From Bacteriovoracaceae bacterium (GTDB lineage Bacteria > Bdellovibrionota > Bacteriovoracia > Bacteriovoracales > Bacteriovoracaceae): a DNA stretch of 64,000 nucleotides. Below the pieces are notes generated by a model that was given only the letters and a program-made list of their open reading frames with translations, was not told where the DNA came from and did not search any database. A program made the position numbers and the translations under genes. The stretch covers positions 186,001 to 250,000 of the forward strand of contig JAIPEG010000002.1 in the NCBI GenBank assembly GCA_021737405.1. The letters run 5' to 3'. Positions 1-64,000 of this stretch are shown here, piece by piece (the first letter of the stretch is position 1; each line of letters starts with the position of its first letter).

Positions 1-1
1 T

Positions 2-172
2 ATCTTTATTGGACCAGAGGGTGGCTTTCATAAGGACGAACTTAAAGAGCTAAGTGAAATGAAAGATATGAGCTTTGTTCGCTGTCCGACTCCAATAATG
101 AAGGCCGAGGTTGCAGTCCCCTATTGTGCCGGTTTTGCTACTCTGGGAGCGCCCGGCGTCAATCCCGTTTAG
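2..172 (+). CDS. rsmE: RsmE-family 16S rRNA (uracil-N3)-methyltransferase, C-terminal fragment
   Basis: Only the last 56 codons lie in the window; the gene begins upstream. The reading frame contains IGPEGGF near its left end, the SAM-binding knot motif of RsmE-type SPOUT methyltransferases, which methylate U1498 of 16S rRNA. The end reads PIMKAEVAVPYCAGF, where typical RsmE proteins have an ILR-TETA segment, so this is a somewhat divergent member. The family call rests on a short stretch. It is followed after 55 bases by an RDD-protein gene on the same strand. Confidence 0.72.
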   Translation: MFIGPEGGFHKDELKELSEMKDMSFVRCPTPIMKAEVAVPYCAGFATLGAPGVNPV

Positions 173-227
173 TTTACTGCTTTTTCGAAATGTGTCATCA
201 TGAATTATGACCAATTTTAGGAGACTT

Positions 228-980
228 ATGGAAACCCATCGTAGTGAATCATCAAAGGCCCCAATCACTTTAAACTTAGATGAATTCGATATTGATTCAT
301 ATGACTTTAAACCAGTTACTAAAGGTCTTGGTTTTCATGATCCATTAGAGAAAGGCACAAAGCCTCGCTCAAGAATGATTCCTAAGGCAGATTCAAAGGA
401 AACTTTGTTTTCAGGCCATAAGTCTTACAATAAAAAAGTAACAAATCATCTTCAAAACACTCCGACCACTGTCAGTGATCCAAGTCTAATGAGTGGGATT
501 GATGCACTCTACGGTAAGACGATTAGTGAAAATCCAATGACTCTAACAAAGAAAGAAAAAAATAAAGTGACCCTAAGAGAAGCCAGTTTAGGCGAAATGA
601 TGGGTTCATATATTATTGATGTATCGATAATAGCCTTTATAACACTGATCCTCTTTGCTAGTTTTTTTGCCTTCGCCTTTAAGATGCTTCAAATTGAAAT
701 GATTTTAAACTTCCTCACGGTTTCAATGCCATATGTAAGCATAATCGCGGCCCTGATCTACCTTACTTATTTCTCTATCCTTGAGCCTGTTGGAACAATT
801 GGTAAGAAACTTTTTGGTCTTGGCTGTTATCTATCAGGAACCAAGAAGAGAGCTACAATTAAAAACTCATTTCTAAGGTCGATCATTAGTTTGCTCTCTC
901 TTCCTTTATTGGGCGTACCAATGATATTTGATTTTCAAGGTAAGCTTTCTGATACTTCTGTGATGAAAAAGAAAAAATGA
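228..980 (+). CDS. RDD-domain membrane protein
   Basis: About 250 residues. Roughly the first 120 are hydrophilic and without recognisable domain. The C-terminal half is an RDD domain: the [20 protein letters not shown] stretch (the D lies in the first membrane segment), then hydrophobic helices and [14 protein letters not shown] before the last helix. RDD proteins are small inner-membrane proteins of mostly unknown function, some linked to transport. I chose ATG 228 because AGGAGA sits at 219-224; an in-frame ATG at 207 has no such site. The stop overlaps the next start (ATGA at 977-980), so the two genes are probably co-translated. Function beyond membrane location is not inferable. Confidence 0.8.
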
Positions 981-1432
981 ATTTAAGTAAAACAACACTT
1001 AAATTCTTAGAAGAAAATAGAGATAAAAGAATTGTATTCACTAACGGTTGTTTCGACATCTTACACACAGGCCATATTACTTATTTATTGGAAGCTCGTG
1101 CTCAGGGCGACCTTCTCTTTATAGGCTTAAATTCTGATGCTTCAGTAAAACGACTTAAGGGTGAAAAAAGACCAATCAATTCTCAAGAAGAACGAAAATA
1201 TATTTTGGAAAATCTAAAGCCTGTTGATTGTGTCGAAGTTTTTGAAGAAGATACACCTTTAGAGCTAATTAAAGCCGTAAACCCCTCTGTCCTTGTAAAA
1301 GGTGGAGACTGGCCAATTGATCAAATCGTAGGCTACGAGCATGTACTGGCCAATGGCGGAGAGGTTAAGAGCCTAATCTTTGTTGATGGCTTTTCAACAA
1401 CTGGAACAATAGAAAAGATATTATCTTCATAA
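977..1432 (+). CDS. rfaE2: D-glycero-beta-D-manno-heptose 1-phosphate adenylyltransferase (RfaE domain II)
   Basis: A 151-residue cytidylyltransferase-fold protein. The signature [10 protein letters not shown] lies at residues 24-33, followed by [12 protein letters not shown] near 51-62, and the conserved C-terminal [11 protein letters not shown]. In this family the enzyme transfers AMP to heptose-1-phosphate, giving ADP-heptose for the lipopolysaccharide inner core. In E. coli it is the C-terminal half of HldE; here it is stand-alone, as in many bacteria, and the HldE-N kinase partner is not in the window. Starts inside the end of the RDD gene (4-base overlap). Together with the LpxH-like gene nearby it supports a Gram-negative envelope. 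Confidence 0.93.
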
Positions 1433-1501
1433 GTTAAATCTCTTAGCTTAATCAAAATTATAACTCTTTGAAACTACATGTTACCCGACCGACCAAAACG
1501 G

Positions 1502-1513
1502 TTAAGTACTTAA
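1502..1513. repeat. 12-bp perfect palindrome upstream of flagellin 1 promoter
   Basis: TTAAGTACTTAA is self-complementary across all 12 bases. It lies about 30 bases upstream of the putative -35 element of the first flagellin promoter, a position where an operator could sit. In an AT-rich genome such palindromes also arise by chance, so a regulatory role is only a suggestion. Confidence 0.35.
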
Positions 1514-1541
1514 AATAATAGGAAAATATTTCCCTTTTCTA

Positions 1542-1568
1542 TTAACTAATTTCCCGACCTCCCGATAC
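1542..1568 (+). promoter_or_regulatory. Probable sigma-28 (FliA-type) promoter of flagellin 1
   Basis: The -10-like CCCGATAC at 1561-1568 matches six of eight positions of GCCGATAA. At the standard 11-base spacing the -35 region is TTAACTAA (1542-1549), a weak match to TAAAGTTT. The position, about 100 bases before a flagellin start, and a better example before the second flagellin support the call. It is weaker than the other two flagellar promoters in the window. Confidence 0.55.
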
Positions 1569-1574
1569 TACCAT

Positions 1575-1595
1575 TGCAGCTTGTGGGGAGCTGCA
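1575..1595 (+). other. 5' UTR hairpin of flagellin 1 mRNA
   Basis: TGCAGCT at 1575-1581 pairs perfectly with AGCTGCA at 1589-1595 around a 7-base loop TGTGGGG. The hairpin would be at the very 5' end of the sigma-28 transcript, where it could stabilise the mRNA or present the loop-edge GGA to a CsrA-like protein. It is not followed by a T-run, so it is not a terminator. Confidence 0.5.
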
Positions 1596-1646
1596 TTCTA
1601 AAAACCTCAACATGGTCGTTGAGTAAACAGAGCAAGGAGGATTTCT

Positions 1647-1664
1647 ATGTATCGAGGAGATTAG
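1647..1664 (+). CDS. Five-codon leader ORF (MYRGD) before flagellin 1
   Basis: ATG 1647 is preceded at an ideal distance by AGGAGG (1635-1640), reads five codons and stops at 1662-1664. One base separates that stop from the flagellin ATG, which has its own GAGGAG at 1654-1659 inside this mini-ORF. Translation of the mini-ORF would pass over the flagellin ribosome binding site. It may be an upstream regulatory ORF or simply a duplicated Shine-Dalgarno region; no conservation evidence is available here. Confidence 0.35.
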   Translation: MYRGD

Positions 1665-1665
1665 T

Positions 1666-2499
1666 ATGGGTTTAAGAATTGCAACAAATGTTCAGTCATT
1701 AGCAGGTCAGAGAAGTTTAAATCAAGTTAAGAGAGAGCAATCTTCTTCATTAGAAAAACTTGCATCTGGCTCAAGAATAAACAAGGCAGGAGATGATGCT
1801 GCAGGATTGGCGATATCTGAAAAGTTAAAGTCAAATATCCGTGGTGTTAAACAGGCCACTAGAAACGCAGGAGATGGTATTTCTTTGATTCAAACAGCAG
1901 AAGGTGGAATGAATGAGGTAAACAATATCCTTATCCGTCTAAGAGAGCTTTCAGTGCAGGCTGCATCAGATACCATTGGCGATAAGGAGAGAGCTTACTC
2001 TGATATGGAATTTCAACAACTCGTTACAGAGGTAGAGAGAATTGCAACTTCTACGACTTTTAACGAAAAGCAATTGCTTTCAGGTGAAGGCGATTCTATG
2101 GAATTTCAGATTGGCATTCACAATGTTGAAGCAAATGACCGTATTAAGTACCAACCAGCCGATACTTCGGTAAAGGCAGCAGAGTTGGGAATTGAGGGTT
2201 TAAGTGTTGCTTCCAAAAATTCATCTCAAGAGAACCTTGAAGTGATTGATGGCGCGATTAACAAAGTGAATACAAACCGAGCGACGTTAGGTGCTTTACA
2301 AAATAGACTTCAATCAACAGTAAGAAACTTAGAAGTAAAGTCTGAGAATCTATCTGGAGCGAATTCTAGAATTAGAGACACTGATATCGCAGAAGAAACA
2401 GCGAACCTGGCAAAGACGAATATCTTAGCCGCTTCAAGTACTTCTGTACTCGCTCAGGCCAACAATTCAAGTGCTGGAGCCTTACAGCTTATTGGCTAA
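1666..2499 (+). CDS. fliC: Flagellin (copy 1)
   Basis: 277 residues, short for a flagellin and made almost only of the conserved filament-core D0/D1 regions. The N-terminus (GLRIATNVQSLAGQRSL, then EKLASGSRINKAGDDAAGLA) and the C-terminus (DTDIAEETANLAKTNILAAS) are canonical. There is no large variable D2/D3 outer domain. It forms the flagellar filament after export by the flagellar type III system, with FliS as its likely chaperone; fliS and fliD are about 12 kb away on the other strand. It has its own sigma-28-like promoter and is closed by a strong intrinsic terminator, so it is probably monocistronic and highly expressed. Flagellin 2 is the same length and clearly paralogous. Confidence 0.97.
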   Translation: MGLRIATNVQSLAGQRSLNQVKREQSSSLEKLASGSRINKAGDDAAGLAISEKLKSNIRGVKQATRNAGDGISLIQTAEGGMNEVNNILIRLRELSVQAASDTIGDKERAYSDMEFQQLVTEVERIATSTTFNEKQLLSGEGDSMEFQIGIHNVEANDRIKYQPADTSVKAAELGIEGLSVASKNSSQENLEVIDGAINKVNTNRATLGALQNRLQSTVRNLEVKSENLSGANSRIRDTDIAEETANLAKTNILAASSTSVLAQANNSSAGALQLIG

Positions 2500-2527
2500 T
2501 ACATTTAAAAAATTCTAATCAAAGCAG

Positions 2528-2557
2528 AAGGCCCCTAGAATTAGGGGCCTTTTTTTA
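2528..2557 (+). terminator. Rho-independent terminator after flagellin 1
   Basis: A stem of at least nine base pairs, AGGCCCCTA (2529-2537) with TAGGGGCCT (2542-2550), has a four-base loop and a following run of T. It sits about 30 bases after the flagellin stop and separates the two flagellin genes into separate transcripts. Confidence 0.93.
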
Positions 2558-2685
2558 TTAAAACAGACCATAAACTTAACAAGTCCCCCTCTCATTTCAA
2601 GATTGAGGCCATCTTTTTTCACCACCCAAACACTTGAAATTATTATAAATATCACTTTTTTTCATGAAATACTTGACTAGAAAAC

Positions 2686-2712
2686 TAAAGAAATAACCAA
2701 GTGAGTCGATAG
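2686..2712 (+). promoter_or_regulatory. Sigma-28 (FliA-type) promoter of flagellin 2
   Basis: TAAAGAAA (2686-2693), exactly 11 bases, then GTCGATAG (2705-2712). This matches the enterobacterial FliA consensus TAAAGTTT-N11-GCCGATAA at most positions and with the exact spacing. Transcription would start near 2719, leaving a 5' leader of about 70 bases before the flagellin ATG at 2792. Confidence 0.8.
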
Positions 2713-2791
2713 GTTATTTGTCTGACATAACTGGTCAGTGATTATTAAAAACAAGTCCTAGGGTAAATGGGACATAATTAAGGAGTAAAAA

Positions 2792-3625
2792 ATGGGCTTA
2801 AGAATTTCAACGAACGTTGCTTCACAGAGCGTTCAAAAGAACCTGAAAGAAGTTTCTAACAAGGCAAACGCATCACTAGAAAAACTCTCTAGTGGTAAGA
2901 GGATCACTAAGGCATCAGACGATGCGGCAGGGCTCGCAATTGCTACAAACTTAGAAGCACAAACAAAAGGTCTACGTCAGGCCACTAGAAACGCTAACGA
3001 CGGTATTTCACTCGTTCAGACAGCAGAAGGTGGATTAAACGAAGTTTCAAACATTCTAGTAAGAATGAGAGAGCTTACGATTCAATCTTCTTCTGACACT
3101 GTAGGAGACAACGAAAGAGGTTTCCTCGATAAAGAATATCAGCAACTAGCTGTAGAAATCGACCGAATCAGTGAAGCGACTACATTTAACGGCTCACAGC
3201 TTTTAAATGGAGAAGGTTCAGGAACAATGGATTTCCAAGTAGGCGCTTTTGCGGGAGAACAAAACAGAATCACCTTTGACTCTGCTGAAACAAACGCTTC
3301 AACAAGCTCTATCGGAGTATCTGGTTCAGGTGTTGCCGAAAAGGGTGATGCACTAGATTCAATTGCAGTCCTAGATGAGGCCATTAACACTGTCTCGGGT
3401 CAAAGAGCCAACCTAGGTTCAATACAATCTAGACTAAGTTCAACGGTTTCAAACCTAGAAGTACAAACGATAAATCAAGATAGTGCTCGCTCAGTAATTC
3501 AAGATGTAGATGTAGCTGAAGAATCAGCTAAATTGGCAGCAAACACAGTAGTAAAGCAAGCAGGTATCGCAACTTTAAGTCAAGCAAATGCACTTCCAAA
3601 CAGTGCCCTAAGATTAATTGGGTAG
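2792..3625 (+). CDS. fliC: Flagellin (copy 2)
   Basis: 277 residues, the same size and architecture as flagellin 1. The N-terminal core reads GLRISTNVASQSVQKNL and EKLSSGKRITKASDDAAGLA; the C-terminal core reads DVDVAEESAKLAANTVVKQA. The central part differs from copy 1 and no outer domain is present. The ribosome binding site AAGGAG precedes ATG 2792. Own sigma-28 promoter and terminator. Multiple flagellins of unequal role are known in Bdellovibrio; whether the two here are used in different filament zones cannot be read from sequence. Serine and threonine residues in the central region are possible glycosylation sites, given the glycosyltransferase genes near fliD. Confidence 0.97.
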   Translation: MGLRISTNVASQSVQKNLKEVSNKANASLEKLSSGKRITKASDDAAGLAIATNLEAQTKGLRQATRNANDGISLVQTAEGGLNEVSNILVRMRELTIQSSSDTVGDNERGFLDKEYQQLAVEIDRISEATTFNGSQLLNGEGSGTMDFQVGAFAGEQNRITFDSAETNASTSSIGVSGSGVAEKGDALDSIAVLDEAINTVSGQRANLGSIQSRLSSTVSNLEVQTINQDSARSVIQDVDVAEESAKLAANTVVKQAGIATLSQANALPNSALRLIG

Positions 3626-3635
3626 TGAGAGAAAT

Positions 3636-3665
3636 GGGGGAAGGTGGAATCACCTCCCCCCCTTT
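3636..3665 (+). terminator. Probable terminator after flagellin 2
   Basis: GGGGG, AAGGTG, a GAAT loop and CACCTCCCCCC form a GC-rich hairpin with one internal mismatch, ending in only three T. It starts about 10 bases after the flagellin stop. The short T-run makes it weaker than the terminator after copy 1, but a second hairpin follows at 3751-3805. Confidence 0.6.
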
Positions 3666-3750
3666 AAACTTAAACTTAATAAATAAAAAATTATTTTTAC
3701 ATATATATTTTGGGATCTCTTAGTATGAGCAATGTCTAATTTATCCCATT

Positions 3751-3805
3751 AAGCCCATCCTCCCTAGTAATGCCCTTTGCTAGGGAGGTTCCTTGGGGCT
3801 TTTTA
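3751..3805 (+). terminator. Composite hairpin terminator before the phosphoesterase gene
   Basis: The inner stem CCTCCCTAG (3759-3767) pairs with CTAGGGAGG (3780-3788); the flanking AAGCCC (3751-3756) can pair with GGGCTT (3796-3801), followed by TTTTA. It ends about 12 bases before the next start codon. It could be a back-up terminator for the flagellin transcript, or a structured leader of the following gene. Confidence 0.6.
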
Positions 3806-3816
3806 TCTGATACAAT

Positions 3817-4587
3817 ATGCTCATGAAGTTTGTTTGTATCTCAGATGTCCACATAAAAGAGCCTGAAGACTTGGCCACAACCCTCTTCCTCGCCTTTCTA
3901 AGAAGTCCACAGACAAAAGAATCACAAATCATTTTTCTATTAGGCGATATATTTGATCTACTTGTAGGTGGGCACCAAGAATATTTCGAAAAACATAGTG
4001 TCGTCTTTGAAGAGTTGATCGGCCTCATTCAAGCAGGCAAAAAGATTGTCCAATTCGAAGGAAATCATGATTTTCATTTCAAAAAACTTGTAAAAATGAT
4101 TTTGGCAGAGAAAGGTATACCAGAGCAGAATTGGAGCTATAAACATAAGCCCCTCGTTTTGGATATAAATGGCAATCGTACTCTTTTTGCCCATGGTGAT
4201 GAAATTGAAATAGAAAATATTAATTATAAGATTTATAAAACATTTATTAGAAGCTTATTGATAAAAGTACTAGCAAATCACATCGTCCCCTTTCATGTAG
4301 TAGATAATATTGGTAAAAATGCTTCAAAGAAATCTCGCGAAAGAAATGTTAAAAGTTATTCAGATATGTCGAATAATCATGTTAAAGACAAGTTTAGAAG
4401 ATCATTTTTATTTGCCCAAAAAAAATACAAGGTAAGGGATGTGATATGCGGCCATAGCCATTGCTTGGATAATTATAATAAAAATGGATTATATCTAAAC
4501 AATGGCTTTTTTCCGGGAACCCGAACATTCACTTTCTTTAATGGATTTGAGTATAGCCAGGTACTTATAGACCAGCTAGTTGATTAA
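3817..4587 (+). CDS. LpxH-like metallophosphoesterase (probable UDP-2,3-diacylglucosamine pyrophosphatase)
   Basis: 256 residues of calcineurin-like phosphoesterase. The metal-binding motifs are in order: D10-x-H12, GD at 43-44, GNHD at 82-85, HGD at 126-128 and GHSH at 212-215. The LLGDIFDL context and the overall length fit the LpxH type, which removes UMP from UDP-diacylglucosamine in lipid A synthesis at the inner membrane face. Other calcineurin-like phosphatases of similar size exist, so the substrate is inferred. A second in-frame ATG at 3823 is an alternative start; neither has a clear ribosome site. The 3' end overlaps convergent recN by 23 bases. Confidence 0.75.
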   Translation: MLMKFVCISDVHIKEPEDLATTLFLAFLRSPQTKESQIIFLLGDIFDLLVGGHQEYFEKHSVVFEELIGLIQAGKKIVQFEGNHDFHFKKLVKMILAEKGIPEQNWSYKHKPLVLDINGNRTLFAHGDEIEIENINYKIYKTFIRSLLIKVLANHIVPFHVVDNIGKNASKKSRERNVKSYSDMSNNHVKDKFRRSFLFAQKKYKVRDVICGHSHCLDNYNKNGLYLNNGFFPGTRTFTFFNGFEYSQVLIDQLVD

Positions 4588-6190
4588 TAACTCGCTCTCT
4601 TGCGTCACCCTTCTTGTTCTCTACAAAGCTAATTGTGCGAACATTATTCTCAGATTCAAAGCTTTTCTTATCCACAAAAATGATTTCATCCACGGCTTTT
4701 GCAATCTGAGCTAAATGAGTAATCGCCAAGACTTGGCTCTTTTGACTTACTTTCTTAAGCGCCTTCGCAATCATCTGAGCCGTTTCCCCGCCAATCCCAG
4801 TATCAATTTCATCGAAGAAGAAGATACTAATTGAGTCTTCTGCTGCAACAATTTGTCTTAAACAAAGGAGAATTCTAGATAATTCCCCCCCACTGGCAAT
4901 GTCTTTAATTTTGTAAAAACCTTCTCCTGGATTAGTTTCGGCCATAAAAGACAATGAGGTTAAGCCATTTTTTGTTAATGTCTGTGTTTTACGAATGTCA
5001 ATTTTAAATGACGCTCCGGCCATATTGAGTTGATCAAGTCCATTAGTAATGAGCTTAGACATTTTCGCTGATTCTCGACGCCTATTTTCGTGTAGCTCAT
5101 TTGCTAAAGTATAAAGTTGATCCTCAAAGCTTGATAATTTCTTTTTAAGGGTCGTTAGTTGTGCCTCTAATTTTTCAAGCCCACTTAATTCGTCTTCAAA
5201 TTGTTTTTTTAGATTAGATAATTCAGCCGTTCCAATATTAAATTTTCGCTTTAGTTTTTGATAACGATCCAACTCTTCAAGGATAGTGTCTAATTGGAAT
5301 TCCTCATCAGCAGAAACTTCTTTACGGGAGACTTCATAGGCAAAGTCTTCGAAACTAGAAATTAGGTTAGAAAAGTCCTCAATAAACTTGCTTTCAAATA
5401 GGCCATGAGCATTATTAAGTGTCTTTTCAATATATTTAAGATGATCAAGAGCATTACTATCTCCGTTACAAACGGCATCTTGAATATCAGAAAGAACCTT
5501 TGAGTGCTCTTCCTTGTTGAGCAAACGGCTCTTAAGGGCGATTAGCTCTTCTTCTCTCTCTACAGACGGAGACAGTCCCTGTAATTCTTTAAGCTGAAAT
5601 TTAAGATAATCTTCTCGCTGTTGTTTTTCACTGATTTGTAGCTCAAGTACAAGAGAATCTTGAATTAGCTTTTGATACTCTTCAAATATCTTTTGATAGC
5701 CCTGTAGGCTTTTTACATTATTAGCAAATTGATCAACCAGGTAAAGTTGATATTCTGCGTTGCCAAGTTTTTGATTTTCAAACTGACCTACAAGGTCAAC
5801 GAAAGTCTTAGAAAAATTTGTTAAACTGCTTAAAGGGCAATTCATATGGTTTAAAAATGCTTTTGATTTGCCATTTTGATAGAGAATTCGTTTTATTACG
5901 ACCTCGTTATCTTCATCGATAGGAAAACCTTCTTGATCAAAAAACTTTCTAATATTAGAATTGTTTACTTTAAAAACACCCTCAACGATTGCACACTCGG
6001 TATCTTTTCGTATAAGTTTTTTATCAGATCGAGCGCCTAATAGGAGCTGAAAGGCATCAAGAATCAAACTTTTTCCACTTCCCGTCTCCCCTATAATACC
6101 GTTGAAGTTTGGATGAAATTTGATGTCTTGATTTTCAAAAGTTGCAAAGTTTCTTAGCGTTATCGTTTTAAGAAATAATCCCGAGTCCAT
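4565..6190 (-). CDS. recN: DNA repair ATPase RecN
   Basis: 541 residues, close to the usual 550. SMC-like layout: N-terminal half ATPase with Walker A GETGSGKS at residues 34-41, a long coiled coil in the middle (rich in E, K, L, Q from about 150 to 390), then the C-terminal half with the signature IASGGELSRILL and Walker B IFFFDEIDTGIGGETA. RecN acts early in double-strand-break repair, holding DNA ends or sisters. The start ATG 6190 shares one base with the nadK stop (TAATG), so it is probably coupled to nadK, a pairing seen in many bacteria. It is last in a long minus-strand run that begins at fliD. Confidence 0.96.
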   Translation of the reverse strand: MDSGLFLKTITLRNFATFENQDIKFHPNFNGIIGETGSGKSLILDAFQLLLGARSDKKLIRKDTECAIVEGVFKVNNSNIRKFFDQEGFPIDEDNEVVIKRILYQNGKSKAFLNHMNCPLSSLTNFSKTFVDLVGQFENQKLGNAEYQLYLVDQFANNVKSLQGYQKIFEEYQKLIQDSLVLELQISEKQQREDYLKFQLKELQGLSPSVEREEELIALKSRLLNKEEHSKVLSDIQDAVCNGDSNALDHLKYIEKTLNNAHGLFESKFIEDFSNLISSFEDFAYEVSRKEVSADEEFQLDTILEELDRYQKLKRKFNIGTAELSNLKKQFEDELSGLEKLEAQLTTLKKKLSSFEDQLYTLANELHENRRRESAKMSKLITNGLDQLNMAGASFKIDIRKTQTLTKNGLTSLSFMAETNPGEGFYKIKDIASGGELSRILLCLRQIVAAEDSISIFFFDEIDTGIGGETAQMIAKALKKVSQKSQVLAITHLAQIAKAVDEIIFVDKKSFESENNVRTISFVENKKGDARERVINQLAGL

Positions 6191-7149
6191 TATTGTGCCC
6201 TTCTACCATAGGTAAATTTTTCTTTTAGAGTTTGAAAATATGTACGATTTGGGTTGGCAATTATTTTCACATATCGTGTGCTGTTCTTTGTAATAGTAAT
6301 CGTGCTTCGAGGGTCTGCTTCGCGCATTTCCTGTCCGTCGAGAGTTAGTGTCACAGCATCTGTTTGAGAGGGTATTTTAATTTGTAGTGTCTCTCGATCA
6401 CTAACTACGATAGGTCTATGAGTAAGGCTATGAGGGCATATTGGGGTAAGGACAAGTGCACTCACCTCTGGGTTTATAATCGGACCACCTGCCGCGAGTG
6501 AATAAGCTGTACTGCCGATAGGGCTTGAAACAATAAGCCCATCACCACTAAGGTTATAGATATGCTCTTGTTTATTTTCTACCGTTAAAGAAAACATTCT
6601 ACTAATGTCATTTTTACTAATTACCAGATCATTTAAAAAGTGAGATTCAAATATCTTTTTATCACCCTTATGGATTTGAACCTTAAATAAGGGGATTTTA
6701 TTAATCCTGCATTTTCCACTTAAAATAGCAGAGAGACCCTCAAAGAACTCTGATTTTGGAAACTCGGTTATAAACCCCAGGTTTCCCATGTTTACACCAA
6801 ATATGGGAACAGACTTTTTTTCGGCGAGACGACCAAATCCAAGCAGTGTGCCATCTCCTCCCAATGTAATATTGATATCCATTTCTTTATGAAGGGCACT
6901 AATGGGCAAATACTGAATACCTTTTGGTTGAGTCTTAAAGATTTTTTTTACTCTTTCTTCTTCATAGTCAGGAAAAAAGATAGATATTTTTCTTCTTTTA
7001 AGCCAAGTGCATAGATTGGGAAGAACGCTTACATACTCATTAATAATTTGAGGCTTAAGAATAATCCCAACACTTGAGATATTAACTTTTGATTGTTTCT
7101 TTATTTGTGCCAAGATCCCTACCTCTAATAAAAACATCGATGGCCTCAT
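6190..7149 (-). CDS. nadK: NAD kinase
   Basis: Phosphorylates NAD to NADP. The hallmark GGDG lies near residues 97-100 in NITLGGDGTLLGF, followed by NMGNLGFITE and the second motif SGDGLIVSSPIGSTAYSLA. The total of 319 residues includes an N-terminal extension overlapping the preceding response-regulator gene by 68 bases. An in-frame TTG at 7113, with GAGG about nine bases upstream, would give a more usual N-terminus and only a 32-base overlap. I keep ATG 7149 as the longest ATG start but regard 7113 as a real alternative. The stop overlaps the recN ATG. Confidence 0.93.
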   Translation of the reverse strand: MRPSMFLLEVGILAQIKKQSKVNISSVGIILKPQIINEYVSVLPNLCTWLKRRKISIFFPDYEEERVKKIFKTQPKGIQYLPISALHKEMDINITLGGDGTLLGFGRLAEKKSVPIFGVNMGNLGFITEFPKSEFFEGLSAILSGKCRINKIPLFKVQIHKGDKKIFESHFLNDLVISKNDISRMFSLTVENKQEHIYNLSGDGLIVSSPIGSTAYSLAAGGPIINPEVSALVLTPICPHSLTHRPIVVSDRETLQIKIPSQTDAVTLTLDGQEMREADPRSTITITKNSTRYVKIIANPNRTYFQTLKEKFTYGRRAQ

Positions 7150-7477
7150 TCAAGTCTTCAAATGGCTTACTTAAAACACTGCAACCATAAAGGGCAGCAC
7201 GTTGAAGTACTTGAGGAGAGCTGTACGCTGTTATTATAATAAACTTTTGTCCTATTTCGCTAATGCTATAACGCTCTTTGCTGTCTTCTATGACATCAAA
7301 CCCGCTAACGTCCTGCAGCATCAGGTCGCAGATAATTCGATCAAATGACTCACTTTTAATGATTTCAATAGCTTTGTTACCCGTGGGTTCCCAAGTAACA
7401 AGACATCCCTTTTTTTCTAAAAGTTTTTTAAGAGATCTTGCGATTAATGGCTCATCCTCGACGATTAATATTTTCAT
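7082..7477 (-). CDS. Single-domain response regulator (CheY-like receiver)
   Basis: 131 residues made of one receiver domain: acidic pair E7/D8 in ILIVEDEP, phospho-acceptor D51 in IICDLML, switch threonine T83 and conserved K104 in VLSKPF. There is no output domain, so it would act through protein contacts or in a phosphorelay. The start overlaps the stop of the histidine kinase gene (ATGA at 7474-7477), so the two are a coupled kinase/regulator pair. The location behind flagellar and glycosylation genes suggests a link to motility, but the target is unknown. Confidence 0.92.
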   Translation of the reverse strand: MKILIVEDEPLIARSLKKLLEKKGCLVTWEPTGNKAIEIIKSESFDRIICDLMLQDVSGFDVIEDSKERYSISEIGQKFIIITAYSSPQVLQRAALYGCSVLSKPFEDLNEAIDVFIRGRDLGTNKETIKS

Positions 7478-9201
7478 AATTTTTCAATTGGAAGGGTTAT
7501 GGTGAAGGTCGTCCCGTTTTCAGAATTGTTTGTAAAGAAAATCTCCCCATCAAGTTTATTCAATAGGCTCTTACAGATCGTAAGGCCCAGTCCAGTGCCC
7601 GCGTCTTTCGTTGTCATGAAAGCATCAAAGAGACGATCTTTAAGTTGGTCAGGAATGCCGGTACCATTGTCTGAAACACTAATTGAAAGATTGTTGTCAT
7701 CACTTTTAATAACAATGGAAATGTTGGCGTCACGGATTCTTTCGGGACTAAAGTGTTCCGCAAGTGCTTGTCCCGCATTAATAATTAGATTGAATATGAT
7801 TTGGGAAATCCAAGTCGGATTTGAATATAGAATAAGGGGGGACTGGTCAGTTTGAACGCTCTTTCTAATGCCTTTGGTTTCAGACTTGGTGAGAATAATG
7901 GTCTCATTTATTAAGTTAATAAGGTCAAACTCTTTAAAATTATCTTCCTCTTGATAAAGATTGCTAAAGTTCTTAATGATGGTCTGGCAACGGTCGCTAT
8001 TAATTTTAATGTCCTGAATGGTTTCTTGTAACTCTGGATCAAGGGAATCGTCATTAAGTATATCTGTGGCAAGAGAAAGGCCGAATAGTGGGTTACTAAG
8101 CTCGTGCCTTAAAGTGTTGAGAAGCTCTCCAAGCAGAGAAACCCTGTAGAAGTGGTACAGATCGGTGTCTTCCTTTGACTCTTTGTTAAAATAGAACCTG
8201 AGTGTGTTCTTGCCAAAGAGTTCTCTTTCTAAAAACTGATAGTCTTTTAATTCGTTTTCTTTAATCTCGTCAAAAGCTTCATTTTTAAAAAGAAAGTTAT
8301 CACTTCTGTTTTTAATACTAAGTGGAAAATTGGTATTCTCTAAAACTTCGATAATATTAGAGATTTTATCATCATGAGATGATCGTCTGAGAATTGCGTT
8401 TAAAACAGGTTCTAGATGAAGAGTGACTTCTTCAAAGATTTTGAGTTCTGGGTTAGAGGGGGGGAGAAAGTCATTTCGGCCAAGAATGAGGATAATGTTA
8501 TAACGATTACTGCTAAAAGTTTTAGCAAAAAAGCTTCCAATCGCCTCAATCTTGGGGTTATTTAAACCCTGATTGGTGAAAACTTTGCTCTTCGATTTTT
8601 TAATGCTTTGAAAAGCCTTGTTAAATTCTTCTACGTTAAAGCGCTTGCTTGTAGAGCGGCTTCCAGAGGAAGAGTAATTGCTGTTGGCAAATCCTTGACC
8701 CTTTTCGTGAGAAAGAATTTGGCAAACGGTATAGCTTTTAAAAACTTGAAGGGTAAGCAAAAACCCTGGAAGGCTCTGAAGATTGTGGATCACATTATAA
8801 AGTTCCCGAACCTGATCCTCTTCAAAATAACGAGTAAGTAGACGATTGTTTTTTTCGTGTTTTTCGATCCCTTTAAGGTGTCCCAGGAATTTTCTACGGA
8901 ACTGGGAATAGCTTTTTCGACTTTTTTCCAAGTGTTCAAGATTGTTTTCGAGGATTTGATTGTAACCAGATATTGCAGGGCCAATCCAGCTCGTGAAGCA
9001 GGTGAAGTTTTCGTCTTCAATATTAAGTGAGTGATTATTGGAGCGTAATTTTAATTTATTGTTTTTTAGAACTTCTAGGTCGAGGTCAATAACTTTGCCA
9101 AGTCTGTTGTTAAGACCGGATAAGTCTTTATTAAACTTCTCGATTCGTCTAAGTACTATTCCCTTAGCTTCTTGAGACTTGGGATTATCTTGATCTTCCA
9201 C
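7474..9201 (-). CDS. Soluble sensor histidine kinase
   Basis: 575 residues from a GTG start. No membrane segment or signal peptide is evident, so it is probably cytoplasmic. The first 340 residues are helical and unrecognised. The dimerisation/phosphoacceptor helix contains H366 in TLRHELSNPLFG. The ATPase domain has the N box (NLIINAGQAL), the G1 box (DNGTGIP), an F box (FDAFMTTKDAGTGLGL, including G2) and the ending GTTFTITLP. It would autophosphorylate on H366 and pass the phosphate to the CheY-like protein encoded next. The start lies 46 bases inside the preceding unknown gene. Confidence 0.9.
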   Translation of the reverse strand: MEDQDNPKSQEAKGIVLRRIEKFNKDLSGLNNRLGKVIDLDLEVLKNNKLKLRSNNHSLNIEDENFTCFTSWIGPAISGYNQILENNLEHLEKSRKSYSQFRRKFLGHLKGIEKHEKNNRLLTRYFEEDQVRELYNVIHNLQSLPGFLLTLQVFKSYTVCQILSHEKGQGFANSNYSSSGSRSTSKRFNVEEFNKAFQSIKKSKSKVFTNQGLNNPKIEAIGSFFAKTFSSNRYNIILILGRNDFLPPSNPELKIFEEVTLHLEPVLNAILRRSSHDDKISNIIEVLENTNFPLSIKNRSDNFLFKNEAFDEIKENELKDYQFLERELFGKNTLRFYFNKESKEDTDLYHFYRVSLLGELLNTLRHELSNPLFGLSLATDILNDDSLDPELQETIQDIKINSDRCQTIIKNFSNLYQEEDNFKEFDLINLINETIILTKSETKGIRKSVQTDQSPLILYSNPTWISQIIFNLIINAGQALAEHFSPERIRDANISIVIKSDDNNLSISVSDNGTGIPDQLKDRLFDAFMTTKDAGTGLGLTICKSLLNKLDGEIFFTNNSENGTTFTITLPIEKL

Positions 9202-9773
9202 TGAGTGAGGTTATCTATTAATTCATATTCGAGCAAGTCACAAAGCATGATGATGTCATTTTTCTCTTTCGCGGGAATAAGGGCTTTTAGAACCGAAAGT
9301 AGATGTATATCTAACTTTTGAATATCTTCTGAAACTTCTAATCTTGCGCTAAATTTTCTTTTAAGCGTAGAGTGAATTTTTGAGAATAGTTGGACATAGA
9401 GATCGAGAATGTCGATCATTTCGCCAAATTCAATATTTCCTTTTTCCGAATCACCTGCTTGGTATAAAGTAACCATTTCTCTGATTTTGTCAGAAAGGAT
9501 GTCTATATATTCATTACACGAGTCTACGGCCTCAAATGCTAGCTCAGTTGATGTTTGTGTTTGGAAATTAATTTTCTCAAACTGATTGAGCTTTTGCTTT
9601 GATAAATCGAGTCCATCTTCAAAAGGGATGGTTTCATTGTCTATTTCCAAATTTACAAGAACGCTTTCTCTTTCCATCTCAGTGTTAAACAGATGATCAA
9701 TGACTTCTTCTAAACTCTCATTATTTTTAAAAGATCTCTTAATAGGATAGTTATTTAAGGTTAAGTCAGTCAC
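9156..9773 (-). CDS. Unknown cytoplasmic protein in the flagellar/glycosylation run
   Basis: 205 residues starting at GTG 9773, whose last two bases are shared with the stop of the preceding glycosyltransferase gene (GTGA), so it is almost certainly translated. It is acidic and predicted helical. From about residue 80 it is a run of helices with no recognisable domain, ending near LLEYELIDNLTQW. That end loosely resembles the LLYELINNT end of the upstream glycosyltransferase, so a shared helical module is possible but unproven. No signal peptide or membrane segment. It lies between a glycosyltransferase and a histidine kinase whose start it overlaps, so it might be an input or partner protein of that kinase. 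Confidence 0.75.
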   Translation of the reverse strand: MTDLTLNNYPIKRSFKNNESLEEVIDHLFNTEMERESVLVNLEIDNETIPFEDGLDLSKQKLNQFEKINFQTQTSTELAFEAVDSCNEYIDILSDKIREMVTLYQAGDSEKGNIEFGEMIDILDLYVQLFSKIHSTLKRKFSARLEVSEDIQKLDIHLLSVLKALIPAKEKNDIIMLCDLLEYELIDNLTQWKIKIIPSLKKLRE

Positions 9774-11440
9774 GCGCTACCTTCCTTGGTAATTTGCTTT
9801 TTGTTGGCACGCCCTTCTTGGCCCCCAACAGTATTATTAATTAATTCATATAAGAGCGAGCAGAGCACTGAGTTATCATTATAAACCAAATAGCTGGACT
9901 CGCTGATTTCAACGACATTATCACCATGAAGGTTAGATTTAATAACTTTATAAAAATCAACGATAGGTTGTAGCTCGGGATAAGCATTGTTTAAAAGGTC
10001 CATAAGTTGATCGACCTCCTGAACCTTATCACCAAGGGTCTTAATCCGATCTATTGACGGGTTATCCTTGGAGATTTCCACAAGAACGTCTTTGGAATAC
10101 TTTTTGCCAAATTCGCAAAGTTGAAACATTTGCTCAATTCCACTATTAATATGAATTAGTCTGGCCTTTGTTTTTTCCGATATCTTTGGAAGAGATAGAT
10201 TTTCTTCTATTTCTTCCATTTTGTAAGTTAAGGCAACTTTGAAAATGTCTCGAATCGCTTCAGTGCTTGTCGCTGTTAAGTCACCAATGTTTTCTGCTGC
10301 ATACCAACCTGTGTTGGTTGGTCCATAGCGATGAATAGATAGGGAGTCGAGGTGGAAGGGGCTAACCTTCTTTTTCAATTGCTCATAATTAATGTCATCT
10401 TCTGTAACAAATCCACGAATAACTTCTGTAACAGCTTGGTAAGAAAGGTCAGCATGACATTGATAAAAGTTACATTCAGTTTTTGGGAAACAGGGAAAGC
10501 ATTTTGTTTTTGGACTTAAAACAAATGAGTTGTTGCCGTAGGGAGTGGTTTCAATTGGCCTTACTGTGCCCATCGAAATGGTAAGAGAGGCAAGGTTTGC
10601 TTCTTTCGCCAGGTGGCCCAAAGCGGAATCGTGTCCTATGAAGTGTGAGCATTCCTGTAGTTTTGCATAAACCTCTACTAGGGTTAGTTTCCCAACGAGA
10701 AATTCGATGCGACTTCGGTATCTTTTAAGAGAAGGATTACTGAGAATTTCTTTACCGAGCTCCACCTCTTTATTGCTTCCAAAGATCTTGATGTTAATTT
10801 CTTCAGATTCCTTTAAAAGCTTAAAGATTACCTCACTCCATTTTTGTGGTTTCCAGTACTTCTTGTCTTGACTCGCAAAGGGGTGAAGAGCAATTGTGTT
10901 AGGGCGACCGATGTGTCTCTCATCTGTATTCCAATTTTGGCGTACCTTGAGTCCAAGTATATTTTTAAAGATATCGACAAGGTGAAAGGGGCAATTGGGT
11001 CCACCCATTACCATAGAGTAAACAAGCTGGCTCCATTGATCGTTTACTCGAGTTTGATTAGTTTCATCTATATAAGTTCCAAGCCTATGCTTTGACTTGA
11101 TAAGGCTCGATAAATAATTTGATGTCTCACAAAAAGATAAATTAATCAGGACATCTATATTCTGTAGGCTATCTTGATTAACCCATTCAGAAATTCCTTT
11201 TAAATAGCTTTTTAAATTATCTTGGGCATTGTGAAGAAGATCGTTTTTGTCGATCAGAATAATTTCATCAAATGATTTTTCTAATAAGAAAAGTAAGGGT
11301 TTGGCAAACTCAGTTCTTGCGATTAGTTTTACTTTTATGTCTGGCTGCTGCACCTTTAGGTCAGATACGGCTTGGTGTGTTTGAATAAGATCGCCTAGTC
11401 TTGTTAATTGGACGATTCCAAATGTACCCTCAGTTTTCAC
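9770..11440 (-). CDS. GT9-family (heptosyltransferase-like) glycosyltransferase with C-terminal helical domain
   Basis: 556 residues from a GTG start. The N-terminal 350 residues form a GT-B enzyme of family GT9: IVQLTRLGDLIQT at the N-terminus, ALHPFASQDKKYWKP near 184-198, GHDSALGHLA at 269-278 and a four-cysteine cluster (C314, C317, C323, C328). A further 200 helical residues follow, beginning with GPTN (373-376), a motif also at the matching place in the neighbouring paralogue. GT9 enzymes usually add heptose to lipopolysaccharide, but the position downstream of fliD/fliS and a Maf-like gene makes flagellin, or another flagellar protein, a likelier acceptor here. The start overlaps the 43-codon gene by 11 bases. 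Confidence 0.85.
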   Translation of the reverse strand: MKTEGTFGIVQLTRLGDLIQTHQAVSDLKVQQPDIKVKLIARTEFAKPLLFLLEKSFDEIILIDKNDLLHNAQDNLKSYLKGISEWVNQDSLQNIDVLINLSFCETSNYLSSLIKSKHRLGTYIDETNQTRVNDQWSQLVYSMVMGGPNCPFHLVDIFKNILGLKVRQNWNTDERHIGRPNTIALHPFASQDKKYWKPQKWSEVIFKLLKESEEINIKIFGSNKEVELGKEILSNPSLKRYRSRIEFLVGKLTLVEVYAKLQECSHFIGHDSALGHLAKEANLASLTISMGTVRPIETTPYGNNSFVLSPKTKCFPCFPKTECNFYQCHADLSYQAVTEVIRGFVTEDDINYEQLKKKVSPFHLDSLSIHRYGPTNTGWYAAENIGDLTATSTEAIRDIFKVALTYKMEEIEENLSLPKISEKTKARLIHINSGIEQMFQLCEFGKKYSKDVLVEISKDNPSIDRIKTLGDKVQEVDQLMDLLNNAYPELQPIVDFYKVIKSNLHGDNVVEISESSYLVYNDNSVLCSLLYELINNTVGGQEGRANKKQITKEGSA

Positions 11441-11561
11441 CAGAATTATCCTTGATTAAACTTAGTCCAAAAAGAAAAACAATGTCTTCATGAGAAATAG
11501 GCTGGCTGGCCTGTAACTTTTCTTCAACATCCTTAAGTTTTTTAATCACTTCGTCTTTCAT
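11430..11561 (-). CDS. Small protein gene (43 codons) between two glycosyltransferases
   Basis: An ATG at 11561 overlaps the stop of the upstream glycosyltransferase gene (ATGA) and is preceded at six bases by AGAGAAGG. The frame runs 43 codons to TGA 11430-11432 and overlaps the GTG start of the next gene by 11 bases. It fills exactly the gap between two genes, with coupling at both ends, which is strong evidence for translation. The product starts MKDEVIKKLKDVEEKLQ and has a helical, charged first half and a hydrophobic IVFLFGLSLI patch. I do not recognise it. It might be a small partner of the glycosyltransferases. Confidence 0.75.
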   Translation of the reverse strand: MKDEVIKKLKDVEEKLQASQPISHEDIVFLFGLSLIKDNSGEN

Positions 11562-13246
11562 AGTGTACCTTCTCTTTGTGTCTCTTTTGCCCTCGGATTG
11601 CTTTTGATGCCATAGCCAACTTCTTCACAAACTTTAAAGACAAAAAGAGATCCTTGAAGATTATCCTTTAGCTTATAAAGGAGAGCTTCAACTTCTTTGA
11701 AGTTTGCCTCAAGGGAATCTGAGTTTAGTGACTCAATTTGTGCTCGAAAAACCAGTGTTGGAATCGCGGCAAGATTTCTATCAAAACACCTTGAGAGTAA
11801 TTTCTCTAGTGCTTCTATGAATGCTGGAGCTTTTGATTTACTCTCTTGGGTCTGAATAAGACCGCGGAGTGTGCTAAGAAGTTCTTTCGTAACAATTGAT
11901 AGGGCTTGTTTCTCATCTTCTATTGCCGCTTGAATATCTTTGCGATCAATTTTTCCATAAGCTAACTCAAAAAGATTTTCGTCGATAACGCCTTTGAATA
12001 TTTTTTGAATGATTGCTCTGCCGAGTACTCTTTTGGCCTCAAACACACCGTTTGTTGGGCCAGAGACAGGCATATGATAAATGCCATCTATAACTTTAAC
12101 TGGTCGATAGACGCAAAAATTAGAAAGATAATTGTTAACCTCAGTGTTTTCATTTCCTAGTAGGGTGAGGATTGTTTGAAAAATAAGCTGATCACTTAAC
12201 AGGGAATTAACTTCCCTGATTCTCTCTTCGGATTCTCCGCCTTCTTTGAAAATTCTAAGATGTGGCGGTGCCGTTATGATGGCACTTCTCGGATTTATTG
12301 TGCCTTGTTTTAAAAAGGGTGCATATCCAAGTGAGATCTCTAAAACTGGCGTCTCAACAAGGTCGGCTAGGTGCTTCACGGAGGTGTCTGGTGAAACAAG
12401 TAGGTCAATATTCTTTAAAACACTTGGAAGAGCTATAAAATCTGCTTCAACGGAAACAAGTCGGTTCTCAAAGAGTGTATTAATTTTGTTGGAGTAGTCC
12501 CTTTCTTGAGCCGTCGGAGCAATAATTAAAATAGGAACCATATTTGGGTGCGAATAAACGGACTGGATAACGTTTTTAAGTGTCTCAAAAGGAATATCTT
12601 TCAAAGGGCTAGAGCTACAAATTTGAAACCCAACAATTGAGACGGCACTTGTGTCACTATTTTTTATCTCTCGTAGTCGATTAAGATTGTTAAGGGCCGT
12701 CTTGTCGTGTGTTTTATTTGATTTTACTTTTTCGCGGTCGGAGGGAGTGTAAATCTCATCAACAAGGTCATGATAAAGATCATTCAAGTTAAATGGCGTG
12801 AAATCTGTCTGTGTAACAATATCATTTAAAACGATGGCGCTCTCGCTTGAATAAGAGATTGTTTGTTTTGAGGTAAAAGAGATGCCTGAAATTGCCGTTT
12901 TAGATGAAGCAAAAAATGAACAAAGGTATGTACTTACGGAATCATTAGAATAGTTTATAACCCGGTCGTATCCCTCCTCTTGAATTGTTTGAGTCTTTTT
13001 CTGGATCTCGTTAAAGGCTAGACCATCACTATAAATAGGGTTTTTATAATAAGTTACAATTTTTTTTCTATCGAGAGAATGCACTTTAGTAAGTCCCTTT
13101 AGGGTCTTGGCCGCACTTGCACATTCATCATAACAAAGAAGATGTATTTCATGGTTTGGCTGCTTGTCTTTTAAGGTGCTTATAAGATGGCCTGTCTGAA
13201 AGATGTCACCAAAACGTTTTAAATTTACGATGAGTGTTTTTTTCAT
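11558..13246 (-). CDS. GT9-family (heptosyltransferase-like) glycosyltransferase with C-terminal helical domain
   Basis: 562 residues. GT9 features: the N-terminal strand LIVNLKRFGDIFQTGHL, and the donor-site segment SPDTSVKHLA at residues 285-294 followed by TPVLEISLG. The four-cysteine cluster of its neighbour is not present. From GPTN (396-399) a helical domain of about 160 residues follows, in the same arrangement as the paralogue at 9770-11440, so the two probably arose by duplication. I infer a role in glycosylating flagellin or another flagellar part. The start is eight bases after the Maf-like gene, and its stop overlaps the ATG of the 43-codon gene. Confidence 0.83.
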   Translation of the reverse strand: MKKTLIVNLKRFGDIFQTGHLISTLKDKQPNHEIHLLCYDECASAAKTLKGLTKVHSLDRKKIVTYYKNPIYSDGLAFNEIQKKTQTIQEEGYDRVINYSNDSVSTYLCSFFASSKTAISGISFTSKQTISYSSESAIVLNDIVTQTDFTPFNLNDLYHDLVDEIYTPSDREKVKSNKTHDKTALNNLNRLREIKNSDTSAVSIVGFQICSSSPLKDIPFETLKNVIQSVYSHPNMVPILIIAPTAQERDYSNKINTLFENRLVSVEADFIALPSVLKNIDLLVSPDTSVKHLADLVETPVLEISLGYAPFLKQGTINPRSAIITAPPHLRIFKEGGESEERIREVNSLLSDQLIFQTILTLLGNENTEVNNYLSNFCVYRPVKVIDGIYHMPVSGPTNGVFEAKRVLGRAIIQKIFKGVIDENLFELAYGKIDRKDIQAAIEDEKQALSIVTKELLSTLRGLIQTQESKSKAPAFIEALEKLLSRCFDRNLAAIPTLVFRAQIESLNSDSLEANFKEVEALLYKLKDNLQGSLFVFKVCEEVGYGIKSNPRAKETQREGTL

Positions 13247-13254
13247 TTTATTCC

Positions 13255-13914
13255 CTATTTCCCTGTAACCATTTCATTCAAGGCGAGTGTTAAAAAGTCA
13301 TATCCTTGCAGAAAGCTTTTATTCTTTGTTTTTTCAAAAAGTTCCTGAGAGTTAAGGCCAGGTTCTTCTTGCTCAAAATAATTTTGAAAGCTTTCATCTT
13401 CAATAAAATAAAGAGATTCCTTTAGTGATGTTGGATAGTGAAAACTCATAAAAGTCTTAAAGAAAGAATCATTGAGTTGAAAAGATGCTGGATGGGGAAG
13501 TATTCCAGGCTTCAGGCTTAGGAACTCTACGAGTTCCTTGTCTTTATAAAAGTCTTTAACTTCGCTATAGCAAACAATCTTTGTGTTGGGGCTGAAGATG
13601 TTTGGTCTTAGCTCTTTCCATTTCTTATAGAGTTCTTTATTTGGCTCGATTACAAAAACTGAAAAGCCATTTGGATAAAGCGTTTTAAGTCTTTGTTCAG
13701 TCTTAGCGATATGATAGCCAAATCCTAATCCAAAGATGAGAGTCTTAGATCCTTTTGCCAATGTATTTTCACTTGCATTTACAAACCCCTCGGCTTCTCT
13801 TTCAGGATTATAAATTGAATGAAGGTGAACACTGTTAACAACAGGTACAGGTAAATCTGTTTTTGAGCTTTTAATTTCTACAGTAGTACTGTTGATTGAG
13901 TTGGAATTTTCCAT
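13255..13914 (-). CDS. Stand-alone Maf N-domain-like protein (probable flagellin glycosylation factor)
   Basis: 219 residues from ATG 13914, chosen because AAGGA lies seven bases upstream; an in-frame ATG at 13932 is possible. The HLHSIYNPEREAEGFV segment followed by LIFGLGFGYHI and then VFVIEPNKELYKKW is the pattern of the N-terminal region of motility-associated factors (Maf), which modify flagellin with nonulosonic acids. Full Maf proteins are about 600 residues, with a central DUF115/MptE-like domain; here only the first part exists as a separate gene. The missing catalytic part may be replaced by the two GT9 enzymes that follow eight bases downstream. Family assignment is by motif only. 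Confidence 0.65.
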   Translation of the reverse strand: MENSNSINSTTVEIKSSKTDLPVPVVNSVHLHSIYNPEREAEGFVNASENTLAKGSKTLIFGLGFGYHIAKTEQRLKTLYPNGFSVFVIEPNKELYKKWKELRPNIFSPNTKIVCYSEVKDFYKDKELVEFLSLKPGILPHPASFQLNDSFFKTFMSFHYPTSLKESLYFIEDESFQNYFEQEEPGLNSQELFEKTKNKSFLQGYDFLTLALNEMVTGK

Positions 13915-13932
13915 GACCGATCCTTGGCGCAT

Positions 13933-14140
13933 ATAAAAAAACTTTAATTAATGAAAATAGTAGGTAACCATGCGATTCCTCTTCCTTGAAGTCACCATAG
14001 TTGCAGAACCAAACCATTCATTGGTTGGAATGACTGCTACTCCTATTTGCTCATAGTTCCGGAGGCGTGTCAATAAACTGGTTTAGTCCCTTTTTGACAC
14101 CAAGAAAGACCTACATGTTGAGTTGGTTAAATGCTGAGTT
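13933..14140 (-). other. Structured intergenic leader between the flagellar chaperone and glycosylation genes
   Basis: About 200 bases with no ORF that I can support. In minus-strand orientation it can form a hairpin GTGTCAA/TTGACAC (14094-14100 with 14067-14073), which encloses a near-palindromic TAAAC/GTTTA. A second stem is AGTAGCAG/CTGCAACT (14034-14041 with 13999-14006), which encloses a CCAACC/GGTTTGG inner stem (14023-14028 with 14009-14015). No T-run follows, so it is not a simple terminator. It matches none of the riboswitch cores I know, including the cyclic-di-GMP GEMM core. No convincing promoter was found. Confidence 0.45.
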
Positions 14141-14548
14141 TTATTTGCGTACATCATTGAGGTTATAACCTCTAAATGCAGCTTTTGATTTAAAAACGGT
14201 AGCTATTTCTTGAGTAACATCGTCTTTTGACTGATTTAAAGCTTCAAGTATTTCTTCGTCTCTTAATGCCGTATTGTTGATCCAGTTTTGGGTGTCAAAG
14301 GCCCAGCTTTTAATAATATTGATATTTTCGGGAGTTAGTTCCTCGCTGAAAATGTTATTAATGACTTTCTCTATTTTTTCTTGTTCAAGAGCGATGATTT
14401 CAAGAATCTTTTCTCGATTGCTTGTCGAAAACGCCACACGTTCCCAATTTTCATTTCTAACGGCCTTAAAGATTTCCTCGGTACAACTTCTTCCTTGATC
14501 AAGTCGATCTGTAAATATTTGCAAATTATTTAAAAGACGATCTATCAT
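14141..14548 (-). CDS. FliT/FlgN-like flagellar export chaperone candidate
   Basis: 135 residues, almost entirely helical, with a short FRGYNLNDVRK tail. The size, the helical-hairpin character and the position directly after fliD and fliS match FliT (chaperone of the FliD cap) or FlgN-type proteins. Sequence conservation in this family is poor, so the call depends mostly on context. The ribosome site AGGAG is seven bases before ATG 14548. It is 13 bases downstream of fliS, so it is very probably in the same transcript. Confidence 0.62.
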   Translation of the reverse strand: MIDRLLNNLQIFTDRLDQGRSCTEEIFKAVRNENWERVAFSTSNREKILEIIALEQEKIEKVINNIFSEELTPENINIIKSWAFDTQNWINNTALRDEEILEALNQSKDDVTQEIATVFKSKAAFRGYNLNDVRK

Positions 14549-14561
14549 ACTTTACTCCTGC

Positions 14562-14978
14562 TTAGGCTTCAGATTCTTTAACTTCTTTCTTAACATCACC
14601 CTTTTCTCTTCTCAGTTGCTTTACAGCTTCCGTCCAACCTTCATAAAGGATGTTGAGAACCTTTAGGCAGCCCTCTAGAGGCTCTTTATCTATTTTTATA
14701 TTAGCCTGTGTGGATGAAAAGAGCATGTAGTCGTATAAAGAGGAGAGCTCCTCAGCCACTTGTCCACCAATTTCAAAATCAAGACTATTATTAAGTTCAA
14801 TTATAATATCTTGAAGCTTGCCAATATATTCACCCTTTTTAGCAATCTCTTTTGCCTCAATAGACTCCATTGCCTTCTTGCAATTTTTAATGGCAGCCTG
14901 GTAAAGCATAAGAAGAATTTGTTCTTTGCTTGCAGTGTGAATTGAGGTTTTTTTGTAAGCACCTAATCCGTAGCTCAT
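14562..14978 (-). CDS. fliS: Flagellin export chaperone FliS
   Basis: 138 residues. The N-terminal GLGAYKKTSIHTASKEQILLMLY and the long helices that follow are typical of FliS, which binds the C-terminal core of flagellin in the cytoplasm and keeps it from polymerising before export. The charged C-terminal tail is rich in K and E. AGGAGG precedes ATG 14978. It lies 23 bases after fliD, the usual fliD-fliS order. Its clients here are presumably the two flagellins at 1.7-3.6 kb. Confidence 0.93.
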   Translation of the reverse strand: MSYGLGAYKKTSIHTASKEQILLMLYQAAIKNCKKAMESIEAKEIAKKGEYIGKLQDIIIELNNSLDFEIGGQVAEELSSLYDYMLFSSTQANIKIDKEPLEGCLKVLNILYEGWTEAVKQLRREKGDVKKEVKESEA

Positions 14979-15001
14979 GGCATCCTCCTAATTACTCCCT
15001 A

Positions 15002-16393
15002 TTATCCCAGTTGAGTTACTGCATTCATAGGGGCGGCACCAAGTGCCGATACTCCTGCACCTTGTGATTGAATTTTTGAAATAGTGCCCTCTAAACGGGC
15101 AAACTTATCTTTTAAGTTCTTTTCTTTTTCATTTAGAATTCTTTGTCTTTGCTCAATTCTCCGATCGATCTGATCAATCTTTGAATCTAGCCCCTTGGAT
15201 CTGTTAGTGATCATTCCATTGGGAATTCTAATTGTGGAGTTAACAAATTCACTGAGATTATCTATGAAGCCAGCACTTTTTGTTCCGTCTGGCTTAAAGT
15301 ATCCCGTTAAAACTTCAGAGATGACACTGTAGTCTTCTGCAAGAACCTTATCAAAGCGGTCCTGATCTAGCTTCAATGTACCGTCTCTTTGAAAGGCTAG
15401 GCCAATATCCCCAACCCTCTTGAAACCTGAACTTGTTTCCACGTCTTTAAAGAGAATCCCTCTGAGCCTACCTTCTATTGTTTGAAGTAAGATATCCCCA
15501 CCGAGAGTCCTGGAAGTATCTGAGTTTTTATCAAGATTGTTTTGTTGTTTGATAAAACCAAGAACAGCATTTATAGAATCAACGAAATCACCAATCTTGC
15601 CTGTAACGGCTTCCTTGTCGTCACCGATATTTAAACTGAATTCCTCACCAGGTCTGGCCTTTTTTAAATCAATGGTTACCCCAGGAATGATGTCTTTAAC
15701 CTTGTTTTCAGGAACCTGTATTTCAAAACCATCAACCTTAATCTTGGCATCTTGTGCCGGTCTTTCTTTATCGAGGTAAAGATCATATTCACCATCCACA
15801 AAGTAAAAGTAAGGGAATTCTGCCTTTGCTCCATCTCCAGTCTCTTCTAGACTGATGAGTAGTCTCCATGGAGTATCAGTGTCTGAGCCATCATTGATCA
15901 CGGTGGCGTGCATACCGTTTTCAGAATCTTTATTTATTAGTTTTGCAATTCCATTGAGACTAGCATCGTCAGTTCCAACATAAATTTCCTGTGAGTCACC
16001 ATTAGGCTTAACGTATTGTATATAGCCAACACCAGTATAGGTCTCATCCTTATCAGGAACGCCCACAGACATAGCACTTGTTTTTTGAGCTAAGTTAAGA
16101 ACTTCAAATTGGTAATTGGCAGGATTAGCAATGTTTTTATCAATAGTGACACCGACAAGCTCATTGTTCGTGTCAACCTTGAGCTCTTTAAGGGAGCGAG
16201 CGTTTCCATTGGCAAGAATTTGTCCTTTAAGGTCACCCATTAGTTTATTAAGTTCTCCGACAAGTTTTTTCTTGTCTTCGATTTTGCCTTTTCTCTCCTC
16301 CATTTTTTTAAGAGGAATTTTTTCGGCTTCCATGATCTGCTTAACAATGTCTTTTGGCAGACCAGTATTAATGGATCCAAATGATATACCCAA
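15002..16393 (-). CDS. fliD: Flagellar filament cap protein FliD
   Basis: 463 residues from a TTG start at 16393. I chose it because AGGAGGG lies seven bases upstream and the protein then begins with the FliD-like GISFGSINTGLPKDIVKQIM; the 43 in-frame residues upstream (to ATG 16522) look non-coding. N- and C-terminal coiled coils flank a globular middle. The C-terminus has RSKGLDSKIDQIDRRIEQRQ, typical of HAP2. It caps the growing filament and inserts flagellin. A sigma-28 promoter lies at 16623-16649 with a terminator between it and the gene. Confidence 0.92.
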   Translation of the reverse strand: MGISFGSINTGLPKDIVKQIMEAEKIPLKKMEERKGKIEDKKKLVGELNKLMGDLKGQILANGNARSLKELKVDTNNELVGVTIDKNIANPANYQFEVLNLAQKTSAMSVGVPDKDETYTGVGYIQYVKPNGDSQEIYVGTDDASLNGIAKLINKDSENGMHATVINDGSDTDTPWRLLISLEETGDGAKAEFPYFYFVDGEYDLYLDKERPAQDAKIKVDGFEIQVPENKVKDIIPGVTIDLKKARPGEEFSLNIGDDKEAVTGKIGDFVDSINAVLGFIKQQNNLDKNSDTSRTLGGDILLQTIEGRLRGILFKDVETSSGFKRVGDIGLAFQRDGTLKLDQDRFDKVLAEDYSVISEVLTGYFKPDGTKSAGFIDNLSEFVNSTIRIPNGMITNRSKGLDSKIDQIDRRIEQRQRILNEKEKNLKDKFARLEGTISKIQSQGAGVSALGAAPMNAVTQLG

Positions 16394-16549
16394 GTGAGTG
16401 CCCTCCTGGCGTCTCTTAAGTTGGTGGCACCTTAGCCTACCAGATTTAATCATAGCAAAGTTCACGAAAACTTGGAGCAAGGCGCAAATAATGCCATTGT
16501 GATACAAATTTAGGGAATTCATTGCTTCTTATTTAAAAGGCTTTAGAAT

Positions 16550-16577
16550 AAAAAAAAAGGCCGGTTGGGGACCGGCC
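16550..16577 (-). terminator. Intrinsic terminator between the sigma-28 promoter and fliD
   Basis: Read on the minus strand: GGCCGGT, loop CCCCA, ACCGGCC, then nine T (16558 down to 16550). A GC-rich 7-bp stem with a perfect T-run is a strong terminator in this orientation; on the plus strand no T-run follows. It lies some 40 bases after the expected start of the sigma-28 transcript and about 155 bases before the fliD TTG. No minus-strand gene was seen upstream that would need it. Confidence 0.88.
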
Positions 16578-16622
16578 AGAGTAAAGTTCGAGAAAACTAG
16601 TTGGTTATTTTCTATATTAAAA

Positions 16623-16649
16623 CTATCGGGTACTATGCAAAATACTTTA
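16623..16649 (-). promoter_or_regulatory. Sigma-28 (FliA-type) promoter pointing to fliD
   Basis: Minus strand: TAAAGTAT (16649-16642), exactly 11 bases, CCCGATAG (16630-16623). It fits the FliA consensus in both boxes and in spacing. It overlaps the start codon of the divergent gene at 16635, so RNA polymerase here could interfere with translation or transcription of that gene. The transcript would meet the terminator at 16577-16550 before reaching fliD. Confidence 0.8.
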
Positions 16650-18134
16650 GCCCCTGACTCGGGAATTATATATTTAAAATCCAAATTCTTTATAATTCGG
16701 GTACTTACCTATTTCTCTTTCCTTTTGATTCCGATTTGGGTTCCAAAATCTATTGGAGTGCCCTCTGGTGTTCAGGCCGTGGCCGTAGCCCTTTATATCC
16801 TCTTTATTACGAGTCAGTGGTTCTTCTTGGGAAAAGAGATAGATCATAGGCTTAAGATTTATTTTAGGGTTAATTCATCAATGGATAGGCTTGTTTATCG
16901 CCTTTTTCTAGGGATGTTCTTTTTTATCCTTTATTTTAATCTTCTAAGTCTTTTGCCAAGCAAATGGATTTATAACTCTTTTTGGATTACCTGGGTGGTT
17001 TTAGGGATCTTCTATAGTTGGCCAACAAGAGGCAAAATCATTAGAGAATCGGTAACTTCTAATTTTACAGAGTTTCGCTATTTGGATTCTTTTGAAAAGA
17101 CACTCGTCTTTTTGATTTTAATACTTTTTTCATTCTCAATACCTGATCTGCCAAATTTAAAAGAAGTAGAGGCTTTAAAGTTATTCTTTGATCCCAATGA
17201 AAAGATTAGTGGATTCTTGTGGAACTTCATTAAGGTAAATTACTATCCCTTCTATAAATATCCTGACCTTCTAAAACTAGCTTGGAGTTTTCACTTTTAC
17301 TTTATTAACCTAGGGCTTTTTTTATTCTGCTACTACGCGCTTCTTAGGTTTTTTGTTTCACGAAGATTGTCATTACTTGGGGTGTTTGCATTGCTTTCCT
17401 CTTGGTCTTGGACAAAAGTGCTTGTCGCGGATTTTGGTTCTGCCCTATTTGAAACTTACTCTTTATTGTGGGTATGGACGCTATTGTGGGTAACAAGAAG
17501 TTCTACTTATCGAACAGGTTTGTTTCTTGGTCTCGTTGGATTTTATGGCGCTCTAATTTTTCATCATTGGTGGGCCCTATGGATCCCTCAATTGGTTTTG
17601 ATTTATTTCTTTCTTGATAACAAAACACTTTGGTTTAAAAAACAAGCGTTCAGATACGCCTCTTTTGGACTTGGATTGACGATTGTCGCATTGATTGCAA
17701 AATCTGGTTTTTCAGAGAGTTACTTTAACTTTAATAGCTCGTACCTAGAGCAAGCGTTTACCATATTCAAAAGAAAGGCATTCTATTCACTTGCCCCAAT
17801 AGGCTTTCTTTTGGCCCTCGCCATCTGTTTCAATATAAAGTTTAAATTTTTACGAGATTTAAAAATTGATAAGATTTATTTAAAACACTTGTTGCTCTCT
17901 GCAATTGTATTGATTGTATTTGACCTAGTCGGGGGGTCGGGTATTTTTGGCTCTCTTTCTCTGATGTGGTTATTTGCTCTTTTTTCTCTATTTCCTTTGG
18001 AGCTAATTTTTCAGACGATGAGTCGCTTGAGATCCAGTAGAAACATGATTTACTTAATATATATCTTGATTTGTTTGTTAGACAGTCACTTCGAGGGCCG
18101 AGTAAAAATCCTACTGAGAAGCTTTGACTTGTAA
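16635..18134 (+). CDS. Polytopic integral membrane protein, unknown function
   Basis: 499 residues with about a dozen hydrophobic segments spread over the whole length and short charged loops. The pattern (many helices, aromatic-rich loops such as HHWWALWIP, and a hydrophilic loop near residues 170-200 after the third or fourth helix) recalls membrane glycosyltransferases of the GT39/GT83 type or lipid-carrier enzymes, but I see no diagnostic catalytic motif. The start ATG 16635 lies inside the divergent sigma-28 promoter and has only a weak ribosome site. It stands alone, with 385 bases to the next gene. Confidence 0.75.
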   Translation: MQNTLAPDSGIIYLKSKFFIIRVLTYFSFLLIPIWVPKSIGVPSGVQAVAVALYILFITSQWFFLGKEIDHRLKIYFRVNSSMDRLVYRLFLGMFFFILYFNLLSLLPSKWIYNSFWITWVVLGIFYSWPTRGKIIRESVTSNFTEFRYLDSFEKTLVFLILILFSFSIPDLPNLKEVEALKLFFDPNEKISGFLWNFIKVNYYPFYKYPDLLKLAWSFHFYFINLGLFLFCYYALLRFFVSRRLSLLGVFALLSSWSWTKVLVADFGSALFETYSLLWVWTLLWVTRSSTYRTGLFLGLVGFYGALIFHHWWALWIPQLVLIYFFLDNKTLWFKKQAFRYASFGLGLTIVALIAKSGFSESYFNFNSSYLEQAFTIFKRKAFYSLAPIGFLLALAICFNIKFKFLRDLKIDKIYLKHLLLSAIVLIVFDLVGGSGIFGSLSLMWLFALFSLFPLELIFQTMSRLRSSRNMIYLIYILICLLDSHFEGRVKILLRSFDL

Positions 18135-18519
18135 GAAAAAGCATTCTGGTGACCTTCTGGCACCTCTACCTACAATGCTAGAGAAAGTTTCCCTTAAAAT
18201 TGTGAATAACTTGGAAGAATATGTTGATACTTGGCTGAGTGCAAAATGCTTAAGTATTATATTTTTAGCCATTGTGCGCTAACTAATCGTTTTTACCTAA
18301 AAAACTTTTAAATTTGTAAAGAGGATTTAATATTTATACTTATGTACCATTGTGGATAAAGTAGGGCCTTTGTGTGGATAAGTAATTGGTGTCAAGAGAA
18401 TATTTAAATAATTTTTGGAAAATATTGGTCATTAGGAAGGCCAATCCTGTCATTTTGACTAATCTTAATGTAAGAAAAGCTGTCTAAACAATAGTTATAA
18501 AACCGATAAAGACGGTATT
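18135..18519. other. AT-rich intergenic region with three DnaA-box matches
   Basis: 385 bases without a supportable gene. It holds two perfect copies of TGTGGATAA, the complement of the DnaA box TTATCCACA, at 18351-18359 and 18373-18381. These are 22 bases apart on the same strand. A third match, TGTGAATAA (18201-18209), fits the relaxed box TTWTNCACA. The rest is AT-rich with no clear direct repeats. It also contains the leader of rlmE. DnaA-dependent regulation, DnaA titration or an origin are possible readings; dnaA and dnaN are not in the window. Confidence 0.5.
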
Positions 18520-18531
18520 TTGGATAGTGCT

Positions 18532-19125
18532 ATGAGCTTCAAGGTTAAAGATCATTATTTTAAGAAAGCGAAGAAAGAAAACTTTTTGGCGCGAAGTGTC
18601 TATAAGTTAGAAGAGATTGATGAGAAATACAAAATAATTAGGCCAAAAGATATTGTGGTCGATTTTGGCTATCACCCGGGCTCATGGGTTCAATACACTG
18701 CAGAAAGGGTCGGTAGTGAGGGTCAGGTTATTGGGATTGATATAAAGCCCATTAGCAATAAGCTCTCGCCTCTTAAAAATGTACGCTTATATGAAAAATC
18801 GATATTTGATGTGAGTGTTTTGGAGGACTTAGAAATGTCTTCACTGTTTGATGTCGTTTTGTCGGATATGGCACCAAATACAACAGGCATAAAGTCGGTT
18901 GATCAGGATCGCAGTTTAAATTTAATAGAGGAAGTTTTTCATATATTACCCAAGTTTCTAAATCCAGGTGGAAACTTCGTCATAAAGGTTTTTGATTCAC
19001 ATCAAGCACAAGTCTTCTTAAAGGATAATAAGAAGATCTTTGAAGAGTTTCATCTATTAAAGCCAAAATCCACTCGTTCGATCTCTAAAGAATTTTTTGC
19101 TATCGGTAAAAGATATAAGGCATAA
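18532..19125 (+). CDS. rlmE: RlmE/FtsJ-family 23S rRNA 2'-O-methyltransferase
   Basis: About 197 residues from ATG 18532; an in-frame TTG at 18520 would add four residues. RrmJ-fold features: the N-terminal FLARSVYKLEEI with catalytic K, a SAM motif GYHPGSW in place of the usual GAAPGGW, the catalytic D in LSDMAPNTTG, K in FVIKVF and the final E in SKEFFAIG, completing the K-D-K-E tetrad. E. coli RlmE methylates U2552 of 23S rRNA during 50S maturation. The deviating SAM motif is notable but the catalytic residues are intact. Followed after eight bases by a PBP gene. Confidence 0.88.
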   Translation: MSFKVKDHYFKKAKKENFLARSVYKLEEIDEKYKIIRPKDIVVDFGYHPGSWVQYTAERVGSEGQVIGIDIKPISNKLSPLKNVRLYEKSIFDVSVLEDLEMSSLFDVVLSDMAPNTTGIKSVDQDRSLNLIEEVFHILPKFLNPGGNFVIKVFDSHQAQVFLKDNKKIFEEFHLLKPKSTRSISKEFFAIGKRYKA

Positions 19126-19133
19126 TAAAGGTT

Positions 19134-20381
19134 ATGACTTTATTGAACAAAAAATCATTAGTGCTTATTACCCTTTCGCTTTTTGGGATCGGATATTTCT
19201 TTAATAGCTATAAGGAAAGTGAAAATCAGAAATTTGAAAAAGATGCTTTAAGTTTTATAAAAGAATCAATAAGTCATCGCGTAGTAACAGAGAATTCCTT
19301 TCCGTCAAAAGTAAAGTTTGAAGATAAGGACTTTGAGATCACTTATACGATAGATTGGGAGCTACAAAAAGGAGTTGAGGGATTACTTAAAAGATTCGCC
19401 AACGATTATTCTGCTGTGGTCATTTTAGATAATAATAATGCAAATTTATTGGCCATCGCCGGAATCGATAAGGATAGTAATCAAATTAACTTCTCGCTTC
19501 CCTTCACCAGCACTCACCCATCCGCTTCCCTCTTTAAGATTATTACAACAGCCGACTTATTGGGGGGAGACAAGCTAGAGCCGCATACACAAATGAACTA
19601 TAGTGGGCGTGGGACAACTCTTTATAAGTATCAATTAAAAAATACAATTAGCCGATGGACTCGCTGGATAAGCTTTAAAAAGGCTTTTGCTTTTTCTAAC
19701 AATGTAATCTTTGGAAAAGCTGCCATTCAAAGGACCTCAGGTCACTCCATCTTTAAAAAGGCCTTCACGTTTGGGTTTAATCGTCAGCTTATGTATGATT
19801 TTAATCTCGGACCCTCTCGTTTTGTAATGCCAGAATCTCAGTATGAACTAGCTGAGCTTGCTTCGGGATTTAATAAAGAGACTCTTATTTCTCCTGTTCA
19901 TGCTGCCTTGTTGAGCTCGATCGTGGCGTCCGGAGGTTTCTTTAGGTCACCCTCCATTATAAGTGGACTAGAAAGTGAAAAGGATAATTTCAGTTATCCT
20001 CAGATTTCTGAAAAAATCCTTGATGACCAGACTGTGCATGACCTGGAACAAATGATGTCTCTTACTGTAACGAAAGGGACAGCAAGGCGGATATCAAAGG
20101 GGAAATTAGGAAAGAAGCTATCAAAGAGTTATGAGTTAGGTGCAAAGACTGGGAGCATAACTGGTGGTGTACCCTTTGGTAAAAGGGACTGGCTTACCCT
20201 CTATGCAAAACCTAAGGATAATAAAGACGATAAAGGTATTTCAATTGCCATAATGAATATAAATGGAAAGCGTTGGTATTATAAGTCCACGTTCTTGGCC
20301 AAAAGGCTTTTAGAGCTTTACTTGAAAAGAGAAGAATCTCCAGCTTCCTCTACTAAGATTTCAAGTAAGGATAAAAGCTAA
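19134..20381 (+). CDS. Penicillin-binding protein, transpeptidase domain only
   Basis: 415 residues with an N-terminal membrane anchor (residues 8-24) and a periplasmic transpeptidase domain. Active-site motifs: SLFK at 132-135, SNN at 188-190 and KTG at 338-340. There is no glycosyltransferase domain and hardly any dimerisation domain, so it is shorter than typical class B PBPs (about 600). It may cross-link peptidoglycan in elongation or in a specialised process. The C-terminal tail is charged. The next gene, lepB, starts directly after its stop, so the two are co-transcribed. Confidence 0.88.
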   Translation: MTLLNKKSLVLITLSLFGIGYFFNSYKESENQKFEKDALSFIKESISHRVVTENSFPSKVKFEDKDFEITYTIDWELQKGVEGLLKRFANDYSAVVILDNNNANLLAIAGIDKDSNQINFSLPFTSTHPSASLFKIITTADLLGGDKLEPHTQMNYSGRGTTLYKYQLKNTISRWTRWISFKKAFAFSNNVIFGKAAIQRTSGHSIFKKAFTFGFNRQLMYDFNLGPSRFVMPESQYELAELASGFNKETLISPVHAALLSSIVASGGFFRSPSIISGLESEKDNFSYPQISEKILDDQTVHDLEQMMSLTVTKGTARRISKGKLGKKLSKSYELGAKTGSITGGVPFGKRDWLTLYAKPKDNKDDKGISIAIMNINGKRWYYKSTFLAKRLLELYLKREESPASSTKISSKDKS

Positions 20382-21212
20382 ATGAGCACTGATATAAATT
20401 CAGGCGAGTCTGATTTTCATGATCCAGCGATAGACCAAGAAAGTAATAAATTAGAAGAAACTGAGGCGCTTAGGCCTCGACCATCAAAGCGCATTCGCTT
20501 TTTTAAAGAAGCAATGGCGCTTATTACGATTGGATTCCTTGTAATCGTCTTTAGGTCGGTTTTTTTTGAACCCTTTAAAATTCCGACAGGATCAATGATT
20601 CCCTCTCTTAGGATTGGGGATTTTATCTTAGTTAATAAGTTTGCGTACGGATTTAAGGTTCCCTTCTCGGATATGACGATTGGATCTATTAACCTTGATC
20701 CAATTTATTTGTTCGGAGAAAAAAAGGTCGAGCGTGGTGATGTAATCGTCTTTAAGTATCCGAAAGATCCTTCTATAAATTATATAAAAAGAGTGATTGC
20801 CCTGCCCGGTGAAACCATTGAAATAAAAAACAAAAAAGTTTTTATAAACGGTAGTCAGTTTGATGAAGCAAAGCTTGAAAACTCTGCCTTTATGAAAAAT
20901 ATGGATGAAAAATTTAAAGACAATAAGTTGGCATTCTATAGGGTGACATTGAAGGAAAAGAACTTTGACTATCAAGTTGATGAAGACAATTTTTTTAAAG
21001 TCGATTACGCCAAAAGAAAAATACCAGTTGGTCACTATTTTGTGATGGGTGACAATCGTGATTTTTCATATGATAGTCGTTATTGGGGCGTTGTTCCGCA
21101 TGAAAATATAAAAGGCCAAGCCTTTCTCGTTTGGTTATCAATAAATGTCTCAGAAAATTCAGAGGAAAGCTTTAGCCTTAGAAGTGAAAGAATTGGCGAA
21201 TTAATTCGCTAA
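20382..21212 (+). CDS. lepB: Signal peptidase I
   Basis: 276 residues: a hydrophilic N-terminus of 40, one membrane segment (about 43-60), then the periplasmic catalytic domain. The nucleophile S71 lies in IPTGSMIPSL, the general base K136 in NYIKRVIALPGE, and box E is MGDNRDFSYDSRYWG. It cleaves Sec signal peptides of exported proteins such as those encoded in this window. It starts at the base after the PBP stop. Its last 12 bases overlap the convergent mutS2 end. Confidence 0.96.
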   Translation: MSTDINSGESDFHDPAIDQESNKLEETEALRPRPSKRIRFFKEAMALITIGFLVIVFRSVFFEPFKIPTGSMIPSLRIGDFILVNKFAYGFKVPFSDMTIGSINLDPIYLFGEKKVERGDVIVFKYPKDPSINYIKRVIALPGETIEIKNKKVFINGSQFDEAKLENSAFMKNMDEKFKDNKLAFYRVTLKEKNFDYQVDEDNFFKVDYAKRKIPVGHYFVMGDNRDFSYDSRYWGVVPHENIKGQAFLVWLSINVSENSEESFSLRSERIGELIR

Positions 21213-23528
21213 CTCAACTCTCGTCGTGCCCATGTTCCCCTCAATGTGCCCGTATTGAATTTCATCTCTATGTTCTTGAAGAATGCTATTGAGTGCCTTT
21301 TTTAAAACTCCATCACCATGTCCGTGAATAATATCAACGAAGGGTAAGTCGCCATTAATGACGTCTAATATATAGCTTTCCGCCTTATTGATAAAGGGTT
21401 CTCTTCTCATGCCTCTAGCGTCCAAAACCATGCCTCTCGCTTCTCTATTCTTTTGAACATGAACATGGACTTGTGGTTTTTGTTGTAACTCCGTAGAGCC
21501 AAGTAAATCCTCAAGCTCCACCCAGATTTTGAGTTTTCCGGTCTCAATATGGGCCTTATTTTTATGAATTCTTAGTATTTTTCCCCGCTTATTAAGGGTT
21601 TTAATAACAACGAATTCCCCTACTTTAAAAAGATCCTTTGAGATGCCAGTTAGCCTCTGATCTTCTTTGGCTCCAAGCAAGTTCTCTTGGGATTTGTTGA
21701 GGCTTTGGCTTATTTTAACAACATTTCGAACCTCCCCTCTTTTTATATTCTCAGCCAAGTCGTAGGTTTCTTTTTTGAGTTTTTGCCATTTTTTATCGAA
21801 TTCACTTTGAAGTTTGCTGCGCTCAATATTTAGAAGGCTTTTAATTCGCTCCTTTTCAGTACTAACCTCATTTAATTCAAGCTCAACCTTTTCTTTAAGA
21901 AGTAGTGAGGATTCACGAATTTGATCGAGGTCCTGGATTTTATTATCGAAAACCTCTTTTGAAACAGAAACATTTCCAAGCCAACGAGAAATTCTTCTTT
22001 GTTCTAAATGGGTTCCTTCAATACTTAAAAAGACTTCTCTTGCAAAACTTTTCCCAGGTGAACCCATGTGGAAGACATAGGTCGGTGAACTTAGGCCCTT
22101 TAGAAAACCCATGTGTCCACTTTCTAATAACTTCTCATTAAAAGTTATTTCTTTAAGGTTTTCATGATGGCTAGAGATAAAAGGAATGGCACCAATGTGA
22201 GTAACTTCTTTTATAAGGGCGGTCGCGAGTTCAGAGGCTTCAAGTGAGGAGGTTGTATTAAAAATCTCATCAATAAAAATGATACTTGTGTCAGATAGTT
22301 GTTTAATGACGTGGATATAATTTAAGGCCTCTGAACTAAAGCTACTTAGGCCATCTTTCAAGCTTTGATTGTCATGGCTCATGAAAAAGATATCAGCGGT
22401 ATACCCAATGTCTGCTGCGGATGCAGGGATAAAGAATCCTAGATGGGGAAGGACAAAACAAAGACAAAGGCTTTTAAGAAGTACAGTTTTACCCCCAGTG
22501 TTTGGGCCACTTATCAGTAAACCCTTTTGATTACTCCGAAGAAAGATGTCATTCTTTATGGGATCTTCAATTAGAGGGTGAAAAACGTTTTCAATATTAA
22601 ATTTCTTTTCTTGGTTAAAGAGAGGCCTGTTAAGCTTAAATTTTTGTGCACACTTGAGTCTACCAGCGCATAGGTCGACTTCTAAAATATATGAAAAGAT
22701 TGTGTTTATTTGATTGTAATTTTTTGCTAGTTCATTAGTTAAAAATTGGAGGAGCTTGTAGGTTTCGCGCTCTAGTTCCGCCCGATACTCTTCGACCTTG
22801 TTCGATAGTTCACGCAAGGAAAAAGGTTCTACAAATAGGGTGTTGCCTGTGTTTGAACGATAGATAATCCTACCAAGCTGTCCATGATAGCGATCAGAGC
22901 GTACAGGAAGAATATATTTATCATCAAAAACATCATAATCATTTTGCTGGAGAATCTCTTCTTTTGCCCAGGCACTTGATATTTTTGAGAGCTTAACTCT
23001 AAGTTCCCTAGTCGTTTCATTAATTTTCTTGTCGATTTCTTTGAGCCTAGGATGCTTATAGGTAACAAGGGCTTGGGATTTAAAGTCGAATAAGAGCTCG
23101 GATTCTTTAAAAAATTGCTTAAATAATTTATTAAGTAAATTAGTGTCGAACGTATGTGAAAAGGGAAGTTTTACATCTTTATAAATTTGAAAAATTGATT
23201 GTATTAAAAGAAAGGTCTGAATAATCTCTTTATTTTCTGGGACTTGAGATTTCTCAATCTTCTTTAATACTTTAGAAAAAGGGAAGTCTGCTTCTATGTG
23301 GCGCAGGGCCTTGTTAAGAGATTCTTGCCACTCTGCAACACTTGCCAGGTAGTCCTGTTGTTCATAAATGTCTAAAATAGATTTAAGGGGTTGAGGCAAG
23401 AGATTGCTTTTAAGAAAATGATGGTTTTCATGAAACTTAAAACTAGGGTTAAACTTCTCAAGAAGCTCTAACAGGTCTATGTTGTCTTGTTCCTTAAGGT
23501 AAGAACCAGAAAGAATTGCAGGTACCAT
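21201..23528 (-). CDS. mutS2: MutS2: SMR-domain MutS paralogue, probable ribosome-collision/splitting ATPase
   Basis: 775 residues. After an N-terminal coiled/core region come Walker A GPNTGGKTVLLKS, a Walker B-like FIDEIFNTTSSLEAS (usual MutS2: DELGAGTDP), a long coiled coil, a KOW-like segment starting FKVGEFVVIKTLNKRGKI and a C-terminal Smr domain with VLDARGMRREP and DIIHGHGDGVLKKAL. It lacks the mismatch-recognition domain of MutS1. In Bacillus subtilis MutS2 binds collided ribosomes and splits them. The N-terminus and the P-loop-distal motifs are divergent. Its ATG overlaps by two bases the ATG of the divergent RqcH-like gene (CATG at 23526-23529). Confidence 0.9.
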   Translation of the reverse strand: MVPAILSGSYLKEQDNIDLLELLEKFNPSFKFHENHHFLKSNLLPQPLKSILDIYEQQDYLASVAEWQESLNKALRHIEADFPFSKVLKKIEKSQVPENKEIIQTFLLIQSIFQIYKDVKLPFSHTFDTNLLNKLFKQFFKESELLFDFKSQALVTYKHPRLKEIDKKINETTRELRVKLSKISSAWAKEEILQQNDYDVFDDKYILPVRSDRYHGQLGRIIYRSNTGNTLFVEPFSLRELSNKVEEYRAELERETYKLLQFLTNELAKNYNQINTIFSYILEVDLCAGRLKCAQKFKLNRPLFNQEKKFNIENVFHPLIEDPIKNDIFLRSNQKGLLISGPNTGGKTVLLKSLCLCFVLPHLGFFIPASAADIGYTADIFFMSHDNQSLKDGLSSFSSEALNYIHVIKQLSDTSIIFIDEIFNTTSSLEASELATALIKEVTHIGAIPFISSHHENLKEITFNEKLLESGHMGFLKGLSSPTYVFHMGSPGKSFAREVFLSIEGTHLEQRRISRWLGNVSVSKEVFDNKIQDLDQIRESSLLLKEKVELELNEVSTEKERIKSLLNIERSKLQSEFDKKWQKLKKETYDLAENIKRGEVRNVVKISQSLNKSQENLLGAKEDQRLTGISKDLFKVGEFVVIKTLNKRGKILRIHKNKAHIETGKLKIWVELEDLLGSTELQQKPQVHVHVQKNREARGMVLDARGMRREPFINKAESYILDVINGDLPFVDIIHGHGDGVLKKALNSILQEHRDEIQYGHIEGNMGTTRVELAN

Positions 23529-24855
23529 GAGTCAATCTCTTAAAAGCTTGAAAAATAAAGTCAGCGTGCTACGCCATCTTATCCAAGAAAAAGGTGATGG
23601 GCTAGTTCAACAGTGTACCAGTTCTCCACATTTTCTAAGTTTCCAAACAAGATTTAGGGGAAAAACGCTTTATTTATATTTTGGAAGGGGAGCCGGTTAT
23701 CAAGGATTTGATTTTAGCGAACAAAAGATACCAGCAGAGCTTAGAATCCAAGATAAATATCTTCATTTTGCCCGTAAGTACTGGAGAGGTATGAGACTCC
23801 TGGAGCTAACATCTTCAGAGAATGATCGAATCGTTACCATAAAAGCAATAAAGTTGGGTACGCCAATAATACTATGGTTTTTTTGGAGGGGTAGGGATCT
23901 CTTTTTTGCTCACAAGCACGAGTTGGCCAATCACATTGAAATTTTTAAAAGCTGGACCGGGTTTTCAAGAATTACGAATGAAGTGAACGTCGATTTAAAT
24001 GAGTCTGTGTTGTTTGGAGAACTTGGCTATGGTGAAGTAAAGGAAAGAAACAATGAGGGTGATTTTTCGATTGAGGAATACTTTGAAGCCTTTAAGAAAA
24101 TAAGCGTGCCAAAAGTCTCTAAGTCAAAAGTAAGAAATACAAAATCAAAAATTATTAACGATTTAAAAAGGTTTGAAATATTAAAATACCTTGAAAAGCA
24201 AACGAGCAAGGATTTAACAGATGTTAATGCCATCGGTGAGGGGCGCTTCTCGGTCAGTTTTCGTGGGATAGAGGGGCACTTTAAAAAAAGAGAGCACTTA
24301 TTTAATAAAATAAAAAAATGGAAGAAATCAGAATCCTTTCTATTAAATAGATTAAAAAGTCTAGAGGTTGAAGAACCAATTAAGAAAGAGGCTCAAAAGA
24401 AAAATATTGGAAAATCGATTCAACCAATATGGAAATTAAACAAGGAAAATCAGCTTGTAATAAAAATGCCAAAATTTATCCGGTTCACTTATAAAAGTTG
24501 GACGTGTTATTTGGGCAGAACTGCTGTTGAGAGTGATCAAATTAGAAAGGAGATCGCAAAAAAGGAAGATTGGTGGATTCACTTGGATGGATTGAGAAGT
24601 GGACACATGTTTATTAAATCAGGGAATGAGGATCCAACGCCGGCAGATTTGGAAATATTGGGCTCTGCGATGGTTGAGCTAAATGGTCTACAAATACAGG
24701 AAATACCGATTATATTTACAAGGGTAAAGAACCTCAAGGGCGTCAAAGGTGTTGCCGGCATGGTTAATTACAAAAAAGAAAAGCATATTGTTGTCTACTT
24801 TAGTCAACAATGGCGGCAAAACCTTACCTCATTTGAAGAAGATGCCAATGGTTGA
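23527..24855 (+). CDS. rqcH: RqcH/NFACT-family protein (ribosome quality control)
   Basis: 442 residues. The C-terminal NFACT-R part (about 325-430) carries YLGRTAVESDQIRKEIAKK, DWWIHLDGLRSGHMFIKS and IPIIFTRVKNLKGVKGVAG, which correspond in order to conserved blocks of B. subtilis RqcH. The N-terminal part has the NFACT-N pattern, including D100-R101 in ENDRIVTI, equivalent to the DR pair needed for tRNA binding and alanine tailing. It is shorter than B. subtilis RqcH (about 570), mainly in the coiled-coil middle. RqcH binds split 50S subunits carrying stalled nascent chains and adds C-terminal Ala tails. Divergent from mutS2 with overlapping start codons. Confidence 0.8.
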   Translation: MSQSLKSLKNKVSVLRHLIQEKGDGLVQQCTSSPHFLSFQTRFRGKTLYLYFGRGAGYQGFDFSEQKIPAELRIQDKYLHFARKYWRGMRLLELTSSENDRIVTIKAIKLGTPIILWFFWRGRDLFFAHKHELANHIEIFKSWTGFSRITNEVNVDLNESVLFGELGYGEVKERNNEGDFSIEEYFEAFKKISVPKVSKSKVRNTKSKIINDLKRFEILKYLEKQTSKDLTDVNAIGEGRFSVSFRGIEGHFKKREHLFNKIKKWKKSESFLLNRLKSLEVEEPIKKEAQKKNIGKSIQPIWKLNKENQLVIKMPKFIRFTYKSWTCYLGRTAVESDQIRKEIAKKEDWWIHLDGLRSGHMFIKSGNEDPTPADLEILGSAMVELNGLQIQEIPIIFTRVKNLKGVKGVAGMVNYKKEKHIVVYFSQQWRQNLTSFEEDANG

Positions 24856-24885
24856 GAGAATGAAGAAGTATTTTTGGGGTGAACA

Positions 24886-25680
24886 ATGAAAAGAATTTTC
24901 CTAATTATTTCAATACTTTTACCACTGTGCACTTGGTCTTCTGAAGTTGTGGAAAGTTTTGACCTAAGATCATATAGCCCAATAAAAAACGGCCTTAAAG
25001 ATCTGACTTGTGAAATAAGAGTTGAGGGTCTAACTAAAAAATTAAAAGAAGAGTTAGTTTCTTTGAACATTAAAGAAGAAATTTTTTACAAATTATATTG
25101 GCTATATCCGGGCAAACTAGACATTGTGGTGGAGGGTCTTCCAAAAGGTTTTTTAGAACTAAAGGCTAACTTAAAAAACCTCGTCATTAATAGAGTAGAT
25201 TACCTAATCCCACAGGACCTAGCGAAAAGATTGAGAAGTTATCAGTTGGAAGTAAAAAAGCTAAAAAATTCAACTGTAGTCAAAGGTATAGATCCAACTA
25301 ATAACAAGGCGATTAATAAAATCGAGTTGATATTTGATGGAGATGAGACACTAAAAACATATAAGAGCTATAGCCCACTTGGATATCAAGAATCAAACTT
25401 TACCTATACTAAAAAGTCTTGGTCTAAAAACAAACTTGTTCTGGAGGCCACTGAAGCCAAAAGTATACAGGGGCCCCAGGTAACAGAAATAGATACTGAA
25501 ATTAAATATGAGAACCAGGTCGGCTTCGGTTTTCCAGAAGAAATCTCCATAAAAACAACTCAGTATGTAGTTGCCCCTGGGAAAGAAGAGAAAAAGCAAG
25601 AGAGAAAAGGAAAAACCAAAATAAGTTTTTCAAATTATAAAATAAACTCAGGCATCGCTCAGGAATACTTTAGAAACTAG
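24886..25680 (+). CDS. Exported protein of unknown function
   Basis: 264 residues with an N-terminal signal peptide (MKRIFLIISILLPLCTWSSE) and no further hydrophobic segment, so it is periplasmic. The rest alternates beta-strand-like stretches; the overall feel is of a LolA/outer-membrane lipoprotein-carrier type fold, but no motif proves it. It lies 30 bases after the RqcH-like gene and eight bases before a giant lipoprotein gene, with which it is probably co-expressed. Confidence 0.72.
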   Translation: MKRIFLIISILLPLCTWSSEVVESFDLRSYSPIKNGLKDLTCEIRVEGLTKKLKEELVSLNIKEEIFYKLYWLYPGKLDIVVEGLPKGFLELKANLKNLVINRVDYLIPQDLAKRLRSYQLEVKKLKNSTVVKGIDPTNNKAINKIELIFDGDETLKTYKSYSPLGYQESNFTYTKKSWSKNKLVLEATEAKSIQGPQVTEIDTEIKYENQVGFGFPEEISIKTTQYVVAPGKEEKKQERKGKTKISFSNYKINSGIAQEYFRN

Positions 25681-25687
25681 GGCCTAC

Positions 25688-28600
25688 TTGAAAATAATTT
25701 ACTTAATCACACTTATCTTAATAACGTCCTGTCAAAAGCAGAGTCCAAGTGGCGTTGTGCCTGATTATGTAGACAGCATATCTGAAGTTAAAAGAGGGGA
25801 ATCTTGTAAAAGAGTAAATCTTTTAGAGGATATCCTAGAACATGAAAACTTAAAGGATCTTTTCGTCTGTACGACATGGAATGAAAAGTTCCCGGAACTC
25901 TTTAGTGCCTTAAGTAAGATTCAAGGTGATGATTGGAACCATTTCGCTAATCCGATAAATCAGGAGTTAATGAATAATAGATCTATTCGAAATACTCTCT
26001 TAGGTTTAACAAAAGATCTTGATAGAAAGGGTGGCTTAGATGATCTCGGTAAAGTCATTGTATCTCTAAGTGATTCAAATTTCTTTGGCCATCTATTTAG
26101 CCTTTTACAGTGCTCCCTTGATGACGATTCCTGCGTAAAAATAACTCAAGAGGAAATTTGGGAATTCTTCACTTTTTTTGCAGCCAATCAGGAACAGTTG
26201 GAAGATGTCGTCAAAGTAGTCGCCTCTTTCTCAACAAGTTTAAGAGGGGATGGAGTTTCATTTAAAAATGCACTCACAAATAGCTTAAATAGTGAATCCT
26301 TTCGCCAGGCAAGAGAAGTTTTCTTTAATCAGATCTTTACTCGAATGGGCAGTCCAGAAATTAAGCAAGAGCTAGCATTTTATCAAAAGATGCTAGTCTC
26401 GGATTCTGGTGAAAATGCTGGATGGCTACCTAGGGTTTTTCTAGATGATATGACTAAAGAAGAAGCGAATTATTTAATTCGCTACCCAAGTGATATCCAT
26501 CGATCATTATGGAAGGATTTTCGTGTCTTGAATAAAACTCTTTCTGTAAACGTCGGTTGCAGTAGTCGCCCTGGGTATAGTGATTTAAATGTCGACGTTT
26601 CTAAGCACATGCAAACGTTTATTACACTATTGTTTAATGGGTCTCAGGAGGATTTTTTTAGGAATAGTTTGCAGTCGGTTGCCATAATGAAGGGTGCAAT
26701 TGAGATTTGTCCCAACTTAAAAGGTTATGAGTCAAGAATCACAAATCTAGGGCAAGAGTCCTTTATAAATCATAGAATTAACTTTGTAGATATGCTTGAG
26801 AGAACAACCTCTCTAATGCTTAATCAAAAGTATTATGAATTCGTTAGTCAAATGCAAGGGTCTAGTCCAATAAAAGAGGAAGATGAGCTTCACCTGATTA
26901 AGTATTTTTCAGGAGATGTTTTTGCCTCATTTGTAGAGATGCTAAAAGTAACAGATCCATCACTGACTGGGTTATCTGCCTCATTATATGATGTCATAAT
27001 CTCTTTACCAGAGACGGGTATTGTTCACATTGGGAAAATCTTAAGGCAACTTGAAGAACGGCCAGATGTGCAGCTAGCATCTTTGGCAAAGGTTTGGTCA
27101 GCGCTAGGTAAAGAAGGACGTTTTTTCTTTTTTAATTTTCTAGACGCTCACTACACTGAAGGCGCAAATATAACGCTCTTGTTTGATTATTATAGTGCAC
27201 TATTAAAAACAAGTTCGGCAGTTCTGCCAATAATCTTCAGACAAGTTCTAGATGAAGACAGAAAAATTGATGTTTTAAACTCAATGAAAAGAATAACAAA
27301 AGAGTTGGGAAAGGATTCCCTTATAGAAGATTATAGGAGTTTCTTTTCAAGAGATCATATTGTTGAAATAGTAAAAGTCATATCTAACGGTGTTGCTGGA
27401 GATCAGTTTTCTGATGTGTTAGCAAATTATGTTATCGAGGCAGCCCCTCGAGTTCCTGTTCGCGTGAATAATTCTTATCTGTCGGCTGACACCACGAAGA
27501 AATGTTTAAATGAGCTCATTCAACCTCAAAATGATTTTTACTCCCTTTTATCAAGTTTACCTTTAGAGTGTTTACCTTTAAAGGGAAGTGATCCCTTATT
27601 TAGGTTCTTTGATGAAGTTGGCCTGATGGGAGAAGAAATCACAGCAAGAACAGGTTCATACAAAGTCTTTACAGATAAAGGAATGTTTTCTCCTGAGATG
27701 CTTTCAACAACGATGGCCATTTTTAAAGTAATGTCTGATAAATATAAGGGCAGCACAACTGAAGGTCTTGGTGCTGTTCTAGATAATATAAACACATGGA
27801 TTAATAAAAATCTCAGAAGAAACCTAGTTGCCCAGGCCCTTAATCTTCCAAGAATATTTGCCAGTGAAAAAAGTGATCTCGTTAATGAGTTAACAAGATT
27901 TTATGGCTCCGAAGAAAACTTTAAGTTCTTAAAGCATTTGGTTAAGGTAGTACCTTTAACAATAAAGAGTCGCAAGGCTTATGAAAGAGGTGTTTATAAT
28001 GAAGTCCTCACACCAAAATCATTTGTACAGGAACCAGGTTACCGTTGTGACACTTTTCATTCTCAAGTTGGTGGACGGCCTTGTCCCACTCGGGCAGAAA
28101 TTGAAATAATCGTTAAGAGAATACTTAAGAGAATTGTGAAAAAACATGACGATATGCCGACAGCGCTTGAGCAGCTAATGAGAATGGTAGCTGCGCAATA
28201 TGGTCTCCCTATCCCTTATGAGTCTAATAACCCGAGGTACAAGAGAGTCACGTTGAGTGAAAGTTTTGATATGTTCTATAACTTTACAAATTCAAAATAT
28301 GAAACAAATAATAAGGTTTTTGAATACAATTGGATACCAAGGGCAGATTTAAATTTCTTTGAAACAGAAAATTGGGAAATTAAAAAGAAAGACTTGGACA
28401 AAGAAATAGAGCCTTATAATGTGAAAATGAACACAATGGATAGGATAGAGGTTGTCATTAGAGACGTTCGGTTTGATCAAAATTACCTTGGCGCTCACTA
28501 TATGAACTCCGTTGCGAAGGGCGAGGATTACAACGCTGTTGTCGATTCAAAGTATGGACTTTTGAAAACTTGTATTCCACTAAAGTTTTGTGGCAAGTTC

Positions 28601-29818
28601 ATGAACAAGGCTCAACACAAATTTGCAAAAAACAGTAAGGAAACGTTTGAAGCCTTGTTGGATGTGAATACAAAAGAGGGATGGGCATATGGTGACTATA
28701 TGCAGTCTTTGTTAACCTCACTCGTTAGCTCGTCACCTAAGAAAAGTCAGGTCAGTAGCGTCGTTAACAAAAGAATCTTCGGACTAAATATCCAAATTCC
28801 TTGGCTACAAAAAAAGGATGATCTCGTCGATCATAATGGAAAGGTCTTGGGACTAGTGTCAATGGTTGGCATGTTCACAAACTCTGCTCGTGTGTTAAGG
28901 GATCGTACTGGAAGAAATGAATTAGAGTTCAAAAATTTTCTTGCTGGAAATAGGCTAAAAAGGACGGATGAAGCTCTGTTCAAGAATTTTGTTCCAGACA
29001 CTCATTTACCTAGAACAATGGAATTATTAAAATCTATTGAGAGCACAGGTTTCTTATCGAGCTTTCTTGATTATGTTTACAAGACAGACTATTCAACACA
29101 AAGACTTTGGGAGTCGATTTTGTTTAAAGGCTTATATCTAGCATCATATTTAGGTGATAAAGATGTCTTAGAAGAAAGGGCTTTTGAAAGATACAAAGAC
29201 ATCTCTGTGCTAGATTTTTTAGAGACCATTAATGTCTTAGTAAACAACCATGGCCTTATATCGGATACATGGGATTTTAGAAAAAGTGATAATCTTCAAA
29301 ATATAAACCATGTTATAGATGTTTTAATTAGTGAGTTAGAAAGCAACAATTCAAGGTCTAGTGTAATGGCCTTAAATGAATTGGCCTATTTTATAAAATT
29401 AAACAAAGAAGCCGTTAATATAGCTATAGAAGGTGCACTGAATCGCGAAAATTTATTAACAATCAGGGAATCTTTAAAATCCCTCACAGACTTGCTAAAA
29501 GAATTAGACCAAGATGAGGCCGTGGCCATTACAGAACTTTTTGACGCGTATGGAAGTGAAGATTCAATCAATTGGGCGCCAATAAGAACCTATATGAGCC
29601 GAAGTGGGGCTGAAAGAGTCTGTACAACTCAGGCTGAAGGATTTGATTGCTATAAAAACCCAGAGCACCGGGAAATTCAGCAGGTTCTCACTTATATTTT
29701 CGAAGATAGCTCATCTAGATTCTTCTCATTACTTGACTATATCGCTGGGGAAAGTAATCAAAAAATTAAAGAACTCTTTACAAGAATTTTTCCAAGTCTT
29801 AACAACCAAGCCCTGTAA
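25688..29818 (+). CDS. Giant lipoprotein (1376 residues), unknown function
   Basis: Starts at TTG 25688. The signal peptide ends in a lipobox ITSC, with lipidated C15, so the mature protein is anchored to a membrane; the residue after the cysteine is Q, not D, which favours outer-membrane sorting. It is helical and acidic, without repeats I can identify, membrane segments or known domains. Several cysteines are scattered through it. The TTG has no strong ribosome site, so initiation may depend on coupling to the gene ending eight bases earlier. Large single lipoproteins are common in predatory Bdellovibrionota, where functions are mostly unknown. Confidence 0.78.
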   Translation: MKIIYLITLILITSCQKQSPSGVVPDYVDSISEVKRGESCKRVNLLEDILEHENLKDLFVCTTWNEKFPELFSALSKIQGDDWNHFANPINQELMNNRSIRNTLLGLTKDLDRKGGLDDLGKVIVSLSDSNFFGHLFSLLQCSLDDDSCVKITQEEIWEFFTFFAANQEQLEDVVKVVASFSTSLRGDGVSFKNALTNSLNSESFRQAREVFFNQIFTRMGSPEIKQELAFYQKMLVSDSGENAGWLPRVFLDDMTKEEANYLIRYPSDIHRSLWKDFRVLNKTLSVNVGCSSRPGYSDLNVDVSKHMQTFITLLFNGSQEDFFRNSLQSVAIMKGAIEICPNLKGYESRITNLGQESFINHRINFVDMLERTTSLMLNQKYYEFVSQMQGSSPIKEEDELHLIKYFSGDVFASFVEMLKVTDPSLTGLSASLYDVIISLPETGIVHIGKILRQLEERPDVQLASLAKVWSALGKEGRFFFFNFLDAHYTEGANITLLFDYYSALLKTSSAVLPIIFRQVLDEDRKIDVLNSMKRITKELGKDSLIEDYRSFFSRDHIVEIVKVISNGVAGDQFSDVLANYVIEAAPRVPVRVNNSYLSADTTKKCLNELIQPQNDFYSLLSSLPLECLPLKGSDPLFRFFDEVGLMGEEITARTGSYKVFTDKGMFSPEMLSTTMAIFKVMSDKYKGSTTEGLGAVLDNINTWINKNLRRNLVAQALNLPRIFASEKSDLVNELTRFYGSEENFKFLKHLVKVVPLTIKSRKAYERGVYNEVLTPKSFVQEPGYRCDTFHSQVGGRPCPTRAEIEIIVKRILKRIVKKHDDMPTALEQLMRMVAAQYGLPIPYESNNPRYKRVTLSESFDMFYNFTNSKYETNNKVFEYNWIPRADLNFFETENWEIKKKDLDKEIEPYNVKMNTMDRIEVVIRDVRFDQNYLGAHYMNSVAKGEDYNAVVDSKYGLLKTCIPLKFCGKFMNKAQHKFAKNSKETFEALLDVNTKEGWAYGDYMQSLLTSLVSSSPKKSQVSSVVNKRIFGLNIQIPWLQKKDDLVDHNGKVLGLVSMVGMFTNSARVLRDRTGRNELEFKNFLAGNRLKRTDEALFKNFVPDTHLPRTMELLKSIESTGFLSSFLDYVYKTDYSTQRLWESILFKGLYLASYLGDKDVLEERAFERYKDISVLDFLETINVLVNNHGLISDTWDFRKSDNLQNINHVIDVLISELESNNSRSSVMALNELAYFIKLNKEAVNIAIEGALNRENLLTIRESLKSLTDLLKELDQDEAVAITELFDAYGSEDSINWAPIRTYMSRSGAERVCTTQAEGFDCYKNPEHREIQQVLTYIFEDSSSRFFSLLDYIAGESNQKIKELFTRIFPSLNNQAL

Positions 29819-29842
29819 AGTCTTAGTACACTATTCCTAATA

Positions 29843-29870
29843 TTGTAACGCTTAAAAAGACGGTTATAAT
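29843..29870 (+). promoter_or_regulatory. Sigma-70-type promoter of the MoxR/Bat operon
   Basis: TTGTAA (29843-29848), 16 bases, TATAAT (29865-29870), about 34 bases before the moxR ATG. The -10 is a perfect consensus and the -35 matches four of six. It lies between the end of the giant lipoprotein gene and moxR and probably drives the whole bat operon. Confidence 0.72.
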
Positions 29871-29903
29871 ACGGGTAGACCATTAATATTACTGGGGTTT
29901 TAT

Positions 29904-30854
29904 ATGACAAATGAAGTACTAGAACGCGCAAACTCTTCTCTTCGAAAAGCTAAGACATTTATATTTGGACAAGATAATTTACTCGATTCAATTCTATGTG
30001 CACTGGTTTGTGAGGGTCACCTACTGATAGAGGGGATGCCTGGTCTTGGCAAAACGATGTCAGTATCAACGATGAGTAAGTTATGTGACTTATCTTTTAA
30101 AAGAATTCAATTTACTCCAGATCTTCTTCCCTCTGACTTAATCGGAACTATGATTTATAGCCAAAAAAGCGAAAGTTTCTCAACAAAGTTTGGTCCAATC
30201 TTTACTCAGATTTTGTTGGCCGACGAAATCAACCGCTCACCAGCAAAAGTACAAGCGGCCTTGCTTGAGGCGATGGCGGAAAAGCAGGTAACAATTGGAG
30301 ATAATACCCATAAGCTTTCGGCCCCATTTGTGGTTCTAGCCACCCAAAACCCAATTGATCAAGAAGGAACTTATCCCTTACCTGAAGCTCAAATGGACCG
30401 GTTCATGATGAAAATTACGGTTGATTATCCAAAATTTGAAGCTGAGAAATCAATATTAGGCTTAGGGAAGAATTTCTTGGATGAGATAGAACCCGAATTA
30501 AGTACTGATGATATTCTTCAAATTCAGGAAATTACTAATTCGATTTACATAGATGAAAAAATAAAAGACTTGATTGTGAAAATTGTCCACGCAACTAGAC
30601 CAGGATCAGAATACTTTTCAAACAAATACAAAGAAATCATTGTGGCAGGAGCAAGTCCAAGAGCGTGTCAGTGGCTGTATAAGATATCCAAATTCAACGC
30701 ATTTATGGAAGGTAGTGATTTCGTAAGTCCTGAGCATGTTTTAAAAGTAGTGCCCGAGGTAATCGGTCACAGAATGATTCTGTCCTATGAGGCCACATTA
30801 GATAAAATGGATGAAAGAGATATTGCCTTAGAAATAGCTAAAAAAATAATATGA
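29904..30854 (+). CDS. MoxR-family AAA+ ATPase
   Basis: 316 residues. Walker A GMPGLGKT at 44-51, Walker B in LLADEINRSPAKVQAALLEAM, and the sensor-1 segment VLATQNPIDQEGTYPLPEAQ with DRF, all standard for MoxR. These chaperone-like ATPases work with VWA-domain proteins, which follow here as BatA and BatB. The stop overlaps the next start (ATGA). First gene of the operon. Confidence 0.95.
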   Translation: MTNEVLERANSSLRKAKTFIFGQDNLLDSILCALVCEGHLLIEGMPGLGKTMSVSTMSKLCDLSFKRIQFTPDLLPSDLIGTMIYSQKSESFSTKFGPIFTQILLADEINRSPAKVQAALLEAMAEKQVTIGDNTHKLSAPFVVLATQNPIDQEGTYPLPEAQMDRFMMKITVDYPKFEAEKSILGLGKNFLDEIEPELSTDDILQIQEITNSIYIDEKIKDLIVKIVHATRPGSEYFSNKYKEIIVAGASPRACQWLYKISKFNAFMEGSDFVSPEHVLKVVPEVIGHRMILSYEATLDKMDERDIALEIAKKII

Positions 30855-31684
30855 ATATATTAGAAGTTCGAAAGATAGTTGGACGAATAAAGGCACAACT
30901 ATTTAAGAAGAGTAATAACTACAGTATCGGAATGCTTAAGAGTCACTTTAGAGGAAGTGGTCTCCAGTTTAAAGAGCACCGCCAGTATACCCATGGAGAC
31001 GATGTTAGATTTATAGACTGGAAAATTTTAGCCAAAACAGGAAACCCTTATATAAAAACCTTTGAAGAAGAAAGGAATGTACAAATTGCAGTAGTGATTG
31101 ATGCTGGACCCTCTATGCTCTATGGCTGGAATAAGATTTCAAAGCTTCAGGCAGCATTAGAAATAACTTGTATGCTTTATTTATTGGCCGCAGAAACAAA
31201 TGATTCCATTCATGCCTTAATTTTGAATGAGGGGGTTATCGATGTACCTGCTGGTAATGGAGAAAAGGGAATAACCCAGTTAATTGCCTCTTTATCCCGG
31301 TCTAATCTAATAGATAAGAAAGGTAACCTGAATTTAGATTGGAAGCCTTATCAAATTAATCTGGATGAAAGAGAAAAGGCAATAAAAAAACATTTGTCAC
31401 GAAACAGAGAGGTTATATTACTCTCAGATTGGGTCGACCTATTAGATGAACAACATTTTGAAAGAGTTGTTTTCAACAGAAGATCCCACTGTTTTAGAAT
31501 TCTAGCGCCCATTGATCAAGCCAGGAATATAAAATTAACTTTAAAAACGTCAGGTGTTGGTAACAATAGTTCAATTCAGACATTTTCAGGAAAGGGCCAA
31601 GATGAGCATGGGGGAATAAAGAAAATAAGGGATTTGAAAATAGACGATCGATATTTGGACAATTTTATACGAGAAATGATTTAG
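30851..31684 (+). CDS. DUF58 protein of the Bat operon
   Basis: 277 residues. The DUF58 hallmark RGSGLQFKEHRQYTHGDDVR followed by FIDWKILAKTG lies near residues 36-65, and a degenerate VWA-like strand VVIDAGPSML follows. No membrane segment is evident. DUF58 proteins are encoded between MoxR and BatA in many genomes and are thought to act with the MoxR ATPase. Overlaps moxR by four bases. Confidence 0.9.
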   Translation: MNILEVRKIVGRIKAQLFKKSNNYSIGMLKSHFRGSGLQFKEHRQYTHGDDVRFIDWKILAKTGNPYIKTFEEERNVQIAVVIDAGPSMLYGWNKISKLQAALEITCMLYLLAAETNDSIHALILNEGVIDVPAGNGEKGITQLIASLSRSNLIDKKGNLNLDWKPYQINLDEREKAIKKHLSRNREVILLSDWVDLLDEQHFERVVFNRRSHCFRILAPIDQARNIKLTLKTSGVGNNSSIQTFSGKGQDEHGGIKKIRDLKIDDRYLDNFIREMI

Positions 31685-31685
31685 G

Positions 31686-32450
31686 ATGAAGATTAAGCTC
31701 TTACTTTTACTTTACATATTAACGGTCACTATTTTTGCCGTAGATTCAAGAGGATTGTTGGAGTCACTTGAAGGAAGCAATATCAATGTTGGAGAAGCTT
31801 ACCGCTTTCGTTTAACCCTTGTTCCATTTGAGTCAAAATTATTAGACGAAAAGGCATTGGTCGGCAAAAGGTTTTTGGACCTCTTCTATGTTGCCAATGT
31901 TGAAAGCATAGAGATTTCTCCTAATAATTACGACGCGACTATCGTAGTCTTGGACATGATTCTCACTAAGAATGCAAAGATGAATGACGTTTATATATGG
32001 CAGTTAGGTGATAGAAATATCCCTATAGAAATATCTAAGATAACCGCCAACAACGTAGAATTAAACATAAAAGAGTTTGTCCTCTTTCCAACGCCGAATA
32101 TTTCTTTTGATCAGAAAGAGAAATTTGTTTGGCTTGGAATAATAATTTTAATTATTTTATTAGTCTTATTCTTTAGAAAATTAAAAAATAGAAAAAAAAG
32201 ACCCAAGATCGAAATGAATTATAAAGAATTTATTAAAGAAATGAGTTCAAGAGAAGATTTGGAGTATTTATATAGTGAAAGGAAAAAGATACTGTCAAAA
32301 ATTGAAGATGAATCATTAAAAAGAAGTTTTGAAGCTTTATTCAACAAATACTCTCATGTGCAATATTCAAGGAGTTGGCCTGATTATGATATTGTCCCTA
32401 TTTTAAAAGAGGCAAAGGATTTTGGAAGGGAGCTCAATGATGGAATTTAA
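31686..32450 (+). CDS. Single-span membrane protein of the Bat operon
   Basis: 254 residues. An N-terminal signal (KLLLLLYILTVTIFAV), a periplasmic beta-rich domain of about 130 residues, one membrane helix near 150-165 (VWLGIIILIILLVLFF), then a cytoplasmic helical tail of 85 residues rich in K and E. The layout and position match the small membrane protein that usually sits between DUF58 and BatA in bat operons. Precise function is unknown. Its end overlaps the start of batA. Confidence 0.75.
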   Translation: MKIKLLLLLYILTVTIFAVDSRGLLESLEGSNINVGEAYRFRLTLVPFESKLLDEKALVGKRFLDLFYVANVESIEISPNNYDATIVVLDMILTKNAKMNDVYIWQLGDRNIPIEISKITANNVELNIKEFVLFPTPNISFDQKEKFVWLGIIILIILLVLFFRKLKNRKKRPKIEMNYKEFIKEMSSREDLEYLYSERKKILSKIEDESLKRSFEALFNKYSHVQYSRSWPDYDIVPILKEAKDFGRELNDGI

Positions 32451-33408
32451 AAATCCATGGTTAGGACTATTAACAGTCTTTCTGTTGTTGTCCTATTTCC
32501 TAAGTCATTTCCAAGTCGGAAAAAAAGCAGAGTTTTATGTGCCAAGCAAGCTTTGGAAAAAAGGTTTGAATATTCAAAGAATCATAAAGTTTTGCGTTGG
32601 ATTTGCGGGCCTCTCTTTGATCGGTTTTTCGTTAACTCAGCCGCGCCTACCGATTGGTTATTCTAAGAACAATATTAAAGTAAATGATATATTAATTGTT
32701 GTGGACGTTTCTAGATCAATGCTTGCCGTTGATTTCACCCCAAACCGTTTAGAAGCCGCTAAGGAAAAGATTAGAGACTTTGTAAAACTTAGGCCTACAG
32801 ATAGAATCGGAATTGTAATGTTTAGTGAAAAGGCCTTTACCTTATTGCCGCTTTCTACCGACTTAAAGTTAATTGAACAAATTATTGATGAAATAAAAGT
32901 AGGGTTTTTAGGTCAGGGAACAAATATTGGAGATGCTTTGGCACTCGCCGTTGGGCGGGCCACTCAATCATTGGCAGAAAGTAAGGTGATTATTCTCCTT
33001 ACGGATGGTGTTTCAAATGTTGGTAATATGACGCCTCTCCAGGCTGCCGACGAGGCAAAAGTGCAGGGAGTGAAGGTTTATACAATTGGCATTGGCCAAA
33101 AATCAAATGCTGCCCTCCTTAGAACCGGCGGGAGTCGAAGTCGATATCAAAGGATTCCCGGTGGTAGTGTTGATTTAGAAACCCTAGATAAAATAGCCAA
33201 TATAACGGGAGGAAAGTCCTATTATGCCAATGATGAGAATGCTCTCGGAGAAGTTCTTGAAGAAATTCAAAAATTAGAGAAAACGGAAATAGAAACAAGT
33301 GCAAAAGTTATATATAAAGAGCTTTATTGGGAATACTTAGCGTGGGGAATTCTAATGTTTCTATTTTCTGAAGTTTTTGCTCTTTTAACATTAAGGGAAA
33401 TTTTTTGA
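32437..33408 (+). CDS. batA: BatA: VWA-domain membrane protein
   Basis: About 323 residues from ATG 32437 (a second ATG follows at once); the GGAAGGGAG ribosome site lies just upstream. Two N-terminal membrane segments, a periplasmic VWA domain with MIDAS motif DVSRSM near residue 90 followed by a TDGVSN loop, and a membrane helix at the very C-terminus. BatA is associated with aerotolerance in Bacteroides, and Bat proteins are linked to envelope stress. The stop overlaps the next start (TTGA). Confidence 0.9.
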   Translation: MMEFKNPWLGLLTVFLLLSYFLSHFQVGKKAEFYVPSKLWKKGLNIQRIIKFCVGFAGLSLIGFSLTQPRLPIGYSKNNIKVNDILIVVDVSRSMLAVDFTPNRLEAAKEKIRDFVKLRPTDRIGIVMFSEKAFTLLPLSTDLKLIEQIIDEIKVGFLGQGTNIGDALALAVGRATQSLAESKVIILLTDGVSNVGNMTPLQAADEAKVQGVKVYTIGIGQKSNAALLRTGGSRSRYQRIPGGSVDLETLDKIANITGGKSYYANDENALGEVLEEIQKLEKTEIETSAKVIYKELYWEYLAWGILMFLFSEVFALLTLREIF

Positions 33409-35132
33409 GCTTTTTAAAATTAAATTTCCTTATACCTTTGATGATAGGATTTTTTCTTATTGTCCTTCTCTATGTCAAAAAAATAAAAGAGTCTGATTCT
33501 TTTATCGAAAAATCTTTCTTTAAAAAACCACGCAGGGTTTTATGGTTGAGAAGGCTTTTCCTCGTCTTAGGTATAGGTTTCTTGTTAATCGCCTCTCTTG
33601 ACCCACGAGGTCCTGAAGAGAAGGTCGAGAGTAAGGTCCCGGATCAAAAAACAATTATAATAATTGATAGTTCTGCTTCAATGTTGGCGGAAGATGTTCG
33701 ACCCAATCGCTATAAGAAGTCTATTCTTATGGCGAGGCATTTTATTAAGAAAGCCTTTGGACACAAGGTTGCAGTGGTTTTGTTTTCAGATACACAGAAA
33801 AGACTTGTTCCCTTCACTGACGACTTAGATCTGTTGGATGCAAGAGTCGCTGGCTTAGAAGAGCTGATCATTTATGATGGCGGCTCGAATATCTCTCAGG
33901 CAATCAAGGAAAGTCTTGGTTATTTTATGGTTGAGGGGGGGAAGATAGATGAAGTCGGTGGAAATATTTTATTGTTCACCGACAGTGAGGGTCATGATGA
34001 AGACTTTTCTATAAACCTGCCGGATCAAGTGACTCTTGCTGCAGTTGGTGTCGGTACCGCTAAAGGAGCCAGGATTCCTAATAGAGACAGGTATGGAGTT
34101 TTTAGGGGATATAAGAAATATAAATCCGACGAAGTGATAAGTAAGCTCAATGAGGATTGGTTAAAATCTTTAAATGGCTCATTAAAGAGTTACAAGTATT
34201 GGATAGCCAATAGCTATACGATCCCAACAGAAGAAATCCTGGCCTTTTTCAATTCTCAGTACACAAAAAAAATAAATAAAGGAATGGCTACAGTAAGACC
34301 CGTTAAGGTGGAGCCTTTTCTAGTACCAGCGATTATATTTTTAATGTTGAGCTTTTCGCTATACCTTGCTCCCTCTTACGTCTTGGCGCTTATATTATTA
34401 ATTCCCCTTTTTGTGCAAAAACCTTTAGCCGAAAATATAGTAAGTAAAGAAGTAGTGAAACTAAAAGAAAAACTAAAGTCTGGAGAATTAGAACTCGCTG
34501 GCAGATTAAAGTTAGCAGAAGAATTACTACAGTCAAAAGATCCTGAGGCCGCGAAGGTTTTATATGAGGAAAATTTAAAAGGTGCATCACCTGAGAGCTA
34601 CAATAATTACGCCATTGCTCTCATTCAAAACAAAGAAGCCGAAAAAGCATTAAAGATCCTAAGTGACTTACAACGAAACATCAGAAATGGACAAGTAAGC
34701 CTTAATGAGGGGCAAAGATCGGAGCTAAGGCAAAATATCCTGTTAGCCCTTCAAGAGCAAAAGTCTCAACAAAAACAAAAACAAGAGGAAGAAGAAAAGA
34801 AGAAAAATCAAAAAGAAAGTGGAGAGGGAAATAATTCTGATAAAAAAGAAGGTAAAGACAAGAAAGAAAAAGGTAAGGGGAAAGAAGATAAGGAAAAAGA
34901 GAAAGAAAAAAGTGAGAAAAAAGACTCTAAAGAGCAAAAGCCCGACAAGAATGACTCCAAAGACAAAGCAGAATCTTTAAAAGAAAAACAGGATGATATT
35001 CGTAAAAAAAGGAAGATGGTTAAAATTCCTGGTTTAATAAAACAGATAATGTCTGATGATAGAAGTTTACAAAAGAAATATTTGGACACTTCCACAAGTG
35101 AACCTCGTGAATATCAAAAGAAGGATTGGTAA
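33405..35132 (+). CDS. batB: BatB-type VWA protein fused to a BatC-like TPR and charged tail
   Basis: 575 residues from TTG 33405. Two N-terminal membrane segments, a VWA domain (DSSASMLAEDVRPN MIDAS region), a third and fourth membrane segment near 310-340, then a TPR-like stretch (about 355-445) and a very charged K/E-rich tail with the pattern of BatC proteins, ending in a short ordered stretch. In many genomes BatB and BatC are separate; here they appear joined. The start overlaps the batA stop. The tail is coded by A-rich DNA with low complexity. A frameshift artefact is unlikely, because the frame is continuous and followed by an intact batD. Confidence 0.88.
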   Translation: MSFLKLNFLIPLMIGFFLIVLLYVKKIKESDSFIEKSFFKKPRRVLWLRRLFLVLGIGFLLIASLDPRGPEEKVESKVPDQKTIIIIDSSASMLAEDVRPNRYKKSILMARHFIKKAFGHKVAVVLFSDTQKRLVPFTDDLDLLDARVAGLEELIIYDGGSNISQAIKESLGYFMVEGGKIDEVGGNILLFTDSEGHDEDFSINLPDQVTLAAVGVGTAKGARIPNRDRYGVFRGYKKYKSDEVISKLNEDWLKSLNGSLKSYKYWIANSYTIPTEEILAFFNSQYTKKINKGMATVRPVKVEPFLVPAIIFLMLSFSLYLAPSYVLALILLIPLFVQKPLAENIVSKEVVKLKEKLKSGELELAGRLKLAEELLQSKDPEAAKVLYEENLKGASPESYNNYAIALIQNKEAEKALKILSDLQRNIRNGQVSLNEGQRSELRQNILLALQEQKSQQKQKQEEEEKKKNQKESGEGNNSDKKEGKDKKEKGKGKEDKEKEKEKSEKKDSKEQKPDKNDSKDKAESLKEKQDDIRKKRKMVKIPGLIKQIMSDDRSLQKKYLDTSTSEPREYQKKDW

Positions 35133-36802
35133 TGAAAGCATTTGTTTTTATGTTTTTCACATTGTTAATGGCAAGCTCACTGGCCCAGTTAAAGATTAGT
35201 GTTAATCCTCTTAATCCGCTGAAAGAAGAATCCTTTAATGTGATTTTTGAAATTACAACTGATTCTGAAGATGAGCCTATGGTTAGTTTTGATCCAGTAG
35301 GTGTGGAGGTACTGGGGAGAAGTCAGGAAGTAAGCTTAAGCACAACAATTATTAACGGAAGATTTTCTTCTACTAGAAAAATAAAGTTAATCTATGAAAT
35401 GGTTTCAGAACGCGAGAGATTGGCCCGGATTACAAATATTAAAGTAGAGGTTGGCGGACAAACACTAAAGCATGCTCCCGTCCAAATAAAGATATTGAGT
35501 AAAAGAAAAGAGCCTCGTAATATTTTTCTCCAAGCAGAAGTGAGTAAAACAGAAGCGTTTATCGGAGAAGGTATAGATGTAAAATATTATTTATACTCAA
35601 GGGCTCCCATTATACAAACGGAATTCAAGGCCTTTCCTAAGTTAAATGGTTTTATAAAAAGATTCCATAAGGTTAATGAAACTGAAGAAGCCGTTGAATA
35701 TGAAGGCATGGTCTATAGAAGGAGTCTAAAGTATTCAGCGCGTGTTTATCCTGAGAAAATAGGTAGTGTCTACATAGATCCTTTACGATTAAATATTCAA
35801 TATGCAGGTAGTTCTAGCAGTCCATTTGGAAGCTTTGGTTTGGCATTTAACCGCTTTAAGTCTAAGGGGGTGGCCTCAACGAAAATTGAAATAAAGGTTC
35901 TTCCTTTACCTACTGAGGGCATACCAAATAATTTTATGGGACTTGTGGGCGACCATGAGTTCCGATTCGTGAATACGAAATCAAAGTATGTTGTTAACGA
36001 AGCAATCGAGGCAAAACTAGAAGTCGTAGGTCCTGGTGCCTTGGAAAAGATGGAGGCACCTTCCGTATATAAAGATGACGCCTTAGAGCAATTTGATACA
36101 AAGAGTGAGTTCTTTGAAGTTGGAACTAACTCTGGAAGAAAGGTCTTTGATTATACTTATCTCGCTCGTGCCAATGTCACAATTGCTGAGCGTGAGATTA
36201 AAATGGCCTATTTTGATCCTGATGATAAGTCTTATAAAGAAAAAACCTTAGTCGTACCAGGTCTTATTATCGGTGGCGGTGGGGAACAAGTTATAGATCC
36301 ACTTGTAAGGACACAAAGAGATGAAAATGTAGAAAATAAGCCAATATCAAAAAAGGTTGCTGATATAACATATGGTATAGTCGCCCCTCTGTTTACAGAG
36401 GAGTGGAAATCAATACCTATGAATTGGCATAAATGGGTCACCGGGGCGCTTTTCATTGTTATTATTATTCAGCTATTAGAGTTATTGATTAGCGCCAGTG
36501 GATTTAGAAGATCTAAAAGTGACGTTGATGAAGTTATTAAAAGCCTTAAGAAGAGGGGTTTAACCTATTCCTCTTTAACAAATCTTCTCTATATGCTAAA
36601 TGATAAGCCTGATGTGACCTCTGTGAAACAAATAATAAAAGAGAGCGGATTGACCCAAAATGAAAAAGACTACTTCATTGAGCTTGTCATGAATCTTGAA
36701 AACAAAAACTTCTCAGATGGCAAAGAAAAGGCGAAGAAAGTTCGTTTTAAAGCTTCCGCCTTTAAATCCTTGAGAAAAGAGTTTAAAAATGCAGGTTTAT
36801 AG
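35132..36802 (+). CDS. batD: BatD-type exported membrane protein
   Basis: About 556 residues from ATG 35132, which shares one base with the preceding stop (TAATG) and has AGGA six bases upstream. Signal peptide (to about residue 19), several hundred residues of beta-rich repeats typical of BatD (oxygen tolerance family), one membrane helix near 445-460 and a cytoplasmic helical tail. It probably forms an inner-membrane assembly with BatA and BatB. It overlaps the ribF start by 14 bases. Confidence 0.87.
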   Translation: MKAFVFMFFTLLMASSLAQLKISVNPLNPLKEESFNVIFEITTDSEDEPMVSFDPVGVEVLGRSQEVSLSTTIINGRFSSTRKIKLIYEMVSERERLARITNIKVEVGGQTLKHAPVQIKILSKRKEPRNIFLQAEVSKTEAFIGEGIDVKYYLYSRAPIIQTEFKAFPKLNGFIKRFHKVNETEEAVEYEGMVYRRSLKYSARVYPEKIGSVYIDPLRLNIQYAGSSSSPFGSFGLAFNRFKSKGVASTKIEIKVLPLPTEGIPNNFMGLVGDHEFRFVNTKSKYVVNEAIEAKLEVVGPGALEKMEAPSVYKDDALEQFDTKSEFFEVGTNSGRKVFDYTYLARANVTIAEREIKMAYFDPDDKSYKEKTLVVPGLIIGGGGEQVIDPLVRTQRDENVENKPISKKVADITYGIVAPLFTEEWKSIPMNWHKWVTGALFIVIIIQLLELLISASGFRRSKSDVDEVIKSLKKRGLTYSSLTNLLYMLNDKPDVTSVKQIIKESGLTQNEKDYFIELVMNLENKNFSDGKEKAKKVRFKASAFKSLRKEFKNAGL

Positions 36803-37703
36803 CTCATTAAAAGAAATTCCTGATTCCGTTAAGTTTGGTTTAACGATTGGTAATTTTGATGGTGTTCATATCGGACATCAAAAGCTACTTAAAGAAATTC
36901 AAGAGGAGTGCAAGTCAAAAGGTTTAGATCTGGTTGTGATGACCTTCGTGCCCCACCCATTGGCGATTCTAAAAAATGAGCGATCTTTTTTACTGAACAC
37001 TTATGAAGAAAGAAAAACTCTTTTAAAAGATCATGGAATAAAGCACCTTGTTGAGGTGCCATTCACGAGAGACTTTAGTACGTTATCCCCAACTGATTTC
37101 TTGGATCAGCATATCTTGGTTAACGGCAATATAAAATTGTTTTTCTTAGGTTACGACTTCGCGTTCGGTGCCAATAAATTAGGAAATCATTCTTTTGCTC
37201 AAAAGCATTGTAAAAATATTGATGTTATTGTTCAGGCCAAGGTTGCTGATGAAGAAGGGACTTATTCTTCTAGTTTGGCACGCAAGTTTCTATTAGAGGG
37301 TGATCCTGAGAAGGCCTGTAAAGTTTTGGGTAGGGCCTTCTTTTTAAAGGGCAGGGTGATCAAGGGCGCCGGACGTGGACGGCAGATTGGTTTTCCTACT
37401 GCTAATATCGAATTAGACTTTACTCGGTTAATTCCTCAAAAAGGCGTTTATTCTACTATCTGCTCTTTTAGAGGCTGTGATTATCTTTCCATTACCAATA
37501 TTGGTAATAATCCCACTTTTAAAAATGACAACTCTCTGAACGTTGAAACAAATATTTTTGATTTTGATCACGACATTTATGGCGAAGAAATTCAGATTCA
37601 CTTTTTTCAGAAAATTAGAGACGAAAAAAAGTTCAACTCGGTAAATGAGTTAATTACCCAGATCACAAAAGATGTATCTTTTAGACGGTCATTAAATGCA
37701 TAA
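36789..37703 (+). CDS. ribF: Bifunctional riboflavin kinase/FAD synthetase
   Basis: 304 residues. N-terminal FAD synthetase with TIGNFDGVHIGHQ at 19-31, C-terminal flavokinase with GRGRQIGFPTANIE and NVETNIFDF. It makes FMN and FAD from riboflavin. It starts inside the end of batD and its stop overlaps the aroE start, so it probably belongs to the same transcript. Confidence 0.96.
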   Translation: MQVYSSLKEIPDSVKFGLTIGNFDGVHIGHQKLLKEIQEECKSKGLDLVVMTFVPHPLAILKNERSFLLNTYEERKTLLKDHGIKHLVEVPFTRDFSTLSPTDFLDQHILVNGNIKLFFLGYDFAFGANKLGNHSFAQKHCKNIDVIVQAKVADEEGTYSSSLARKFLLEGDPEKACKVLGRAFFLKGRVIKGAGRGRQIGFPTANIELDFTRLIPQKGVYSTICSFRGCDYLSITNIGNNPTFKNDNSLNVETNIFDFDHDIYGEEIQIHFFQKIRDEKKFNSVNELITQITKDVSFRRSLNA

Positions 37704-38382
37704 ACTTGGGTTAATCGGTAAAGACATCTCTCATTCTCGCTCTAAAGAAATGTATATTACCTTGCTGCAAGAAGACGTTGAGTATTCTCTACTTGATTAT
37801 GAATATGCAGATGAAATTCCCTCTGCCATTGAACTTTTTCAGATGGGTTTTGAAGGTTTGAGCGTTACCTATCCCTATAAGAAATTTTTTATTGATCAAG
37901 TTACTATCGATTCCAAAATAGTTCATGACTTGAGCGCCATAAATTGTCTTAAATATAAAGATGGAGTGGTTTTTGCCACGAATACGGATTATCTAGCTGC
38001 ACGAGAAATCATTAAAAACCTTGGACATTTGAATTATCTTGTCCTTGGATCTGGTAATATGAGTAATGTGTTTAAAGTCGTATTCAAAGAGTTGGGTATT
38101 GAGGCCCAGTTTTTTAATAGAAAAGATCATGGAGACTTAAACCAGATAAATTACATAAGCCATTGCCAAAATGGTAAGAAAACTATTTTAATCAACTGTT
38201 GTTCTCGCAAATTTGTTTTCGATACCCAATTACCGAGCAATTGTACTTTTTGGGACATGAATTATTCCTTTCCTGAGCATATTCACCTAAAAAAAAGAAA
38301 TCATGAATATCGAGAAGGTACAGACCTTCTTCTCTTACAGGCAAAATTTGCATTAGATTTCTGGCATATTTTGTCCTTATAA
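37696..38382 (+). CDS. aroE: Shikimate dehydrogenase (short form)
   Basis: 228 residues against the usual 270. It retains the substrate-site serines S12 and S14 in KDISHSRSKEMY, the catalytic K62 in VTYPYKK, N83, D98 in NTDYLAA, the glycine-rich VLGSGNMSN segment of the NADP fold and a late Q in LLLLQAKFAL. It reduces 3-dehydroshikimate. The shortening is mainly in the C-terminal nucleotide-binding half. It overlaps ribF by eight bases. The aroQ gene is elsewhere in the window. Confidence 0.85.
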   Translation: MHKLGLIGKDISHSRSKEMYITLLQEDVEYSLLDYEYADEIPSAIELFQMGFEGLSVTYPYKKFFIDQVTIDSKIVHDLSAINCLKYKDGVVFATNTDYLAAREIIKNLGHLNYLVLGSGNMSNVFKVVFKELGIEAQFFNRKDHGDLNQINYISHCQNGKKTILINCCSRKFVFDTQLPSNCTFWDMNYSFPEHIHLKKRNHEYREGTDLLLLQAKFALDFWHILSL

Positions 38383-38389
38383 ATTTCGT

Positions 38390-38417
38390 TAAACATAGTT
38401 GAACGTATTTCCGATAA
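38390..38417 (+). promoter_or_regulatory. Sigma-28-like promoter candidate before pilB
   Basis: TAAACATA (38390-38397), 12 bases, TCCGATAA (38410-38417), about 33 bases before the pilB ATG. The -10 matches seven of eight of GCCGATAA and the TAAA core is perfect; spacing is one base longer than ideal. It is the only promoter-like sequence I see in the 67-base gap. If active it would connect pilus motor expression with the flagellar sigma factor. Confidence 0.45.
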
Positions 38418-38449
38418 CATAGGTAAGACTGATTTTTATTAAGGCGACT

Positions 38450-40123
38450 ATGTTTAGAAAGGAATTTTCTGAAGTAATTTCCCAGACAGGTATGATTCCC
38501 GTAAAGGATATGCGGAATCTCTTGCTAGATAAAGACCCTAAGGCCATTTCAGAATTGGGTCTTCTACAGTTAGACTTTTTCGACGATATAAAATTCGCTA
38601 AATTATTAGCAGAAAAATATGAACTGACTTTTATTGACCTTTCTAAAGCAAAGATTAAGGAAAGAACTCTTAAGCTCATCAAAAAAAGCGATGTTATTAA
38701 ATATAGGGTACTGCCAATACAAAAAACGGCAAAGGCAGTGTCAGTTGCTATCTATGACCCTACGGCAGTGAATTATCGCTCAGAACTCCAAACAGTTTTT
38801 CAACATCAAGTAGAATTTATTCTTACAAATCTCGGGGCGTGGAATAAAATATATGGTCGTGTTACTGAGTCGATCGATGAGTTACTTTCCACAATAAAGG
38901 AAGTTCGTCCAGAGGATCAGGTAGATGACGGTGCGATTAAAGAAGAAGATATTGGTGATGAAGTCATAAATTATGTAAACAAACTGTTGGCGGAAGCCTT
39001 TATTAAAAAAGCTTCAGATATTCATGTTGAGCCATATGAGAAAGTATTTCGCATTCGCTTTAGAATAGACGGCACTCTTCATGAAATCGAAAAACCTAGT
39101 ATGAAATTAATGAAACCCATGATTTCCAGGCTAAAAATTTTGGCCCAACTAGATATTTCAGAAAAACGGAAGCCTCAAGATGGAAGAATTAAACTTTCGA
39201 TCGGTGGCCAGCCAATTGATTATAGGGTTAGTTCGCTTCCAACGTTATTTGGTGAAAAGGTCGTTTTGAGGCTTTTGGACCAATCAAACTTACAGCTGGA
39301 TATGACAAAACTGGGTTTTGAAGCAAAGCAGCTAGAAGTTTTTAAAAATGGTATTTATCAGCCTTATGGGATGTGTCTGGTTACGGGGCCAACTGGTTCG
39401 GGTAAAACGACGACACTTTATTCAGGTCTGGCTGATTTGAACAAGACAACAACCAATATTTCAACAGCAGAAGATCCGGTTGAATTTAACCTAGAAGGCA
39501 TCAATCAGGTAAACGTAAAAAAAGAAGTGGGGCTTACTTTTGCTTCCACTCTTAAAGCGTTTCTTCGACAAGACCCTGACATCATCATGGTTGGGGAAAT
39601 TAGAGATTTAGAGGTTGGCGAAATCGCCGTTGAGGCTGCACTTACGGGTCACCTTGTTCTATCAACTCTACACACGAACGATGCTCCATCGACCATAACT
39701 AGGTTACTAAACATGGGCATTGAACCATTCTTGGTTGTCGGTTCTCTTAACGTTGTTGTTGCTCAAAGACTATGTCGTAAAATATGCACCGAATGTCGAG
39801 AAGTCGTACAGGCTTCGGAAGAAGAGTTGATTGCTTGTGGGATTGCCCCAAGTTCTGCTGGAAAAATTAAAGTATATGAAGGAAAGGGTTGTGAGTATTG
39901 CAATAACTCTGGCTATAAGGGACGTGTTGCAATTTATGAAGTCCTTGATATGACCCCGATGGTTAAAGAAATTGTTTTAAAAAATGGTAGTGCAGATGAG
40001 ATTAAGATGCAGGCGATCAAAGATGGTATGAAAACATTGAGAATGTGTGCTTTAACGAAGGTTGCTCAAGGGCTAACCACACTGGAAGAGGCGGTAATGA
40101 ATTCTGCTTCAGATAAGTTTTAG
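38450..40123 (+). CDS. pilB: Type IV pilus assembly ATPase PilB
   Basis: 557 residues: an N-terminal MshEN/GspE-N domain, then the secretion ATPase core with Walker A GPTGSGKTT, the Asp box and Walker B in IIMVGEIRDLEVGEIAVEAALTGH, and a four-cysteine zinc site (CRKICTEC and CEYC). It powers pilin polymerisation at the inner membrane. Followed eight bases later by pilT. Confidence 0.97.
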   Translation: MFRKEFSEVISQTGMIPVKDMRNLLLDKDPKAISELGLLQLDFFDDIKFAKLLAEKYELTFIDLSKAKIKERTLKLIKKSDVIKYRVLPIQKTAKAVSVAIYDPTAVNYRSELQTVFQHQVEFILTNLGAWNKIYGRVTESIDELLSTIKEVRPEDQVDDGAIKEEDIGDEVINYVNKLLAEAFIKKASDIHVEPYEKVFRIRFRIDGTLHEIEKPSMKLMKPMISRLKILAQLDISEKRKPQDGRIKLSIGGQPIDYRVSSLPTLFGEKVVLRLLDQSNLQLDMTKLGFEAKQLEVFKNGIYQPYGMCLVTGPTGSGKTTTLYSGLADLNKTTTNISTAEDPVEFNLEGINQVNVKKEVGLTFASTLKAFLRQDPDIIMVGEIRDLEVGEIAVEAALTGHLVLSTLHTNDAPSTITRLLNMGIEPFLVVGSLNVVVAQRLCRKICTECREVVQASEEELIACGIAPSSAGKIKVYEGKGCEYCNNSGYKGRVAIYEVLDMTPMVKEIVLKNGSADEIKMQAIKDGMKTLRMCALTKVAQGLTTLEEAVMNSASDKF

Positions 40124-40131
40124 GGTTAATT

Positions 40132-41259
40132 ATGGGTTCGGACAATAGCGTAACAAAAACGAAGCAAGTTGGGATTGGCGAGAACGTTAAGATTCAGCAG
40201 CTCTTTAAGTTAATGGTGGAAAATGGAGGATCCGATCTTCATTTAACTGTTGGAACACCTCCTGGCCTTAGAGTGAATGGAGAAATTGTAAGAGTAAAAA
40301 TACCGGCCTTAACTGCTGCAGATACAAAGAGGCTCATTTATCAAATTCTCACTGAAGAGCAGAAAAATGAATTTGAAAAAAATATGGAATTGGATTTCTC
40401 TTTCGGGATTAAGGGCTTAGCCAGATTTCGTGCCAACGTATTTTATTCTAAAGGCGGATGTGCTGCTGTCTTTCGTCAAATTCCATCAATTATCCCTGAT
40501 TTTAAATCACTAAACTTGCCAAACGTATTAGTGGAAATGACTGATGTTACAAATGGAATTATCCTAGTGACAGGTCCAACTGGCTCGGGTAAATCAACAA
40601 CTCTTGCGGCCTTGCTAGATCGCTTAAATGAGAATGAGTCCGGACATATTATCACTCTCGAAGATCCAATCGAATTTGTGCATCCTCATAAAGGGTGTAT
40701 TGTTAACCAAAGAGAGATTGGCTCTGATACGACGGACTTTAGTAGGGCCATTAAATCATTATTAAGACAAGATCCGGATATCGTCCTCGTTGGAGAATTA
40801 CGAGATGCTGAAACTATCGAAGCCGCATTAACGATTGCTGAAACTGGTCACCTTGTTTTCGGTACTCTTCACACAAACTCATGTGTGCAGACTATTAATC
40901 GGATTATCAACGTATTTCCAGCAGCGGAGCAAGATCAGGTAAGAACTCTTTTGTCGTTTGTTCTTCAGGGAGTTGTTGCCCAACAGCTTATTCCTAAAAC
41001 ATTTGATCCCGGAAGAGTATGTGCGATGGAAATTATGAGAACCACTCCTGCAATTAGAAATTTAATACGAGAAGATAAGGTTCATCAAATCTATTCTCAA
41101 ATGCAAATTGGTCAAGAGAAAACCGGAATGACCACAATGAATCAAAGCTTGAAGAGGTTTGTAGAAAATGGACTTTTAGATGGTGACGCAGCAATGAGCC
41201 ATTCACCAGAGCCAGAAGAATTAGCAAAGCAACTTGGTTTAAAAACAAGATCATTATAG
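40132..41259 (+). CDS. pilT: Type IV pilus retraction ATPase PilT
   Basis: 375 residues. Walker A GPTGSGKST, Walker B with IVLVGELRDAETIEAALTIA, the histidine box GHLVFGTLHTNS, and the PilT-specific AIRNLIRED near the C-terminus. It depolymerises pili for retraction. In the order pilB-pilT-pilC, as in Myxococcus. Confidence 0.97.
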   Translation: MGSDNSVTKTKQVGIGENVKIQQLFKLMVENGGSDLHLTVGTPPGLRVNGEIVRVKIPALTAADTKRLIYQILTEEQKNEFEKNMELDFSFGIKGLARFRANVFYSKGGCAAVFRQIPSIIPDFKSLNLPNVLVEMTDVTNGIILVTGPTGSGKSTTLAALLDRLNENESGHIITLEDPIEFVHPHKGCIVNQREIGSDTTDFSRAIKSLLRQDPDIVLVGELRDAETIEAALTIAETGHLVFGTLHTNSCVQTINRIINVFPAAEQDQVRTLLSFVLQGVVAQQLIPKTFDPGRVCAMEIMRTTPAIRNLIREDKVHQIYSQMQIGQEKTGMTTMNQSLKRFVENGLLDGDAAMSHSPEPEELAKQLGLKTRSL

Positions 41260-41270
41260 AATAAAAAACT

Positions 41271-42485
41271 ATGGGTAATTGGCGCTATGAGGCCATCAGT
41301 AAAGATGGCCGCCGGGAAGCCGGAACTGTTCAGGCAAGTAATGCAAAGGAAGTGAGACGAGTTCTCCGAGGCAGAGGATTGCGCCCAAAAAGAGTCATTC
41401 CCCCATCCATGCTTGAATTTGATATCAGTGAATGGATGGTAGAAAAAGGCCTTGCAAAACCCTTTGGCCCTCAAGAGCTCATGAGATTCACTAAGCAGCT
41501 GGCGATTATGGTTAATGCGGGTGTTCCCATTATTCAATCGTTGGAAATTCTCTTTAAGCAGCAAAAGCACCCCGTTTTGAAAAGGGCCATAAAAAAAATT
41601 GGATCTGATGTTGGAGAAGGAAAGACTATTGCGGAAGCGATGAGAGAGCAAAAGGGTTTTGATAAGCTCTATTGCAACCTTGTTAAGGCCGGAGAGGCCG
41701 GTGGTATTCTCGATACTATTTTAAATAAGCTAGCGACCCACTTAGAAAAACAAGAAAAAATTAAAGCTCAGATTAAATCGGCGATGACATATCCCGTAAT
41801 CGTAACCCTTGTGGGTATCTTGGTTATTTGGGGGATGATGGTATTTGTTGTGCCTCAGTTTGTCTCGATGTTAACGGATACAGGGCAGGCCATACCAGCA
41901 GTAACCCAATTTGTTATTGATACTTCTGATTTTCTTGGGAAGTACTCTTTATATATGGTGCCGGCCTTTATTGTAGCGGGTGCTGCGATCAGCTCATTTG
42001 TAAGAACCCCGAGTGGCAAGATTATTTATGACAATATCTTTATGAGGGTCCCTATTTTTGGTGAGATCATTATTAAGGGGAACTTATCTTCATTCTCAAG
42101 AACCTTGGCCACAATGCTTGGCTCAGGAGTATCCCTTGTAGATGCTTTAGATATTTGTATCGATACGATTGATAATGGGGTTATCGGAAGGGATCTGGCT
42201 GAAGTTAGAAAGAAGGTCATTGAAGGTAAATCGTTAACCGAGCCTCTTGAGACCATCGTTTACTTTCCGGATATGGTCGTTCAAATGGTTCGAGTTGGTG
42301 AGCAGACCGGTCAAATCGATCAAATGCTCGATAAAGTATCAGAGGTATTTGAGGAAGAGGTAAACGCCTTGATTGAAACGATGACAAAGATGGTAGAGCC
42401 ACTAATTATTGTCGTTTTAGGTGGAATGATCGCTACAATCCTTGTGGCCATGTATCTTCCTATGTTTATGTCAGCGGGTGCTTAA
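41271..42485 (+). CDS. pilC: Type IV pilus inner-membrane platform protein PilC
   Basis: 404 residues with two tandem GspF domains. The first contains FTKQLAIMVNAGVPI and LVKAGEAGGILD, the second FSRTLATMLGSGVSLVDAL and MVRVGEQTGQID, separated by membrane helices; a last helix ends the protein. It forms the platform on which PilB and PilT act. No terminator is seen after it, so read-through to pilA cannot be excluded. Confidence 0.96.
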   Translation: MGNWRYEAISKDGRREAGTVQASNAKEVRRVLRGRGLRPKRVIPPSMLEFDISEWMVEKGLAKPFGPQELMRFTKQLAIMVNAGVPIIQSLEILFKQQKHPVLKRAIKKIGSDVGEGKTIAEAMREQKGFDKLYCNLVKAGEAGGILDTILNKLATHLEKQEKIKAQIKSAMTYPVIVTLVGILVIWGMMVFVVPQFVSMLTDTGQAIPAVTQFVIDTSDFLGKYSLYMVPAFIVAGAAISSFVRTPSGKIIYDNIFMRVPIFGEIIIKGNLSSFSRTLATMLGSGVSLVDALDICIDTIDNGVIGRDLAEVRKKVIEGKSLTEPLETIVYFPDMVVQMVRVGEQTGQIDQMLDKVSEVFEEEVNALIETMTKMVEPLIIVVLGGMIATILVAMYLPMFMSAGA

Positions 42486-42746
42486 GGGTGCTAAGTGCCT
42501 GTAAATATATGAAAATGAGTATTTTTAGCAACTTTTAAAGAAATTTTATGATGAATTTTTCCGATACGAGATAAAATAGACACATCTACAAAACTTTTCT
42601 TCAACTGAGTTGCTTGGAACTTCACCAAGGGCTCGATCAAAAGAATATGACGGTAGAGAATACTTGTTTAGGAATAACTCAAATTTTTAAACGAGAAGAC
42701 TAACTTATGAAATCTCTTAATGGTTTCATTTATGGAAGGAGTTTTT

Positions 42747-43346
42747 ATGAAAAATTTAATTAACAAAGAAGAAGGCTTTACTCTCGTTGAACTTATGGTT
42801 GTTGTTGCCATTATCGGTATTTTATCAGCAGTAGCTATTCCAAACTTCAAACGTTACCAAGCAAAAACTAAAACATCAGAAGCAAAGCTTCAGCTTTCTG
42901 CTATTTATTCTGCGATGACTTCACTTCAGTCAGATTATGATTCCTTTGGTTCATGTCTAGAAGATGCTGGATATTCAGCTCCTGCAAGTAACAACTACTA
43001 TGCTGGTGGCTTTGCTGTTGTAGCAACTGCTGCGAACGCCATTGTTAACGCCAACGGTGGAGCGGGTACTTGTACAAGTGCTGCTAACTTCGCGGGTGAT
43101 AAGCAAGTTGGTGGGGCTGCAATTCCAGCAACAGGGTTGGCAGCAGTAAATACGACGCCACTTAACAACTCTGGTGCAGCCTTACTAAACGTACCAAACG
43201 TTGATATTACCGGTTCATACTTTGTTGCCGCTATGATGGGTGCGATCGATCCGGATTTTAGAACAACAGATAACGGTGCTCAGAATATGTCAGAATGGGC
43301 AATCAACGAAGATAAGACTCTTCAAGAGATTGAAAGAGGTTACTAA
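42747..43346 (+). CDS. pilA: Major or minor type IV prepilin (PilA-like)
   Basis: 199 residues from ATG 42747, chosen for AAGGAG at 42736-42741. Leader MKNLINKEEG, cleavage before F, then FTLVELMVVVAIIGILSAVA with E5 of the mature pilin. Two cysteine pairs further on (near SCLED and GTCTS) may form disulfides. It is rich in small residues in the globular head. The adjacent pilB-T-C and pilD-M-Q genes make this the probable pilin. Upstream there is no clear promoter; a CCGATAC and a TAAAAT at 42572-42577 are seen but are poorly spaced. Confidence 0.93.
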   Translation: MKNLINKEEGFTLVELMVVVAIIGILSAVAIPNFKRYQAKTKTSEAKLQLSAIYSAMTSLQSDYDSFGSCLEDAGYSAPASNNYYAGGFAVVATAANAIVNANGGAGTCTSAANFAGDKQVGGAAIPATGLAAVNTTPLNNSGAALLNVPNVDITGSYFVAAMMGAIDPDFRTTDNGAQNMSEWAINEDKTLQEIERGY

Positions 43347-43372
43347 GATCTATTAATTTTCACTAAAATTCG

Positions 43373-43399
43373 GGAGGGCTATTTGCCCTCCTTTTTTTT
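43373..43399 (+). terminator. Terminator after pilA
   Basis: GGAGGGC (43373-43379), loop TATTT, GCCCTCC (43385-43391), then eight T. It lies 26 bases after the pilA stop and overlaps the end of the convergent TPR gene, whose KKKEGK tail is coded inside it. Confidence 0.92.
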
Positions 43400-44212
43400 A
43401 ACTCGAAACGGCTTCCACTCTCTAACGGCAAACCATCGATCATTTTTTCTGACATAAGGCTGGCCATAATAATCAACGTTTGAACAGTTTTTAAGATCTT
43501 TCTCTAGTTTGTTTAAACAATTCAAATCAAACTCAGCTTTGATAGAGTAAAGGTTCTTTCTGAGGGATTCTTTAAGGGGGCTGTTCTCAGGTGCACTTTC
43601 CATAATGGAATTTACCGTAAGAAAAGCATCTTCTAAATTTCCACCTTCTGATTGTAATCGAGCAAGGAGCTTTGGAATGTGCCTTGGTGCTCTTGGGTGG
43701 TCCACAATTCTCTTTAAAAGCTTAATAGCCGTTTCGATATCACCAAGTTCATATTGATAGTGAAAAGCTCCATTAAGGTTTAAATATAGATCATCCGGAT
43801 AAATCTCGAGACCCTTTCTGTAGATATACTCAGCACCAATATCGTCATCTTTTATAATACTCAGATAAATTCCACCATATAGATAGGCTTGGTAGAAAAA
43901 TGGGTCTAATGTTGTAATGAGCTTTAGGCGATGAAACATCCAGTTGTTTAGATCTTCTTTGTCATAGTGTTTAATGTCGGCTTTTAAAAGAGTTTCTGAC
44001 CAAAGAAGAGAAGATAACAAGCGTTGTTGTCCCATGCTGAACGCTTTTATAAATAATTCTTCAAAATGAATAGTTGTCTCTTGGGGAGTGAGCTTTATAG
44101 GAGGGTATTCAACTCTCTGTCTGGTAAAATTAATTCCCCACAAAACAAAAATAAAAAGTAAAATAGAAAAAAAATGATATTTAGTAATGTTGCCTAATTT
44201 TAAGTTTTTCAT
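43379..44212 (-). CDS. Membrane-anchored TPR protein in the pilG position
   Basis: About 277 residues from ATG 44212 (a TTG at 44242 would add ten residues and overlap the divergent gene). One N-terminal membrane segment (FFSILLFIFVLWGI), then TPR-like helical repeats (LYGGIYLSI, DDLYLNLNGAFHYQ, AIKLLKRIVDHP). The gene lies between pilA and the pilH/pilI-like ABC genes, the place held by pilG in Myxococcus xanthus, but is transcribed in the opposite direction. I infer a role in pilus assembly; sequence similarity to PilG was not testable. Confidence 0.72.
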   Translation of the reverse strand: MKNLKLGNITKYHFFSILLFIFVLWGINFTRQRVEYPPIKLTPQETTIHFEELFIKAFSMGQQRLLSSLLWSETLLKADIKHYDKEDLNNWMFHRLKLITTLDPFFYQAYLYGGIYLSIIKDDDIGAEYIYRKGLEIYPDDLYLNLNGAFHYQYELGDIETAIKLLKRIVDHPRAPRHIPKLLARLQSEGGNLEDAFLTVNSIMESAPENSPLKESLRKNLYSIKAEFDLNCLNKLEKDLKNCSNVDYYGQPYVRKNDRWFAVREWKPFRVKKKEGK

Positions 44213-44248
44213 ATAATTATTATAATAACAAAATTGGATCAATTAACC

Positions 44249-45175
44249 ATGATCAAGTTTGAAAATGTAAGCAAATCCTTTCAAGACGACTTTTGGAAAA
44301 AACCAAAGAGAGTGGTCAACAATCTTAGCTTTGAAGTCAATAAAGGTTCTCTTTGTGGCTTTTTAGGTGCCAATGGAGCAGGGAAAACAACATCGATAAA
44401 AGCAACACTTGGCTTTATCCATATCGATTCGGGACAAATATCTTTTGATCGTGAGATGGGCAAAACTCCGATGGAGATTCGCTCTCGTATTGGCTATTTT
44501 CCAGAGAGTCCTTACTTTTATCCTCATATGACAGGCCATGATTTTTGTATGTATTTAGGACAATTACAATCTATTCCGAAGGCAAAAATATTAGAACGGA
44601 TGAATTATTGGGGTGAAAGGCTTGCTATAGCCTTTGCATTTGAGAAAAAAATAAGAGGTTACTCAAAAGGTATGCTTCAGAGACTGGGGTTTGTGTCCAC
44701 CCTTATTCACGAGCCTCGCCTTGTAATTTTGGATGAGCCCTTGTCTGGTCTAGACCCAGTAGGGCGAAAAGAATTTAAGGATATATTAATTGATCTAAAC
44801 AATAGAGGGGTAACGATTTTCTTTAGTAGTCATATTGTTTCAGATGTTGAAGAGATTTGTGATGGACTGGTTGTAATTAGAAACGGTGAGCTTTTTTATT
44901 CTGGTAAGACAGAAGATTTGCTTAACAAAGAAACAACGAAAAACTTAAGAGTCAAATTTTACGCTGAAAAAATTCCACAAGACATTCAAAATTCTTATAC
45001 ATCAATAAAGAACCGCGACAATTTTCATATAGGCACGATACCTCTTGAAGATAAGGATAAACTGCTACAATCTCTGTTGCGTGAAAATGGCAGCATCCAT
45101 GAGTTGATTTTAGAAAAACAATCTTTAGAAGAGATTATTTATAATACCAAAAAGACAGGCGAGGTAAATCTTTGA
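44249..45175 (+). CDS. pilH: ABC transporter ATP-binding protein (PilH-like)
   Basis: About 308 residues from ATG 44249; the longer frame begins at TTG 44234. Walker A GANGAGKTT, signature-like YSKGMLQRLGF, Walker B LVILDEPLSGLDP and switch H in FFSSHI. In Myxococcus PilG-PilH-PilI form an ABC system needed for pilus formation, and the gene order here supports PilH. A NatA-like ATPase of another role is the alternative. Confidence 0.85.
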   Translation: MIKFENVSKSFQDDFWKKPKRVVNNLSFEVNKGSLCGFLGANGAGKTTSIKATLGFIHIDSGQISFDREMGKTPMEIRSRIGYFPESPYFYPHMTGHDFCMYLGQLQSIPKAKILERMNYWGERLAIAFAFEKKIRGYSKGMLQRLGFVSTLIHEPRLVILDEPLSGLDPVGRKEFKDILIDLNNRGVTIFFSSHIVSDVEEICDGLVVIRNGELFYSGKTEDLLNKETTKNLRVKFYAEKIPQDIQNSYTSIKNRDNFHIGTIPLEDKDKLLQSLLRENGSIHELILEKQSLEEIIYNTKKTGEVNL

Positions 45176-45936
45176 ATATATATTACGTTGCCAAACAAAC
45201 CTTTCAAGAAATTTATCAAAGTAAGATTCTAATCAATATTCTATTTTTAGGAATATTTTTATTGCTGATAACATTTGTAGTCTCTGAATTTAGTTATGGA
45301 GTCGGTCACAAAGTAACCCTCGATATTGGGCTGGGGGCACTTTCCCTTAGCGCGGCAACGATTGCTTTGTTTTTAGGCTCAACACTAATTCAAAAAGAAA
45401 TTGCTAATCGTACCTTGTATATGGTGATTTCAAGACCTGTCTCTAGGAACAGTTTTCTAACGGGGAAAATGTTGGGGCTTTCGGGAATTCTTTTTATTAA
45501 TGTTTTAACTCTTTTTATAATTCTCTATGTCTTCTATTCTCTACTAGGTGGAACGTTTAACTATTTAATTCCTTGGTCCTTGTTTTACATCTATCTAGAG
45601 TCCCTTCTTGTGATGTTCATCGTTGTGTTCTTCTCTCTTATTTCTAATAGCATTATCGCAATTTTCATCACCCTTACCCTTTTTGTTAGTGGCCACGCGA
45701 TGGAAACAGTGAAGGAAACAGCTGCTTATAGACTGAGTACGTTTTTGAAGAATTTTGTGGATAACTATTCTATGGTTGCACCAGATTTTTCAAAATTAAA
45801 CATAAAACCATATGTTCTCTATGAAAGATTTTTAGATCAAAGCACCCTTTATTCTGCGATGTTTTACGGCCTTTTCTGGATAATTCTTTTTCTGCTCCTC
45901 TCATCTTTCGTCATGTCGAAAAAAGAGTTTTCATAG
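45172..45936 (+). CDS. pilI: ABC-2 type permease (PilI-like)
   Basis: 254 residues from TTG 45172, with GAGG seven bases upstream and four bases overlapping the ATPase gene. Six or so hydrophobic segments in the ABC-2 permease pattern, with a NRTLYMVISRPVSRNSF loop after the second. It is the membrane partner of the ATPase encoded before it. By position it corresponds to PilI of the Myxococcus pil locus. The stop abuts the GTG of pilD. Confidence 0.82.
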   Translation: MNIYYVAKQTFQEIYQSKILINILFLGIFLLLITFVVSEFSYGVGHKVTLDIGLGALSLSAATIALFLGSTLIQKEIANRTLYMVISRPVSRNSFLTGKMLGLSGILFINVLTLFIILYVFYSLLGGTFNYLIPWSLFYIYLESLLVMFIVVFFSLISNSIIAIFITLTLFVSGHAMETVKETAAYRLSTFLKNFVDNYSMVAPDFSKLNIKPYVLYERFLDQSTLYSAMFYGLFWIILFLLLSSFVMSKKEFS

Positions 45937-46718
45937 TGGAGAAGGGAATACTGCTGTCGTTTTCCTTTGCCTTTGGGCTTTGTATTGGAAGTTTCTTAAA
46001 CGCTGTTATATATAGGCTTCCAAGAAAAATTTCCCTCTCAAAGAGTCGAAGTCATTGTCCGGGCTGTGATAAATTAATATATTGGTATGAAAATGTACCT
46101 GTATTGTCCTACATTATCTTAAGAGGGAAGTGTTCAGAATGTAGTTTTAAGATCCCCATACAGTATCCTTTGGTTGAATTGACGGTTGGGGTCTTTGCCT
46201 TGTTTATAACGCCAAAAAATATAAGCTCAATAAGTCTTTGGTCCTACTTTTTCTATATCTCGGTTTTTTCCTGTTTTTTGTCTATTTTGCTAATTGATTT
46301 ACGACATAAATTAATTCCAAATGGAATAAATATTTACTTGGCTTCAGTCTTCTTTTGTTCTGTTGTTCTGTCTCAAAGCCCATATTATTGGGGGCTCGGA
46401 GCGGCGATTGGAGTACTTTTCCCTCTTGGAGTTACTTATGGATTCTACCTATTAAAAGGACAGGTCGGTCTTGGCGGAGGGGATATAAAGCTCTTTGGGG
46501 CACTGGGACTCTACTTAGGTCCCATTGGTATTAGTCATAATATATTTTTAAGCTGCTTTGTAGGAGCACTTGTCGGAGCTAGTCTCATCCTTTTGAAAAT
46601 TGTTGACCGAAAAACTCCAATACCATTTGGTCCATTTATAATCTTTGTTGCTTCGGCCCAAATTTTTATACCCGATCATTTTAATAGGCTAATGAACTTA
46701 ATAATTGGTGCCCACTAA
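45936..46718 (+). CDS. pilD: Prepilin peptidase/N-methyltransferase PilD
   Basis: 260 residues from GTG 45936. N-terminal zinc domain with CPGC and CSEC, catalytic aspartates in IDLRHKLIPN and GLGGGDIKLFG, and about eight membrane segments. It processes the leader of PilA-type prepilins at the inner membrane and methylates the new N-terminus. It is the only such enzyme in the window. Confidence 0.96.
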   Translation: MEKGILLSFSFAFGLCIGSFLNAVIYRLPRKISLSKSRSHCPGCDKLIYWYENVPVLSYIILRGKCSECSFKIPIQYPLVELTVGVFALFITPKNISSISLWSYFFYISVFSCFLSILLIDLRHKLIPNGINIYLASVFFCSVVLSQSPYYWGLGAAIGVLFPLGVTYGFYLLKGQVGLGGGDIKLFGALGLYLGPIGISHNIFLSCFVGALVGASLILLKIVDRKTPIPFGPFIIFVASAQIFIPDHFNRLMNLIIGAH

Positions 46719-46730
46719 TTGACTAATTTC

Positions 46731-46760
46731 TTGAAATTACAGCAATAGCCTAGTTATAAT
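46731..46760 (+). promoter_or_regulatory. Sigma-70-type promoter of the pilMNOP genes
   Basis: TTGAAA (46731-46736), 18 bases, TATAAT (46755-46760), about 36 bases before the pilM start. Both boxes are good, and it lies in the 77-base gap between pilD and pilM. Confidence 0.6.
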
Positions 46761-46795
46761 TGACATTGACGCTTTGATTCACGGGGTATTTCCAT

Positions 46796-47884
46796 TTGGA
46801 CTTGAAAAAAGAAATAACCAAACTAATGCAAACTTTTCTTCTCTCTGGGAAGAACTTGGTTGGTATTGATATTGGTTTAAGTGCGGTAAAAATTGCAGCT
46901 CTTGATGGAAAGAACGGAAGTTATTCTTTAAGTAAATATATTCAAATTAATTTACCTGAAGGCGCCATCATTGAAGATGAAATTCAAAAACCAGAAGACA
47001 TTACTGCGGCCATCGTAGAAGCCGCTAACCAAGCGGGTATAAGCCCATTGGTGTGTTGTCTTGGAATCTCTGGTCCAAACACTGTTGCGAGAAAACTACA
47101 GTTGGCCGGTGGAGACGCTGAAGAAATTGAAGATCAAGTTTTATGGGAGGCTGAGCAGTACTTACCATTTGACATTGAAGACTCGACAGTTGATTACCAC
47201 CTAGTTGGAGAAAACGAAGGTGGAGGTGTCGATGTAATCGTTGCAGCCGCCAAGAAAGATGTAATCGTAAACTTTAAAGAATTGATAGAAGAGGCCGGTG
47301 GAGTCGTAAAAATAGCTGATCTTGGAATAATAGCTGTTACTAACGTCTTTGAACTCGTGATGGGAGATAAACTTAATGACCCTGAAAAGAGTTATCTTAT
47401 TCTTGATATGGGAGCCCAAACAACTTACTTCATAATCTACAAGGGGGGAATGATTGTTTTCACCAAAGAGATGAATGTTGGTGGGGTAATGATAACAGAA
47501 GAAATTCAGCGACAAATGGGTGTTAACTATAATGAAGCCGAAGATCTAAAGATAACCGGTGATGAAAATGGTAATTTACCAGAAGAGATTTTAGAAATTA
47601 TTGATGATGTGGTTGAGACATTTTTCTCCGAAATAAAGAAGACGATAGATTTTTATATAAGTTCAACTTCAGATGAGTCACTTGTTTCTTGCCTAGTTAC
47701 GGGAGGAAGTGCCCTTATTCCGGGAATACTTGAAGGTCTAGAGGCGCTGCTAGGTGTGGATGTAAGTGTCCTTAATCCTTTTGATGCCATTTCATACAAA
47801 GAAAAGAATTTTAGCGAAGAAGAGATTAATCAAATTGCTTACCAAGGGGTCCAAGTACTGGGCCTTGCTATGAGAAAAAATTAG
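46796..47884 (+). CDS. pilM: Type IV pilus assembly protein PilM
   Basis: 362 residues from TTG 46796, with GGGG about 12 bases upstream; ATG 46826 is a later alternative. Actin-like fold: LVGIDIGLSAVKIA near residue 20, the phosphate-2 segment YLILDMGAQTTYFII and VTGGSALIPGI. PilM binds PilN's cytoplasmic tail and completes the alignment complex. It is followed directly by pilN, pilO and pilP. Confidence 0.95.
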   Translation: MDLKKEITKLMQTFLLSGKNLVGIDIGLSAVKIAALDGKNGSYSLSKYIQINLPEGAIIEDEIQKPEDITAAIVEAANQAGISPLVCCLGISGPNTVARKLQLAGGDAEEIEDQVLWEAEQYLPFDIEDSTVDYHLVGENEGGGVDVIVAAAKKDVIVNFKELIEEAGGVVKIADLGIIAVTNVFELVMGDKLNDPEKSYLILDMGAQTTYFIIYKGGMIVFTKEMNVGGVMITEEIQRQMGVNYNEAEDLKITGDENGNLPEEILEIIDDVVETFFSEIKKTIDFYISSTSDESLVSCLVTGGSALIPGILEGLEALLGVDVSVLNPFDAISYKEKNFSEEEINQIAYQGVQVLGLAMRKN

Positions 47885-47886
47885 AA

Positions 47887-48507
47887 ATGATTGAAATAAA
47901 TCTACTCGAGAAAAAAAATAAATTTAAAGCACCAGTGGTGCTTGGGATAGATTTTGCAAAGCTTCCATGGAAGAGCTTAATAGCTTCTTATTTAGTGGCA
48001 ACTTACCCGCTTGAGTTTGCAAAAGAACATTTTCAATCACAATTAAATTTAAAAAATGCTGAGGTTCTTCAGCTTCGTAATCAACTTAAAAAAATAAGAC
48101 TAGATTTAAAGAAGAACCAAGGAATTAAAGACCAATTATCAGCTTTTAATCAACAAATCGATAAATTGAAAGAGAGATCGGCTCAGGTTGATAAGATTAT
48201 TGAGTTAAAATCAAACCCTCGCTATCTATTAGAGAAAATTGCTCGCTCTACCCCAGAAGGTCTCTGGTTTACTGAGCTAAATATAAATGACAAGGACGAA
48301 ATTCTTATAAAGGGAGCATCTGAGTCTTACCAGAGTATTGGTGGCTTTATTGCTAGCGTAAATGAGAGTGCATTTTTTGGTAAAACCCTTCAGTTAAAAG
48401 ATTCAAAAACAGAAGAAGAAACTGTTAAGGGTGTTAATTTTAGGCAGGAAAGCTTTGTGATTCAGGGTGAAATAAAGATTTATGACCCTTTTATCACTGG
48501 AAAGTAG
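47887..48507 (+). CDS. pilN: Type IV pilus assembly protein PilN
   Basis: 206 residues starting with IEINLLEKKNKFKAP, the PilN motif that docks in PilM (INLLPYR in many species). A weak membrane segment (LPWKSLIASYLVATYPL) is followed by a coiled coil and a periplasmic ferredoxin-like domain. The membrane helix is less hydrophobic than usual. Two bases after pilM. Confidence 0.9.
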   Translation: MIEINLLEKKNKFKAPVVLGIDFAKLPWKSLIASYLVATYPLEFAKEHFQSQLNLKNAEVLQLRNQLKKIRLDLKKNQGIKDQLSAFNQQIDKLKERSAQVDKIIELKSNPRYLLEKIARSTPEGLWFTELNINDKDEILIKGASESYQSIGGFIASVNESAFFGKTLQLKDSKTEEETVKGVNFRQESFVIQGEIKIYDPFITGK

Positions 48508-48516
48508 TAATTTTTT

Positions 48517-49185
48517 ATGATGACGGTAGTCTCTAAAATTTGGATTTTAATTATTGCTTATGGTGCATTTGAAGCATGGACGGTTTACCAAGCCCATGAT
48601 GAAGAAATGATGTCATTAGAGCAAAGTATCCCTCAAATTGAAGGGCAAATTAATCGCGCCAAAAAAGAGAAGAGTCAAATTAAATCCTATTTAAGAGATA
48701 TAGAAGAGGCAAAAAAGAATATTGAACTTGTGGCCCTAGAAGTCGAAAAGTTACAAAAGAAACTACCTGAAACTATAAAGGATGCTGAAAATTTATCCTT
48801 AATAAAGAAAATAGCGGAAGGCTTAAATATAAAGAAGATTTTTCTCTCTCCTGGGATTGAAGAAAATAAAGGGTTCTATATTACAAAACGGTATGAATTT
48901 ACGGGAACGGGAACCTATCTTCAGTTTCTTGTCTTTTTTGAAAAAATTGGAGCAAGTGAGAGACTGTTAAATATAAGAGAAGTAGAGCTAAAGAAGTCTA
49001 GTGAGAAACAACGTGGGCGCTTTCAGTTAACAAACTCTAAAGTAATAGTGGAAGCGTATCGCTATAACCCAGATCATAAAGAAGACAGAGGTATAAATAA
49101 GATTGAAGCCTCCTTTAAGGAGAAGAAACCAGCACCACCAGCTCCAAAAAAGAAAAAGAAAAGTAAGAAAAAGGGAGGTGAATAA
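48517..49185 (+). CDS. pilO: Type IV pilus assembly protein PilO
   Basis: 222 residues: an N-terminal membrane segment (MMTVVSKIWILIIAYGAF), a coiled coil, then a periplasmic domain with GTYLQFLVFFEKI typical of PilO. The C-terminus is proline- and lysine-rich (APPAPKKKKKSKKKGG), which is unusual. Its stop overlaps the pilP ATG (TAATG). Confidence 0.88.
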   Translation: MMTVVSKIWILIIAYGAFEAWTVYQAHDEEMMSLEQSIPQIEGQINRAKKEKSQIKSYLRDIEEAKKNIELVALEVEKLQKKLPETIKDAENLSLIKKIAEGLNIKKIFLSPGIEENKGFYITKRYEFTGTGTYLQFLVFFEKIGASERLLNIREVELKKSSEKQRGRFQLTNSKVIVEAYRYNPDHKEDRGINKIEASFKEKKPAPPAPKKKKKSKKKGGE

Positions 49186-49709
49186 TGTTTTATAAAATAT
49201 GTTGCTTCCTAACCTTAGTAACATTCATCTCAATAAGTAGCGCTCAGGAAGAGGTTACTACAAGTGAAAGTGGAGAAACAAAAAAGCCCGTAAATATTAT
49301 TTTACAAAAAGGCGCAACGAGCATTAAGAACCCTCTAGATTTGAGGGATCCCTTTAAGAGAACGAGAAGAAGGCTTCGAAAAAGGAAGAAAAATTACGGT
49401 GGATACCTCACGGAAGGAAAGTACTCAAACCTACCCTCCATTACAACTTATCCGCTCAATCAGATTAGAATTGTTGGCGTACTTTTAGGTAAAAATAGAC
49501 GGGCGATTGCCAAAGTCGCGTTAAGTCAGGACGGTCAAATGGGACCTGACAGCTATATGATCAAGGAAGGAATGAAAATTGGTGAAAATGGCGCTGAGGT
49601 AAAGGCAATTGTGCCTGGCGGCATTGTTTTGGTTGAAAAAATTAGGAATGTTTACGATCAAGATGAGTATATAGAAACAATTATTCCAGTATCTGTTGAG
49701 TCGAATTAA
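49185..49709 (+). CDS. pilP: Type IV pilus assembly protein PilP
   Basis: 174 residues with a Sec signal peptide (ends near SSAQ). The conserved NPLDLRDPFKR lies near residue 50, followed by LNQIRIVGVLLG and a small beta domain (VKAIVPGGIVLVE). It has no lipobox, unlike the lipoprotein PilP of Neisseria and Pseudomonas. PilP links PilNO to the secretin PilQ. A GGGAGGTG ribosome site precedes the ATG. Confidence 0.88.
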   Translation: MFYKICCFLTLVTFISISSAQEEVTTSESGETKKPVNIILQKGATSIKNPLDLRDPFKRTRRRLRKRKKNYGGYLTEGKYSNLPSITTYPLNQIRIVGVLLGKNRRAIAKVALSQDGQMGPDSYMIKEGMKIGENGAEVKAIVPGGIVLVEKIRNVYDQDEYIETIIPVSVESN

Positions 49710-49719
49710 CCAGATAAAA

Positions 49720-49748
49720 TTAGCAAAAACTCCTTAAGATGTTATAAT
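49720..49748 (+). promoter_or_regulatory. Possible promoter before pilQ
   Basis: TTAGCA (49720-49725), 17 bases, TATAAT (49743-49748), about 42 bases before the pilQ start. The -10 is perfect, the -35 matches three or four of six. It would allow pilQ to be expressed independently of pilM-P. Confidence 0.45.
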
Positions 49749-49789
49749 TGAAGACAAGAATAGTCCTTTTACTTATGGAAGAGTAAATT

Positions 49790-51655
49790 ATGAAAAAAGG
49801 AATTTTGTGTGTTCTCCTTGGGGCACTTATATCATTTGGACTTCATGCCCAGGATGAATTGCCTGCCGATCTTGAAGTAAAGCCGAATACTGAATTGGCC
49901 GAAATCAAAGCCATTAATTTTCGTCAGGTCGGAGAAATATCTGAATTAGAGGTTGTGCTAGATAGCAACAAAGTTGCTGCCAAGAAATTTGCAGTTGTTG
50001 AAGATAAGCAAGTCATTATTGATGTAAAAGGAGCGAAAGCTTCCGAGAGAGTAATGCGGGCCTTTGATACATCTGAATTTTCAGGAAGTGTGGTTTTTGT
50101 TTCAGCCTATCCAAAGCCAGGCAGTACTGAAGACATGCGAATAGCCATCCAGTTAAGAGATAACGTTAGATCCATTCTTAAAAGAAAGGCCAATAGAATT
50201 GTTTTAGAATTGGAAAATCGCTTTGGTGTTTTTGATCAAAGGGATATGACTGAAGCGAAGAGCTTTGAAGAAAAAGTAACGGACCAAGAGGTGAGTGTTG
50301 GTAAGTTAAACGTACCTAAGTCGGATACAGTAGAAGACATTCTGGAAAATCTAACATTATCTGGGCGTAAGAAATATATTGGTACTAGGATATCTCTAAA
50401 CGTAAAAGATCTTCCGGTAGGTGAAATTTTAAAGATGATTGCGGAGGCCTCAGGTTTTAACATCATCTTAACTGATGAAATCAAAACACTTCCCCCACTT
50501 AGCTTAAACCTAACAAACGTTCCTTGGGATCAAGCCTTGGATACGATCCTTGGTCTTAATAAACTGGTAGCACAAAAGAATGGAATCATCTTGATGGTTC
50601 AATCTTTAGCAACAGCAACTCAAGATAAGCAAAGGGAAGCAGACGCTAAGCTACTAAACCTTAAGCAAGAGCCTCTGGTTACTAAGGTTTTTCCCATTAG
50701 TTATGCTGCCACTGAAGATTTAATGAAGATATTAACAGAGTACTTAACCCCCGAGCGTGGCAAGGTAAATGAAGACAGGAGAACGAATTCATTAATTGTA
50801 AAAGACACTCCTGATGTAATTGAAAAAATAAGAAAAATTGTTGAAGTATTGGATACACAAACACCCCAGGTTTTAATTGAATCTAGAATCGTTGAAGTAA
50901 GTGAAAGTTATTCAAGAACTCTTGGTTTAGAAAACGGCTTAGGCTTAAGTTATGATCCAATCGGCTCACAAGCTGCTACAGTGGGCACGGTCGGGACACC
51001 ACTGGCAGGTACCGATTCTGGACCAGGCTTTTCATTTAATACGGCCGGTGGCTTAATCGACACGACGAATAACGGAATCATGAATCTTTCAATATCTCAA
51101 TTTGGAAGGGTCTTTGATTTAAACTTTAGGCTTCAACTATTAGAGTCAGAATCAAAGGGTAAGATTATTTCTTCCCCTAAGGTTGTTACGCAAAATAAAC
51201 AGGAAGCAAAACTTACAACATCAAGAACTGAAGCTTATTTAGTTGTAAACGGTGCGGGTGATACTGCTACTACAGGCGCAGAAACTGCAGAAGCGATTCT
51301 AGAGCTCGCAGTCACACCACAAATAACAAATGAAGGCTCTATCTCTCTCAGTGTAAAAGTAACGAAAGAAGACTTTGCAGAAAGGGTTAGTGCCCAATTA
51401 CCACCAAACAAAACGGGGAATAGTGTCACCACAAACGTTTTGGTGGATAATGGCTCAACCATTGTGATCGGTGGCGTCTATGAGTATGTGAAGAGAGAGT
51501 CAATCTCAGGCATTCCATACTTAAAAGATATACCCATTTTAGGTTGGCTATTTAGAAATCAATACAATCCTTCAACTTCAAAAAGAGAAGTTATCATTTT
51601 TATAACTCCAAGAATTATTAATCAGGAAGAAGCTGGTTTAATTGAGAGGAGTTAG
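49790..51655 (+). CDS. pilQ: Type IV pilus secretin PilQ
   Basis: 621 residues: signal peptide, one AMIN domain (about 35-145, including INFRQVGEISELEVVLD), an STN/N0 domain (about 200-270), an N1 domain and the secretin core with VPWDQALDTILG, GKIISSPKVVT and the ending GWLFRNQ. It forms the outer-membrane pore for the pilus. Pseudomonas and Neisseria PilQ usually carry two or more AMIN domains, so this is a compact form. Confidence 0.96.
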   Translation: MKKGILCVLLGALISFGLHAQDELPADLEVKPNTELAEIKAINFRQVGEISELEVVLDSNKVAAKKFAVVEDKQVIIDVKGAKASERVMRAFDTSEFSGSVVFVSAYPKPGSTEDMRIAIQLRDNVRSILKRKANRIVLELENRFGVFDQRDMTEAKSFEEKVTDQEVSVGKLNVPKSDTVEDILENLTLSGRKKYIGTRISLNVKDLPVGEILKMIAEASGFNIILTDEIKTLPPLSLNLTNVPWDQALDTILGLNKLVAQKNGIILMVQSLATATQDKQREADAKLLNLKQEPLVTKVFPISYAATEDLMKILTEYLTPERGKVNEDRRTNSLIVKDTPDVIEKIRKIVEVLDTQTPQVLIESRIVEVSESYSRTLGLENGLGLSYDPIGSQAATVGTVGTPLAGTDSGPGFSFNTAGGLIDTTNNGIMNLSISQFGRVFDLNFRLQLLESESKGKIISSPKVVTQNKQEAKLTTSRTEAYLVVNGAGDTATTGAETAEAILELAVTPQITNEGSISLSVKVTKEDFAERVSAQLPPNKTGNSVTTNVLVDNGSTIVIGGVYEYVKRESISGIPYLKDIPILGWLFRNQYNPSTSKREVIIFITPRIINQEEAGLIERS

Positions 51656-51657
51656 GT

Positions 51658-52656
51658 TTGGCAGAAGGAAGTTTAAGTCCACTCATTATAAAATATGAAA
51701 GGGCCCTCGAAGAGGATCCTAGGTCAAGAGTTTTTGCGCCATTGGCTGAAGCCTATCGAAAAGTAGGGCTCCTTGATAATGCTTTTAATACTTTAAAAAA
51801 AGGTCTTCGTTATAATCCAGATTATCTGCTAGGCTATTTAACTCTCGCCCAATGCTATATTGACAAGGAAGAGTTCTCTCTAAGTTATTCGACCCTGCGC
51901 CCACTTGTTTCTCAAAATAGAGATAATATTAGGTTACAAAAAATATTTGCGAGAAGTGCTGAAAAAACTGGAAGCAAAGAAGAAGCATTAGATACTTATA
52001 AATATTTGCTATTTCTACAGCCCAAAGATGAGCAAATTTCCCAAAAAGTAAAAGTTCTCGAAGGAGAGCTAGAAGAAGGTGTTGTTTATACGCCGAAAGA
52101 AGAAATTAAATTTAATGTAGATGAGTTAAAGCCAAGCCCAGAAAATGATCGCTCATTGGATGACTGGGTTCAGGTTGATTTAAGTCCAAATAATTCAAGT
52201 CGAGAAGAAGAAGTCGAAGATGAATCTGTTGATTGGATAGTCGAAACAAAAGATGTTGATGAGGACAAAGAAGAAAGTATAGAAGAGCAGGCCACACCAG
52301 TCATCACTCATACTTTGGTGGACCTATACCTGCAACAAGGACACAGTGAGAAAGCAATCGAATTGCTTGAAAAGATAAGAGAAATTCAACCTGAAAATAC
52401 AGAGACAATAAAAAGGCTTGAAGAGATAAAAAGTATTTATCTGCAGAACCAGAGTGAAGCACCTGAAACCATCCTAGATGAAAATTTAGAGGATCAATCT
52501 GTTGATGAAGGAAGGGGTAATTTAATGGCCGCTTTTGACATGGCCAATAGCGCAGAAGAAGAAAGCTCAGAACTTTCTGGCGCAAAAGTAGAAGAGGTCC
52601 TAAATGACTTCAAGGAGCTTCTGCGTCAAAAGGCCCATGAACAGGTAAGATCCTAG
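51658..52656 (+). CDS. Cytoplasmic TPR protein behind pilQ
   Basis: 332 residues from TTG 51658, with AGGAG about nine bases upstream. An N-terminal TPR region (residues 10-125), a very acidic low-complexity middle (about 150-215) and a second TPR-like helical stretch (LVDLYLQQGHSEKAIELLEKI near 222). No signal peptide. It follows pilQ by two bases and is probably co-transcribed, suggesting a pilus-related scaffold role. Confidence 0.78.
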   Translation: MAEGSLSPLIIKYERALEEDPRSRVFAPLAEAYRKVGLLDNAFNTLKKGLRYNPDYLLGYLTLAQCYIDKEEFSLSYSTLRPLVSQNRDNIRLQKIFARSAEKTGSKEEALDTYKYLLFLQPKDEQISQKVKVLEGELEEGVVYTPKEEIKFNVDELKPSPENDRSLDDWVQVDLSPNNSSREEEVEDESVDWIVETKDVDEDKEESIEEQATPVITHTLVDLYLQQGHSEKAIELLEKIREIQPENTETIKRLEEIKSIYLQNQSEAPETILDENLEDQSVDEGRGNLMAAFDMANSAEEESSELSGAKVEEVLNDFKELLRQKAHEQVRS

Positions 52657-52747
52657 ATTTATAAGACTATTCCCTTGTCCCACGTTCCTTTACAATTCCC
52701 AATATACCCTGATAGCGTGATGCACTAATTTTATCAGTGTGGTGGTA

Positions 52748-53176
52748 GTGAAGATCCTAGTCTTAGGAGGACCCAATCTAAATCTTTTGGGTGATAGAGA
52801 GCCAGAAGTATACGGAAAAGACACCCTTGGTGACATTGAAAAATATGTTGATAAGTCTTTATCGAGCATAAGTTTTGAATCGGATTGGCGCCAATCTAAC
52901 AGCGAGGCAGACCTCATCGGTTGGATACATTCAGCTTCAACGGATGGATTTGATGCTATTATTATAAATCCAGCTGGCTTAACTCACACAAGCGTATCAC
53001 TACTTGATGCCCTTAAGTCTTTTAAAGGTGAAAAGGTTGAAGTCCATCTTTCAAATACTTATACAAGGGAAGAGTTTAGAAAAACAAAAATAACCTCTGC
53101 TGGTAGCAGGGGGGTAATTGAAGGTTTTGGCAAAGATAGTTATTTATTAGCATTTAAATTTTTATTAAAAGTTTAG
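52748..53176 (+). CDS. aroQ: Type II 3-dehydroquinate dehydratase
   Basis: 142 residues from GTG 52748, chosen because the protein then begins with the canonical KILVLGGPNLNLLGDREPEVYG; two in-frame GTGs at 52739 and 52742 lie upstream. Other motifs: QSNSEADLIGWIH, INPAGLTHTSVSLLDAL, VEVHLSN and GVIEGFG. It differs from the family in having AGL for the usual GAY before THTS. It is the third step of the shikimate pathway. Followed by efp, accB and accC, a conserved order in many bacteria. Confidence 0.88.
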   Translation: MKILVLGGPNLNLLGDREPEVYGKDTLGDIEKYVDKSLSSISFESDWRQSNSEADLIGWIHSASTDGFDAIIINPAGLTHTSVSLLDALKSFKGEKVEVHLSNTYTREEFRKTKITSAGSRGVIEGFGKDSYLLAFKFLLKV

Positions 53177-53186
53177 GAGAATATTA

Positions 53187-53759
53187 ATGGAGTTTCAGAC
53201 AACTGATTTAAAAAAGGGACTGAAGGTTGAAGTTGATGGCAAGCCATACGCAATTGTTAAGTCTGATTTTACTAACCCAGGTAAAGGGTCTGCATTCGTT
53301 AAGGTTAGACTAAAAAACTTAGAAGACGGATCTGTCATTGAGCGTACCTATAAGTCGGGAGTGTCTACTGGGGTCGTTAAGCCAGACTTAGAAGAAAAAG
53401 AAGTAGAATATATGTATGCCGATCCAGATGGGTTCAACTTTATGGATCAGAGTACCTTTGAAACAATTCACGTACCATCAGATCAAGTTGGGGACATGAG
53501 GTTTTATCTTCAAGAAGGTATTAAGTTAAACGTCCTCTATTACAAATTTAAGACAATTTCTATTGAACCACCTACTTTTGTTAATTTAAAAGTTGAAGAG
53601 ACGGACCCCGGTTTAAAGGGTGATACGGCCACTGGTGGAACAAAGAAAGCAGTTATGGAAACAGGGTTACAGATAAATGTTCCATTATTTATAAAACAAG
53701 GTGAAGTTCTAAAAATTGATACTAGAACTGGTGAGTATGTAGAGAGAGTTAATTCTTAG
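53187..53759 (+). CDS. efp: Translation elongation factor P
   Basis: 190 residues, three-beta-barrel EF-P. The modifiable lysine is K33 in TNPGKGSAF, the PGKG type that is lysylated by EpmA/EpmB in some bacteria. It relieves ribosome stalling on polyproline. The window has no polyproline-dense gene apart from the pilO tail. AGGAG precedes ATG 53187. Confidence 0.97.
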
Positions 53760-53770
53760 TTGGAGTCGTT

Positions 53771-54217
53771 ATGAAATTAGATAAAATAAAAGAATTTGTA
53801 GAGTATGCTAAATCAGCAGGTGTCTCTGAATTAAAATATGAAAGTGGAGATGAAAAGATATCAGTTAAACTGACTGGGGATAGTCCGGTGTATTTTCAGC
53901 CACAAACCCAAGCCCAAGCAGTAAATCCGTTCACTGGAGCTTCTGATACATCTTCAAAACAATCATCTAAAAACTCCGGTTTAATAGAAGTCACTTCACC
54001 TTTTGTAGGTACCTTTTATCGTTCAAGCTCTCCTGATACCGATCCTTATGTGAAAGCTGGGGACAGAGTATCCAAGGGACAGGCAATGTGTATTGTTGAA
54101 GCTATGAAAATTATGAATGAGATTGAAAGTGAAGCCGATGGAGAAATTGTAGAAATTTGCGTTGAGAATGAAACGTATGTTGAATTCGGACAGGTTCTTT
54201 TTCGTCTTAAACCTTAG
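53771..54217 (+). CDS. accB: Biotin carboxyl carrier protein of acetyl-CoA carboxylase
   Basis: 148 residues. The N-terminal helical part and a linker rich in Q, S and P are followed by the biotinyl domain with the biotin site in [11 protein letters not shown]. It carries CO2 from AccC to the carboxyltransferase in fatty-acid synthesis. It lies 11 bases after efp and seven before accC. Confidence 0.96.
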
Positions 54218-54224
54218 GTGAGCT

Positions 54225-55568
54225 ATGAAAATTAAAAAAGTCCTAATTGCCAATAGGGGTGAGATTGCCATTCGGATTCTTAGGTCTTGTAGAGAAATGG
54301 GCCTACAAACGGTTTGTGTTCATTCAACAGCTGATGAGCATTCTCTCCACGTCAAATTAGCTGACGAGTCAGTTTGCATTGGTCCCGCTAAATCATCTCT
54401 AAGCTATTTAAATATTCCGGCCATACTGTCGGCAGCTGAAATTACAGGAGCTGATGCAATTCATCCAGGCTTTGGTTTTCTTAGTGAAAATAAAGAATTT
54501 GCCCAGCTTTGTGAAAAATGGAAAATAGCATTTATCGGTCCTAATATTGATTGCATTGAAAAGATGGGAGATAAAATTCTATCAAAAGAAATTGCAGAAA
54601 GAGCAGGGCTCCCAATCTTGAAGCCTATTAAAGTCAATGAGATCTCAGACAATGAGATTAAGAAACAAGTTAAGGAAATGGGATTTCCCGTTTTGATTAA
54701 AGCGTCTGCCGGTGGTGGTGGCCGTGGGATGAAGAAGATCGAAAAAGAGTCTGAACTTCTTGTAAATATTCAAAGACTAAAGGCTGAGGCCAAGGCAGGC
54801 TTTGGAGACGATACGCTTTTTATTGAAAAATACATTACTAACCCAAGACATGTAGAAGTCCAAATTCTTGCTGACAAGCATGGGAATGTTGTTCATTTAG
54901 GCGAGAGGGATTGTACTGTTCAAAGAAGATTTCAAAAAGTCGTTGAAGAGAGCCCTTGTCCCGTTCTTACGGAAGAAAAAAGAGTTCAAATTTGTGAATC
55001 TGCTGTAAAGCTTGCTGAATTTGTTGGCTATGATTCTGTAGGTACTGTTGAATACTTATATGACCAAGATGAGCAAAAATTTTATTTCATGGAAATGAAC
55101 ACTAGAATCCAGGTTGAGCATCCGGTAACTGAACAAAGAACTGGAGTTGACCTAATTGCTCAACAAATACTTTCTGCACAAGGTGATGCTCTTACTTTTA
55201 AACAAGAGGAAATTGAATTTCATGGTCACTCGATTGAGTGCAGGATAAATGCTGAAAATCCCTTTACGGGAGCTCCAAGCCCAGGTGAAATACTCCACTA
55301 TCACAGGCCAGCAGGCTTTGGCGTTCGTGTGGATGATTTTATCTATTCTGGTTACAAGGTTCCGCCATTTTATGACTCTATGATTGCGAAAATAATTGTC
55401 TCTGGAAAAGACCGACTAACTTGCTTAAATAGGATGATTCGAGCATTAGAGGAGACGGTTATAGAGGGAATTCAGACTAATAAAGATCTCCATCTAAAAA
55501 TTCTAAGAGACGAGTCATTTAGAGGAAATAATTACTCAACCAACTTTCTTGCCGACAAAATGCAGTAA
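54225..55568 (+). CDS. accC: Biotin carboxylase subunit of acetyl-CoA carboxylase
   Basis: 447 residues, full length. KVLIANRGEIAIRI at the N-terminus, the glycine loop KASAGGGGRGMK, the ATP-grasp metal site (FYFMEMNTRIQVEHPVTEQ) and the C-terminal domain. It carboxylates biotin on AccB. After the stop a small AT hairpin (55573-55589) appears, without strong T-run. Confidence 0.97.
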   Translation: MKIKKVLIANRGEIAIRILRSCREMGLQTVCVHSTADEHSLHVKLADESVCIGPAKSSLSYLNIPAILSAAEITGADAIHPGFGFLSENKEFAQLCEKWKIAFIGPNIDCIEKMGDKILSKEIAERAGLPILKPIKVNEISDNEIKKQVKEMGFPVLIKASAGGGGRGMKKIEKESELLVNIQRLKAEAKAGFGDDTLFIEKYITNPRHVEVQILADKHGNVVHLGERDCTVQRRFQKVVEESPCPVLTEEKRVQICESAVKLAEFVGYDSVGTVEYLYDQDEQKFYFMEMNTRIQVEHPVTEQRTGVDLIAQQILSAQGDALTFKQEEIEFHGHSIECRINAENPFTGAPSPGEILHYHRPAGFGVRVDDFIYSGYKVPPFYDSMIAKIIVSGKDRLTCLNRMIRALEETVIEGIQTNKDLHLKILRDESFRGNNYSTNFLADKMQ

Positions 55569-55572
55569 AATT

Positions 55573-55589
55573 AAATAGTTAGACTATTT
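55573..55589 (+). other. Small AT-rich hairpin after accC
   Basis: AAATAGT (55573-55579) pairs with ACTATTT (55583-55589) around a three-base loop. AT-only stems are unstable, so it is at most a weak attenuator. Confidence 0.3.
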
Positions 55590-55607
55590 TGCCAAGGATG
55601 GCATGCA

Positions 55608-57158
55608 TTGAAATATTTTGAACAGGCTCAAGAGAATCTTAAGCGCAGCAATTTCTATAAGGCCTTAGAACTTTTTGAAATTTCAATTAGAGAGGAAGCT
55701 CTTTCTAAAGAACTTAAAATCTTTTGTTGTGAAAAAATAGAAAAAATAAATGAAATATTAAAGAAGGACTCTACTAAATCGTTATTAGAATTCTTAGCCA
55801 ATAACTATTTTGAACTTGGCCACTTTGAAAAGGCTCATGGATTTTATGGAAAACTATTTCGAGAAACGAAAAAGCCTACTTACTTATATAAACAATTTAT
55901 TTCTAAAATAAATGAAGGCAATATTTCAGATGCCTTAGTATTAGCGAATAGATATTTAGAAGAGTTACTAAAATATAGACTATCTGATCAGATTATTTTC
56001 TTTATCAATGAAAACAATAAAATATTTAAAGATATAGAGTTGTCTCTTTGGCGACTAAAGGCATTCTTTTTGTCTGGAGATATCAGAAGTTTAGAAGCAG
56101 AAGTAAACCTTTGGAAGGACTTTCGAGCTACTGAAAGAAGGGAGATATTTGAGACGGCCATAAATTTAACTGGTCACAATGCAAAATATTGGCACTCATC
56201 AAAGATAATATTAAATGCTTTTTGGGATAATCTCTATCAGGAAGAGAGGCCGTACCAAATAAATAAGAAAAGAATTATAAAGTTAATGCTAGATTATTGG
56301 CTCTTGGTGAATAAGGACCACGATTTAATTGAAAGCTCTGTTGATATCTCTAAAAAATATGGCCTATCTGTCGTTGGGCATGAATTAGCTAAGTTTGTGG
56401 GCGATGGAGAATTGATTGATTACTTCCTGAATCGCATGCCAAGAAAAGCTTTTATAAAAGAAAACTATGATTTTGGGGAAGACTTATTTGGGCAAGGTGA
56501 ACAAAATAAAATCCAAAAAGTTGAAAGAGATATTAAATTCTTAATTAAGTCGGGAAGCAACGCTGAAGCCCTAAGGCTCACTTATGACTTGGAGAAATTA
56601 GATCCAAAAAACCCATTAATACAAAAAGTGATTGGAGATAGAGGACAGGAAAATTTTTTTGAAAATGAAAAAAAGATAGAGGATTTACTTATAGAAATAG
56701 ATCGTTATGTACCAGAAAAGATTTTGGAGGAAAATTATGAAGACTCCTTTATCTCAGTAGTTAAACACTATGAAGTCGCTTTTATTGATGAGAATTACGA
56801 GGATATTATAATTGGATTCAATCTCATAAACTTACCAAGAGTAGCTCTTGAAATAATAAAACGAGTATCAGAAAAAAACTTAAATGAGAGAGATCTTGTA
56901 AATCTAAAGTATTTGGAAATCGAAACACTTTTAAGTGACAGTCAGAATTATATAGCGAGGGACAAGGTAGAAGATGCTTTATCCAAGATTCCTTTGTTGC
57001 CAGAGGAAAGGTTGGCCATGACCTACTTGAGGGCAGAAGCTTATTACAGTTTAAATAATTGGCCCTATGCCCTTAAACTTTTTCAAGACATATTTAGAAA
57101 AAACCCAGGCTATCGATTAACAAATGAGAGGATAAAAGTAATTGAAAGGAACAAATAG
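55608..57158 (+). CDS. TPR-like helical-repeat protein ahead of tamB
   Basis: 516 residues from TTG 55608, whose ribosome site (AAGGA about 15 bases upstream) is distant. It is helical throughout, with TPR-like hits near 70-95 (NYFELGHFEKAHGFYGKLF) and 480-500 (YYSLNNWPYALKLFQDIF). No signal peptide or membrane segment. The stop overlaps the tamB-like start by 17 bases, so the two are coupled; it may be a cytoplasmic partner of envelope biogenesis. Function unknown. Confidence 0.72.
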   Translation: MKYFEQAQENLKRSNFYKALELFEISIREEALSKELKIFCCEKIEKINEILKKDSTKSLLEFLANNYFELGHFEKAHGFYGKLFRETKKPTYLYKQFISKINEGNISDALVLANRYLEELLKYRLSDQIIFFINENNKIFKDIELSLWRLKAFFLSGDIRSLEAEVNLWKDFRATERREIFETAINLTGHNAKYWHSSKIILNAFWDNLYQEERPYQINKKRIIKLMLDYWLLVNKDHDLIESSVDISKKYGLSVVGHELAKFVGDGELIDYFLNRMPRKAFIKENYDFGEDLFGQGEQNKIQKVERDIKFLIKSGSNAEALRLTYDLEKLDPKNPLIQKVIGDRGQENFFENEKKIEDLLIEIDRYVPEKILEENYEDSFISVVKHYEVAFIDENYEDIIIGFNLINLPRVALEIIKRVSEKNLNERDLVNLKYLEIETLLSDSQNYIARDKVEDALSKIPLLPEERLAMTYLRAEAYYSLNNWPYALKLFQDIFRKNPGYRLTNERIKVIERNK

Positions 57159-60100
57159 AGTTTTCATATTTGTTGTTTTGTTATTATCCGGGATCCTCGG
57201 TGTAACGTGGCAGTCTATTCAGACTGAGCGGTTTGGAAAAATATTAAGCTCTAGAGTAGGTAAGGAACTAAAAAAGAGATATGGTGTAAATGTAAAGTTT
57301 GAACGAGTAGAAGTCGGAATTATACCGTTGGCAACTCGTGTTGTTAATTTAGAGCTCGAGTATAAAGAGTATTATTTAAATGCTGGAAAAATAAGTCTCG
57401 AGTTCGGGCTAAGAGATATTTTCTCTAAAGACTTTTCGATCGGTCGAGTCTCTTTAGAGGATTCAATTATACATTTACCAAAACTCAAAAAAAAGGATAA
57501 CTCTACAATTTCATTAGACACTCTTTTTGAAGATTATAAAAGTTATGTCATAACAAACCTCCCCTTTAAATTAAGGGGGATCGCTTTAAAAAACTCCATT
57601 ATTGATCTCGTTGATTATGAGGTACAGGCCATAGATGTCACCTTAAAGTTTTTTCCAAATATATTGTTGGGGCACCTTTCATTAGGCTTTGAAAAAAAGA
57701 TGTTTAAGTTTTTCGAGTTAGAGCAGCTCGAGTCTACAAAAGTAAATGGGTTTTCTGGTGAGCTACAATTAACACCAGGCTATTTACGTTTAAAAGAAGC
57801 ACAGCTGTTGGCAGAGAATAGCTTTTTACAGGTAAGTGGCAAAATTCTACAAGATCAAGTATTGCAAGGGATTAAGATAGATTCATTTGTAGATTTTAAA
57901 AAAGTTAAAAAGCTTATTCCTAGAAAAATGGTCACGCCGAAAATATTACCTGATGGCCATTTGCGTTTAACAGGAAATATCGATGGAATACTTTCTGCAC
58001 TTGAGGGAAGTGTCGATTTAGAAGGTAATAGGTTGAAAAGCGAGATTTATAAAATAAAGAATTTTAAAAGTAGTTTAAAGCTAAAAGAAAGCTTCTTATC
58101 CCTGGACTCTGCAACTGCTTTAATTGGATCTGGGAATGTTAAGTTAACTGAGCCCGTAAAGATTTTCGATATCAAAAATAAAGAATTCTTATGGCCTAGG
58201 TTATTTTTAGAAACTGAAAACCTTTATACGAATGACTTATTGTTTTTCCTACCTAATTTGAACCGAGCCAAGGCTTATATAAATGGACCACTCAAATTTA
58301 GTATTAATAAAAATAGTATAGAGATAAATACATACGAAGGATTTAATATAGACTCCCTTCGTCTTTTAAATGACGATCAAAAAAATGTTATATCAAATCC
58401 AAAAGTATATTTAGGTGCGGGAAGCAAAATAAATCTAGATTTTAATGGGCCAGTACGCTTTGATACAAGTATTAGTTTTCCAAGATCAAAATTTGATTTT
58501 AGAGGAATTGTTGGAGATGGACAGGTAAATGCTGAGCTTTTGCCAGGCATAGTAGATTTAAAAGAATTTGGACCTATCGCGGGCTTAAGTTTGTCTGGAA
58601 TGGGCCCTGTATCTGGAACAATAACAGGACCTTTTGAACATGTAATATTCAAGTTTAATCTTCATCCAAAAAACTTTGAAATGCTTGATTTTAAATTAGG
58701 TGAAATCGCAGGCACAATTAATTTTGACTTAAAGAGTTCTTTGTTGAGACTGCGGGATTTAAATGGAAATTTCGAATCTTTAAAATACAAAGGTGGCGGT
58801 GATATAAACTTTAAAAGTCGAGACGATGCTTTAGACTTATCTTTTGAGATAATGTCGGGGAGCCTAGAGTCTTCTAAGATAGCCTTAAAGCCAATTTTAA
58901 ATCCAATTATTCCGTTTACAAAAAATGTGAAATTAAACTACAAATCTCAAATATCGATGAAGGGTGGCTTATCAATTGATAAAATGAATGTTTTAGGAAA
59001 GTTAGAGGCAGAAAACATAACGATTGGATCTGAGGATATTGAAAGCGCAAAGTTTAAGTTTTCTTTAAGGGAAAACGTATTGAAATTTACTGATTTAAAC
59101 CTTCGGAAGATATCGGGAGCATTGACGGGAGCTGGGGAGTTTAACTTAGGTGTTAAAAGTTATTCTTATAGAGGAACCTTATCAAATCTAAGATTAAAAG
59201 ATATTTACTTTTATCGTCTTTTAAATTTAGGCCTTGATGGAGATGCTTACGGGGAGTTCTACGGAGTTGGTGACTCTGAAGTTTTTAGTTCACGTTCACA
59301 TATTCGCCTAACCAATAGTAATGTTGAAAATGTTCGACTTAATGATTCAATTATAACCATCTACAATAATAAAAAAGATTTGTTTTTTAGTACCTCACTT
59401 ATCGGTGGTGAAGTAAAAGGAGAGGGATATCTAAATTTAGCAAAAAACAAAAGTAAAAAGAGTGCCTTGAGCTTTAACGTCGCTACGACAAACTTAAGAA
59501 ATTTTGCGGGAATCTTAGGTAAGCACAACATTATTAACAGAGAGATTCAAGGAAGACTCTTTGCAGGAATGGAGTCAGATTTTTACCTAGAGGATATATC
59601 TGGTTTAAACTTTTACGCGACACTGAACGATGTAAACTTTCGCTATCCTGGTGTTAGTATCTCAAATAAAAAGAATCCTCTAAAAGTGTCCATTGTTGAG
59701 GGCGAGTTTAAAGACTGGGATTATGAAATTAAAGGAACCGGTTTTTATCTAAAATCAAAAGGTGAAGGAAAGTTATCAGAGAAAATGCAGCTAAAGCATA
59801 CTTTTAAAATAAATAGTTCCCTCTCTGAACTCGTAACAGAAAATATTGAAAAAAGTCAGGGTATCATTGATGGAGAACATACTCTTGTCGGTAATTTAAA
59901 TAACATTGATCAATATTTGAAATTACAAGGTAGTGACTTAACCATTAAGGCAAAGTCACTGCCAGGTCTTTTTTCTAATTTGGACTTTGATATAATCTTA
60001 GAAGATAATGTGATGTTAGTTAAAAGCGCTCAGGGAACCTATGGTAACGGAACCGTTAGTGCCAACGGATCCGTAAAGTTTATTTTCCCCTTCCCTGAAG

Positions 60101-61158
60101 TTGATTTGAGTCTAAATGTTGAAAAGACTCGTTTTCCATTGTTGAAGAAAAGTAGTGTTGTTTTATCTGGTGATCTAAAATTAATCGGTAAAAAACTACC
60201 TTATGACTTAACGGGATCCCTAGCAATTATTCAAGGTGAGGTAATTGAAGACATGGGGGATCTCGCCTCTTCGGCAATTAATAGTGATAGTTATCAAAGG
60301 TTTATTCCGGTTGGGTTCTTGGAGGGGAGTGTTGGTTTTATCAATACAGATATCCTTCTTAGTTCCTTTTCTCCAATTAAAATAAAAAATGGGATGATCG
60401 ATATCGGTCTTGGTGGAAACCTTCGGATATTTGATAGCATATTTAACCCAAAGCTTAATGGTGATATGAGAATAGAAAATCCAGAAAATAAATTTGTATT
60501 TAAAGGTCACGAATTCTTATTATCTGAAGGCCTTGTTCGTTTTATTGATGGCGCTAGGAAGGAAAGCCCAGAGCTAAGATTTAGTGGAGTCGCCCGGATA
60601 AATGATTATGATGTATACATAAACATTAATGGACCTGCGGATAATATTGGGGTTGAAATGAGCAGTAACCCTCCATTATCACAAGAAGATATACTTTCAC
60701 TATTAACATTGGGTGTAACAAGTGATGTCTCTAAAAACTTAGGAGATCGTCAAAGGCAATCTGTGACAACTTTAAGTATTGGAAGTTTAATCATGGATCA
60801 ACTTAAAATTAATCAATCACTAAATGATAGCCTGGGGTTGAGATTAAGTATTCAGCCGGAATTTATAGAAGATGAAAATAATTTACTTGAAGGGCGAACA
60901 GAAGATAGGACAGGTGGCAACCGTTTTCGATCTTCTACTGTTTTGAAGGTTCAAAAAAGAATATCAAAAAAGGTGAACTTATCATTAAGCAGCACCGTAG
61001 GTGGAAGTGTTGATCAAAGTCAGGAAATGAATGTTAATTATAATATTAATAAGTCATGGTCACTAGAAGGAGTGTATGAGGTACGTTCTAACGATGAACT
61101 TGAACAGGAACTACCTGACTCTATAGGAGCGGATGTAAAATACCAATGGTCATTCTAA
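57142..61158 (+). CDS. tamB: TamB-like AsmA-superfamily protein (translocation/assembly module, lipid transport)
   Basis: 1338 residues from TTG 57142. N-terminal membrane anchor (VFIFVVLLLSGILGVTW), then a very long beta-rich body with the loose repeats of bridge-like lipid transfer proteins, and a C-terminal DUF490 region (LNGDMRIENPENKFVFKGHE, PPLSQEDILSLLTLG). TamB spans the periplasm and acts with the Omp85 protein TamA. The tail ends in a short strand (YQWSF), as in outer-membrane contacting proteins. It overlaps the next gene by 13 bases. Confidence 0.92.
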   Translation: MKGTNRVFIFVVLLLSGILGVTWQSIQTERFGKILSSRVGKELKKRYGVNVKFERVEVGIIPLATRVVNLELEYKEYYLNAGKISLEFGLRDIFSKDFSIGRVSLEDSIIHLPKLKKKDNSTISLDTLFEDYKSYVITNLPFKLRGIALKNSIIDLVDYEVQAIDVTLKFFPNILLGHLSLGFEKKMFKFFELEQLESTKVNGFSGELQLTPGYLRLKEAQLLAENSFLQVSGKILQDQVLQGIKIDSFVDFKKVKKLIPRKMVTPKILPDGHLRLTGNIDGILSALEGSVDLEGNRLKSEIYKIKNFKSSLKLKESFLSLDSATALIGSGNVKLTEPVKIFDIKNKEFLWPRLFLETENLYTNDLLFFLPNLNRAKAYINGPLKFSINKNSIEINTYEGFNIDSLRLLNDDQKNVISNPKVYLGAGSKINLDFNGPVRFDTSISFPRSKFDFRGIVGDGQVNAELLPGIVDLKEFGPIAGLSLSGMGPVSGTITGPFEHVIFKFNLHPKNFEMLDFKLGEIAGTINFDLKSSLLRLRDLNGNFESLKYKGGGDINFKSRDDALDLSFEIMSGSLESSKIALKPILNPIIPFTKNVKLNYKSQISMKGGLSIDKMNVLGKLEAENITIGSEDIESAKFKFSLRENVLKFTDLNLRKISGALTGAGEFNLGVKSYSYRGTLSNLRLKDIYFYRLLNLGLDGDAYGEFYGVGDSEVFSSRSHIRLTNSNVENVRLNDSIITIYNNKKDLFFSTSLIGGEVKGEGYLNLAKNKSKKSALSFNVATTNLRNFAGILGKHNIINREIQGRLFAGMESDFYLEDISGLNFYATLNDVNFRYPGVSISNKKNPLKVSIVEGEFKDWDYEIKGTGFYLKSKGEGKLSEKMQLKHTFKINSSLSELVTENIEKSQGIIDGEHTLVGNLNNIDQYLKLQGSDLTIKAKSLPGLFSNLDFDIILEDNVMLVKSAQGTYGNGTVSANGSVKFIFPFPEVDLSLNVEKTRFPLLKKSSVVLSGDLKLIGKKLPYDLTGSLAIIQGEVIEDMGDLASSAINSDSYQRFIPVGFLEGSVGFINTDILLSSFSPIKIKNGMIDIGLGGNLRIFDSIFNPKLNGDMRIENPENKFVFKGHEFLLSEGLVRFIDGARKESPELRFSGVARINDYDVYININGPADNIGVEMSSNPPLSQEDILSLLTLGVTSDVSKNLGDRQRQSVTTLSIGSLIMDQLKINQSLNDSLGLRLSIQPEFIEDENNLLEGRTEDRTGGNRFRSSTVLKVQKRISKKVNLSLSSTVGGSVDQSQEMNVNYNINKSWSLEGVYEVRSNDELEQELPDSIGADVKYQWSF

Positions 61159-63968
61159 GAGGTTTTATATTCTTCTTTTCTATATGGGCTTCACTTCAAA
61201 CCCATGCTGAATATCGTCTAATATGTTTTCCAGAAAACAAATGTTCTGACGTTTTGGAAAAAGCTAATAAAATGAAAATAGAGAAGAGTACTGACTTCTC
61301 GATAGTTAAAAGCATTGGTCTTGATAATAGTGTTAAGTTCTTGAGAACGATAAAAAGAAAGACTGGTCAGACTCTTCTGATTGTTGAAAAAAAGCCTGTT
61401 GTTAGGACACTTACTTTCACTGGGCCTGATGATGTGGAAATTGATCAAATCCAAAAAATGACTCAAATCCAAGAAGGAACATACTTTAGCGAAGAAGAGT
61501 TTCAATCGGCAAAAGAGAGAGTAGAAGCTTGGTTGTTCGACAAGGGTTTTTTAAATCCTCTTTTTCTCTATAAGACTTCCATAAAATCTAAGGGTGATAT
61601 CGGAGTTCAGGTTAGTATTTCTTATGAAAAGAAGTTAATTCTAAAAGAGATAAAGCTAATCGGCGACTCAAATTCTTTAACAAATGAACTCATTGTATCC
61701 ATTCAAAAGCTTAAGGGAAAGCCTTTCAGTAAGGTTAACTTTAAGCTAGCCGTTGATAATCTAATCGCTGAGCTAAAAAGAGAGGGGTATTTAGCAGCAG
61801 AGATCAGGTTGAAGCAATCGGTTAAGGACGACAAGGTTTCCATTGAAGTAAAGCTTTCATTGGGGCGCAGACTTCAATTTTCCTTTTTTGGAAACAAAAT
61901 CCTAAATAAGGAATTACTCACTCTTTCTATAAAGAAATCTATTCAAGAGGGAACATCAATTTTAAGATCTTCCGATTTAAGGAGCGTTGTTGAGAATTCG
62001 TATGTGCAAAGAGGCATTTATAATAGTCAGGTGAAGTTGTATATTCGGGAATCTAAAACTAAGGAAGGCAATGAAGTTACGACTTACTTCTTTAATATCA
62101 TTGAAGGTGAAAAAATACGATTGGCAAAACTTTTATTCAAAGGGAACTTAGCAGTAGATTTAGAAGAGCTTAAAAGAATTTATTACGAGCAAAGTACTGT
62201 CCTTGCCGGGCGAGATTATTTAGATGAAGGTTACTTGAAAAACTTTACGTCAATCCTCAAAAACTTTTATTTGAAAAATGGTTATGTTTTTATTGAGATT
62301 TCAAAGCCCCGACTCGTCATTAATAAAGAGAGAAATGAAGCAGAGGTAACCTATTCATTAAAGGAGCGCCAACAAAGTATTCTTGAAAAGATTAATCTAG
62401 ATGGGATAGACGGCTATTATAAGGAGACGATTCTTAAATCAATGGTTAATAAAATTGGCCGTCCCATGAATGTTATAGAGCTCGAATCAGACTTAAGTAG
62501 AGCTTTAAATAAGCTTAGGGATATTGGATTCTTTTATGCCAGGATTACTAATTTAAATGATGATAATGTTGTTTCATATGACTCCAACTTTACAAAATCT
62601 AGTCTTAATTTAAAATTTAAAACCGGCAAAATTACGAAGCTGGAAAATGTCGTATTGAGTGGCAATAAAGTTACAAAGGATGTTGTTGTTCTTAGAGAGG
62701 TGAAAATACAAAAGGGAGATGTCATTACACCTGAGAGGATAAAGGGTATTAGAGATAGAATTAATGCCCTAGGCTTATTTGGTAAAATTCAAGTCCTTCC
62801 TCTTGTGACGAATAAGTTAACAACGGACGACTTCAATAAAACAAATCTAATTATTCAAGTGCAAGAGAAGAAGTTTGGGCGAGGTGAGATTGCACCAGGT
62901 TATCGTACAGATATAGGGGCAAAACTTTCGTTTACTCTGTCTAAGACAAATCTTATGGGCATGAATGATTCTGGAACACTTAAGCTTCAGCTAAATAGAA
63001 GGTTTAGCCTTAGTCAGTTTGATGCTAGAAGAGCTGCACAAAGGAGTCAAAAGATTGAGGGTATCGCCAGTGTAAATTACTCCTATCCATATCTATTAAA
63101 TCTCGCAAATTTCGGGGGAAGCTTTTCAGTTCAAAGAAGAAGGTTCTTTAGTTTTGATGCAGATATATTTAGGATTTCACCCCAGTTAACTAAGCAAATT
63201 AATTCCTTTTTGGGACTTTCTGTAAAGTATCAGTATGAAAGAATAAGGCAGTTCGATGCTACAGAGGAAAAAGATAGGGCCACATTCGAAATTGGAAGTA
63301 TAACTCCGGGTATAACCCTAGATTTTAGGGACAGCCCGGTTTCACCCCGCTCCGGAGCTTATTTTGGTCTTAACTGGGAGTTTGCAAATAGATATTTTGG
63401 CTCACAAAAAGATAGCAACATTGAAATTAATTTTTCTAAAGTCATTAGCAGAAATAGATTCTACCTGCCTTTAGGATCAAAGAATTTTGTTTTGGCCTTT
63501 AGTATGGCAGCAGGTATGCAGGAAAATTATGCAAATGATATAAGTGGTCTTAATAGTGACGGCTCGAACCGTACAAGTGGCTATATCCCTTCTATAAAGG
63601 TTTTCCGTCTTGATGGTTTTGATACAGTCAGGGGTTATGCAGACAATGAAATCAACCGTTTAGAGAATGGAGAAGATGTTACTAGGACCCGCTTACAGGG
63701 AAAGGCGTTCTTCGCCAATCTAAAGTTTGAACCTAGGTATTATGTGAATGACACTTTCGTGCTGGGTCCATTCTTTGATGCGGGCCGCATAACAGTTGAT
63801 ACATTTACCCCGACTGATTTACGTACTTCCGCTGGGTTAACCCTTAAATTTCTAACTCCTGTGGGTACTTTGGATTTCGATTATGGAATTAAGTTGCGGC
63901 GCAGAAGCTTTAATAACGGAAATCGAGAGTCATTTGGGCGTTTTCACCTTAGTATCGGGTATTTTTAG
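61146..63968 (+). CDS. tamA: Omp85-family outer-membrane protein (TamA/BamA-like)
   Basis: 940 residues with a signal peptide of about 22, several POTRA domains (about 60-580) and a C-terminal 16-strand barrel containing GFDTVRGYADNE, ending GRFHLSIGYF with a terminal aromatic. More POTRA domains seem to be present than the three of E. coli TamA, so this may be a BamA-like or hybrid form. The adjacent tamB favours TamA function (lipid transport and autotransporter assembly). The start overlaps the tamB end. The last 32 bases of the window hold no further gene. Confidence 0.9.
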   Translation: MVILRGFIFFFSIWASLQTHAEYRLICFPENKCSDVLEKANKMKIEKSTDFSIVKSIGLDNSVKFLRTIKRKTGQTLLIVEKKPVVRTLTFTGPDDVEIDQIQKMTQIQEGTYFSEEEFQSAKERVEAWLFDKGFLNPLFLYKTSIKSKGDIGVQVSISYEKKLILKEIKLIGDSNSLTNELIVSIQKLKGKPFSKVNFKLAVDNLIAELKREGYLAAEIRLKQSVKDDKVSIEVKLSLGRRLQFSFFGNKILNKELLTLSIKKSIQEGTSILRSSDLRSVVENSYVQRGIYNSQVKLYIRESKTKEGNEVTTYFFNIIEGEKIRLAKLLFKGNLAVDLEELKRIYYEQSTVLAGRDYLDEGYLKNFTSILKNFYLKNGYVFIEISKPRLVINKERNEAEVTYSLKERQQSILEKINLDGIDGYYKETILKSMVNKIGRPMNVIELESDLSRALNKLRDIGFFYARITNLNDDNVVSYDSNFTKSSLNLKFKTGKITKLENVVLSGNKVTKDVVVLREVKIQKGDVITPERIKGIRDRINALGLFGKIQVLPLVTNKLTTDDFNKTNLIIQVQEKKFGRGEIAPGYRTDIGAKLSFTLSKTNLMGMNDSGTLKLQLNRRFSLSQFDARRAAQRSQKIEGIASVNYSYPYLLNLANFGGSFSVQRRRFFSFDADIFRISPQLTKQINSFLGLSVKYQYERIRQFDATEEKDRATFEIGSITPGITLDFRDSPVSPRSGAYFGLNWEFANRYFGSQKDSNIEINFSKVISRNRFYLPLGSKNFVLAFSMAAGMQENYANDISGLNSDGSNRTSGYIPSIKVFRLDGFDTVRGYADNEINRLENGEDVTRTRLQGKAFFANLKFEPRYYVNDTFVLGPFFDAGRITVDTFTPTDLRTSAGLTLKFLTPVGTLDFDYGIKLRRRSFNNGNRESFGRFHLSIGYF

Positions 63969-64000
63969 CAATACTTTGGGATTCCTTTCTTGACGTAAGG

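Follow-up and report, generated by a model that had tools for sequence, protein, structure and literature searches.

In the Bacteriovoracaceae, the genes for MutS2 and for a shortened homologue of RqcH, two members of one ribosome-rescue pathway, are arranged head to head and share their start codons within a single CATG, forming a true and unusually well conserved start-start overlap. The parts are known and the pathway is published; the arrangement is new. Overlaps of this kind are usually suspected to be annotation errors. Constraint on synonymous sites next to the shared start supplies independent evidence that coding and control information occupy the same bases. The two steps of the pathway had been joined by biochemistry and co-occurrence; the locus adds a genomic link between them, and offers a natural system for studying the effects of crossed-over divergent promoters in cultivable predatory bacteria, e.g. 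Halobacteriovorax. The window analysed here is a stretch of 64,000 nucleotides of contig JAIPEG010000002.1 (assembly GCA_021737405.1), and coordinates count from its first base.

Both reading frames begin at one CATG

The features of the locus are:

23526-23529, both strands: shared CATG, containing the start codons of mutS2 and rqcH
21201-23528, minus strand: mutS2, encoding 775 aa with a MutS_V ATPase, an MSSS/KOW-type SH3 and an Smr domain
23527-24855, plus strand: rqcH-like gene, encoding 442 aa with an NFACT-N fold, a shortened middle and NFACT-R
23532-23534, minus strand: in-frame TGA one codon before the mutS2 ATG, which rules out a longer MutS2
23500-23502, plus strand: in-frame TAA 24 nt before the rqcH ATG
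23530-23616, the minus-strand upstream region of mutS2: rqcH codons 2-30, a block of synonymous constraint that probably holds the mutS2 control region
23442-23525: mutS2 codons 2-29 or so, weakly constrained, which must carry the rqcH leader unless the rqcH mRNA is leaderless

The junction around the CATG reads aggtacCATGagtcaatc. The minus-strand ATG at 23528-23526 opens the 775-residue frame down to 21201, and the plus-strand ATG at 23527-23529 opens the 442-residue frame up to 24855. Because in-frame stops lie close by, neither protein has an upstream start: the TGA at 23534-23532 leaves ATG 23528 as the sole upstream start for mutS2, and the plus frame holds no ATG, GTG or TTG between the TAA and the rqcH ATG. 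The next candidates for rqcH are TTG and GTG codons, 7 and 13 codons inside the frame, and internal starts in either gene would remove part of a conserved N-terminus. The residues directly after both ATGs are homologous among relatives ('M-x-L-N-L-L' in MutS2; 'M-I-Q-x-Y' or 'M-x-Q-S' in RqcH), which supports the use of these codons. The initial annotation had placed both starts at this CATG, and at the level of sequence comparison that placement is confirmed by the limits of the reading frames and the conserved N-termini.

MutS2 and a shortened RqcH homologue

By its domain content the minus-strand protein is MutS2, as first annotated. All the expected domains were found: MutS_V (PF00488, 4e-21), a C-terminal Smr domain (PF01713, 4e-10) and MSSS (PF20297, 3e-7). 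A Walker A motif (GPNTGGKT) and a Walker B motif are present, with D420-E421 invariant in 27 relatives, and residues 163-773 align with Bacillus subtilis MutS2 in ribosome-bound structures (PDB 8qpp, E 1.7e-56). The score against the NCBIfam equivalog TIGR01069, 385 bits, falls narrowly below a 400-bit cut-off that is a curated calling threshold and no biological feature. This is the sole full-length MutS2 in the assembly; the other TIGR01069 match is partial and MutS-like.

The plus-strand protein is an NFACT/RqcH homologue, shortened, as judged solely from the family profile and the modelled fold, both of which uphold its original assignment to RqcH/NFACT. Searched alone against the PDB it gives weak matches; a family profile of 33 aligned relatives matches B. 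subtilis RqcH (7aqc) at E 4e-22. Within NFACT-N, profile positions 19-112 align with RqcH 15-109, a match that is weak by itself. NFACT-R (PF05670) scores 28.3 bits in a single-protein search and 30.8 bits in a genome profile search, on either side of the cut-off of 29.8, and the gene is the sole NFACT-R locus in the assembly. Across the family, NFACT-R is found at E <= 0.01 in 32 of 33 members, and 13 of the 33 match NFACT-N (PF05833) directly. An AlphaFold (AF2) model of the protein has a mean pLDDT of 88; its top Foldseek matches are RqcH 8s1u and 7aqc, and NFACT-N structures are matched as well. The motif 'NDRIV' of this protein and a 'DR' column in the family align with 'LDRIM' of RqcH, where the D97-R98 pair is required for Ala-tailing in B. 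subtilis and where the DR variant structure 7ope shows 'AA'.

The full coiled-coil middle of RqcH is absent. In the profile alignment, residue 109 of RqcH is followed directly by residue 266, with ~115 residues gone, which we take to be the helix-hairpin-helix region; of helices the model shows here only two short ones (159-166 and 182-190) and a long one (251-281). Other families of the phylum also have short forms, of 420-450 aa. Given the missing middle, we file the protein as 'RqcH homologue, shortened', and regard 50S binding and C-terminal alanine tailing as putative functions, carried over from its family.

In ribosome quality control MutS2 acts upstream of RqcH (PMC10897456, PMC11633108), MutS2 (RqcU) splitting collided ribosomes in an ATP-dependent manner (PMC10897456). 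This agrees with the order of action given in the initial annotation, splitting by MutS2 with RqcH next; for the protein described here, splitting is predicted by analogy with its family. Among 144 genomes of the phylum, 115 have both genes, 26 neither, three rqcH only and none a full-length mutS2 only, counts that agree with the published pan-bacterial co-occurrence (PMC11633108).

The shared start is conserved across the family

Divergent mutS2 and rqcH lie on one contig in 46 genomes of the window's family, which is probably the GTDB Bacteriovoracaceae; named records put it among Bacteriovoracaceae and Halobacteriovorax. An in-frame CATG common to both starts, scored at the beginning of the family profile +/- three residues, is present in 35 of these 46 pairs, representing 20 genera and proteins down to ~25% identity; it is found in all seven genomes of the window's genus and in Halobacteriovorax marinus. 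The remaining pairs abut (CATATG, in two loci), stand a few to ~50 bases apart or use different starts. When mapped onto a concatenated-protein tree, the CATG occupies nearly all deep branches of the family and requires ~8 changes by parsimony, against 14.2 with shuffled labels, which is consistent with an ancient presence of the overlap.

Outside the family the arrangement differs. Elsewhere in the phylum, the pair is divergent but does not overlap in three families, with a gap of about 6-95 bp; in one more family both genes point the same way, rqcH immediately preceding mutS2; and in Bdellovibrio-like genomes the two genes are unlinked and far apart. Comparison of gene neighbourhoods, for which the initial annotation had looked to the Bdellovibrionota, thus finds the shared start to hold in the window's family and not in the phylum as a whole. 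At 63 of the best 80 MutS2 loci in a set of named genomes, no NFACT gene lies within 4 kb; almost all of these 63 belong to other phyla. A plasmid search gave no match.

The background rate was estimated with a simple gene caller in two genomes only (330 kb from the contig of the window, 520 kb from a second genome). The 109 divergent gene pairs in this 850-kb sample, whose gaps are mostly 40-250 bp, include two in-frame shared CATGs, both at the mutS2/rqcH locus, and none at any other divergent pair. The shared-start arrangement is not due to chance.

Synonymous constraint at the start of rqcH

Constraint was measured as the fraction of identical amino acids encoded by the same codon in pairs of CATG genomes. 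For rqcH codons 2-30 the pooled value is 0.74, against 0.49 elsewhere, and is reached by none of 371 other 29-codon windows. Nine near-independent pairs give 0.77 against 0.49 (CMH odds ratio 3.47, p 4e-13), with the value raised in all nine. The constraint ends sharply at codon 30: codons 31-60 show no excess and are at baseline. In codons 2-30 of mutS2 the effect is weak (0.56 against 0.47, CMH p 0.02). The claim that the control signals of each gene lie inside its partner is therefore supported for mutS2, by the strong constraint in rqcH, and weakly for rqcH.

For the 5' ends of other genes from these loci, 50 comparisons yield 0.54 against 0.51, a list that includes mutS2 and rqcH themselves from two loci (L192 and L193), which if anything raises the control value. 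Unlinked rqcH in 14 Bdellovibrio-like genomes, from another family, gives 0.47 against 0.43. Abutting pairs without overlap retain the rqcH constraint (0.69-0.79); in the single pair that has regained a spacer the value is 0.22, from nine informative codons. Synonymous change may be reduced near gene starts for other reasons, and these controls lower that possibility without removing it.

Candidate control signals

The simplest reading of this constraint, where intergenic DNA is absent, is that the first 90 nt of rqcH contain both the promoter and the leader of mutS2; the mutS2 control region is thus most likely contained in rqcH codons 2-30, with a putative promoter. Promoter scores for mutS2, compared between real and synonymously shuffled rqcH 5' ends in 41 genomes, are slightly raised (mean percentile 0.63). 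No sigma-70 consensus pair was found within the window, and a search of 28 genomes for a motif common across genera returned nothing convincing.

The initial annotation had also placed each ribosome-binding site inside the other gene. The geometry bears this out, but no Shine-Dalgarno sequence accompanies mutS2 and that of rqcH is weak: upstream of mutS2 such a sequence is absent in most genera (4-nt match 0.23, against 0.28 at random and about 0.6 at genome starts), and the rqcH ATG is shortly preceded by AGGT at 23520-23523. Three further candidates were rejected. RNA folding as an explanation of the constraint gives no signal on either strand, the strand antisense to rqcH 1-99 being slightly less folded than its synonymous shuffles (mean z +0.5 over 41 genomes); an antisense leader peptide in rqcH codons 2-30 has no conserved ATG by eye in sequences of the genus; and leaderless mutS2 is no general rule, -10-like hexamers occurring in some genera only.

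Discussion

The explanation we favour, and hold to be fairly probable, is that of a head-to-head rescue pair with shared starts, embedded and crossed-over control, and coupled output. Here a ribosome-quality-control pair would be packed together with zero intergenic DNA, MutS2 splitting collided ribosomes and the RqcH homologue then working on the released 50S-peptidyl-tRNA, as established for the two families. The mutS2 promoter and leader would lie within roughly the first 30 rqcH codons on the opposite strand, so that a stretch with demonstrable constraint doubles as coding and, putatively, regulatory sequence; by geometry, and with weak evidence from the sequence, the rqcH promoter would lie in the 5' part of mutS2. 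Messenger RNAs that include their own start codons would overlap antisense by at least 2 nt. RNA polymerase on one promoter should block the other, and the outputs of the two genes would therefore be coupled at the DNA, most likely by mutual exclusion. Persistence of the CATG would follow from the harm that changes in its central A or T do to both genes and from the difficulty of extending either one upstream. The co-occurrence of the genes in the phylum and the slightly looser folding of the strand antisense to rqcH also speak for this explanation; the missing sigma-70 consensus and common motif, the small gain in promoter score and the weak signal on the mutS2 side speak against it. Tied expression, as originally suggested, is plausible with either sign: since the 5' ends are mutually antisense and polymerase binding is probably exclusive, interference is as likely as co-expression, and the forced overlap of the mRNAs points to interference or exclusion more than to simple co-expression.

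Several alternatives bear on individual parts of this explanation. It is very improbable that the overlap is an annotation artefact produced by misplaced start codons; every long divergent overlap in a database survey was misannotated (PMC2478687), but the overlap here is 2 nt, stops block any upstream start, and in 20 genera conservation of the N-termini begins at residue 1. The constraint in rqcH codons 2-30 might instead serve the rqcH mRNA itself, through initiation, early elongation or an RNA element, rather than mutS2. The constrained block does sit at the 5' end of rqcH, and synonymous sites near bacterial gene starts are somewhat constrained in general. We nevertheless consider this quite unlikely, as the constraint is absent from unlinked rqcH, from mutS2 itself and from the 50 control gene pairs, the sense strand has no fold signal (mean z -0.03), and the constraint extends to codon 30 before returning to baseline. 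A little less doubtful is a leaderless origin of one or both mRNAs, with transcription beginning at the CATG and no ribosome site in the partner. The missing Shine-Dalgarno sequence of mutS2 would fit such transcripts, as would the TATAAT-like hexamers that several genera (L039, L048, L049, L053) carry 8 nt ahead of the mutS2 ATG; against them, the hexamer is missing from most genera, the window's included, and the constraint spans 90 nt upstream of mutS2 where a leaderless promoter needs about 40 nt.

A frozen accident, in which the overlap arose once by drift and has no regulatory role, with ordinary promoters inside the partner genes, is a serious contender, if at somewhat less than an even chance. 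The CATG would persist because both starts suffer when its central A or T is substituted and nearby stops make upstream growth hard for either gene, so that the starts cannot move unharmed. The eight changes on the tree indicate that the CATG can be lost while the genes stay, and other families keep the same divergent pair with a spacer. By itself, drift, although compatible with embedded promoters, gives no account of retention in 35 of 46 pairs whose proteins have diverged so far. Both this account and the favoured one, a rescue pair with coupled output, include the embedded control region and differ on whether the overlap was selected; our confidences in them overlap and the two are not exclusive. 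They are only partly distinguishable because retention and constraint do not demonstrate coupling. Extending the favoured explanation, one could envisage a long-lived, family-wide switch in which shared starts and crossed-over control make transcription of MutS2 and RqcH mutually exclusive on each DNA copy, and translation too through 5' antisense pairing. We regard this as unlikely; if true, it would set the ribosome splitter MutS2 and the tail-adding RqcH in a ratio that is fixed or oscillates.

Among known arrangements, the locus is closest to short divergent start-start overlaps, in which 5' ends likewise overlap (PMC2174442, PMC2478687). Divergent overlaps are under-represented in prokaryotes (PMC2478687, PMC2174442), making up 457 of ~42,000 overlaps, about 1% (PMC2478687), and one of this rare class is here maintained through about 20 genera. 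Bacterial bidirectional promoters (PMC12825309, PMC10268837) similarly serve two divergent units from one short DNA stretch with exclusive polymerase binding. Their transcripts diverge, whereas here, because the start codons overlap, transcripts containing them must overlap antisense and the promoters would be crossed over rather than back to back. Co-directional ATGA/TGATG stop-start overlaps, which support translational coupling (PMC6728339), share the minimal overlap of neighbours, but the genes described here are on opposite strands and ribosomes therefore cannot pass from mutS2 to rqcH or back.

The B. subtilis MutS2/RqcU-RqcH pathway uses the same two families, with the Walker motifs and KOW-type and Smr domains of MutS2 and the NFACT-N fold, D-R motif and NFACT-R of RqcH. 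The passages searched in the B. subtilis papers (PMC10897456, PMC11633108) report no adjacency of mutS2 and rqcH; here the genes are divergent with a common start, and the RqcH homologue is ~115 residues shorter in the middle. A search for the pathway partner RqcP, an S4-domain protein, in this assembly, which is 84% complete, found three clear S4 proteins in frames of 230-354 aa and one weak 71-aa S4 ORF unlike RqcP by eye. The assembly also contains tmRNA and SmpB.

Gene linkage in relatives

At two loci from another family of the phylum (f7; L104 and L182), the two genes are co-directional and nearly abut, rqcH lying immediately 5' of mutS2; here they are linked independently. Homologues of RlmE, LepB and other flanking genes were found repeatedly beside the pair in relatives. 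In the window, the corresponding flank is as follows:

18535-21212, rlmE/ftsJ, a PBP-like gene and lepB, a run of genes up to mutS2

Here lepB and mutS2 are convergent, their 3' ends sharing 12 bp. The PBP-like gene is short and encodes a transpeptidase only.

A divergent pair is also seen at locus L119 (genome G060), whose tree branches are very long; the match of its MutS2-like frame to the family profile is confined to the first 60% of that profile, and its NFACT protein has 395 aa. Three genomes carry the rqcH-like gene and no full-length MutS2 (L060 in G032, L056 in G013 and L066 in G040). The L060 protein has an additional insert of ~80 residues.

Candidate promoter region and an S4-domain ORF

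No clear RqcP was found in the source genome, which is 84% complete. A short S4-domain frame was noted in it:

L287:1456-1671, 71-aa S4-domain ORF, adjoining an RbgA-like GTPase gene

Judged by eye, this ORF is YbcJ-like.

Synonymous conservation in mutS2 peaks at codons 45-73 (about 23396-23310; 0.58-0.63 versus a baseline of 0.47), and an rqcH promoter with a long leader could lie within these codons.
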